This document shows positions 1 through 64,000 of a stretch of 64,000 nucleotides of DNA, piece by piece (within the stretch, counting starts at the first letter, position 1; every line of letters begins with the position of its first letter). The position numbers and the translations under genes were made by a program. The notes beneath the pieces were generated by a model that searched no databases, was not told where the DNA came from, and saw only the letters and a program-made list of their open reading frames with translations. Source of the stretch: Chrysophaeum taylorii (taxonomy: Eukaryota > Sar > Pelagophyceae > Pelagomonadales > Pelagomonadaceae); assembly GCA_029834535.1 (NCBI GenBank), contig JAQMWT010000025.1, positions 1 to 64,000 of the forward strand, written 5' to 3'.

Positions 1-2884
1 GATTCCAGAGCGCAGGGCTCTGCCGTAGCCCATAAAGCGATTTTAGCAGCTTGGGAAGGCGACGGCCTTGATACTTAGTGTCTTCTGGATCCAGTAGTTA
101 TATGCCTTGCGGTAACTTGACATAGACGTGAGAATCGATGGGGGCTTGAACGAACGCGTTGGGCACGTCTAGACATGAAGCCGAAGCTGCGCAGCTAGAG
201 CGAGGACACAACGGATGCCGGTGAGCTGCGCCATCGGGCTGAACGTGTCGAAGAATTCGGCACCAAGGGAAGCGAGAAACCCCCTTAGCACCAACCTCGC
301 CTTGTGCTTGAGATACTCGCCGGCGGCGTTGGTCGTTAGACGCAACACCAGCCGGGCATCGATGGGATTGGAGTTGGCCATCGGCAGCGATAACTTGAAG
401 CAGCCGAACTTGACAATGTCGAAGATATCCTTGGAAATCGCGGAGATGTAGACCTTGCGATCGGCATCTGAGAGACCTTTTAGACAGGTCAGCTCATACT
501 CATCGATCTTGACGTCTTTGGCCTGAATCTTATACTCATCTGGGCCGACAGTGCTGGGATCTTGATCTTGAGTCAAATACGTGATCGCATAAGAAGCGGC
601 GTCAGACTGAGTGGGAGCATGGTCGGGAACTTCGACTAGTTGAACTACGAGCAGAGGATCAGCTTGTAGGTGGGCCTCAATATAGTGAGCCTGCACGGCG
701 ATGTAGTCCTCGATATCAGAGAGATGGGGTTCGAAATCTCCATAGGAGGATTGATTGTGGGCCATTAGGGCATGGGGCGTCAGTAACGCATACGCATATT
801 GAGCGGGAGGCACTCGGAATGCTTGGGCGTGCTCGGTAATTAGATGAACAAGAGCGCGAGGTAAGTGGAAATCCGAGAGGCTGGAGGTGTCGAGAAGGTG
901 AACTGGTGAAGCAAACGACGGATGGGAATGACTGCTCTGATGCACACCAGAAGATGCACGTGAAGATGATTGCGATAGCGCTTGGTGAATGTGAAGATGA
1001 AGGGCATGTGTAAATTCCCCCTCTGGGGGCATAGCCATCCAGTGGATGCCATTAGCAGCATGCAGGGAGTGGAGGGTGGGGTCGGAGAAAGTGATGTATT
1101 TCTTGGACAGATCATATTTGAAGTCGGCGAGCGTACCACCAGCTTGCTTGTGAGCTGCGACCGTGGGTGACGCAATGCGAGTTTGGACGGCTTGGAGATT
1201 AGTTTTGCGTCGTTGTTGAGGTTGATTATGACCTTGAGTGAGACGGTGAGTATCTTGCGAGAATAGCACACGAAATGTTTGCAAAATAGGCGAAGCATTT
1301 TGTGGGAACTCAGACGTCGTAGGTGTTGCGACTGGAGCAGCTGGAGCGGGTTATGGAACTGGAACTGGAACTGGAGCCGGTGCTTGAGTAGAGGTAGTCC
1401 CCCTCTCGTGTTCAGTGTCAGGTGACACGGCAATCCCCCTCTGCAACGCATCACTGGGGGGTGCTTTGAACAGAAAATGGTACCTCAGGAGAAGGTGCAG
1501 GTTGTGGGGATTGTTCATAGTGAGGAGGAGATTTAGAAGTTAAGTAAGGAAAAGTAAGTTTATAAGAGATACGGACCTGACCGTCATCGGGATTAAGAAC
1601 AACATCAGCTAAGTGGTTGACATGAGGTGTAACCAGCGGGTTAATGACATTAGCGCCACATAAGTAGATGTAGGGACGACAGCGATGTTGGTATTTATGA
1701 AACTCATTAGACTCCAAATGCAGATAACAGACAGAACCGAAGGGTTTTAGGTGGCCTTGTCGAGGAACATTACATTGGCCCAACATCATTTGTTGAGGAC
1801 TTAACACTTTATTATAAATGCGTTCGAGAGAGACATTAGGAAGGAGATTATACGATTGAACAGCAGGAATTACAGCCCAGAGAAAATGTGGAGAAGGGTC
1901 AGTTATTGGGTGACCCTTGTACGACACATTTAGTAGGTTCCTAAGTCTAGTGGATGCGGCAGTGGCCATGTGACCAACAGCAGCTTCTACGTCACGATTA
2001 AACACATGCAAGTAAGAAGGCGGGAAAGCAGGCATGTTAATACCATGTTCAACACGATAGGGAGTGGTAATATACTGGGACAAACAGGGTTCAAAGGAGG
2101 CACAGTATATTTGTATTGATTGTACATGAACATAAGTAGAACAGAAATTACGAATATATTCGAGGGCATTACAAAATTCGCTAGCATTTGTTGTGCGACA
2201 AGAGTAGATTAACAAAAAAATCTGAAATAAGACACTTGAACACCAAAATGTGTCGGAAGAGGCCCCACTCGGAGAGGACTGAAAAATATCCACCATCACA
2301 TGCCCAAGCTTCGCCAGGCTGAAATGTTTTCTCGAAGGAGGGCTGGTACTTTAAATGGCGGGGATGCAGGAACTTCTTCTTGTGTAAAGTGCAGTCTACA
2401 CAGAATTTCCGATATGGTACATCAGACGGATGATGACCAGGGTTTGAAATGACTTGAACAGCCTTTGTGGCTTGCGAGTCACTCGAGTGATGAGTATTGT
2501 GAAAGTTAGTTGCGCGTCGCTGTGCATCACGAAAAGCGAGGGTACCACGAGCATGTACCTTTCTGTCGTAGGAAGCATGTTTCTCATGTTGTTGTCTGGG
2601 AGTTATTAGAGAGATGTGCTTGGATTTGGATTTAGAGGAAGAAGTCGATGTATCATCTAAAGATGAGACGTTAGACATAAATACACGTGCAACAGAATCG
2701 ACATCAAACAAAGGAAGTTCGGGATTTGATAACAGAGTTTCACAACATTTGAAAGTTGTAGTGGATATATGTTGCATTGTGTGGAAACTCTGGGTTATTT
2801 GTTGTGTGTGATCTGTTTGAAATATATTGGTGAAGAAAGCTGGCCTGTATGTTTTAGTTAGTGAGGCATGATCGGGATCGAACG

Positions 2885-3248
2885 CTTACCCCGATCGCCG
2901 ACTGCGGTTGCGATGGAGGACGGTGCCTCATGAATCCTGAGCCTTGCGAGGGCATCCGCCCTCCCGGCGTAGGTTGGCACCTATTCGCCTCCCGGGCGGG
3001 CCGTTTGGCAGCCGGAACGTTCGCAGTGGGACGGGGTATGGCCGGGGGGCGCAGACGGAAGGTTATCGACGAGTTGGTTGTCAGTCACATCGCGGTCTCC
3101 TCGTCGCATGGCGACAAGCTTGATGGTCACTCTCCGCCGACCGAATTTTCGGCGCTCCTCGTCTACAGGCCCGTGATTCCGGACTGGCTTCTGTCGGTCC
3201 GGCCTGGCTCCCATGCTCGGGAGAGGTCTGAAGTTAGTTAGTTAGTTA
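2885..3248 (+). mobile_element. SINE-like element, copy 1 (longest), (TTAG)n tail
   Basis: A 364-bp insertion in Copia-A flanked by a perfect 15-bp target duplication, GATCGGGATCGAACG (2870-2884 and 3249-3263). The uninterrupted site is visible in the right Copia-A copy near 61590-61612. It ends in TTAG repeats. About 65 bp before the tail (from 3173) match the 3' end of the LINE at 12147-12986, the usual relation between a SINE and the LINE that mobilises it. I found no convincing tRNA-type A and B boxes in its head, so its promoter origin is unknown. Two shorter copies lie at 48865 and 52042. Confidence 0.8.
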
Positions 3249-5636
3249 GATCGGGATCGAACGTTGGAGATAGGCTACTTCACGCAAATCACAAACGATC
3301 GGACACAAGTTTGTATACAATACATGATAGGTGCCAGCTGGAATAGCGTTAGCAATCATGTCACGACACAGACCAGGAGATATAGACAAAAGAAAATTAA
3401 TTTGGTGCGCTGAAAAGTTATTGGCGCGTGCCAATTCTCGTGTCGAATAGTGTCGAAAGACGACCAACTCGTGGATCGTACACCAACATGCTTGTATATC
3501 AACGAATAGTGGGAGTGGGTGTATGAATGGAATGGATTCTAGCGCCCATTCCCCTGACACTAGAGGCAATGAACCCCAGGTACCTGCTTTGAGACAAATT
3601 CATGTCACTTAGAGCAAAGGACCTGTCGACAAACTCGAGATGGTTAGACTTCGAGTAGAAGATGAGAGAATCCTGAAGCACAGGAGAGCTGTGTGACACG
3701 AGGGTGTGCATTAAGCAGCGTGTGTCCCGTCACGATGATATGCTTGACATAGCCATAAGAAGCCAGTCGCAGATTCAACACAGCCGTTTTGTCGACTCCA
3801 CTCTCATGCGATTGCCGAGTGTAGGTCTCGCCAAAGGGGTTAATGTGGGCTTGCTATTTAGAGGAAGGGTTGGTGACGGTGATGTCACCGCATGCGTGTC
3901 TTCCACCTGTGATGTAGATGATGGAGGAACTTGAGGATTTATTTATAAATAACCTATGTGAAGGTTGGTTAGTTTCGGACGTTGTAATACGAAAAGACAC
4001 AGATAAAGTGATTGAGTTAGGGAACAAGCGTCCCTCAATATTATACAAAATGACAAATGCCTTGAGTTCGATAGGCGATGTCATACAAGACAAGGGCTGC
4101 TTGGAATTCGTTAAGTGTCCTATGCGAAAATTTGCGATGTCCTTTATTTCATATTGGGATGGGTGCTCCGTCGTCTTTTGAGGATGTAGCCGGAGAAAGA
4201 GCACAGTTAGTGTCTCTAGTTCTGCTACAGTCAGACGAACAGACCCTGTGCGATTAAAATATCCGAATGTCTTGGGATGAGACACATAAGGCGCATCTGG
4301 GAAGACTTGCGTCCATGGTTCATCGACATATAGCTTTCGACTTGTAGCGTTGCTATTATCCGCAATGTCAAGAAAGGAGGTGAGCCTTTTATTACGCCAG
4401 GTGAGCAAGCATAGCGGTCCAGAATTAAACTTGCGAGCAACAAGGATCCACCGTTCCCTAGCTTGATTGTCGCCACATAAGTAACAAGGAAAGCGATCAC
4501 AGATGTCCACCGTGTAGTGCATCGAAGAAAAGAGTACATTAGCAACTCTGATATGAACTTCGAAGGTTGCACCATGCGGTGGTGTCATCTCCATAAGGAG
4601 GACAAGTGGTTTTATGAGTTCAAGCACCCTTAATGCGCTTGGAAATAGGGAATCGTCCATATCTCGCTCGAAAGTCGAGATGGCTCTCCCGTTGATTACA
4701 TGTCTGTTGGTGCACGGGGACGTCAATTCCACAATATCCGAGTAGTATTTGGCGCGTTCATTATCAGACGCGCGGTGCAAATACGCAAGAAACATCGGAA
4801 GAGAGGGAAACACTTCAATGGAATTACCAAACTTTGTTCAAAGCATGTGCGCAAGATTTTCTTCGCTCTCAACAAGAACTTTGACGTTAATGTTAAGTCG
4901 CAAGTCATTGGTAGCACATGCCAAGAGTGCTGGAGTGGATAAGCCGGCGCAAAGTAGAGTCACCGAGGGTGCACGAGAAATAGAAGCGGATGTCACAGTA
5001 TGATGCAAGTTGGGATTAAATCTGCGTCATACAGGAGGCGAGTTATGCTTGCGTTTATAGTGAAGCTGCGAACATGGACTCCAAGATAGACTCGAGCCAG
5101 GGAAGATAAATTACACGTTCAAGCAGCTTGGCATATAATCCTTGCATTTCACATTGCTCACTAAAAGAACATAGCTTGAACTGCAACGAGCGAAGTTCCA
5201 TCTTTCGCGCCTTAGCTTGCTGCAGAGATTAGATTGGAAGCGTGCGAAGCAGGCTCTCCAGCCTGAACAGAGGAATCCGAACATTATCATCAATTTTACT
5301 GGTGATGTTAGACTGCCCCTTGAACTCAATCCCGAAGAGATGCATGCCTAGCTTGTCTTCGCCCCATTGCGTCATGCTTATCATGTGCAGATCAGGGTCG
5401 TTGTGTGGGTTTTGCTTAGGAAGAAACAAGGCGACATCAAGCTTGACGTAGCCAACATCAGGATGCTTCGGTAGAGCTGGGATGACTGTACGCATGATCG
5501 TCGCAAGGGTGATACTTTGAGTGTCAGGAGCAGTCGGAATTACTGGAGACAGTGATTCTGGCAACTTAACGATATGTAAGTGATCTGCGCAACGACGACC
5601 TCAAGAACCAGTGATGTGACATTTACCCAAAGAATA

Positions 5637-6465
5637 TTTGTAACGCCACCAGGCGTTTACTCCTTTCAAATCGACTAATCTCAACCACAATCATTTCACG
5701 AGTCTCCGGATTGAAGCTCGTGAGCAGTGTGAAGGTTGATCGACAGGAAGGAAGCGCTCCTCAACCCGCTCGGCACCCTCGAGACGTCGAGGGCACAGTC
5801 GAAGCAGGGTAAGAAGTCAGCGCGCATGATCCTTTCCTGCCGCATCGACGTCGAGGGCGGCCCAAGCGAGGAGTGGCACACGCCTGAGCACAATCCGGTC
5901 GAAATGGTGGAAGGTGGTGCCGCAGTCGGAACAAAGCGATCGGCGCGAGACAACCAGCGTGCACAAGCCGTCGCCCTCAACTAGGATCTTGTGAGCGGGC
6001 GTGTGGAAAGACCAGTCCTTGCTTTTCACCGGCGCCGTGTGCCACGCGCCATTCGTGCCGAAGCACGCCGGATTTGCGCATGAGCAGCAGGCTAGGCCGA
6101 ATTGCTCGCAGACCCTCTTAGGCTCGCCGTCCTCGAAGTTGACGAAGGCGACCCGACGCCCTTGAATACAGACGTCGTCTTTTGATGGACGCAGGCGGCG
6201 CCCCAGTTGGTCTCGCGCTGCTTTTCCCTTGTACTCGTAGACAATCTTCGAGCGGCCCTGCTTGTACACTCGGAATAGCACCGAGGTGCGGCGCCGCGCC
6301 CAAGAGGGTTCCTGTCGCGCCACCGGCACAGAGTCGAAGAAGACGTTTGGCACCTTGTCGCACATGGCGCCATTAATATCGTGTTGAGAAGCACAAGAAT
6401 CGGCATATCCCGGTGTTGTCATAATGGGTAAATTATATTCGTTATACAACTTGAGGATTGTAGCA
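5637..6465 (-). mobile_element. Z element: unclassified zinc-finger repeat, copy 1
   Basis: This segment interrupts the gag region of Copia-A and holds a minus-strand frame (6449-5817) with several Cys and His residues: a CCSCANPAC cluster, then a WSFHTPAHKILVEGDG block, then VSRRSLCSDCGTTFHHF. The pattern looks like a metal-binding domain of a transposon or domesticated-transposon protein, but I cannot name the family. About 190 bp at the 3' side (5637-5830) recur at 45880-46080 on the other strand, including a conserved segment encoding DVSRVPSGLRSAS. This shows that it is a dispersed repeat. Right and left borders are approximate; they are set by where Copia-A homology stops and where similarity between the two copies begins. 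Confidence 0.5.
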
Positions 6466-8802
6466 TAGCACGCAGCATAGCACGCACGTGTGGAGCTTTA
6501 TCCAAATGCATACTGTGTTAGAAAGGTCTGCATTTGCTCAGAGGGTGTAACAACCAAAGTGAAAGCGTTATTTAGCTTTGGAAGTAGCCTAGGCGGTTCA
6601 GTACCATCATCTTGCTCTCCATCGTGTTGAGTTTTATTCTGTGACTCACCAGATTTCGGAGGAGCCTCCAGAGTTTGACAGCGGAAAATGGCACTTTGAG
6701 CTTTGGCATTTATGTGTTGCAATAGTGGTTGCGGGATATTGTCGATTTCATCGTCTTTAATAGAAAGAAAGGTATGAAACATCTCTTCCGTATCAACGCC
6801 CCCCCTCTGCTCCGCATCACTGGGGGATGTTGTAGGAGCAGAAATATTTACTTCATCCTTTTCTTCTGTTACAGGGGCGGATGAATCGGACTCGAGAAAA
6901 TTAGAAATGGCTTTAGACATGGACTCGACACGCGACATGTAAAGCTGTACTTGTGCAGCTTCTTCAGGCTCAAGGGTCTGTGTGGAAGCCTGGGAAGCAG
7001 TAGTCCACAGGGTGTTTAAAGGAGCCCATTTCTTCCTGTACATTATCAACATCAGTGGAAGAACTAGGGTTCGCGTCCTGTAATTTACCAAACAGATGGA
7101 GAAAGTCGCTCGGCCTGATAATTGGCCCTTTCCATAAGAGACACACTTGAGCGTGCGCTGCGATTTGTAGTCTGTGAGTAAACGGGTCGGTCGTAACTGG
7201 TGCCTTTGGTATTATAGTTGGATAGCGGCCTGTAATAATAAGTGTCTCAGGCGAGATCGTCGAAGATATATCTTTAACGTTGCGCAATTACGTGCATAGA
7301 AGCCAGATTTACCTGCAACTGTAGCCAGCAAAGAATATGTGCTATTTAAGCCGCCATGTGACTCCTGAATGGTATCCATTAATAACACCTCTGGGGGTTT
7401 CGATGCTGTCGCTCCAGGCACTTAAGGAATCCAAGAAGATGGCTTGTCCAAACGGCGATTAGTTGAGAACTTTGTTTCATTATAAATCTTCAACAGGAAC
7501 TCAAGCGACGGGCGCACGCAGTCGGATCCACTAATTTTAGCAAAGCAGGATCCCGAGTAGTGTCATTGCTGGAACGCGTCTCGTAGATCATCGACCACTC
7601 CATAAGTGATTGCAAATAGCGTTCGTGTTCGGAAGGATTAGCATATATCTTATAGATCTCCTCATGCGCTTTAAGTGCGATGATGGAGTCACTAAACTGA
7701 ATATTTGACTCTTCTTGTTGAGTTGATTAGCCTGAGTATGAAAAGCAAGCAATTGGTCAACAAACACATGAGCGTCCCAGTGAGCGTCATTTCGTTAAAT
7801 TGCATTTTAAAGTTCGGAGACGTCCGTGGAGGGCACGGTCTCATAATAATAAAAAGATAAGAGCATTGTCGCTCTTGTCTTGTTTGGGTGCGCGCTTAAG
7901 GCATATATATCTTTTAATTGTGCCCAAATGGCAAGGGCGGCTTGTTGATCGACTCCAGGTTGAAGAGCGTGTAGAGGAAACTTGCGTATGTTTCCGCGTA
8001 CTTGTTCCAGTCGGCTTTAGAGAGACCTGAGAATGCTATGTTGGTTAGAGACGAATCATACACTATTGATTTGGGGAATTGAACATTTAAAAGGGTTAGG
8101 GCGCGTTTAACGTCAGCGTTTAATTCCGGCCGTACAAGATTGTACGAATCTCGGAAAAATAAGCGCTCAAGCTCGTTGCGCTCGTCGTTATTTAAATGAT
8201 GAGAGCTGTTGATGTGCCATGTCTTGAGATGCTCCGGAAGAGCGGATTCATCTAGAAGATGCAGGGCTTGAACTTGTTCAGCTTTCCAGCGAGCGCAAAT
8301 CTCTTCGATCGCCTCGTCGAGTAAGACGTTGTAGTCGGGGGTATTCCTTATGAACGCCTCGTACGAGTCGAACGCGAACAACGTGTCCGCGTGCGCAAAT
8401 GTCATGTGCCTACGAAGCATTTCCAACTGCAAGCTGGCCTTTGTATAATTATCTTGGAAGCGTAGACCATCGGCTAGCTTGTCAACTAGCGTCCGCTCTA
8501 GTTTTTTAATATCCGTCGTAGAGACGGGCTTGGACTTTGCCATGATTGTGGTCTTGTGGTGGACTTGATATGAGGGATGTATGTGTGTGTCCTATGAAGA
8601 TAGGTTAGAGGACTGATAAACAAATGCGACCCATATGAAAGAAGGGTTCTAATGCGCGCTTGTAATATGTACAATGCGCATTTTTAAAGCGCGGACTTAT
8701 GTACAAGACCAAACAGATCAACATGCCAGTTAAGCATGGTAACCTGAAGCTGATAGGCAATATATTAATTACCTGTCAGACAGTCCTGGGTTGGGGAATG
8801 CA

Positions 8803-8923
8803 GGAAAAAAAGCCGCGCATATTCCGCAGTATGCGATGGAAAAGTTAGTTTTATTGCATCATGGAAAAAACCCGCGCATATTTCCGCAGTATGCGATGGG
8901 AAAAGCTAGTTTTATTGCATCAT
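8803..8923. repeat. Tandem duplication of a ~60-bp unit in the Copia-A leader
   Basis: Two head-to-tail units of about 60 bp, each containing CGCAGTATGCGATGG and TTTTATTGCATCAT, lie between the gag start and the LTR of Copia-A. The units differ at only a few bases. Confidence 0.8.
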
Positions 8924-9126
8924 GCAAGTGCATGTGTCCAGCGACCGACCCAACTCGGTCACGAATCAATTAACTGGTGGGCACGCACCGTCACATAACA
9001 AATATGTACAGTAGACCAACACCAAACACAATCGTCGTATCGTACTCGTAATCAGGCGTGAAGTGATCACTTCATTAAACGACAAAACAGTTGGACTAAC
9101 ACAACTACGCGTCTGGGCCCATTACC

Positions 9127-9432
9127 TGGAGAGATTTGACCCTCTCCGGGTATATGGTAGAGACCGCGTGCGGTCTTAGGCGTGTACAGACCATTCCGCA
9201 TGTCACGTGGTACTACCTTACGGCACGCACCTGGTGTATTTCTCCTTGTCAGACGAGACACTCTAGATGATATCTCATATCTAGATTGAATTGCACGCGG
9301 AAGGGGAGGGGAGGGTAAGCATGAGGGAAAGCCGCATTAATTCGGAGAGAAAACCCTCATGATGATGGATATAAGAAAAGGTGCGAAGAGGTCCAGAGCG
9401 TAGTGCATATTATGAGTCAACTCTCTGGAACA
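9127..9432 (-). repeat. 5' LTR of Copia-A (left copy)
   Basis: The sense strand starts TGTTCCAGAGAG (at 9432) and ends CTCTCCA (at 9127). It is followed by GGTAA and a primer-binding-type motif TGGGCCCAG (9121 downward). A related LTR fragment lies at 14473-14778, sharing TGAGGGTTTTCTCTCCGA and GCGTGCCGTAAGG. The partner LTR is outside the window, so the borders are inferred. Confidence 0.55.
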
Positions 9433-9488
9433 ACACAGTTTATGTCGCTCGTCCTCGGTAATAGAGTGGAGATGGCTAATAAAAGAAG

Positions 9489-10342
9489 GGCTTGGCGACA
9501 GCCGCATCCGAGGGGGCGAGAACAGCGTTTTGCTGGGCGCGGGGGCGCCACCCCCAGCGGTAAAGTTTTGTGTCGGGGGGGGAGTCTGCGACCTCCCAGC
9601 ACGAAAGTTTCGTGCTAGGGGGGTGTCTGACCTGACCACCGCGCACGCACTCTAGAAGAGGCCTCGAATGCTGGCCGAGCGCCCAGGTGGTCAGCAGAGC
9701 TATAGAACTACGGACGGCCACGGACTGGGTGCCGGCGACTCGGCCGGGAGGGAGCGCCTCTGCTAGCCTCGCGCTCTTCGCGGGCATATTCATTGAAAGA
9801 ATCGGACAAGAGGAGGCGCGGCTGCAGGAAAATCACAGTGGCTTAGCCATACGCGCGACTCCGAGCCGTAAAACTTGTCGTGATATTGTACGCGCCCTGT
9901 CCTCAAGACGACGATGATGACGACAACGAACCGCCCCCCGCGAACATGGCGAGGCCTACGAGCCAGACTCCGTCGACGAGCCCGCCCTCGATGAGGAAGA
10001 GGATGAGAGCCCAGCTCCAGAGGAGAACCTCCGAGACTACCTCATGGACCTCGGAGACGCCACATTCTACCATGAGGCCGCCACATTCCTTGCGACCCAT
10101 TCAGCGTCGCCAAAGACCCCCCTCGAAACCCAATTTCCCTGCCAAACTGTAGCCTACGTATGTAGAGCCACTCAGGTGCTGCGGTGCCCGTCGTCCTAGT
10201 GGGGGGGGGGGCGATCCCTCCGCGCTATAGGGGAGACCTAGGGCAGGGGATATCGACCCCCCAGCGCCAAGCTTTCGTGCTGGGGGGGCGTTCTTTTCGT
10301 GTTCTCGCGCGCCCCTCCCCCGGATGCGGCTGTCGCCAAGCC
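9489..10342. mobile_element. Non-autonomous TIR DNA transposon with G-run hairpins
   Basis: The ends are inverted copies: GGCTTGGCGACAGCCGCATC at 9489 and its reverse complement ending at 10342. Copia-C sequence resumes on both sides, and the flanks share AAG (9486-9488, 10343-10345), a possible 3-bp target duplication. Near each end are G-rich stretches with stem-loops such as AGCACGAAAGTTTCGTGCT (from about 9598). The middle holds a Glu/Asp-rich open stretch (about 9940-10190) and no recognisable transposase, so it is non-autonomous. The superfamily cannot be fixed from this: a 3-bp duplication would fit PIF/Harbinger or CACTA-type elements, but the terminal bases match neither well. Confidence 0.65.
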
Positions 10343-12146
10343 AAGGGAGAGATTGGGAAATTAAAACACCTGGAAATCGTCTACGTAACATGCGTACAAG
10401 AGTATCATCAGACTCGACAACAACTTTGACATTGATGTTCAAGACTAAGTCACTATTAGCTTGTGACAGAAACGCAGGGGTTGATAAACCAGAGCACAGT
10501 AACATGGCAGGTTGTTTACGGGACTTGCCATGTTCAACAGATAAGAACACTGGTCGGGGATGTGATCATACCAATGGTGTCGTGTTGTTGCGCACATAGT
10601 CAATGCGCTTGTGAAGGCTAAGTAGTAAAGGACGGAGCCAAGGACGTGAGGGTAATTTGGTCATAAGGTACGCGGAATAGTGACACAGGCCCCCGTTTTC
10701 GTTAATTCTTTTGATTGGAAACGCCAACGATCTTAATTGCGTGTTCCTGTCACGTGCAGGCGTGTAAGGCAGGCAAGGTGACGCTGGTAAATCACGATCT
10801 ACAAAATGGATGGGTACCTTGATATCTTTGTGTATGAGACTTGTGACGTGGGACAAACTTGGCTGATCGCTGCTATTAAGCGCAATTGTCAGCTTAGCCT
10901 TCTTCCACTCTGGAGCAGAGAGGACAAAAAGTTGACGTCCTTTCACTGGTTGTAAAAACAAGCGTAGTCAATTTTGACATAGCCTATGCCAGGGTGATCA
11001 GGTAATGGTGTGACCATGCTATTGGTTAGCATTATATGCGAGACCTGCGGTTGACCCGTAGCAGTTTGGACAACGGGAGCGATTTTAGGATCAATAGGTA
11101 CAACATGATTAGGAATCGCGAAGTCAAATGTTGTCATCAAGGATATTGATGCGCAACTATCTAGGTCGCGAAATTGACAATGAAAAGGGATGTTATGATC
11201 CCTCATATACTTGGTTAAAAATGCATTCTCACTATGCACACTGGTAGAAGAAATGCTCGCCGCAAACAAACTTGATTGACTGATAAGCCTCGACGTGAAA
11301 ATTACTCTGGGGAAAGTGACAGGGACCACCGGGGGAGTCGGTTCCCCTTTGTCGATACCTTAACCGTTTTCGATGTCAAATGGCGAAAGGCCATTGTTTG
11401 TGGCTTGAGTTGGAGAGAGGTTGTTTGACTGCACCGTAGCTTGAGCAGAGCTATGACGGCACATTGCTGCTGCCACGTGAGACGATAGTAGATTCAACTG
11501 TTCGGGTGTTAACTGGGCAATGGCTGCTTCCGAAAAGCTCACAGCCTCGATAGGAGTAGAAATGGCGTTTGTGGGACCATCAGAGCCAGCAGACTTAGTA
11601 GGATTGGGTTCAGAAGCGGTAGGTTGCTCTGGCCCATAATTTTGCGTGGGCACTACGCACAATATTGTCGGCATAATTAAGCTGTTCGTTAAGGCGATGA
11701 ATTTCTGTGCTATCGTCCGAAGCGCGGGTAGTGATAATGTCTGCAGAGTGCATTAATGTCTCAAACAGTTTGTTTATGTTCCCCTGTAATTGCGCTGTGG
11801 TGGCATTATGTGGAGCATGTCGAGAAAGTTCTCTAATTGATCCTCGAGGGTGTGCATAATTTGTTTAGTGCGATCGAGTAATTTCATATCAGACCGGGCA
11901 GAGCGATCGAAAGTTCGCGTATACACGGGCTAGTCATTGGACTGACCAGGACCACGTAGTTTGGTATCATAGGAGTCACCAGGGCGGTAATAGCTTAGGT
12001 CATTGCGTGAGAAAGGTTGACTCGCGTCTTTAGCATTTCTAAGCCGTTTTGCGTTAAACTGGGGTTTGGAAGGTCCAGAGGCTGCGGCAGTGAGAGACGT
12101 GAACTCGTGAGCTGTATGGTCGAGTTCAGCGGCAGTAGTGTCCAGC

Positions 12147-12947
12147 GACATGTCGGTTGCCCCAATGCGCCCGGCACACCTGTACGGCGACCCAAAGTCG
12201 TTCGACGACACGAACCTCTCGGACATCGAGCTCGGGCGCGGCCGCTTCATACCGGTCGTCGACCAGTTTAAGTACCTCGGCTCGGTCCTCTCGCGCGACT
12301 GCCGCGACGACTCAGACGTCGACGCGCGGATCAAGAAGGCGTCTCAGGCCTTCGGTGCCTTGCGGGACTGCATCTTCGCCTCGAAGTCCGTCTCTGCTCG
12401 CGCCAAGCGCCTCGTCTATGTCTCGCTCGTCCTGGCCATCCTCCTTCACGGTGCGGAATCGTGGTGCCTCACCGAGGTCCTGTTCCGCCGGCTGCGGTGT
12501 TTCCACGCGCAGTGCGCCCGCGTCATGTGTCGTGTGACCCGGAAACACACCTGGTCCCACCACATCTCAACGGAGATCCTGCTGCGGCGCCTCGGCCTCG
12601 AGTCCATCGACGTCTACGTCACGCGCCGCCAGCTCCGCTGGGCCGGTCACGTCGCCCGCATGCCCTTCTCCCGACTCCCTCGCAAGATGCTCTCGTCTTG
12701 GGTCCGCTCCAAGCGCCCACCGGGGGCTCCGCAGATGACGTACGGGAGGTCGCTCGCCAAGGCACTCCGGAAATGCGACATCCCCTTCAACTCGTGGCAC
12801 GACCTCGCACAAGACCGCGCGCAGTGGCGGTCCGCCATCCATGCACTTTCATCCCAAGCCTCTACCCCAACTGTGTGATTTTTGCTCTGTGATCCTGGAC
12901 CGGCTACTGCCGGCCCAGCCTGGCTCCCATGCCCGGGAGAGGTCCGA

Positions 12948-12986
<39 letters not shown>
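12147..12986 (+). mobile_element. 5'-truncated LINE, reverse-transcriptase C-terminal part
   Basis: An open frame to the stop at 12876-12878 encodes the C-terminal part of a non-LTR retrotransposon reverse transcriptase. Diagnostic blocks are FKYLGSVLSRDC, DARIKKASQAFGALR, LLHGAESW and RRQLRWAGHVARMP, as in APE-type LINEs with this 'YLG ... WAGHVxRM' tail (clade not resolved). A roughly 110-bp 3' UTR ends in about ten TTAG repeats. The insertion interrupts Copia-C and is flanked by TGTCCAGC, extendable to TAGTGTCCAGC (12136-12146 and 12987-12997), a target duplication. The copy lacks everything upstream of the RT C-terminus, which is typical of incomplete target-primed reverse transcription. 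The retained frame is uninterrupted, so the copy may be fairly young. Confidence 0.85.
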
Positions 12987-24392: not shown

Positions 24393-25975
24393 AAGGGAAT
24401 CCTCGCGCGGTGTCCACGCCCCCCTTTGCCCGACACGATCAACAAGGTACGAAGGATACGTTGACGTGACTTTTAGTGTCTGAGGCTCGCGGGCTGACGT
24501 GGGACGCGAATCGCGGGCATCGCAACATCAGCAACAGCGCCAGTCGTGCATCCCACAAGATCCGAGGTCAAGGCATCAAGAACGGCAGTGTCGTCCGGTG
24601 ACCGGTGAGAGAGCAGAGGCGCGCGGTTCGCCTCCAGCCAGCGCTGAGATACAGGATCCTTGTAGAGATGCATAGTAGCGTCGTCGTTGAGTGGGGCGGC
24701 GAAGGCGGTAGGGTTGATGGGCTTGGCTTAGGAGCGTATTGGTTTAATGGTAGGCAACTCCTAGGGTCAAAGAGCCAGAATGGAGAAGCGCAGGGGAAGA
24801 GAAAGGAAGAAGGACCACAGACGACCGCAGCGTAGCGAAAAAAGTAAGAAAGCGCAACAGTCACTGTAGAGAAGGGGAGATAGAAAAGGAAATTAAAAAG
24901 ATAAAGCGGAAATAAGAGTAAATATACAGGAAAGCGAGCGAAAATGGAGAAGCAGGAGGAGGGCGAATAACGGTTTCTAGCAGAAAGGGTGTCTCAAAAG
25001 GCCACTGCTAAAAGGGGGGGACATTGAGCCAGCGCGTGAAGGGGTATGGGAAGTTGTGAAGCCGTGACTCTTGAAGAGCACAGATTTAGAGGGCGCAGGG
25101 ACCAGTAGGACCAAGGAGACAGAGAGTTTGGGACTCGGTTCAGATCCAAGACCGCCACAACTGCCGTCGCCGCCACTACCACCTATCGAGTATGGAGCAA
25201 TCCAAGCCCACCGCACTACTGAGGCCTGCGAGAGTGGCCTCGCGCAACGCGGGTCCTAAGTGAAAAACGAAAAAATGAACGAAAGGGAGAGACGGATCAG
25301 ACGATGCCAAGCTACTGGACACAACCGGCACGACGAGGAGCCCGCCCACCCGAACACGACACACGGCAGACCCGATCTCAACATCCGCGAATTCCCGCAT
25401 GATCGTGACGCGCGACGTGCGCTCGCCCATAATGAACACGATGTTGCAGATGTGACGAGGAAAAACCACTGGCTACTACAGCATGCACCAGTTTTGGTTA
25501 GCGACTCCCAGACTCAAAAATCCAGAATGGATGAGCGCAGAGGAAGAGGAACAAAGTTACTGGGCCCGTCAGGACTCCCTGAATTATGTACTGTCTCATC
25601 TGCTGCTCATCACGTAGGAATTGGTTTGCTGAAACCGACGCCCTGGCAAGTCAAGTTAACTCCGAAGTTTCTTCCCACCTGGCTCTTCACCTCGAATCAT
25701 CACTGAAAGCAGCTCTCTACACGCAGACGCGCACCGCCCGGCTGAGAGCATCGTCAGATCCTACAGCATACGGTAGCTAGTCGCGCGGTCGCGCATGGCC
25801 GATGCTGATCGTTGGTCGTCAAGTTCGTCCCACACACCTAGTTGAGGATGATGAGGCGGATGATATGGAAAGAAATACCTCACGTCTGTCACTAAATATA
25901 CGGGCCTTACGCTAACTAAACTAACTGTAGGCTAGCCCAGTGCATGGGGCGTAGCGCGCAGGATCAGTGTAGTGG
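24393..25975. other. Unassigned interval
   Basis: A purine-rich stretch (about 24770-24980) and scattered short open frames. I see no recognisable protein domain, RNA gene or repeat end here. Confidence 0.4.
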
Positions 25976-26745
25976 TAACAAGTGCAGGCCAGTAAGTTCA
26001 CCTAATCCCAATCTCTAACCCCAGTAAGTTCACCAGGTCCCAGTAAGGTCACCTAGTCCCAATCTCTAACCCCAGTAAGTTCGGCGTAAAACCCACACCC
26101 ACTCACCCCACTCTCCTTTGAGCTCGTCGCTCTCACCCCCGCCAATCTAAGCTTTTTTGATCCGCACACGCCGCTAACCTTTGAGTTTACTCTAAAACCC
26201 TCAGTAAGTTCACTTGGTCCCAGTAAGTTCACCTGGTCACTAACTTCACCTAGTCCGAATCTCGAACCCCAGTAAGTAAGTTCACCTGGTCCCAGTAAGT
26301 TCACCTATAGTGCGCGTGTAGACGCCGGGAGGGGGCTTATCGGTATTGCGCAGCACGTGTGGGGTAAGGTGGAGTCGTCGACCCAGAAGAGGATATCCTC
26401 GGGGTTGCCGACTCGACAGAGAGCCACGTAGAGCTGGACGTGGCAGAAGACGGGCTTGGGCAAGAGGACGCCGACCTCGCGGGGCGTCTGGCCCTGGCTA
26501 CTGTTGATCGTTTGGCGTCGGCGGGCCTTAAGGGATGATGGTTCGAGGAGCCTCGGTGACACGACGCGATCGATCATGTATCTGGTACCGTTGCAGTGGC
26601 CGAGCGACGGGTCGAGGTTGCGAAGACCTTAAGCTCGCGCTCAAAGTCAGCATGCCGTTGGTTGTCAGGGAGTTGAAAACTCTACTGTAAAGAGCGAGGC
26701 GTCGTCTTCCGACCCAACCTTCAATGCCCGTCAGGCACATCCCTC
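25976..26745 (-). mobile_element. Helitron/PIF1-like helicase remnant, left copy
   Basis: Minus-strand sequence encodes the end of a PIF1/Helitron-type helicase: [11 protein letters not shown]-like block near 26600, then [19 protein letters not shown] and [15 protein letters not shown] (26520-26380). In Helitrons this is the C-terminal helicase motif region. Between the CNGTR block and SQGQT the spacing is much shorter than in intact helicases, so an internal part is missing. The same gap occurs in the right copy at 44.5-45.5 kb. The 3' part is an array of short repeats (25985-26310) and the shared end is TAACAAGTGCAGGCC at 25976. The terminus does not match the classical Helitron CTRR end, so a Helentron-like variant is possible. 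Confidence 0.6.
25985..26310 (-). repeat. Short tandem repeats, CAGTAAGTTCACCT units
   Basis: About ten units of CAGTAAGTTCACCTGGTCC and longer variants containing CCCAATCTCTAACCC. The reverse-complement array forms the 3' part of the Helitron-like copy at 45205-45500. Confidence 0.85.
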
Positions 26746-26965
26746 CTACCCCACAAAACCACTACCTTCAATGCCTAGCTCGCGGGCCTGCCTGATCCTT
26801 ACCCTGAATCGGGGGACAAGCATACGCGTACAAACTCCGAGCGGGGCCCGTCCTCTCTTCGCCTGCTCCACGACTCGGCGATGACCCCGACTAGGTCCCG
26901 CATACTTATCTCCGCCCGCCAGGCACATCCCCCCTACCCCACAAACCCACCCACATCCTTCATGC
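26723..26965. repeat. Direct repeat pair of ~45 bp
   Basis: CAGGCACATCCC(T/C)CCTACC followed by CCACAAA occurs at 26732 and again at 26920, about 190 bp apart. Function unknown. Confidence 0.6.
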
Positions 26966-26984
26966 CTCCCCACACACACACCCC

Positions 26985-29900
26985 CGCTTAGCAGTCGACA
27001 TTTAAAGACAAGCAGACAGACTTTTAGCAGTCAACCTTCAAAGACAAACAGACAAACATCTGCCGATTAGTAGTAAGAGAAGAAGTAGGAACCTCCACGA
27101 AGCTGAGAGAGCTAGATTCGCGAGAAAGGCCAAATTAGAAGCGAGAGTATTTTGTTTTGCTCGCATTCGAGTTGGATGCGACAGTGCGTAGCCGAGCAGA
27201 CTAGCTTTTTGGTGGAAAGCATCAGACGCATATCGACTCGGAATTAGAACACTGGCAAACTGCCGGGGCGAGGAAGGAGATGGTTGCTAGCGCCAGCTGA
27301 TGCTGCTAAAAATGTGCTCGACGCACCACTCGAGCGCACAAAGCGGAGCCCCCGGCCTTTGGAGCGTCCAATCGTACTACAAGCAGCGGTCAAGTTTTTT
27401 CTGCTACCGGCGATGAACAACACCGGGTATCGCGTCTTCGTGGTAACCAGGCGATAAATTTCCGCGCCGAGCGGAACCTCGATTGAAGCAACGAAGACCG
27501 ACGCTCGTGGAATTCGCGAGTCTACGAAGGTCGTGGTTGGACAGGAGTGAATCAAAGATCCGACGACGAAGCGAAACGAAAAACGATCGCATATTTAAGA
27601 CGGTCCCTCATACGAGGGGATCGTATTTCTTCTCTCAATGATTGATAGAGCGTATCTCCAACACGAAAGTGCAGCCGCAAGCGCTCCTGGCATAAGGCCA
27701 CCCGCAGCACACTGCGAGAGATCAGGTACTTTGGGGAAAAGGGACGGTGACAACCGCAACTGTCGGGATCAAGACCGACGAGAGTCACTCCCTCGCATTC
27801 AAGGAGGAGTGCCGACACGCGAGCCGCCGAGCCAAGCGACGATCGTCGCGGTCCAAAGACGAACGAAGGGTAGTACGAAAATAATGCAAGTGTTGTTGGC
27901 CAGCATGGACGAGTTCCCGAAACAGCCTGCAGAAGCACAAACTTGAAACCAACGGCACGGTCGAATCTCCCGCCCTGGCCTTCACACTACCAGCGCGGTG
28001 CGCGGGTCGGGCCACCGTTAGGATTCAGCAACGCCAGTTGGCGAGGCGAGAGGAAGGCGCGAAGATCAGAAGGGATGCACTTCACGCATGCTCGAGAGCC
28101 GAGAAGAGGCCAGGCCCACAAGAGTGAGAACACCACACGGAGGGACAACTGGACGGGGCGTCTGGGTTGTGGAAACCACAGACAGAAAAGTTCTTCTTCG
28201 ATGAAACCGGCGATGAAACCGGCGCGCTGCTCAACCATCGGCGAGCGCCTTGACGGACGTCCGGAGATGCATGAGACTTTAGAGGCGCGAGCGAAACGAT
28301 GTCGGCACGTCATGCCAGACTGTCCGAGTCGCGATTGATGGAGGTGACCGTGCGCGTCGAATCAGTTGATGCCAACACCCACGCGCGCCTCAGCCCAGCA
28401 GCGGCCACGAGCTGACGGGAAAAAATATTGGCGTCGACTCGATCGAGAGCGAGGGCCAGCTGCGCTCCCGATAACAAGCAGCTCAAAGAGGGGCCCGCCG
28501 CGGGGGTAAGTTCGGTGCCCACTTCTTCAAGTGGCGTCAACGGCGCATCTCTCGTTGCCGTCGGCGGGGATGGCTCTGGGGTGTCTGGTCCGAGCGGGCA
28601 GACAATCAAGTCACAAAAAGGAGGTGACGACACAGTGCCGAGTATTCGTTCGATGATGCGCGGGGCGATGCAGTAGCGGTTCACGTTCTGGAGCTTCGAG
28701 TGCACATAGTTTGTCGGTCGAGCACGTTAACCGCGAGGCGACGTGCGAGTCCCCAGGGGGCGGGTGACTCCCGTCGGGGATGCCGGACTGCGGGCGACTT
28801 GGACAAGGAGACCCGAAGCACCGGACACCACGCCGCGTACTCGTCGTCCAGGCGGAGCTCCTCGCGGCTTGCTTCGATGTCACGCGAGGGCGGGAGTAGA
28901 CAATCGAATCGGAGGGCGTCGCCCGTGCCAGAACGCGCGACGTTGCCGCCGCGCGTGCGTATGAGCGCATCGACCATCGTCGTGTTCGTGTATTGGAGTG
29001 AGACCCTTTAACCTTAATAGCAGCGAGGAGCGATCGCAGGCTCCTTGATACCTCGGCGCGAGCGCGGTCCCGCGTGCTGAACGTGCGTTCGTACGATAAT
29101 CCCAACACCATAGCATCATCTTGGTGATCGACAGTCTCGAGATTGTCACGATGAGCTTGGCGCCGAAATCGTTGCTGTGAGCCGGCCTGTGAGCCTCGGA
29201 GCCATTCAGCATCGAAGGCGCTGCTGTTTTTTTGATTGCCGAGGACGATCGACGCAACGCGCGGGATGCGACTCCGGCGGTTCCACGTATTCGGCAAACC
29301 TCCAGCTCGCCCACTACGGTTCGAGTCGCCGACCCGAGGTAGGCATGTCTCACCGCGCCTTTCGCGCGTTGCGTAGGTTTTTTTCCTGAGCGGATTTAAT
29401 GGGAGATGTCGAGAGTTCTACGGAAATAGAACGCGAGGATCAAGAGCCACTCCTCTGTGTCTATTACCGTTGACTCGAGCGGGTCGACTTGGTCGCGCAG
29501 ATTTTATTTTTCGAGTTCGGTTATAATCTGCGCGTCTTTTTTCCGTGTCGGCGAAGCTTCACCCTGCTCAATCGTGTCCTTCATCGCAAACACACACACT
29601 CTCTCTCGAGATTCTTGTGTAGATTTGGCGACGTTGGGCGCTTTATCTCTCCTGCCGCTCGCCCGTTTGGCGTGCGGCTTTTCACGATTGCCGAGCTCGG
29701 TCTCGGACGGGATGTTCGAACTGCGCCTTGCGGAACAGAGTAGGAATCATCTTCTCTGGACCGCGCAGTGACGACGACGACCTCAAACTCGCCGAGTCGT
29801 CCGAGCTAGAGTCGCCCAAGACGAAACCGGCTGTCCGGTTCGAAGTCACACCCGTGGTATCGGTACCACAAGCACTCTCGTATTAAACCGGGGGCGTGGC

Positions 29901-30700
29901 CTCCAACAGGGGCCCGGAGCTCGCTGTTTTCTTAGTCCGAGTCGGACACACCAACTTTTTTCGCATCGGTTCAAAAAAGCGCTTGCTTTTCGGCTACACT
30001 CGAGACGGCGGCTTCCGCGCCGTCTTGGCCTGTTGTCGAGCCCGAACTTGGGCATCGCGTAGCTCGTCGATATTTGTGCTCGCAGCAGCAGCAGCCAGTG
30101 GTTGTATCGAACGAAGGGGCTCACTGCATGCGCGACACCGTGCTGCCACGCGAGAAACGTACGAGGGCTTGTTAGCACCAGGTGGTCGAGCAACTAACTT
30201 GTGCCGCCGCGGGGCGACGCTGCGAGGCCTCTGAGTCCCGAGCGGTAGGTACCAACCAACAAACAAAAGCGCCCTGGCAGACAGACAGACAGACACAAGG
30301 AGGAGCGTCTCGAGGAGGAGACGGTGGTGTGTACACACGCCACGTGGCGATTGGATCCGTTTGAAGATCGAGGTAAGGATGACCTACAAAGTAGAAGTAG
30401 GCCGCAACTCAAGGACAAAGCACCGAAATCCCCCTTGATTTTTGAAAGGAGATCGAAAAGAAATAATATTGTGTGCGGGGGTGAGAATCCATTCGAATAA
30501 TCCATTCGAATCCATCAATATTCCAAAGAAAGGAGTCCCGAATGTAGGGAAATGAGTTGCAGTTAGCTATGCTAACCCTATAAATGTATCGAAATTGGAA
30601 GAGTCATATGTTGAAGAAGGGGCCGTTGGTCGTATCTGCAAGACGTATATAGCTCCGTTGAAGGACCAGACGACGTATACGCGAGGAGAGGTAAAGAAAG
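26985..30700. other. Long interval without a recognised gene
   Basis: Contains several 100-230-codon open frames on both strands (for example minus 27938-27552, 29297-28611 and 28705-28310), all with skewed Arg/Ser composition expected from GC-rich shadow frames. A PolII promoter for the Myb gene may lie in 30400-30700. I see no tRNA, rRNA or transposon end that I can support. Confidence 0.35.
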
Positions 30701-31213
30701 ATGACTGAGGAAGCACCGGCCCCGGCTCCAAAGACGAAGAAGCGGAGCTGGACCGATGCCGAGGACGAACGACTCGCGGCGGCCGTCCGGGCATCGGGCG
30801 AGAGGAATTGGAAGGCGAAAGCCGCGGCCGTTGGAACGAGGGACCACGTCCAGTGCCTTCAACGATGGTCGAACGTCCTCAAGCCGCGACTCACCGAAGG
30901 CACATGGACGACCGCCGACGACCGCAAGCTCGCAGCTCTCATCGCGCGGTACCGCGAGGAAGGTCAGGAACCGAACTGGGCACGCATCGCCAGAAAAATG
31001 AAGAAAGGATCGGCGCGAGCGTGCCGCGAACGGTGGCAGTTTCACCTCTCGCGACGCCAGGAGGACTACCGCTACTACGACTACCCGCAATACTACTACC
31101 CGCCACCCCAGTACTACCCGCCCCAGTATTACCCGCCTCCCCAGTACTACCCGCCCCACCACTACCCGCCGCCGCCGCCCCACGCCTATCCTCCCGACCA
31201 CGGCGCCGTCTAA
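30701..31213 (+). CDS. Small two-repeat Myb/SANT DNA-binding protein
   Basis: A single-exon frame of 170 residues. Two Myb/SANT repeats: about 14-62 (RSWTDAEDERLAAAV ... QCLQRWSNVLKP) and about 66-117 (GTWTTADDRKLAALI ... SARACRERWQFHL). The regularly spaced Trp residues and the final RW(x)nL helix are those of R2R3-type Myb domains, which bind DNA through the third helix of each repeat. The tail (118-170) is made of Tyr-Pro repeats (YYPPPQYYPPQYYPP), a low-complexity region that could act in activation or condensation; that is inference. A nuclear transcription factor is the simplest reading. No neighbouring gene is co-oriented closely enough to suggest a target. Confidence 0.85.
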   Translation: MTEEAPAPAPKTKKRSWTDAEDERLAAAVRASGERNWKAKAAAVGTRDHVQCLQRWSNVLKPRLTEGTWTTADDRKLAALIARYREEGQEPNWARIARKMKKGSARACRERWQFHLSRRQEDYRYYDYPQYYYPPPQYYPPQYYPPPQYYPPHHYPPPPPHAYPPDHGAV

Positions 31214-32911
31214 AACCTGGTGGACGCCACCCCTCTCTCCTTCTCTCTCGATCGCCCCTTGTACCTACCCAACACAACTTCTATCATCTGGCTGCTTTCA
31301 CTAGTCTGAGGGTCCTGCCGTTAGTCCTTCGAGCCTCCTGCCGATAGGCATCGATCGTCAGAAACCACTTTATAACTCTAACCCTTCTGGAGTTATTGGA
31401 TTGTCGAATCTTCGGCGAACGAATCCTATTATTATTATGTATTAGCGATAGAATCATGGAAACATTTAATTATTCTCTAGTTAGGAGTTGGTTTGTTGAA
31501 CAAGGCAGGAGGCTACTACTCCTCGACACCTCCTAAAGGAGGAAGTTCTGAGGCGGGCCAATACTTGCCTGGATGTGACTTACTTTTTTTGTACGTCGAT
31601 CGACCTTTTAAAGTTTTTAAAGGTCGACCGTGAAGAGTGACGTGTTCGGATATCAATGGAGGACGAAACGCCGTACGCAGCGCGGGTATTCTTGGTCGGC
31701 GACGTCGTGCGTTCTGAGTCGTGGGACCCACAGACTACCACGCGCGAACCGCAGTTCGTTCTCCTGTCCGCTCGACGCTCGGACTCCCGGGAAAATCTAA
31801 GCGGCTTCTGTTCAGCGCACGCTCCGCTCTTGAATAACGTATAGGGTCGGATAAGGGATGATGCGGGGGTCTCGCGCCGTGGCCAAAAAAGCCCCAAGAA
31901 TCGGCCGGCTTTTTTTTGTTCCGTCGTCAAGTTGACCTAAAATAGTGCCGTTTTTATACTGGAGCGAAAGTCGGTAGCTGCCGATTATCCACATGGGAGT
32001 GAGGTATTTTGGCCCTTCAGGGCGAGGCGGGAGCCTGGGTGGCTCTATATATTCTGCACGATGCCATCGGCTCATAATACAACATCCGGCGCATAAGGAA
32101 TGAATGTCTGTAGGCCCAATGAGGCGTTTTTCGCGCGCTGGGGCCACTTCTATAGGCCCGGTCATCAAGCTGGGTATCCTCGGAGGAGACCTGGCCCGCG
32201 AACACAGCTCTTCGAAGTCGTCGTTGTCATCGACGTCCATCGCGCTCCCCACCCTCTCCTCCTCCTCCTCGTATTCGTTGTCCAGGGACGCGAAGCGCCA
32301 GGAAAAGGCTTGGAGTCGTTTAAGAGTCGCCTGCTGAAAAACCGTCGTCGTCATAGGAAAAAATGAAGATCATTGTAGTCTTCGTCGAATACCGCCTCGA
32401 TGGTGTTGGCGGGCATCCGTTATGATGACCCGACAACTCACTCCCAGAGAAACCTCGACGCACGACCCAACCGCGTCGATCGTCGGTAGCTTCGAGCTGC
32501 CGCTCGTTGTCCGCGTCCGCTTCCTAGGGTGGCGAGAGGCGCGGCATTCCACAACCTTGGCCACGAGCTCGTCAACAACGCTCAAGTGCAGCCTCGTGTC
32601 GAGCTCGACGCGATCTCGAACACTGGCAGAGCGAGTCACCACTGCCTCGGCGACCAAGTCGCGGGAGATTGTGTTCGTAGGCGTACTTGAGGTGCTGAGG
32701 AATTCGACGTTGGCCTCGGAACCGGTCTGGCCGATCATATGCCCGTGGGTATGAGGTCGCCAATGCCCGTTTCGACCTCTCGATGTTCGCGTCGAGGACG
32801 TTCGACAGCGCAGCGTCTCTCGGGAGCTGCTGCTTCTTAAATGCCGCGTCGAGTCGCGTCTTGACCGTCGAGAGCTGGGGGCCCTCCCTCCCTCACGAGC
32901 TCGAGTGCTCG

Positions 32912-32946
<35 letters not shown>

Positions 32947-33175
32947 GGGCGCCGAACCGATTTGGCGATCGATCGCCTTGACCTCGCCAGCCGCCGCGCT
33001 CTGGTCGGAGAGCTCGTAAGACGCGCTGAGCGAGCGCCCGTCTCGCTTTGCCATCGAGCGTCGCGTCGCCGTCGCCGACGTCACCGTAGCCCAGGCCCAC
33101 GGCGGTCTCATGTAAGAGCGTAATAATAATTGTCCTCCTATGTCGGTATGACGACGTCCCGTGACCCTAACCACG
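31214..33175. other. Interval between the Myb and acyltransferase genes
   Basis: One minus-strand frame with a true ATG (32354 to 31812, 180 residues) has a mixed, protein-like composition with an acidic stretch (EYEEEEERVGSAMDVDDNDD), but no domain I recognise. It could be a small gene or an exon. The remainder shows only short shadow frames and a (CTA)n microsatellite. Confidence 0.3.
32912..32944. repeat. (CTA)n microsatellite
   Basis: About eleven uninterrupted CTA triplets. Confidence 0.95.
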
Positions 33176-34624
33176 ATGATGATGATCGCGATGTTGTTTT
33201 TGGTGACGACCTGCTTCTTCCCCCTCGGCGTTTTGATCGTACACAGCTTTTTTCATCGACCCGAGAACCCTGTGGTCCAAATCTGCGCTGTTCATTTCGT
33301 CTGGAACTCGGCTGTTATCGGTCACGGCGCTATTGCGCTTCCGTTTCTGATTTTCCAAAAGCAGAACGCCGTCCACGACTATTTGATTTTCATGATATTG
33401 ATCGTTGCCCCGCTCGAAGTTTTGACAGGAGCAGTGAAAATCTTCCTGAGCAAACATAAAATCAGGTTTTGCTGGCGGCATAGGATGATTTTGGGCTTTG
33501 CGGTGGTTCATTTGGCAATATTTTACTTCGCGCGAGCGGTGCGGCCGGACTCGCTTTGGCTGACGCTCTTGTGCACGTTTCTGTTCTACGGTTACGCCGG
33601 CAGCTATCTCCCCGCGAATCCGGAAGGCGATGGCCCGGAAATCACGGGGTCGAGGGAATGGCCCGCGCTAAAGAAGTTTCTCTCGCCGATCCTTTTCGAG
33701 CCGATCTTTCGTTATCTGAATTTTCGGATTATTATAGACACCACCCCTGACCATCATCACGGAAGACTCGATTACGATACGTCGAAGATTGAGGACCATA
33801 TTTTAGCGGCTTCGCGTGAATTGAAGAGTCTGAACGGGCGTCTACCAAAATCGCACCCTCTGAGAGAAGCGGAAGCTCTGTTGCGCAGAGCGTCGGACGT
33901 TATTGGCGAAGGGTCGGACCCAACGATGCTCCTCGAGAAAACGGAAACGGCCGTGTTTGGGTTCCACATCCACGGGATCATCCCGTTCACCGCAGCGTTG
34001 ATGACGTTAAGAAGAGAATTTCCCAAATCTGTGGTCGCGACAGACGCGATGTGCCACGCGATCGCGTGGATGCGAGACCTCGCGCAGTGGCTGGGAGCTC
34101 GCGAATGCACGCGCGATTGCATCGCCAAGACGCTCCAGACGACATCGGTTGTTTTGGTGCCGGGGGGACAAGCCGAAATTTTGATGAATTATTCGGAAAA
34201 AAATATTATCAAAGTCTACACGGGGCACAAGGGGTTTATCAAATTAGCAAAAAATTTAAAGACCCGCCTCGTCCCCGTCTTCAGCTTTGGCGAGTGGGAA
34301 CTCCTGGACAACATTCGGCTTCCAAAATTGCAAAAATTCACGCGTAGAATCCTCGGTTTCCCGTTGCCGTTTCTTCCTATTGGCGTCTACGGTTTACCCT
34401 TCCCCCGGAAACCTCCCCGCGGCATCACCGTCGTGGTCGGTCGCCCCCTCGACGTCGAACACTACCCCGACGCCGACGCCGTCCACGCGGCCTACTACGC
34501 CCGCCTCCGGTCCCTCGTCGACAAGTACAAATCCGACGCGGGCTACCCCCACCTAACCCTCCTCATGTGTCCGGCCCGCGCCGGTCTTCTGCGAGGACCC
34601 CTCTCGGCAGGCAAATCTGACTAA
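33176..34624 (+). CDS. DGAT2-family diacylglycerol O-acyltransferase
   Basis: A single-exon frame of 482 residues from the first in-frame ATG at 33176; the open frame continues a few codons upstream without ATG. DGAT2-family enzymes transfer an acyl group from acyl-CoA to diacylglycerol (or a related alcohol) at the ER, the last step of triacylglycerol synthesis. Evidence: four hydrophobic segments in the first ~125 residues, then the family's FGFHxHGI signature at about 262-268, the VLVPGGQAE block at about 327-335 and KGFIKLAK...LVPVFSFGE. The signature is H-I-H-G (264-267) where the family normally has H-P-H-G. Both histidines are kept, so activity is plausible. An extended N-terminus makes it longer than animal DGAT2 (about 390 residues), as often seen in algae. 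Substrate preference (diacylglycerol, monoacylglycerol or wax alcohol) cannot be told from sequence. Confidence 0.85.
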   Translation: MMMIAMLFLVTTCFFPLGVLIVHSFFHRPENPVVQICAVHFVWNSAVIGHGAIALPFLIFQKQNAVHDYLIFMILIVAPLEVLTGAVKIFLSKHKIRFCWRHRMILGFAVVHLAIFYFARAVRPDSLWLTLLCTFLFYGYAGSYLPANPEGDGPEITGSREWPALKKFLSPILFEPIFRYLNFRIIIDTTPDHHHGRLDYDTSKIEDHILAASRELKSLNGRLPKSHPLREAEALLRRASDVIGEGSDPTMLLEKTETAVFGFHIHGIIPFTAALMTLRREFPKSVVATDAMCHAIAWMRDLAQWLGARECTRDCIAKTLQTTSVVLVPGGQAEILMNYSEKNIIKVYTGHKGFIKLAKNLKTRLVPVFSFGEWELLDNIRLPKLQKFTRRILGFPLPFLPIGVYGLPFPRKPPRGITVVVGRPLDVEHYPDADAVHAAYYARLRSLVDKYKSDAGYPHLTLLMCPARAGLLRGPLSAGKSD

Positions 34625-34714
34625 CCTGTATTTTATTTTATCAAGGGGGTCCTGGGACCTTTTTCGTCTGTGACACACACACATCGACCAGGAGCGAGTA
34701 GAAAAGTGCGCTCT

Positions 34715-34742
34715 CGTTCCGTTCCGTTCCGTTCCGTTCCGT
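34715..34742. repeat. CGTTC pentamer repeats
   Basis: Four to five tandem CGTTC units just downstream of the acyltransferase gene. Confidence 0.85.
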
Positions 34743-34824
34743 CGTAGGGCACGGACGCACTTGTTTTTTCCGAGCCCCCTTTTAATAAATCCCTTGTATA
34801 TCTATCATGCGCAAGGCCACTCAC

Positions 34825-36190
34825 TCACCACACCATGTCCAGCGCTCCTCGTCGCTCAGGAGGGTTTTTGTTGTTTCCCTCGGTCATGACGATATGTTGG
34901 CAGCTCGGAGATGATGCGCTCGCATCAGCAGGCAGGCAGCGCGCCGATATTGATTGCCCTTCGAATCTCGTGGTGCCGTGATGTCTGGAAGGTAGCCGTA
35001 CTCCTGGTTCCCTTCGATTATTCGCATGTAGAGAGCTTGCCGACCTTTTGAGGAGGAGCATCATAATATCTTGAAGTTTTGGATAAATTTCTCTCTCCGA
35101 GAGGTTGTCAGGAAATAAATAAATTCCTTGAGCCAATCGATGCTGCCAGCGTATACCCACTTCACGAAGGCGCGTTCGAACTCTCCAGCATCGCCACCTC
35201 CGATTCCACAGATCATCATCATCCGCGTCGGACGCCCGTCGCAGATGAAGCCCGTTTGCGCCTCCAATAAATAAATATTATACCGCCACAGTCGCTGAAA
35301 AGCGGCTGCAGAGTCAGCTACGTTGGCTTCCTTTGCCCGGCGGTACCAAAATGCGGTCGAAGCATTTTCCACCTTCTCGAGGATGGCCTCGTCCGACTCT
35401 GGTCTAGATTGTCGAAAGCTTTACAACAAACCAGCCACAGGTCCAAGAGCATGGCGGCCTACAAACACTCCACTCACTCAGGACGTGACACAAATTGAAA
35501 CCCGGCGGCCCGGCGCTTAATCTTCTTCTTGTCCGCGATGGTACCGCCATCACGCGTGAAGACCCCGGCGGACGAACTGTCAAAACAGTTGGTGATGACG
35601 TGAGTCAGGAGCTTGTCAAAGTTTGTGAACTCGCCCCGAACGTAGGAGGCGAGTGCCCTGCGCGCCAAGTACTTCCACTCGCCGTCCCCCCCACCAGCAA
35701 TGTAGTACCCGACGACCACGTCCCGGAAGAACTCGTTCGAAACTTGGAATTTGCCGTATATGTAGAAGTGTGCCGTCTCTGCGAGCGCCATGTCTATGTT
35801 CCCTTTCAGCACGAACGAGTCAAGCGCCTCCGGGCGTACCCCCGCCGCGATCGCTCTGCTAGCCGCGCTCGCCCGCCGCGACGTTGAGCCCCTCGTAGAT
35901 CCCCGTCTGCCTCTCGTGGACCTACTTTCAATTCTTCCGGCCGATGTCCGACTGCGGATGCTTCTTGGCGAAGTGTTCGATAGCACCCCCTCTTCTTTTT
36001 GTTGTACTGCAGCCTCAGCAATGCATAGCACACGCCGGTGTCGTCCTGGTTCGAGCACGCGCGCGTCTTCTTCGACTTGTTGGCGTGCGGCTTCAGGCAC
36101 TCGGGGTGGTCGCCCTTGAGGCGCTTGACCGCGCCCCAGACGCCGCTCTTCTGGCCGCCCCGCTTAACGTTGCCCGCCTTTCTTGGCGTG
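34825..36190 (-). mobile_element. hAT-like DNA transposon remnant
   Basis: Minus-strand pieces in several frames read, in order, like a hAT-superfamily transposase. First is a Cys/His stretch resembling a BED finger (around 36185-36020, KSGVWGAVKRLKGDHPEC). Next is a central block (about 35800-35480) with AHFYIYGKFQVSNEFF and a DGGTIADKKK motif, comparable to the GxTxMxDGWT region of hAT/DUF659 proteins. Last is a late block (35372-35061) containing FERAFVKWVYAG, comparable to the hAT C-terminal region. The frames are interrupted at least twice and no terminal inverted repeats or 8-bp target duplication were identified, so the ends are only estimates. Similarity is by motif pattern alone; a different DNA-transposon superfamily is possible. 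Confidence 0.45.
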
Positions 36191-39100
36191 TTGTCGCCCT
36201 ACTGGTCCCTAGCAGGAAGGCGTTGCCACCCTCCTCCTCACCGTCGTCATCACCACCACCCTCGCTCTCATCCTCCACGTTGTGGTACGCCACCGGAGGC
36301 GATTGCTCCGCGTTGGCCGGCCTGGCCGTCGCATGTAGGGTCCGTAACGTAAAGACATCGTCTACAGGCACAGCCATCGAAGATGGTCGACTAGCGAACG
36401 GATTTTGTAATGTAAAAATCGTACTTTACCATCGCTTTGGCGACAGTGTAATAGTAATATAGTAAAGCGCAAAGTAAAGGAAGGAATTAGGTTTTTTTTT
36501 TTACTAACGTTTGAGTAAATGCACAACCCTGTTTTTTTTTGGCCGGATCAAGAGGGACCTCGTTATTGCGGCCGCGGTACCTGCCACGCTCGGAGGTGGT
36601 GTGCCGCTGCATCAGCGCGTCGTTGAATGCCTTTGAACGCGGCGCTAACAGTTTAGCCGCCATTTTGAAGAACGAACTGCTGGATAATTTCCAACGCATT
36701 TCCCGGCTTGTTGCGACTGAGGAGCGCGACGCGAGGCTTTCGTTCAACTGGATGGGCGTCGCGAGCCTACCGCGCTCCAGGGCGCTGGCGACTCCAAAAA
36801 AATCGTGCTAGGTCGCAAGCAGCCTCATGATTCATGACCGACCCCGTGTTGCTGTTGTGGCCGTCACCAAGACAACCAGTTCTTCCTGCTGGCCGCCTTG
36901 TTGTTGAGCCAGAAGACCTTGATATTGCCCTCCATGATTTTCTTGCCGTGGCCGCAGATGGGATGCTGCGCGGGGCGCCCAGCTCGCCGTTCCTCTTTTG
37001 TCGCGGTTGGCGTTGTTGTGGGAGCCGCGGACCTCGAACATCTCCCTCTGCCCAAGCGAGGCCATGCGACGGCGCGTCCGTCGCCACGCACCGCCGCTTC
37101 GTCTTGTCGACAGGCCGCTGGCTGGTTTTCAGTCAAAAACAACAACCGCGTTGTCAGCGTCATTCGAGTTGATGCTCGTCAGGACGGCTCGAGCCAAGCG
37201 CTGCAAGTAGGCGGGGCCGTCGTAGGCGTTGCGTTCGTGTGCGAAAGGTGCTGCGTCACCAAAAGCGATCACGTGTTGAGAGTACTACTTGGTGCTGAGA
37301 ACATGAAGGACCTCAGTTGTTGACAAAGATGCGCCATATCGGCTTAGCCATACATCGCAACGTGACTTCTAACCACAACAAACGCAGCGCGCATACCTTT
37401 ATTACGGCCGCGAAATTTGAGAATGGTTGCCAGCCGGGCGTTCAGAGATGGACCGAAACGGATCCTTTTCTCGCGTCTATATTATGGTTGTCGATGGGTT
37501 ACCATTATCTTTTCGCAGATCTTTATTAAAGTCGGCGTTGTGCAGTGCGCGTTTGCGTGGAAGTGACCGAAATTACTACGCTTGGTGCGTAGTTTTCAGA
37601 CTTTATGTGAGCACTCCTTTGGTCAGTTTATGGTGGCAGTTGAATCCAAGAAAGGACTAGCCTGCCATCTCCAAATTACTTGCAGCGTGCGTCGTAGTAT
37701 CATCAACTCCGTGTCTGGAGGGGCCTGTGACTGCTGCTGCTACTACCAAGTCGTCCATCCACACGTGCTGTGATTCCACACGACTTGTTGGTCTCCGGAT
37801 TGTGATGCGCGAATAACTCGGCACGTTTATCCTGATGCAGCGGGTGAAGTCCAGAGAAGAATTTGTTGAGGGTTTTTCGAGAACAGGGCGGGCGAAGACT
37901 CGAGAGCCCATACGAGGCCTTTATCACCAGGAAGGCTATCTCACCTTTTGGGGTGCGTCTTTCTGAACGAATCCATATGATCTTCGGCTTTTTTACTCGG
38001 TTGCTCGTAAGATGAATTTAGGAGGAGAATAGGCGCTTTAGAATTCAAACAAAGTCCTACGCGTACCACGAAGCCTGCGCCTCGAGATTCGGGTAAGCAC
38101 CGCTCTCTGTCGTGACGCCGAGAAGTAAGCGAGTAGAGAAAAAGAGTAGTCGAATCGGATGATCTGCCTTCTGGCACGATCACGAGTCTTACGACGCCCG
38201 TTGTGTCGTCACGAATGATTATACCTCCGAGCTGCTTCTTGGGTTTCTCGTCTTCAGACGCAGAGACGCATTGTCGAGGTCACCAATCTTTCAGACGTCA
38301 GCCCCGTCGCCTGGCTGCTTAGCCAGCGGATCAACTGATACGTCTTCCACTCGACTGATATATCCGCGGTGCTGACCGAACAGGTGGAGGTTATTTTCGC
38401 AACCTTGGAACGCAAGTTGTTCGCTCTGATGGAAGTGAATGCCTTTAGAGTTGGAGACGCGTGCTCGCTTGGGGTTGCAACCAATTGTTTCAACACATCG
38501 GTCGCGGAGGTGAGATCGTATACATATAACTGGTCATATCAAAGACCCGACGCAGTTCCTCCGATATTTGACGCAATTCTGCCGTCGCACTCGCGTATGT
38601 TCGTGGGAATCAGCGTGTGCGCATGTTCTGCTGCTTGAGTTTGCTGACTTGGGTTGAAGGCGTCGCCCTTTGCATTGCGCGAGTTTGTTGATTGGAGCAA
38701 AAACGCCTCGTCGAGTCGAAGTTCCGCGCACGAGAGAGACTCATAGACGGACGGATCGTCTCGCGTCGAGGCAAGCTGCGACGAGATCAGCACGAGCATC
38801 GGCGATGTTGTCTTTAGCGGACAGCGTTGTGAGTCTTGCGAGGTGCATCTTACGGGATACGTGGCACCTTTGTAACGCCAAGACCTCTGAAGACAGGTGC
38901 TTGGCGTCCCGTTGGGGTAGATCATACGGGGGGAATCGGCATACTGGGCGGGACCGCGCTAAGGTTGGGCGAACGAGGATATCTGTGCTGGTCCAGCGGA
39001 CTTGGATGACGTCGCGCGCTATGATGGGAGCTCGATGGTACAACGTCGTTGGTCGCCATAAAGACTTGCGTTATCCGCAGATTGGGTGGCAGGGAAATGG

Positions 39101-39749
39101 CGCAACTGCGGCCCGAGGGGACTTGTCACTGCGGTGGACGTCGGTGCCAGAGTTGTCGGCGTCGAATTCTCGACGGGGCGTTCTTCGTCGAGCCGGTGAG
39201 CGAGGTTGTGTCCGGGGTTAACGTGCTTGGTGCAGAGCAGCTGACGCTCGTGATCGAGTCCGTTGAATCGGAAGACCTGCCATCCTGGAGGGGTCGCCGG
39301 AAAACTAACGAACGAGACACAGAGATCCGATGATGGCTACGACCGCGAGTCAGCGACCATGTTCGGCGGAATCACCCGCGAGTCGTAAAGGAATTTGTTT
39401 ACGCTGGCGATCTGATTGGTTTTGCGTCCGGTATATGCGCTCCAGTCCGGTGGTCTCGGAGGTTCTTGGCTTGAAACATCCTGGGAGTGGTTGATGATCC
39501 GGCCAGTACAACTCGGCGAGTTGCACCAGCGACTCGCGATGTAAAGCGGTGGCGTTACCAACGCACATAGCGCGGTGTGTGAGTTGGATTCGTGCTCATT
39601 GCGGTTCGGTATTCCCACCCCCCGAACGGCTAGAGATCATTTCCTCCTGAAGGGACGAGAGAGCGAACGCGAGGCGCGCGCTCGACGTGCTCGCGGGGAG
39701 AGATGTGCCGTGATCCACTTGTAGTAGAACAAGCTTCTGTACCCCGAAT
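36191..39749. other. Long interval without a recognised gene
   Basis: Short protein-like stretches occur on the minus strand near 38250-38640 (EWKTYQLIRWLSSQATG) and on the plus strand near 39165-39330 (FFVEPVSEVVSGVNVLGAE). They are isolated and unrecognised. They may be remnants of older elements or exons of an unmodelled gene. Confidence 0.3.
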
Positions 39750-40113
39750 AGCTCGTGGGTATCTTTTTTTTCTCAAACGAACCAACGAGAGGCCAGCGCA
39801 ATGCACGGGGCGTAGACTTATCCCAGCGCCGCGGCGAGGGTTGATGATCATGTTGCTCCCAGGTTATTTCTGGCGACGTGTGCTAAACGCGGCACATTTC
39901 GCGTGCGCACTGTGCTCGTATCGTAGACAACAACTGAAGACAACAACATAGGTTGGGCACCACGATTCTGCACCGTGGGACTCGGCGATGAGACCAACGT
40001 ATCTCGAGGTAAAAAGCGTAGTTACGGAGCCCACTGCCAAGAGCAGCCGCCGCTTTCTTCAGACGAGAGTCAACGTCCTCGGAGTCTCTACAGTTGCGAG
40101 AGAGTACCGGCAC
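39750..40113 (-). mobile_element. Degraded LINE reverse-transcriptase fragment
   Basis: Minus-strand frame 40113-39883 contains VLSRNCRDSEDVDSRLKKAA and ends AQCAREMCRV, matching blocks of the LINE at 12147-12986 (VLSRDCRDDSDVDARIKKAS and AQCARVMCRV). The part between is shortened. Beyond 39883, in another frame, a weak match to the RRQLRW block continues to about 39750. It is therefore an old, deleted and frameshifted fragment of the same LINE group. Confidence 0.6.
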
Positions 40114-40668
40114 CGCGGGGATACGACGACCGTTTCAATCCAGCAGGGATCAGGCCCGGCTCTGCGTCCGGCGTCTTCTCGTCGTCGACAACATCGCGCT
40201 CTCCGTCGTCGTCGCCGACACGGCGCCGCGACGACAGTCAGTAGGGTGCGGCATCGCCTTGGGGTCGTTTCCTCGGCTCCAAAGATACGTCCGTCGCTTT
40301 TCGGCGGCGGCGTCCGCCATTTTCTTCGGTCGCCCCTGCCTCCTCTCAGCACGCTTGTCACTTTGAATCCCCTTGCCTTCGTGCGACGCTTTCGCTGCAC
40401 CCACACTCAGACCAAACTGTTGCAACGTTGTCTGACGTGTAGCGAACTAACCCGACTTTCTCATTGGCTGCGCTTACGTGGTTTCTCTGACGTGCAGCGA
40501 GCTAAGCGAGCTGCGTGCAAACCATGCTCGTCCATTGCTCGAGTCGAGTCTTGAAAGCCGAAGCTTAATTGCCAGAAACCTGCTTCCACACTAACCCGAT
40601 CCCGCCGCTTTAAAAATTAATGGTACAATAGCGTGACTATAGAAAGAAGATGTTCGCAACGCGTCCTC

Positions 40669-42036
40669 CTAGTATGTATAGTCCTCTTCCTCGAGGATGG
40701 CCTGGATGTTGTTGAGCCACGCGTCGTCGTCATACGTCGTCGTCGTCGTCGTCATCGTTGGCAACGGTGGTGGCTTGGGGGCCGTTTGTACTTCCGGTAC
40801 GACCTCGTCTTCTTTGACCTCCGGAGACCGATTAAGGGCCGCGAGGGCCCCAGCGGCCAAAACGCCAAAAGCGACTTCGAAGAAGCCGCCAACTTCCTCG
40901 ACCACAACCGCGGCGGGAGCAACGCTCCGCGACCTCGAGAGCGCCCACTCGACGTCTGTCGCGAGGGTCTCGAGGTCGCTGCGGGCGGCTTCGATCGCCG
41001 AACGCTCGCGCTCGGCCCACGTCGGACCGGGTTCAGTAGTCTTCGTCGCCGGCGCCGGCTCCAACAGCAAGGGCCGCGCCTCGCCGGGCTCCATCGGATT
41101 GTCGAGGAAGTGCGTCCGGAGGTCTTTGCCATCGATGGCGCACTTCGCGATCGAAAATAAGTCTGACCCGGGAGCGACCAGGACGATAGTCTCGCCGCAG
41201 TGCATCGTTTCGGTCTTCGACAGTACCTGCCGGATCCGAGCGAACGCGTCGTCCACGCTCTCGGCATACGCGCCGTCCTCGCCTACGGGATTTTATGGTT
41301 CGCTTGTTGCGCACAAAATTAGGATGCAAGACATCCAGCTTGTTTGTTGCGCACAACCAGAGGATGCAAGACCTCGCGATGATGCACGCGCGCATGCAGG
41401 TTGTTTGTTGCGCACAACCAGAGGATGCAAGACTTCGTGATGATGCACGCGGGTAACAGAACAACAACCAGAGGATGCAAGACCTCGTGATGATGCACAC
41501 TCGGGTAACAGAACCGCGCGCAGTCACGAACCTTCCGGCGGCTTGAGGTACCTGCTGCGCGAGTCGTAGAGAGCGTGGAGCTCGGGGATCCGCGAGAGGC
41601 GCTCTCCCTCGTGGGCCCCAAAGCCCCGCGCGTCGAGAAGGGAAAACTCTGGGACGAATCGCTCGTTTGTGGTCCCGAAACGATCCCGAAGAATTTGAGC
41701 CGTCTCCTCGCTACTCCGAGCGGTGGAATAGTAAATCAACGGATTCTCCAACGACACCGCACACCCGTGGGCCTGCTCGACCCCCCGCGCCGTCAGCGAG
41801 TTCCTTTCCACCGACATCTTCGTCGCTGCGTTGGTGTCGATAACGTCCTCCGCGTCGGCAACCGATTCGGCGGCGCGGACGAACACGTACTCGTTTCGTA
41901 GAGGCGCGCGCGGCGGCATCACGAGGAGCCCGGTGATACCCGTCGATGGCGCGGCGACGCTGCCGACGAGACCGATTGCCGACCGCCGCGTCACGTCGAA
42001 CGCCGCGCTCTCCGTCAACAACCACACCAACAACAT
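40669..42036 (-). CDS. Histidine-phosphatase-fold protein lacking both catalytic histidines, probably plastid-targeted
   Basis: Two exons on the minus strand (42036-41532 and 41282-40669), 372 residues. The fold is that of phosphoglycerate-mutase/histidine-phosphatase proteins: LTARGVEQAHG, YYSTARSSEETAQILRDRF, LLDARGFGAHEGE, and after the intron ESVDDAFARIRQVL and HCGETIVLVAPGSDL. The phospho-acceptor motif, normally R-H-G/A-E, reads R-A-A-E (from residue 54). The second histidine motif, normally SHGD, reads APGSD (about 204-208). The usual chemistry should be absent, so a binding or scaffold role is likelier. The N-terminus MLLVWLLTESAAF followed by DVTRRSAIG resembles the signal-plus-transit peptide of heterokont plastid proteins. 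The C-terminus has a charged helix, a hydrophobic segment (FFEVAFGVLAAGALAAL) and an acidic tail, so it may be membrane-anchored. The ATG at 42036 is the first in frame. Confidence 0.75.
41283..41531 (-). repeat. Intron of the phosphatase-like gene, built of tandem repeats
   Basis: A 249-bp intron with donor GTTCGT and acceptor CCGTAG. Splicing restores a continuous frame (PPEG-EDGAYAESVDD). About four copies of a unit of roughly 55-65 bp containing ACAACCAGAGGATGCAAGAC and, in later copies, GTGATGATGCAC fill most of it. The array was probably generated by local duplication. Confidence 0.75.
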
Positions 42037-42057
42037 TTTTCTTCCTTCGTCGTCGGG

Positions 42058-42257
42058 TTGTACTTCAATCACCGGACCGAAGATCCGTTGAGTGAAGCTT
42101 TTGACCCGAAACTGAAAGTGCAAGGCGGTCGACAGAAGAAATCCTCGGGCCAACAGGCGAAGCTAAGGGTGATCGAGCTCGCGGCTGCCGAGTGTCGCGT
42201 CCAGGCCGAGCTGATCGAGGGGCTGAGGGAGCGGGTTGCGGCCCTCGAACACCGACA
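42058..42257 (+). CDS. Possible coiled-coil exon, divergent from the phosphatase-like gene
   Basis: Plus-strand frame with KLRVIELAAAECRVQAELIE and a following leucine-heptad stretch, ending at a good donor (GTGAGT at 42258). Further coding-like sequence occurs downstream (about 42480-42700, AQVRVKRGGEVDAQHAS). It lies only about 20 bp from the start of the minus-strand gene, so the pair would share a bidirectional promoter and overlapping 5' regions. No family recognised and the exon start is not defined. Confidence 0.3.
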
Positions 42258-42700
42258 AAGTGTGAGTACCGCTGTCTGGCAAGGAATCCAGCAAGGGCGC
42301 GCGGGTTGCGCCTTCGGAAATTCCCGATGTCCTGGCATCATCAGTCGTCGAGGTGGTCCGGAGCGTGCGAGTGCCATGGAGCTTCCGTCCGAACGCTTCG
42401 TTCGCGCTCCGAGATATGCGTCTTTCGCGAGACTGTCGTTTCCCTCGAGCTGCGGTGACGTCCGTCGCCGCTCGACGACAACGAGTTCGCGACCGCCCAA
42501 GTTCGCGTCAAACGTGGCGGCGAAGTAGACGCTCAGCACGCATCTCCGACCAAAGCGCGGCTGGCGAGGCCGAGGCGATCGCCGATCATCGGTTCGCCGA
42601 CCCACCAGCTCGTTCGTCAAGTTCACCAGGAGCGGTACGGAGCCGACGCTGCGACGGTTCTCGCGCGAGCCTTCTTCTTCTTCTTCAGAGTCTGTCAGGA

Positions 42701-43516
42701 TAATCAACAACGACAGCCGAGTACGAGACCTTCGACGCCGGATCTATCTCCCCCGCGCGCCTTCTTTCTCTTCTCCTGTCCTCCTCACTTTCCCGCATCT
42801 GTTGGTGGTGCGCCCGCGATGCCTGTTCCGGCTCGCGGGTGCTGATGAGCTACGGGTGTTGACAGTTTGTCCCTCCTCCATCTTTCCCTCACACCGCTAT
42901 ACTCTCGCCTCGCTCCACGCCATCTGACCTGCCACTCGTCTCGAATGCTCCCGTTCGCACCCAACCCCCCTGGCAGTCGCCTTTAAACCCCCCAAAATAA
43001 CGAACGCCCTCTGCGTGTCGAGATTCTGCATCTTGCGGACTGCAAAACGGGGAGGTCTACTGAAATTCAGGGGGTGTCTGGCGTCGGCGTGTAGTCCGCT
43101 GCTGACTCCCGGCAAACAGTGTGATTCATAGAGCGGGGGAAGGGGCGCCGAGACCACCAGAAAGAAAGAAAGACCACGGCGGTGGTCTCCTGGCAGGCCG
43201 TGACGCGAGATTCGGCATCGTTTTACGTCGGGTCCTCGTGATGCTGGTCAACTTGATGGCGAGGGTGGCTTGCGTACATGTAGGGGAGAAAACGATGGCA
43301 TGCGCGTCGTAGTACTCTTGCGAGTTGGGCTCGAATTGGAAATGCACAGGCTACTAGCAAGGGCCGTGGACCTCGTGCTTGCGGTGCGCCTCGACCTTTA
43401 AGATGTGCACCTTCTGCTGTTATTAAGGCGACAGAGCTCGAGATCCAGAAAGTCCCGCCGTGTCGCTGCCCACGGATTGAGTTCGTACGAGCTCCTACAC
43501 CTCATTTCTGACTCCA
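42701..43516. other. Unassigned interval
   Basis: Short shadow frames only. No domain, RNA gene or element end recognised. Confidence 0.4.
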
Positions 43517-44278
43517 TTACGACACATTACAGTTTCCATGGCCAAATAATGATGAAGCTCCCGCTTTCCCGGCGGCATCCTCGAGACCCGTCGCGGCGGC
43601 ATCCTCGAGTCCCATCCTGATATCTTTGCAAATTTTCATTGCCCAAAGCTTATCCCACGGCTTTCCTGAGAGTTTGGCGCGCACAAGCACGCGGAAATCC
43701 ACTTCGCGGCCCCGAGTTTTGAGCGTCACTTGGAGCTTTAGAGGTCGTTGCGGCATTTGTTGAACTTGATGCGAGTCGATAGTCCATAATGCTTTCTTTG
43801 TATGTTTCCCTGATCCTTGGATGTGATATCGAGGCACTTCTGTTTGAACAGATGTAGTCTGGGTATTTACTACGACCATCGATGCTTCGGCGACGCCCGC
43901 GTTTGCTCCGAGTCGAGGTTGCACGCCCGCCGTTTTTGACTGTGATACGATGTCCTTTTCTTCACCACCATCAATTGGATGCAAGTCCATAATGACCGCA
44001 TCTTTAAATTCAAGCGACAGCTTTGCAAACAGCAAGTGGCGCCCGGGTACTTGTACGTGAATCTTCCATTCCAGATCGATGACGGTGCACGCGGTGGATT
44101 CGATCTCAATTTTGCTCAGCGCTTGCCGAGTGAGAATAACACGACACGCTTTGAGTTCCTTTTCAAGCACGATGTGCTCGTCTGCGGATAACGTGGTGGT
44201 GTCGCCCGCAAGTTGGTGCTCCTGCGTTCTGTCGAACTCAAAATGTTCGTCCACAAGTGTTGATGATGTGTGCAGCAT
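43517..44278 (-). CDS. Hypothetical protein, 253 residues
   Basis: Minus-strand frame from an ATG at 44278, open for 253 codons. It has mixed composition with alternating hydrophobic stretches typical of a beta-rich fold (IESTACTVIDLEWKIHVQVP, LLFAKLSLEFKDAVIMDLHP) and a charged C-terminal part ending in an imperfect repeat (GLEDAAATGLEDAAGKAG). I do not recognise the family. It lies next to the Helitron-like remnant, so it may be a transposon passenger or an exon of a larger gene. Sequence composition and length make a chance frame less likely than for its neighbours. Confidence 0.4.
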   Translation of the reverse strand: MLHTSSTLVDEHFEFDRTQEHQLAGDTTTLSADEHIVLEKELKACRVILTRQALSKIEIESTACTVIDLEWKIHVQVPGRHLLFAKLSLEFKDAVIMDLHPIDGGEEKDIVSQSKTAGVQPRLGANAGVAEASMVVVNTQTTSVQTEVPRYHIQGSGKHTKKALWTIDSHQVQQMPQRPLKLQVTLKTRGREVDFRVLVRAKLSGKPWDKLWAMKICKDIRMGLEDAAATGLEDAAGKAGASSLFGHGNCNVS

Positions 44279-44523
44279 CTTCGGCGCAAAAAAAACTCCG
44301 ACTGGCAAACACTACCGTCCACCTTGTTGGTTTGGTTTAGTTTAGCCCTCCAGTTGAAGAGAACGAGCCCGGGGAAAGCGCCGATCGAGACTTTCTCGAC
44401 GAGGACATTCCTAACTTGTAAAGGAATGAGGTGTTTTGTCTGTTTGTTCCCATGTGAAGGTCCGTTGGGAACGTATGTCTGTCTATTAAGGGTTTAGGCT
44501 CAGGTAGGCACGAGAGCCAAGCA

Positions 44524-45513
44524 TTGATCCACCACCAAGCCGTCGTCTACGGCGACCTCGCAGACTATTTCCACGACCCGCGGCGGCGGCTCTTTCAGCG
44601 CACCATTCTCACGCCCCGTCGAAACGACGTTGCCGATGCTGACAACGCGCGCATGAATGACCGCGGCCTATTTTTCCCGGAGAAGACGAGGCATCGGAGT
44701 TCTTCTTTTCGGCCGACTTGACTTGGTCGGAAGACGACGACGCCTCGCTCTTTGCAGTCTTCGAGTTTCTCAACTCCCTGACAATCAACAGCATGTCGAC
44801 TTTGAGTGCGAGCTTAAGGTGTCTTCGCAACCTCGACCCGTCGCACGGCCACTGCAACGGCACCCGATACATCATCAATCGTGTCGTTGTCACCGAGGCA
44901 CCTCCAACCACTATCCCTTAAGGCCCGCCTACGCCAAACGATCAACAAGAACCAGGGCCAGACGCCCCGCAAGGTCGGCGTCCTCTTGCCCAAGCCCGTC
45001 TTCTGCCACGTCCAGCTCTACGTGGCTCTCTTTTCAATCCGCAACCCCGAGGATATCCTCCTCCTCTTCTGGGTCGACGACTCCACCCTACCCCACACGT
45101 GCTGCGCAATACCGATAAGCCCCCTCCCGGCGTCTACGCGCGCACTGTCGTCTACGGCGAGGTCCTCGGGTAGCCGCCCTCTCTCCCGCAGCAGAGTCGT
45201 CGGGTTGGACTAGGTGAACTTACTGGGACCAGGTGAGCTTACTGGGGTTAGAGATTGGGCGTAGGTGAACTTACTGAGGCCAGGTGAACTTACTGGGGCC
45301 AGGTGAGCTTACTGGGGTTTTAGGAGTAAACTCAAAGGTTAGCGAACGCGCGCTGATCAAAGCAGCTTAGATTGGCGGCGGTGGTGAGAGCGTCGAGCTG
45401 AAATGAGTCGAGCTGAAATGAGAGTGGAGTGGGTGGGTGTAAGGGTCCCCAGTAAGGGAAATTACTGGGGTTAGAGATTGGGACTAGGTGAACTTACTGG
45501 CCTGCACTTGTTA
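44524..45513 (+). mobile_element. Helitron/PIF1-like helicase remnant, right copy
   Basis: Plus-strand counterpart of the 26-kb remnant, kept slightly longer at its 5' side. It includes a helicase block FQRTILTPRRNDVADADNAR (about 44597-44656), [18 protein letters not shown] (about 44823-44880), then [19 protein letters not shown] and [13 protein letters not shown] (about 44940-45035). The same internal shortening between CNGTRY and QGQT as in the left copy shows that both derive from one already-deleted progenitor. The 3' part is the inverted CAGTAAGTTCACCT repeat array (45205-45500), and the shared end is GGCCTGCACTTGTTA at 45513. Beyond it, the two copies diverge at once. Confidence 0.6.
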
Positions 45514-45879
45514 TGCTTTATTAATTCTCTAAACAGCGGAGAGAACGGTACCCTGAAACTAGAACCCTAACTTGTTCATATTAAGAAGGCTGAAGCAGGG
45601 GCTGATGGTCGTAAAGAGATGCCGTCTTGGGATTCGTTTAACGACGCGACGGCCTACAGTGGGGAACTGTACCAGGAGCTCGCCCACTATCTGGTCAATG
45701 TACAAGTCCGAGGGGCCGGCAACCAAAGGCGAGCCGTCGTGCGCTCTCCGGTCGGCCCAAAGCATGCTGTGGCGGTAGCCCTTGCACCGCTTTCCTTACC
45801 CCTCGTTCTTTGGAATTCCTTTTCTCTCTACGCCTGTTTACTGGACTGTCCCTCGCCACTGACGCACGTATTTGCAACG
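45514..45879. other. Unassigned interval with a short open frame
   Basis: Plus frame from ATG 45619 begins MPSWDSFNDATAYSGELYQE, which looks protein-like for about 50 codons before losing character. No family recognised. Confidence 0.25.
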
Positions 45880-46080
45880 CCATCTGGCGGTTACTCTTTT
45901 CAAATCGACCAATCTCAACCATAAATCATCTCGCGAGTCTTCGGCTTGAAGCTCGTGGGCAGTTTGGAGGTTGGACGACGGCAAGGAAGCGCTCCTCAAC
46001 CCGCTCGGCACCCTCGAGACGTCGAGGGCAGGTTAAGAAGTTAGTGCGCGCAATCCTTTCTTGCCGCAGGTGGTGGAGGA
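45880..46080 (+). mobile_element. Z element fragment, copy 2
   Basis: About 190 bp that are the inverted counterpart of 5637-5830 inside Copia-A, sharing TTTCAAATCGA, GAAGCGCTCCTCAACCCGCT and CGGCACCCTCGAGACGTCGA. Only the 3' part of the zinc-finger element is present here. Confidence 0.7.
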
Positions 46081-46549
46081 TACGAAATATCGCTACATCG
46101 GTAATATCTCCGAACCTGCGTCCGCAAGCCAAGCGTTTGGTACATCACAAGCACCGTTGCCGCGGGGATTGATCACCCCTGAAGCTCTTCAAGGCGCTCA
46201 AGAGAAGGCGAGCACGAGTTACGTGTTCCATACGGTCGTCGACGAGATCGTACGTTAGCGTGAAGACACGCACATCATCAAGGGGACCCCGACCGAGGCA
46301 GTGACACTCGGGATCGCCACCAGTTTGGGAGCTGAGTGGCAGAAGAAGAAGCTTCGCGACGTTGTCCGATGAGGAACGTCGAGCGCAGCATACGAATTCG
46401 TATATTAGTGCGCAACCAAGAGACGAGCAGTACTCGTCCCACAAGCCCGAAGAGAACAAGCACCCGGTCACCGGAGGAGAGCGAGCGGAGTCGAAGAAAA
46501 CGGGCCGAGCCAAGAAATAGCAAGCGATAGAAAAAGAAGTTCGGCGACG

Positions 46550-47479
46550 ATGCCGAAGCGGAAAACACTCCGAGAAACGCAGGTCGTCCCCGCCGAGAGA
46601 GAAGGGGCAGGCGAGAAAGAGTCCCCGCCGACGCAGCCGCACGCGCCGGCGCCGGCCGCCGAAGATTTGCGGGGCCGGGAGACCGAAATACCGGCGGAAG
46701 CCGAAGAGAAAAAGGAGGACGAGTCGACGGGCGAGCAGCCAAGCGCCACGACCACGACTCGACCCGAACCAGGAGACGAGCGTCACGCCGAGAGCTCGCA
46801 AGAGATTCGGGAGCTGCGAGAGGTGGTGTCGCTGCGCCAAAACCAACTGCAGCATCGAGCCAGGCAAGACGAAGAAGTGCGAAGTCTGTTGCAAGAACGG
46901 ATCCGAACACAAGACGAGGAGATTCGGAAGCAAGCGCAGGAGCGCGAGGAAAAGCGCGGCCTGCTAGCCCAAGAGATTGCGGCACAAATCGAGAAGGAGG
47001 TGACAGCGCGATTCGAAGCCGCCAACGTCGAAGAGAAGGAAGCTCTCAAGGACGAGCTCCGGCACGCTCGAGAGGCCGCGGCGACCCACATCCGAGATCT
47101 CCGGGTGGAATTACGCGCGTTAAAGGAGCTTCGAGAGCCGCGCGCGGAACCACCTCGATCCGAAGCATCCTGCGAGTCGGATCGCTACGAATCCGATTCG
47201 GAGCCGCCCTCGCCCAAAGAGCCACCGTCTCGAAGCGTGGAGCGAGCGAGCCGCCAGCGAGCTCACGACCGCCAGCGAGCTCACGAGGAAGAAGAGAAGG
47301 AGCCAAGTGAGGCCGACAAGATCGTCGCCGCGTTGGTAAAGGCAGTCGCGGGACAAGGCCCATTTGCCACTCCGACCCCCCGAGATTGCGCGTACCCGGC
47401 AGCTCCGAGGAACGGGCGTCTCAAACTGGAGATGCTCCCTCCTTGCGCATCGCCGCGCTGTCTTACGATCTCCATCTAA
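46550..47479 (+). CDS. Hypothetical coiled-coil protein, 309 residues
   Basis: Plus-strand frame from an ATG at 46550. An acidic, Pro/Glu-rich start (1-80) is followed by a long predicted coiled coil (about 82-195, for example IRELREVVSLRQNQLQHR and EEIRKQAQEREEKRGLLAQE), then a Ser/Glu-rich, basic C-terminal part. The coiled coil could mediate oligomerisation. Similar charged coiled-coil proteins occur as retrotransposon gag-like products, and the frame sits between element fragments, so it may be mobile-element derived. No nucleic-acid-binding knuckle or catalytic domain is visible. Upstream, 46061-46375 contains further protein-like sequence in another frame (TEAVTLGIATSLGAEWQKKK). Confidence 0.4.
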   Translation: MPKRKTLRETQVVPAEREGAGEKESPPTQPHAPAPAAEDLRGRETEIPAEAEEKKEDESTGEQPSATTTTRPEPGDERHAESSQEIRELREVVSLRQNQLQHRARQDEEVRSLLQERIRTQDEEIRKQAQEREEKRGLLAQEIAAQIEKEVTARFEAANVEEKEALKDELRHAREAAATHIRDLRVELRALKELREPRAEPPRSEASCESDRYESDSEPPSPKEPPSRSVERASRQRAHDRQRAHEEEEKEPSEADKIVAALVKAVAGQGPFATPTPRDCAYPAAPRNGRLKLEMLPPCASPRCLTISI

Positions 47480-47637
47480 GGCGGTCATGGGGGGGGGGGG
47501 GTGCCCATGCCGTGCGTGTAACGCCACGGTAGAATCTGCATAGCTGCAGCACCTAGCTATCGTTTATAAAGCATTTTCGCGCCGAAAGCGCTCACGCGCC
47601 CCCTTGAAAAGCCTCCTTAAGTTTGATTGTAAAAGCC

Positions 47638-47895
47638 AAAGTTTGGTCAATACCGTGGAAGTTCGATGAGCAGTGATTAAACTTGTTGACCAAAACTTTG
47701 GGTAAGAAAGACTAAACTTACCGGGTCATTAATCAAACTTGAAGGGTCGATTGATCAAACTTAATGCAACTTCGGAGTGACCAAACTTAACTGATCAAAA
47801 CTTAGCTGAAGTGACCAAACTTGTGAATTCTTCCACAAACATACATCAAATTGATCAAACTTCAAAGAAATTGACCAAACTTTTTTATCAAACTT
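47638..47895. repeat. Irregular array of TGAYCAAACTT motifs
   Basis: Roughly eleven copies of TGA(C/T)CAAACTT or one-base variants in about 260 bp, nearly all in one orientation, with one inverted copy (AAGTTTGGTCAA) at the left end. Spacing is irregular. The array stops within about 15 bp of the start of Copia-A homology at about 47906. It looks like subterminal transposase-binding repeats of a DNA transposon, or a cluster of regulatory sites. Confidence 0.7.
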
Positions 47896-48657
47896 GACCG
47901 ATCCCTAATATCAATGCTATAAGTCGAAAGTTATATGTCGATGAACCACGGACGCAAGTATTTCCCGATGCTGCTTACGTGTCTCATCCTAAGACCTTTT
48001 GCACCTTTAATCGCACAGGGTCTGTTCGCTTAACGGTAGCAGAGCTTACAACATTAACTATGCTTTTTCTACGTCTGCACTCACAGAAAACGACAGAGCA
48101 CCCGTCACTATATGATATTAAAAACATCTCCAATTTTCGCCTTGGATTCCTATCAAACTCAAAGCAACCCTTGTCTTGTATGACATCGCCTATTGAACTC
48201 AACGCGTTTGTCATCCTATACAACATCATGGGACGCTTGTTCCCAAAATCAATTACTTTCCCTGTGTCTTTTCGTATTACCACGTTCGAAACTAACCAAC
48301 CCTCACGCAAGTTATTCTTAAACAAATCCTCAACCACTCCCATCATTTACATCACAGGTGGAAGACACACAGGCGGTGACATCACCGTCACCAACCCCTC
48401 TTCAAAGTACCAAGCTCATATCAACTCATTTGTCGAGACCTATACGCTGCAATCGCATGAGAGCGGAGTCGACAAAATGGCTATTTTAGAATCTGCTACC
48501 GTTTTTTTTGTGGCTATGTCAAGCATATCATCACGCTGGTGAACTGCGGAACACACGTTGCTTAATACACATTCTTGTCTCACACAGTTCTCCAGTGCAT
48601 CTGGATTCACTCATTTTCTACTCGAAAACTAACCTTCTCGAGTTTGTCGACAGGTCT

Positions 48658-48854
48658 TAGAGATACAAAATTTGATTTAGGGTTAGTAACCCCCTATCCT
48701 AGGGTTAGCTCTCTTACTTTTAGCACTTTTTTATTCAGAAAAACGCTGTGTTATTTACACCGTGCTGTCCTCGTTGTTAGAGACAGATACGAGGGCAGAC
48801 TACCACTGCTCTCACTCTGCAGCAGGGTAGCACAGTTGAAATTGCTGTTCTCTA
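48658..48854 (+). repeat. 5' LTR of Copia-B
   Basis: 197 bp beginning TAGAGATACAAAATTTG and ending TGTTCTCTA. Followed by GGTATTGGGC, into which a SINE has inserted. Confidence 0.9.
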
Positions 48855-48864
48855 GGTATTGGGC

Positions 48865-49122
48865 TCCCGGGCGGGCCGGTTGGCAGCCGGAACGTTCGCA
48901 GTGGGACGGGGTATGGCCGGGGGGCGAAGACGGAATGTTATCGACGAGTTGGTTGTCAGTCACATCGCGGTCTCCTCGTCGCATGGCGACAAGCTTGATG
49001 GTCACTCTCCGCCGACCGACCTTTCAGCGCTCCTCGTCTACAGGCCCGTGATTCCGGACTGGCTCCTGTCGGTCCGGCCTGGCTCCCATGCTCGGGAGAG
49101 GTCTGAAGTTAGTTAGTTAGTT
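48865..49122 (+). mobile_element. SINE-like element, copy 2 (5'-truncated)
   Basis: Begins at TCCCGGGCGGGCCGG, about 100 bp into copy 1, and ends in TTAG repeats. An 11-bp target duplication AGGTATTGGGC (48854-48864 and 49123-49133) shows insertion directly at the primer-binding region of Copia-B. The body is nearly identical to copy 1. Confidence 0.9.
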
Positions 49123-52041
49123 AGGTATTGGGCACCAGTCCCGGTATCAGCAGAGTCCCAGGATTTCCAGAAGAGTTCCGCTCCCTGACGTTCCTGAACC
49201 GAAACAAGATGCCAGCCAATCAAGAACTCCAAAAGGAGATAAACGACCAAGAAGCTCGCATAGAGGCAAAAAGCATACAAGGGCGATGCAAGCACAAGCT
49301 CAAGTCATACAAGCACAAGCTCAAGCGCTACAAGCACTCGAAGCACGACTCAATGCCATGCAGACACCACCCGCCGTCGCCGCTGCGACTGCTCCCCCCA
49401 CAGCTCCACAAGACCCCAAGACCAAGTCAAACACCTTCACTGACCCCCCTAGCGCCGTCCTCAAGTCAATGGACTCCGCTCAAGTCACCCCCCAAATGCT
49501 CTCGTTTCGCGTTATGCAGTTGTTCGTCGAACATCTCATGCCTGAAACAGGCACAACGCAATACTTCTTGCAGGGCTTCTACACGTGGGAATCCGTCTTA
49601 CGCGGATCTAATGATCTAGCTGACGCTCTCCTAAGCCACTGCATCAAGGAATATGACAAGGACCCCGATAACCATGCCACCGCCGGCAATACTCAAGATT
49701 TCCAAGGCCGTTTCGTCTACTACAAGGGCGTCTACCGCAAGTTCGGCAAACACTTCCTTGAGAACGTCTATGAGCCAAAACTCCAAGAACTTAAAGACCA
49801 AGACAAAGACACGACCGATACGACGAAAGGAAAGTTATATCCGGACACGCAACCTCACCTACAAGGAAAAGAAGCCGACTTCACCGTGTACCTCCGCGAG
49901 ACCGCGCACCCCCTCTTTCGCCGTATCCTGCATGCCGGTAGCGACTCCGTCAAGCACCCAGCATACGGCGAAATAGATGCACTCGGATCATCCCATCCGA
50001 TAGGACTCGAATTCGTACTACAAGTCCGTCTTGCACTTGACAAGCACACGGGCCAGAACCACGTCCACCATGCGCATTACGTCTACAATGCCTTCCTGGA
50101 CACGCCGTTCAACCCTGAAAATCCACGAACCTGCGCATTATATAGATTATATGCGCCACGTTCAACAACAACTTCGCCAAATCACCGACGATGCCTCTCT
50201 CCAACTTACCGACCGAATAATCCTCAAGGAAATCCACCAAATTCTGCGGTTCAAATACCCCCCCAAGCTTACTATACTCCCGCGCCCCAACGCATATAGA
50301 GGGCTTCACTCGTCTTGCCAACTGCCTTCGCACTCCCAACGACTCGCTGTCACTCGACGAAGACAAAGACGCGATAAACCATTTACCCAAGTTGATCGCC
50401 CGCATCACGGTTATCTCCACTTCGAGCGCAGCTTTTGGGCTCACCTCAAGCCTCACCCCACTCTGAATTTCAAACCGTTGCGATTCGTCACTGACTTCGG
50501 TCGTCTGCCGACCAAAGATAAAGACAATCCACGTTTTCGCTCCCGCCGAAATGGCCTCCACCTCACCGAAGATGATGCCGACACCTCACCCTCTGAAGAT
50601 GAAATTCCCCCAGATCCTGATGAAGCATCCCCAGAAGATAACGACCCCGTCGCTGTCTTTCTCACGGAAGCCAACCTCGATCAAGATGACGACACCGATC
50701 TCATCCAACACCTACACGCTTACCGAAAGAAACAGATGTCCCGCCATCAGAAGAAGACCCCCCCGAAAAAGTCACCAAACCCTCGCTCCCCGTCGTACTA
50801 CGACATCAATGACAGCCCTAAGCCCAAGGCCACCCCTGTCACCCTAACAATGAACAAACACTACCCCGAAAAACACAACCCCGCTGCCACTCCTGTCACC
50901 CCAGACAAACGCGAGTACCCGCACCTCCGCAAGGTCACCTTTCCCACTCAAACCCATCCACCAAAACCATCCACTCCTGACTAACCGTTCAAGGTCCCCC
51001 CCCCCCCCCCGTGATGTTCGTCACAAGCTCCAGATCATCCGGAACCTTAGTCGAGCCGGTCGCCAACACACATCCAACTCAGTGCGCATGACCAAGCTCA
51101 TCAACCTCATCACCAGTATTTCCGATGAGATACTTCTCTCCGAGGTTGATTCCGACGCCGCCGAGTTTCTTCAGGTGCTATCATCCGATCCCCAGGATGA
51201 TCCACCCGGTGAGGGCGCAGCCGACGACGCAGATGACCAACGCCACCTCGGTTTCTATGATGATGACGGACAGCTAGGCCTCTACGACGATAACATTCCC
51301 GAAATAAATGATGATGACGACTCCGCTGAAGACGGCGCACACTGCCACAGCGACTACATGCGTGCTCTACACCAGAGTCAGCTTTTTCGATGATGGTTGC
51401 CGACGACGCATGTGCCGCCAACCAAAAATTACTAAATCAGGCACCACGACTCATGATGAAGAACTTCCCGACATCATCTGAACTCTCTCCCAGAGTCGCA
51501 GACTTTCTTTGTGCCACTTACACTACAGGAAAGACCCCCACAAAGACCAACTCGCTGCACGGATGCAATGGACCCGGCACTGAAATTTCTCTAATTGACG
51601 GTGGCGCATCATTTTGCTTCACTCGCACAATCGAACATTTTGTTCCCGAGTCCATACGCAGGATTCCTGAACATACCATCCGCATGGGCAGAGGCACCTT
51701 AACCAGCCACTTCATCGGTGTCGAACCGTTGTATTTGCACGTTGCAGGTCTCTCCTCAAAGGATGTAAAAGACTCCACAGGTTACGTCTTATACCTCGTC
51801 TTTCTGGTCGTCCCGCACTTCAGACCAGGTCTACAGGTTATAGCGACCTCTCGACTAAAAGCTCTGAACGTTCAAGCAACAGATCCACCGCTGCCCTACG
51901 AACCATACTTGTACGAACTCCTGACCACCTCAACTTCAGATCCCCATGATTACAAAACACTTATAGGCACAACCGCAGTAGTTCTCGCCAATCGCCAAAC
52001 TAATGGTCTCTTGTCCCTGCCATCCCACCCAAAGCAAACAT

Positions 52042-52306
52042 ATCTAACTAACTAACTAACTTACCTACTTACTTACTTCAGACCTCTCCCGAGCATGGGA
52101 GCCAGGCCGGACCGACAGGAGCCAGTCCGGAATCACGGGCCTGTAGACGAGGAGCGCCAAAAGGTCGGTCGACGGAGAGTGACCATCAAGCTTGTCGCAT
52201 GCGACGAGGAGACCGCGATGTGACTGACAACCAACTCGTCGATAACCTTCCGTCTTCGCCCCCCGGCCATACCCCGTCCCACTGCGAACGTTCCGGCTGC
52301 CAACCA
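52042..52306 (-). mobile_element. SINE-like element, copy 3 (5'-truncated, opposite strand)
   Basis: Reverse-complement of copies 1 and 2, with the tail (CTAA/CTTA in plus) at 52043-52078. The head is truncated near the same place as copy 2. AAACAT on both sides (52036-52041, 52307-52312) is a possible short target duplication. It lies between the protease and methyltransferase parts of Copia-B. Confidence 0.85.
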
Positions 52307-52319
52307 AAACATTCCGCGC

Positions 52320-54215
52320 TGTGTTTAGTTTCCACACCGGAACGAAAATGTCCCTCAAGGATGAGCTCGCAAACATAATGCAAAACGTCGCCAAGGCGCG
52401 CTCGCAATCCCGTCTCCTCGATTTCGCCAAATTACTGCAAAATTCTACATTCTTGGCGGAATTGATCAGCCTACCGCGCACTGTCGTCCAATATGCATTC
52501 ACTGGCTCAGCGGACCTCTCTGTGCAAGCACAACCCCCTCCGCTACACACAGCCATTATTGCAGGTGGACTCCACCAAGAAGGCTTTGACTCTTTTCGCA
52601 AACGCTTCGACAAACGCATCACTGTCGTGGTCACCTGTGAAATACACCCTATTATGCGCGCCCGCGCACATCAACTCTTCCCGCACGCTCAGCATTATGC
52701 GGATCTGAGAAAACTCGCTGACGCTCTGCAAACCGGCAAAATACGACTACCTCAACTGGACTTGGCTGTATTCACCTTGCCAAGTCAACATCTGAGTATA
52801 ATGAAAGAATATGACGTCTATGCCACTCCGGTGACCGCCGACCTCTTCGTCAAAGAACAAATCCGCTTTGTTCGTTGGACACTTCCAACATACACTATTG
52901 TCGAGAACGTACCCCCCACCCCCCGAACTTATCACGAGTACACTGAACTTGCCAAATGCTATCAGTGCATGGGTTACTTCAGACACTCCGCCGTCTACAA
53001 TGCCTCCGCTTTTGGTGACGTCATAAGCAAGAACCGCTACCTCGCTGTCTTTGCCCGACATCCGCTCACCGACTACAACCTCGAGAAAACCGCTTCTCCC
53101 TGGTTAATATCTCCTCCGAGCATGGTCCCCCCTCCTGGACCCAAGTCACACTATCCCCGACGATCTCTGGATAGCAAACCGCGCCCTTCGTGGCACAGTG
53201 ACTCGCTCCACGTTTGACTACTACCAGAACAAAGCCACATTCTCGTACGCACCCGCCAACGCAGCTCAACTCTCGATTTCCGAGAATGCACGATCTGCCA
53301 AATGCTTGCGCGCTTGAAGAAGCCCTTCACGGATCTAGGACTCGACGCCGACGGCACCTCTATGCCTCGATGACCAATATCTCCCATCTCTTGGCATTCA
53401 CATTGCTGCACAATCACTTGTCGCAACACCCTACTCTTACCGCATGGAACACACTGCGTTGCTTTCACGCCTCAGAGTCCCAATGTGCTTACCATTGAGA
53501 TGGAGCCATCACCGGCACTGCCGCCGCTGCCGTCGCATGCGGCTACTTCCCGCGCGCATCCCACACCTTGCGCTCACGGCCCCCTACGATACTGGACTGT
53601 TCACACCAACCCGCAGTCTTCTCGCCAACACACACATTCTCCCTGGATGTTCCCAAGGGCACCGCCTTTCTGGTCGTCGCCTATACCAACTCCTTGGCAG
53701 CCGCTCACAGCTGCTTGCGCCCCTCCACGTGGGTCCACTACATGAATCCCGGCTTTGCCGCGATCGATTCACGAGGGCGAATTACTCTCGATGACCCCAC
53801 GGGACTAATAATGTCCGAAGCGCGCCCCACTTTCGCGGATTACGTCGGCGACATCGGCGACACGCTCCAGAAATCCACAAAGTGCTACTCGGTCACTGGC
53901 TCGTACCCAACCAACACGAGCTACTCCAACGCATTACTGCTGATCTCTCCCGACCACATCCGATACGCGACTCTCAATGAAATCGCAAAGTTTGGACACC
54001 ACTCGGACCCGGAACTGCTCCGCCTGTTCCAACAGCATCCGCCGTACTTCGCGTTCAAGGCACTGGCCAACGCCGTCCCGCACAACATGCTGCAGGCTAA
54101 GTACAGCGCTGTCCTCGCACTCCACGAATCGCATGACCATGTGAACCTTCACATCGAATGGGCAACCATACGCAATGGCATTCCCAGCCCCGGAGCCATC
54201 AACCACGTTGCATAA
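52320..54215 (+). pseudogene. C5 cytosine DNA methyltransferase-like domain of Copia-B
   Basis: In cytosine-5 DNA methyltransferases the motif order is I (AdoMet binding), II, IV (catalytic loop), VI (ENV), VIII and X. Here the same order is seen: IIAGG and a following EGF (about 52553), CEIHPIMRARAHQLFP (about 52635, motif II), LDLAVFTLPSQ (about 52757, motif IV region), TIVENVPP (about 52894, motif VI), ASAFGDVISKNRYLAVFAR (about 53002, motif VIII) and ALANAVP (about 54060, motif X). The segment between VIII and X would hold the target-recognition part. The domain sits between protease and integrase, on the same strand, inside the LTR pair. The copy is a fossil, and whether its ancestor was catalytically active cannot be judged from it. 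Assignment is by motif order, not by database search. Confidence 0.8.
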
Positions 54216-57200
54216 TTTTTCTTGAACATCTCCAGCCGTCTCTTAGCAGTGGGGGACCTCAAAATCAACTCCCTCTTCAATGCCGTTGCAGATGCTCACC
54301 ATGCTGCGATCCGCAAGCCAAGCAAATCAAACACTTCGAGACGCTAGTTGCCGAGGCCACAGTTGCTAAAGTCCGAGTCGATAAGCGACACACTCCTCCT
54401 CGGACTTCCACTGCCGCTCTGCCCCCCTTGCACAAGCCCGGCACTATTCAGCACGCAAAAAGAGTGCTTTTGGTCACTCGCTGGCACCGCATACACCACC
54501 AACAACCCGAGATTCTTCGCCGCAAAAGTGCTGCTAATGTAACGAATCTCCGGCCAGGTGATGATCGGTATCTGCAAGACTGCAGCGAATGCAAGCGCTG
54601 TCAACCGCATGTTAGCGTCACCCACAAGAACTCTTCCTGGTCACAGGATGAACTGGCCTACGCCCCTGGCCAACATCTCCACATGGATGTCTCATATCCC
54701 AGCATCAGCAAATGTTATGGTGGCTTTCGATACATCATGCATTTCGTGTGTGTTATTTCGGCACACAAATGGGTATACTTCCTGCGGAAACTGGACGCGC
54801 AGGACGTTCTGGCCGGCATCCTCTACGTGGTCAATGTGATTAAGGTCGAATTCGATGTAAGTGTGAAAATCATCTCGTCTGATGCCTTTTCCACTTTCCG
54901 CTCCGAAGCTTTCCACCCGCTCAAGGCACAACTCGGTATCCAGTTTCAAATCATTGGTCGCCACCTACACCAGCGGAACTTCGCGGAAAACATCATTAAG
55001 GAAAACACACGAGGCATTGTAGTCCGCCTCCTAAAACTTCGCAATGTCCGCATCGAAGGAAAGCCTATTGGCGCCGAGTATTACCACCCGTTTGCTCTAC
55101 TGCATAAGATCCAAGCAGACAATCAGCGCTCTCATGGACTGCCATCGCGCAATAACATGACCTGCGCCGTTCCCCGGCGCATCATGTCACCCACGGCACC
55201 ACTTCTGAAGCTCCTCCCCTTCTGGCGAACCTGTCACCTTTGTCTATCCTCAAAGTCACAAACTGGAACCCTCCAGCGTCTCCGCCTCTTACTTTCGCAG
55301 TAACAACTACCTCCCGAACCTCCCCGGCACGGACCGATTTATCCGTGATGTTCACAGCTCTATCCTGCTTGTACATCAAGGGCGATATGGAAAAATCGTC
55401 ACCTCGAACGACTTCCACGTTGATGCAGACATGCCAGTCAACCGCAACAAGGAGATCGAACGGATCAAAGCACACGCACAGATCCCAGCATAGACACGGC
55501 AAGAGGACCCGCTCCCAGCTATAGGTGAGCAGCCAATGCAAGAAATTAGACAGGAATCGCAAAATGAGGGGGAGACTCATGATAACGACCAGGATGATAA
55601 ACCCGATGATGACGGCGAGCATAAAGGACCAGATCCGACCTCTGCTGCTGATCCAAGTCCCGTCAGCGACGAGACACCTGCACAGGATTTTTCGTTCCTC
55701 AACCGGCCACCTCCGCCGGACGGTAGCATTCCGATGCCCAAGCGAAAGGGTCGCCTAGAGGTTGTTCTCGATGATTCACGTTTTACTCCAGTCCTCGTGC
55801 ATCGCAACCAGAGTGAAAAACTCAAGGCAGATCTCAAGGACGAGCGCGGATTCCGCATTCCTAAATATCAAAACTATATCGTGAAACGTGTCGACGATGG
55901 AAAACTTTTCACCAGACGCATCATCGCATCCGAGTATGGTCGCAATTGGAAATACCCGCAGGAACAACCCACGGCTCGCGCCACAGCCAACATGTCCAGC
56001 ACATATATGTTTCTCATCAGTGTCGGCGCTCTGCACCAGGGCCATGCCGCCAGCATCGCATCTGATCTCAACATTAGAAGGGACGCTAAGCCGCCAGATG
56101 ATGTTCCGACAGGATGCCTCCTCAGAAATACCACTCAAGACTATGGTATCATGGGCGGCACTGCACTGGATCTGCAGAGAGAAACCGACGCAGAACTCTT
56201 GTACGTTGATTTCCCAAGGAAGCCGTGCCACTCATCTGTCTTGGTCGATCACCTGGACAACGACAATTCTGTTCTCGAGAACTATGTATGCCATGACGAA
56301 CTGTCACCGGCAGAGTACTGTGCGCGTCAACGGAACCAAGAATTCTGTTGTATGAGTTCCTCTCTCTGATGGGACATCTCAGCGCATCAGCACTACCACT
56401 TATCTTCTCGTCACAGACACGCCTTCATGCATGATTCTGGCGAAATAGGACACCTCTTTCCAAGTCAAAGTGGTCCGAATCAAGACATTCTCCAAGAAGT
56501 CATGGACTATGACTCACAGCACATCGACCATGTCGTGTTACAACTCTTGACTGCTGAAGACATTGTCTATGAGCCTGAAAAGATTGTCGAACTCAAAAGA
56601 CTCAGCGAAGAAGATAAGCTTAAGCATATTGCTTCGATTCGCAAGGAAATTGAGGGCTCGTGCTCTAACGGCGTCTTTAAGTTCGAACCTTTACCGCCAG
56701 ACCGTTCGTCTATCTCGACGAAACTCGTGCTGAAGATCAAGTATTTTGCTGACGGTACCCCAGACCGCTATAAAGCTCGTCTAGTTGCCCGAGGTTTCTT
56801 GGCACGTGTCGGCATTGACTTTTATGCCACATCTTCACCGACCGCGATGTTCGCCACCAACGGGTTATTGCTCGCCATCGCTGTGAAGCACAGGCTCCCG
56901 GTCGCGCACGCAGACATCCCCCAGGCATTCATCCAATCGGCACTCGATCGCTCGGCATGGATAGACTTACCTCGAGGGATACGTGTCTCGCAAAACCTTG
57001 TCCAACAGATACAGAGGAACCACCCAGAGTCCAAGCTAGCTCTCCGACTCGTCAGTGCTCTCTATGGTCTCAAACAGTCAGCTTTGTTGTGGAACATTAA
57101 GCTCGACTCGTTCCTTCGACAACATGAGCTCGAACGCTCACAAGTAGACACTTGCCTCTATATCAGTTGGGATCGATCTATCAACAGACGGGTTCTCCTA

Positions 57201-58287
57201 TCCGTATCTGTCGATGATCTATTGATCACTGGTACCAACACCGCCAAAATCACATCTCGTCGCACCGCTTTGGAGTAGGAATATGGCAAAGGTACATGGT
57301 ATGATAACGTCCGATCCTTTCTTGGTATCGATGTACACTACAATGTCTCCGCTGGTCACCTCACTATGAATGTAGCCGCGAAGATAAACAAGATGCTCGC
57401 CGAGCATAAAATCAACCTCCGTACTACTGACGTCCCCTACTCGGACATTCTCACTCAAAAACCTTCTGCTAAGCTTCTTTCCGACTTGGCTCCTACCTTA
57501 GAAATTTTACACAAGCATTTTCCCCATTACTGTGGCACTAGTATTTATTTGTCTGTCACTTGTCGTCCAGACATCACCACTCTGTGCAACAAATGCTGCA
57601 TGCACAACCCTGAGCAGACCCATCTTCTCCACTTGTATGTTTTACTTCGCTATTTGTAGGGTACTCCGAATTATTCTCTCGACTATTTATCCGACAGCCC
57701 CTCTATTGCGCCCTTTATTCGGCGTCTGATCGGCAACTACCCATAATTGCATCATCTTCGTTCGCCCATTATTTGTTTTACTGATGCCAGTTTCGCTGAC
57801 CGTTCTGACCCTTGCTTAAGATCTCATCCTGGTGCATGTATTTTCGTATTTGGCAGTCTCGTATTCTGGTCTAGCAAACGCCGAACTCTTACTGCCAAAA
57901 GCACCATGGAAGCCGAAATCATCGCCGCTAGCGCAGCCGCTGATGAATGTCACTGGTTTCATAAAATCTTCTCTTCTCACCCTTATCTGCTTTCACTGAT
58001 CAAGCTCACGCTATTCCCCTGCTTATTGACAACGCTAGCGCCTTACATGTCGCTAATCATCCTAAAGTCAGTGCTCCCTCTCGTCATATCAATTTACGAG
58101 AATTTCGCGTTCGTGACTACCAGGCCAACTCGGTCATTCGTCCTCTCTGGTGTCCCACTCACTACCAGATAGTTGATCATTTTTCAAAGCTCCTTCCCCG
58201 CACTTTATTCCACAAGTTCAAGAACGCCTACGGTGTTCACTCTACATCTTCTTCACCACCATCTCATCAAGTTACTCTTTCTGCTAC

Positions 58288-58501
58288 TAGAGACAGAAAA
58301 TTTGATGTCACCTGGCCGGAGTCCTTGCGCAGTGGTAGAAGTGCTTGTCCTCTGTGCGTCCTGTCTCCTTCGACGCAGGGACAGCACTTGACAGTGTCAG
58401 GTGACGGGCTTCTTGAGCGTGTACGTAGTGTGTTAGCGATATAGAGAGGGGGGGTGTGGTGGGGGGGGGGGTCATGGCGAAAATGGAATTTTCGTTCTCT
58501 A
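58288..58501 (-). repeat. 3' LTR of element D
   Basis: Plus-strand reading starts TAGAGACAGAAAATTTG and ends TTCTCTA. Contains a long G-run at about 58450-58471. Adjacent internal sequence CGCCCTCACAG (58502-58512) is the polypurine-type block in sense. Confidence 0.9.
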
Positions 58502-60692
58502 CGCCCTCACAGAGCGAACTCGGGAGAGTGAAGCTCTGGACCAAGAAAGGTCGACGAAGGAAAAGAGAGGACGGCGGGGAAGTAGCCGAAGAGGCTGCGG
58601 TCGTGAGAAGCTTGGTGGTTGGGTTTGGTGGCGGGCGACGGAGTCGTCCATGGAATCAGGGGAAGGGTCGGGGAAAGGTGCGTTGTAGTAGTTGTGGTCT
58701 TCGTCGTAGAGGCTGTATGAGGCCGAAAGTTCGATTCATGGGGGGTGGGTGATGCGGGTGGTGAGGTGTTGGAGGGTGGATTCGGCTAGAAGAAGGCCTG
58801 GAGGGGTGTAGGTGGTACGGGGGCCGGGTCCGTTGTGTGGGAAGAGGGTATGTTTGAGTGGGGAGTCGGCGTAAGATGGAGGTGGGTCACATGGTGGAGG
58901 CGAAGGAATGCGGTCGGGAGGGGACTTGGGGAAAGGAGTGTCGTGTGCGGGAGGAATGAGGTGGTGTGAGGAGTCCGGGGTTCCGGGACCGGGGCCGGGA
59001 AAGTGGAAGAGGGGTGGGTCGTGAGAGAGGTTGAGGGGAGTGACGCCCTCAGAAGAGCAACGTGGGGCGGAAGGGAGAGTCGGAGCGACAGTGGGTGTGG
59101 GAGCGAAAGGGGTTGGCGGTGAAGGAACAACTTGCGGCTGTGGTACCGGTGGGGATATGGTGTCGGTGCATGGGGGTGTACCAGGGTCGTAACTGTAGTT
59201 GGAGTAGGTGTGAGGGGTGATACGAGGAGCATCCGGGTGGATAGGCGGTGGAAGGGAGTTGAGGATTTGCTAAAGAACAGCATCCTGGGCTCGTTGGGTG
59301 TCGTCGAGGATCGCGAAGGAGGCTTCTTGGGCGGAAAGATGAGCTTGTGCTTGGGCGAGGTCAGATTTGGTTTCGTCGTGAGCACGGGCTTCGGCGTCAA
59401 GGCGGGCGTTGGCGCGGGCGAGTGCGGTTTGAGTTGCGATCAATGCGTGGTAGAGAACTTCGGGGTTCATAGAGGAGGGAGGAAGGGTGGTGGTGTCGGA
59501 GAAGTTGCCAGGGCCGTCACAACCATACGTGGCGTAGTTGCGCGGGTGGAGGCGTTGGTCTTCGGAGAGGAGTGTGCCATGTACCGGGGTAATAATGGCA
59601 GTGGTGTCGGAGATGGGGACTTGAGTGTGGAGTGGTGGTGGTGTGTCGATGAAAGCGAACAAGGTGATGGGGATGGGGTGGTGCCTGGAGAGGCAGACGA
59701 AGGTGGGGTTGTGGTTGGGGTGACGACCGGGATGGTCGGTGGGACGATCGGGACGGTAGGTGTGGTGACCAGGGTGGTCGTGGCTTTGGGTGGTGTGACC
59801 GGAGTGGTCAGGGGTGTTGATGGTGCAGAAGCGGCGGCTATAGTTGGAGGAGCTAGCGGTACGGTCGGAGGGGAGGTTCTGCTGCAAATCGCGTCGATCT
59901 GTTTGGCCCTCTGCTGGTAGAGCTGCTGAAGCATGGCGCGGCTGGCGGCTGCGGCAGCGTCGAACTGCAGTGGGGTATGTAGCTGCCTGTACAGCTGCCG
60001 AGACAGATCGAGGTGGGCGGCTACTCGGGCACGGTGGGCGGCGGAGGCCGCGGCGAGTGCGTCGAGTTGATCGGCGTCGAGATCTTCTTCGTCGTCGTCG
60101 TCGAGATCTGCGTCGTCGGCGGCATGGTCGGCGGCGAAATCGTCTTATGGGGGTGCGATCGCTTGGTGCGGGTCTTGCTTGGTCTTGCGTGCGCGACATC
60201 GTGTGCGGCGAGTCGCGGGACGTGGCTGGGGGCGGAGGGTCTTGATGTGTGAGCGCGCTGGGGGTGGGGTCCGGGGCTGTGAGTGAAGGTGTACTCGTTG
60301 GGGCGGGTGCGGGAGGGGTTCCGCCGGTAAGAGCGGCGAGCTGGTTCTGCAGCTGCCGAAGCTGGTCCCGAAGATGTGCGCTTTCAGCGGTGTGGGCGGC
60401 GTCGCGTCGTTGTTGTTCAGCGTCGCCTCGTTGTTGTTCATCGTCGCGTCGTTGTTGTTCATCGGCGCGTTGTTGTTCGCGTTGGTGTATGTCGTCGATG
60501 GCTTGTCGCATATCTTGGTTGCCGCGAGACATCTTGGCCGATGATGATGACGTGGTTGGGATCTTGGCTTGACTTGAGTTGGGGGAGTGGCGTCGAAGTG
60601 AACTTCGATAGCCTGTCGAGGTCGGGACGTCGAACTAGCGATTGTCTCCGAGTAACGCGAGTTTAAAGGACTCCGCGACTAGGGCCCAAACC

Positions 60693-60912
60693 TAGAGACA
60701 GAAAATTTGATGTCACCTGGGCGGAGTCCTTGTCGCAGTGGTAGAAGTGCTTGTCCTCTGTGCGTCCTGTCTCCTTCGACGCAGGGACAGCACTTGACAG
60801 TATCAGGTGACGGGCTTCTTGAGCGTGTACGTAGTGTGTTAGCGATATAGAGAGGGGGGGTGTGGTGGTGGGGGGGGGGGGGTCGTGGAGAAAATAAAAT
60901 TGTCGTTCTCTA
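60693..60912 (-). repeat. 5' LTR of element D
   Basis: 220 bp, nearly identical to 58288-58501, differing mainly in the G-run and a handful of bases. The primer-binding-type motif TTTGGGCCCTAGTC lies just inside (60690 downward). Confidence 0.9.
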
Positions 60913-61029
60913 GCTACTCTTCCACCGTACAACTCCGCCCAGAACACTCTCTACATTCTTGTCGATGGAAAGTCGCTTCCCGCTTAGTTTGATCCAGATT
61001 TCGCTCACCGAGTTCAATCTGTGAGGGCG

Positions 61030-61226
61030 TAGAGATACAAAATTTGATTTAGGGTTAGTACCCCCCCATCCTAGGGTTAGCTCTCTTACTTTTAGCACTT
61101 TTTAATTCAGAAAAACGCAGTGTTATTCACACCGCGCTATCCTCGTTGTTTGAGACAGATACGAGGGCAGACTACCACTGCTCTCACTCTGCTGAAGGGT
61201 AACATAGTTGAAATTACTGTTCTCTA
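61030..61226 (+). repeat. 3' LTR of Copia-B
   Basis: 197 bp beginning TAGAGATACAAAATTTG and ending TGTTCTCTA, preceded by TTCAATCTGTGAGGGCG. Pairs with 48658-48854 and is followed by the target duplication GGTCT. Confidence 0.9.
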
Positions 61227-64000
61227 GGTCTTTTGCTCTACGTGACATACGCTTGTCTCAAAGCAGGTATCTGGGCTTCATCACCGCTAGTGACAGAAAA
61301 ATGTGAGTTAAAGTACACTCCATCTACACTCCCACTCCCACTATCCGTGGATATGCAAACATGTTGGTGTATGATCCGAGAGTTAATCATCTTCAACATT
61401 ACTCGACACGAGAATTGGCATGCGCCAATAATTTCACAGCGCACCAAACTAATTTTCTTTTGTCTCTACCTCCTGATTTGTGTTGTGACATGATTGCAAA
61501 TGCTATTCCAGCTGGCACCTATCATGTGTTGTATACACATTTGTGCCAGATCGTCTATGATCTGCGTAAATTAACCTTATCTCCATCTTTCGATCCCGAT
61601 CATGCCAAACTAACCAAAACACACAGGTCAGCTGTCTTCCCTAACATCTCTCCTACAGATCACTCACAACTACATTCACTGAGTTTTCTCACAATGCAAC
61701 ATCTACCAAATAAAACTTTCAGGTGTTGTGATAATCTGTCCACTAAACCCGATCTACCTCAGTTTGATGTCGACTCTGTTGCACGTGTATTTATGTCTAA
61801 CATCTCGTCTTTAGATGATACACCAACTTCCACCTCTAAACTTGAAGAAAAGCACATTCCACTAATACACCAAGACAAACACATGAGAAACATGCCTCCT
61901 TCGACAGAAAGGTACATTCTCGTGGTACACTCGCCTTTCGCGATGTACAGCGACGCGCTACAATCTTTCGTGACACTTATCATTCGAGTGACTCTCAAGC
62001 CACAAAAGCTGTTCAGGTCATCTCAAATTCAGGTCACCATCCATTTGACGTTCCATATCGGAAATTTTGTGTTGACTGCACTCTCCACAAGAAAAAGTTC
62101 CCGCACCCCCGCAATTTAACGAAACAGCCATCCTTCGAAAAGACTTTCCAACCTGGGCATGTGATGGTGGATACATATCTATACTCTCCGAGTGGGGTCA
62201 ATTCCGTCACATTTTGGTCTTCAGGTGTCTTACTTCGAAGTTTTTGTTAGTGTACTTCTGTCGCACTACGAATGCTAGCGAATCCTGTAAAGCACTCGAG
62301 CTTGTTCGCAATTTCTGTGCTACCTATGTCCATGTGAAATTGAAACAAATCTACTGTGACTATTTTAAACCCTGTGTCCTATTTGTCCCAGTATGTTACA
62401 ACTCCTTATCGTGTTGAACTTGGCATTTATATGTCTGCTTCCCCGCCTTATTTACATGACTTTAATCATGAGGTAGAAGCCGCTGTTAGTCATATAGCAA
62501 CTGCTGCGCCCACTAGACTTAGGAGCCTACTGAATGTGTCATACAAGGGTCACCCTATAAAAGACCCTGCTCCACATTTTCCGTGGGCTGTAATTCATGC
62601 TGTTCAATCGTATAATCTCCTTCCTAATGTCTCTCTCGAACGTATTTATAATAAAGTGTTAAGTACCCAACAAATGTTGTTGGACCAGTGTAATGTCCCC
62701 CAATAAGACTATCTAAAACCATTCGGTTCTGTATGTTATTTGCATTTGGAATCTAATGAGTTTCATAAATACGAACCTCGCTGTCGTCCCTACATCTACT
62801 TATGTGGCGCTAATGTCATTAACCCGCTGGTTACACCCCATGTTAACCACTTAGCTGATGTTGTTCTCAATCCCGAGAACGGCCAAGTCCGTGTCTCTTC
62901 AAAACTTACCTTTTTCCATACTTCACTTCTAAATCTCCTCCCGATTATGAACAATCCCCACCACCTGCACCTTCTCCTGAAATACCCTTTTATGTTCAAG
63001 GCAGTCCCAGTGATGCGTTGCAGAGGGGAATTGCTGTGTCACCCGACACTGAACACGAGAGGAGGGCTACCTCTACTCCAGCTCCAGCTCCAGCTTCAGT
63101 TCCTGCACCCGCCCCAGCTGCTCCAGTCGCAACACCTACGACACATGAGTTAGCACCAAATGCATTGCCTATCTTGCAAACATTTCGTGAGCTCTTTTCA
63201 CAAGATGACCTTCGTCTCACTCGAGGTCCTAATCAACCTCAACCTCGCCTTAAAACCAATCTTCAAGCTGTACAAGCTCGCATTACCCCGCCGACGATGG
63301 AAGCGTATAAGCAAGCTGGTGGTACGCTCGTCGATTTCAAATATGATTTGTCCAAGCAATACATCACTGTCTTCGACCCCACCCTCCACTCCCTGCATGC
63401 TGCTAATGGCATCCACTGGCTGGCTATGCCTCCAGAGGGGGAATTTACACAAGCCCTTCATCGTCACGTTCACCAAGCGCCATCGCAATCTCCTTCACGC
63501 TCATCTTCTGGTGTGTGTCAAGGCAGTCACATCCATCCGTCGGGTGCCACACCAGTTCTCCCTCTTGATGACCCTAGCCTCACGGATTTCCACTTACCTC
63601 GTGCTCTTGTTCATCTAATCACCGAACATGCCCAAGCATTCCAAGTTCCTCCCGCTCAATACGCGTACGCTCTGCTAACGCCCCCATAATGGCACACAAT
63701 GAAGCCCCCTATGGAGCTTCAGAGCCCCACCTCTCCGACATCGAGGACTACATCAGCGAGCAGGCTCACTATATTGAGGCTCACCTCCACGCTGATCCTC
63801 TACTTGTAGTTCAACTAGTCGAAATTCCCGAACATACTACCGCTCACTCAGATGCTGATTCTTACGAGATCACCTATTTAACCCAAGATCAAGATCCTAG
63901 CACGGTCGGCTCTGATGAGTACAAGATCCAAGCTAAAGACATCAAGATCGATGAGTATGAGGTGACCTGCCTAAAAGGTCTTTCAGACGCTGATCGCAAG

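What the first reader, a model, noticed from the sequence alone, without database searches (positions are those of the whole stretch)
52320..54215. A Copia retrotransposon carrying a C5 cytosine DNA methyltransferase domain
Seen: methyltransferase motifs I, II, IV, VI, VIII and X in order, between protease and integrase of an LTR element with matching LTRs and target duplication. Known: standard Copia elements lack such a domain, and LTR elements with captured cytosine methyltransferases have been reported only in a few protist and algal lineages (as I recall, Symbiodinium-type dinoflagellates and Klebsormidium). Inference: this is a further capture, perhaps used by the family to modify its own DNA or escape host control.
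Basis: partly seen in the sequence, partly recalled or inferred. Interest (0 to 1): 0.92.

Follow-up and report, generated by a model that had tools for sequence, protein, structure and literature searches.

The report
Copia retrotransposons carrying a cytosine methyltransferase
A large family of jumping genes in an unnamed, probably algal, genome carries inside its own protein a DNA-methylating enzyme that resembles those of bacteria and their viruses more than the host's own two, and evolution has kept that enzyme intact in most copies examined.

Summary
Window 52321-54215 lies inside a Ty1/Copia LTR element (48659-61226; target duplication GGTCTT), between protease and integrase, and encodes a C5 cytosine methyltransferase (MT) module. 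From the window alone it is borderline (PF00145 21.4 bits, cut-off 22), and this copy is dead: broken frame, catalytic PCQ reads PSQ. Other copies settle it: about 154 MT loci in the genome; 97 of 128 reverse-transcriptase loci have MT upstream; 9 of 10 copies chosen for long frames keep an open 625-633-aa module; 5 of 5 score 32-35 bits; PCQ is kept in 32 of 36, ENV in 34 of 38. dN/dS is 0.22-0.24 (gag 0.20, protease 0.18, integrase 0.13). MT divergence tracks gag-PR and IN (r 0.95, 0.93): one acquisition, then inheritance. No MT was found at 8 sister or 13 more distant Copia loci. The module matches bacterial and phage C5-methyltransferases, not the host's DNMT2 or DNMT5; Dnmt3 was not testable. 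DNMT-bearing retrotransposons are known (LINE, DIRS, Gypsy). This is a new variant: Copia, orphan bacterial-type enzyme, between PR and IN. Methylation of its own cDNA is plausible, not shown; the CpG test gave no clear imprint.

The parts
48653..48658 (.). target duplication GGTCTT, 5' copy (3' copy 61227-61232)
   Evidence: site without insertion in L028
48659..48854 (+). 5' LTR (AGAGA...TCTCTA)
48868..49121 (+). inserted repeat of about 250 bp, not part of the element
   Evidence: absent from this place in copies such as L009; abundant in the genome
49286..50299 (+). gag-like ORF (no Pfam match; named by position)
   Evidence: collinear in other copies
51390..52055 (+). protease-like ORF with DGGAS at 51597-51611 (no Pfam match; named by motif and position)
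52042..52306 (-). second insertion of the 250-bp repeat, inverted
52321..53217 (+). MT module, first part: motifs I to VIII, catalytic PCQ mutated to PSQ
   Evidence: PF00145
53218..53567 (+). middle of the MT module, frame broken in this copy
   Evidence: three-frame translation
53568..54215 (+). MT module, last part: rest of the middle region, motifs IX and X
54158..55303 (+). integrase ORF (rve core about 54659-54952)
   Evidence: PF00665 25.8 bits, cut-off 32.6
56427..57278 (+). reverse transcriptase ORF
   Evidence: PF07727 RVT_2 111.4 bits
57747..58172 (+). RNase H-like ORF (named by sequence look, no Pfam support)
58289..60912 (-). nested LTR element (LTRs 58289-58501 and 60694-60912, duplication GCTACT), not part of the Copia element
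61031..61226 (+). 3' LTR

Best explanation
A Ty1/Copia lineage of this genome acquired, once, a C5 cytosine methyltransferase of bacterial or phage type, placed it in frame between protease and integrase, and kept it under selection while spreading to about 150 loci. Shown: the domain, its place, its spread, its inheritance with the element, purifying selection, and retention of the catalytic Cys, Glu-Asn-Val and last Arg in most copies. Inferred: origin from bacteria or phage; catalytic activity; and the role. As part of Pol it would be packaged with reverse transcriptase and integrase and would methylate cytosines of new cDNA before integration, a mark that the host, which encodes a DNMT5, could read as self or maintain. 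The window copy no longer works. My confidence by step: MT module fixed in this Copia family 0.97, kept by selection 0.85, bacterial/phage type 0.65, active on its own cDNA 0.45.
For: PF00145, TIGR00675, PHROG and PADLOC matches; phage and plasmid tblastn; shuffle control; 154 MT loci and 97 of 128 RT loci with MT upstream; 19 of 20 fetched stretches run from gag-PR straight into MT; open modules in 9 of 10 chosen copies; one 1868-aa frame with protease motif, MT and RVT_2; catalytic letters; dN/dS; correlated divergence; absence at 8 sister and 13 further Copia loci; host DNMT2 and DNMT5 do not match the family profile.
Against: Motif I lacks the usual FxGxG form and motif VIII lacks the Gln and first Arg (I and Lys instead), so activity is not certain. 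MT has the highest dN/dS of the six pieces tested. No clear CpG imprint: CpG observed/expected 1.02-1.09 in eight copies, lower than host stretches (1.19-1.46) but higher than one Copia stretch without MT (0.78), and only a small excess of CpG transitions. No homologue in three protein-database searches. 31 of 128 RT loci have no MT found. The phage enzymes compared were chosen because they matched; Dnmt1, Dnmt3 and Dnmt6 were not compared.
Confidence: 0.6

Rival explanations
1. The module is an active enzyme, but its substrate is RNA in the particle (genomic RNA or primer tRNA) rather than cDNA.
For: No clear CpG imprint; PMC5890265 suggests RNA as substrate for the LINE enzyme, which did not methylate DNA in yeast.
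Against: Nearest matches are DNA methyltransferases of phages and plasmids; no match to the host's DNMT2, the tRNA-type enzyme.
Confidence: 0.17
2. Catalysis is lost; the module is kept as a nucleic-acid-binding or structural part of Pol.
For: Departures in motifs I and VIII; dN/dS somewhat above IN and RT.
Against: PCQ in 32 of 36 and ENV in 34 of 38 copies; the motif I-VIII part is the most constrained part of MT (0.145).
Confidence: 0.2
3. The module came from a eukaryotic DNMT (for instance a Dnmt3, as in the Klebsormidium and Symbiodinium elements) and has diverged beyond recognition.
For: Known precedents took Dnmt3; matches to bacterial enzymes are only about 25% identical and could reflect what the libraries hold.
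Against: Of 10 PDB rows found with the core profile, 9 are cytosine methyltransferases, 7 of them M.HhaI, none a eukaryotic DNMT, though all are weak (E 0.008 or worse); host DNMT2 and DNMT5 do not match.
Confidence: 0.25
4. Private insertion into this one element, or a chance series of motifs.
For: The window ORF alone is below the Pfam cut-off.
Against: Family-wide presence, correlated divergence, several libraries at E about 1e-7 to 1e-11, shuffle control.
Confidence: 0.01

Closest known systems
KnitGypsy-Dnmt3 of Klebsormidium nitens (PMC5890265, passages)
   Same: LTR retrotransposon with a C5 methyltransferase in the Pol frame, several copies, purifying selection
   Different: Gypsy, not Copia; the enzyme is Dnmt3; repeats arranged as in DIRS according to the legend seen
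SymbioDIRS-Dnmt3 and SymbioLINE-Dnmt of Symbiodinium (PMC5890265, parts 1, 2 and 4 of 7)
   Same: retrotransposons with hundreds of DNMT copies under purifying selection; the LINE enzyme is an orphan DNMT
   Different: DIRS (tyrosine recombinase) or LINE elements; that paper states that Copia in Symbiodinium lacks any DNMT domain
DNMT3 in 'LTR Copia and DIRS' elements, one sentence in PMC12344493 section 5
   Same: names Copia as a carrier of a DNMT
   Different: DNMT3; cites the 2018 paper, whose text says Gypsy, so it may be a slip; no details given in the section read
phage C5 methyltransferases of the phrog_116 type
   Same: best-scoring family (up to 45 bits); similar motif IV and VI, and in phage phi17:2_18 a motif VIII ending SRKRYF like SKTRYL here
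   Different: 371-aa stand-alone phage protein; about 27% identity over 28% of the module
DIRS elements with Dam-like adenine methyltransferase, and a ParB-methyltransferase gene in an Ectocarpus Sola1 transposon (PMC5890265 part 1; PMC12477816 passages)
   Same: transposon carrying a DNA methyltransferase
   Different: different enzyme class and base; Sola1 is a DNA transposon

Membership tests
C5 cytosine methyltransferase (PF00145) | profile match above the curated cut-off | tested here: met
   5 of 5 copies given 32.4-35.2 bits against 22; the window copy 21.4, not met on its own
C5 cytosine methyltransferase (PF00145) | catalytic PCQ and ENV | tested here: met
   PCQ 32 of 36, ENV 34 of 38 distinct copies; window copy PSQ
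C5 cytosine methyltransferase (PF00145) | canonical motif I (FxGxG) and motif VIII (QRxR) | tested here: not met
   AGGLHQEGF in 29 of 38; SKxR-type VIII in 35 of 36, one with a stop; canonical forms recalled
C5 cytosine methyltransferase (PF00145) | methylates cytosine in DNA | not testable with these tools
   needs an assay
Ty1/Copia LTR retrotransposon | LTRs, target duplication, Copia-type RT (RVT_2), integrase before RT | tested here: met
   rve below its cut-off of 32.6 bits wherever matched
DNMT-encoding retrotransposon (as in PMC5890265) | DNMT within the coding region of the element, shared by copies, under purifying selection | tested here: met
Dnmt3 (enzyme of SymbioDIRS and KnitGypsy) | groups with Dnmt3 in a tree | not tested
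   no Dnmt3 reference sequences at hand; no eukaryotic DNMT among 10 PDB rows
host DNMT2 or DNMT5 as source | closer to the host enzyme than to bacterial or phage ones | tested here: not met
   family profile: phage enzymes 29.3, 14.9, 13.5 bits; host DNMT2 -2.5; host DNMT5 not reported; phage enzymes were chosen as matches
bacterial dcm (TIGR00675) | score above the naming cut-off of 100.65 | tested here: not met
   29.4-33.7 bits in 4 of 4

The most novel reading that the evidence does not exclude
A Copia retrotransposon took an orphan C5 methyltransferase from a bacterium or phage, not from its host, and uses it as a self-modification enzyme: cDNA is methylated inside the particle before integration, a eukaryotic parallel to phages that modify their own DNA.
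Probability: 0.3. Interest if true: 0.85.

Novelty: new variant of a known kind. Interest (0 to 1): 0.64.

Why it matters
It adds another retroelement class (Copia), an apparently different enzyme source (bacterial/phage-like rather than Dnmt3) and, on indirect host evidence, another algal lineage to the few known cases of transposons that carry the kind of enzyme used to silence them. Recurrent capture by unrelated element classes argues that a methyltransferase helps retrotransposition. A genome with about 150 MT loci beside Copia clades without MT allows a direct comparison of methylation and spread within one host.

Tried and rejected
Protein database: three searches (region of a long frame, alignment A1, core region) gave no homologue; in the first two only the 7978 and 7998 candidates sharing most words were scored. 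Viral contigs (IMG/VR): two scans, no relative. Rfam on the window: no match. Structure prediction of the window's first MT ORF alone: mean pLDDT 33.3, unusable, no fold search run. CpG imprint of self-methylation: no clear result. Host name not established: a chlorophyll a/b-binding match beside the host DNMT2, a DNMT5, and an MLKL-like kinase with armadillo repeats suggest a photosynthetic alga, perhaps an ochrophyte such as a pelagophyte (inference). Considered and rejected: private insertion; chance motifs; bacterial contamination (MT lies in frame with Copia Pol in several contigs).

Novelty search: (listings; nine searches of an open-licence PMC library) showed no report of a Copia element with a C5-MTase other than the one sentence on DNMT3 in PMC12344493. 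Papers seen: PMC5890265 parts 1, 2 and 4 of 7 and passages; PMC12344493 section 5 and passages; PMC9998398, PMC12477816, PMC6338049, PMC11453091 and PMC3145265 passages only.

Full report
What was checked. The finding names 52320-54215. Pfam on eight ORFs of the window element gives PF00145 DNA_methylase on 52321-53214 (E 1.9e-4, 21.4 bits, cut-off 22), rve integrase on 54158-55300 (25.8 bits, cut-off 32.6) and RVT_2 on 56427-57275 (111.4 bits); nothing relevant on the other five. The window alone leaves doubt. The whole genome (G000, 70.8 Mb, 697 contigs; the window is contig C25, 1-64000) removes it.

Anatomy. The element runs from 48659 to 61226, with LTRs 48659-48854 and 61031-61226 (13 differences in 197 aligned bases, K2P 0.069) and target duplication GGTCTT. 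It sits in another repeat; L028 carries a related stretch in which the two flanks, 47971-48656 and 61226-61531, are contiguous. A repeat of about 250 bp is inserted near 48868-49121 and, inverted, at 52042-52306; a nested LTR element lies at 58289-60912 with its own duplication GCTACT. A genome search with that repeat scored 40 of 1220 candidates, all at 99-100% identity, so it is young and probably common. Order on the plus strand: gag-like, protease-like, MT, integrase, reverse transcriptase, RNase H-like; that is Copia order with MT added. Gag, protease and RNase H are named by position and look, not by a profile.

State of this copy. It is a relic. MT is split into ORFs 52321-53217 and 53568-54215 with frame changes between, and motif IV reads PSQ at 52780-52788. 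Of 36 distinct copies that cover this motif 32 have PCQ; the others are PSQ (the window), PCL, QCN and ECN, the last two in alignments that look frame-shifted (46 loci given, deduplicated by local context).

The family. A search with the first MT piece found 143 places (132 of 467 candidates scored), with the second piece 151 (150 of 279 scored). PF00145 itself found 57 places (123 of 474 scored): two are host genes, 54 coincide with places, and one (C670) lies beside a place. Merged within 2.5 kb, the 143 places, that one and the 150 listed make 154 loci, haplotype pairs such as C25/C521 included. Of 128 merged RT loci (137 of 1378 candidates scored), 97 have MT within 9 kb upstream, median 2.2 kb; 31 do not. 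The 31 include three RTs of 42-43% identity and short pieces, and may include misses due to the scoring caps. Twenty 10-kb stretches, chosen from the MT places, all contain the MT region; 19 of 20 run from the gag-PR part straight into MT, and L016 is rearranged. Ten copies were then chosen for long open frames: 9 of 10 are open through 625-633 codons of MT, one has a stop. One 1868-aa frame holds the protease motif, MT and RVT_2.

Is it a methyltransferase. Five of five copies given exceed the PF00145 cut-off (32.4-35.2 bits). TIGR00675 dcm matches four of four at 29.4-33.7 bits, far below its naming cut-off of 100.65. PHROG families 116 and 363, both DNA methyltransferase, match three of three (up to 45 bits), and every PADLOC row is a methyltransferase model. 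tblastn with one copy against 50,697 phage records matched 14, all under 33% identity; 12 are annotated, each as DNA methylase or methyltransferase, 2 have no annotation. Only two, the same phage genome in two records, reach E 8e-6; the rest are 0.03 to 0.3. In plasmids 638 records matched; of 15 listed, 13 are annotated as cytosine methyltransferase and 2 have no feature under the match, with E 0.01 to 0.5. A profile of nine copies scores 29.3 bits against one phage enzyme; the best of 1500 shuffled phage sequences scores 2.6. Motifs IX and X follow after a middle part of about 285 residues, read by eye. Motif I is not of the usual form, and in VIII the alignment to M.HhaI puts Ile and Lys where that enzyme has Gln and the first Arg, while the last Arg is kept.

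Where it comes from. The host encodes a DNMT2 (137.9 bits to 1g55, labelled DNMT2) and a DNMT5 (482.1 bits to 7r76, labelled Rad8 in the PDB; that this is the Cryptococcus DNMT5 is recalled). The family profile matches neither (DNMT2 -2.5 bits, DNMT5 not reported) but matches three phage enzymes at 29.3, 14.9 and 13.5 bits. Those three were fetched because they matched, so this shows only that phage enzymes are nearer than the host's two. Against the PDB the core profile returned 10 rows: nine cytosine methyltransferases, seven of them M.HhaI sequences, one unrelated channel, no eukaryotic DNMT; all weak, E 0.008 or worse. Bacterial or phage type is the better reading at present, not proven; Dnmt3 was not tested.

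Selection and inheritance. In the 20 stretches, pieces without stops that cover at least 70% of the query give median dN/dS of MT 0.217 (19 copies) and 0.243 (15), gag 0.198 (14), PR 0.175 (11), IN 0.132 (14), RT 0.125 (5). MT is thus constrained like the structural genes and less than IN and RT. Within MT the motif I-VIII part has 0.145, the middle 0.209, the IX-X part 0.161 and the stretch before motif I 0.287, in nine open copies. Decay after insertion raises such values, so selection during spread was probably stronger. Pairwise distances of MT correlate with IN (r 0.93, 20 loci) and gag-PR (r 0.95, 19 loci); 0 of 2000 permutations reach either. The simplest reading is one acquisition followed by inheritance with the element.

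When. RTs of a sister clade (64-100% identical to the L022 RT, about 42% to this family) occupy 8 loci. None has an MT hit of its own within 12 kb; the one near C681 belongs to the neighbouring element on the other strand. The next clade (35%) has 13 loci, none with MT within 9 kb. Of 150 gag_pre-integrs places of ordinary Copia elements (150 of 206 candidates scored), none lies within 4 kb of an MT hit. A diverged MT could have been missed by the capped searches.

Function. The place in Pol, the kept catalytic letters and the selection argue for an enzyme used during retrotransposition. Methylation of cDNA is the proposal made for SymbioDIRS, whose enzyme methylated CG in yeast, while the LINE enzyme did not (PMC5890265). 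Here the composition test gave no clear answer: CpG observed/expected is 1.02-1.09 in eight copies, below the host stretches looked at (1.19 for window 1-46000, 1.26 and 1.46 at the two host DNMT loci) but above one Copia stretch without MT (0.78); transitions at CpG are 7.2% against 5.7% at other C sites, transversions equal. The 2018 paper found no significant depletion in SymbioDIRS either. RNA methylation or a binding role remain open.

Known and new. DNMT-bearing retrotransposons are known in LINE, DIRS and Gypsy form; that paper states that Copia in Symbiodinium lacks a DNMT. PMC12344493 names LTR Copia with DNMT3 in one sentence citing it, perhaps meaning Gypsy. The present family differs in element class, apparent enzyme type and the place between protease and integrase. 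I rate it a new variant of a known kind.

Noticed in passing
window 48868-49121 and 52042-52306: A repeat of about 250 bp ending in GTTA repeats, inserted twice in opposite orientation; 40 of 1220 candidates scored, all 99-100% identical, so a young and probably abundant short mobile element.
   Followed up: partly
window 58289-60912: Nested LTR element with 6-bp duplication and a reverse-strand ORF of 420 aa (59270-60532), without RT; its LTR ends resemble those of the Copia element (AGAGA...TCTCTA).
   Followed up: partly
window 51597-51611 and copies L009, L012, L014, L018: The protease motif reads DGGAS in the window and in the four related frames that cover it, instead of the usual D-S/T-G (recalled).
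   Followed up: no
window 15779-22653: Two overlapping ORFs with an MLKL N-terminal-like domain, protein kinase and a long armadillo-repeat region, probably one host gene split by a frame change or intron.
   Followed up: no
L030 1006-3537 and L029 1498-2577: Host DNMT5-like and DNMT2-like genes; beside the latter, on the other strand, a chlorophyll a/b-binding protein match.
   Followed up: partly
contigs C25 and C521: Both carry the same element at nearly the same offset (first MT piece identical), so the assembly seems to hold both haplotypes; copy counts include such pairs.
   Followed up: no
L022 301-1689 and seven further loci: A small sister Copia clade (about 42% RT identity) in which no MT was found.
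   Followed up: partly
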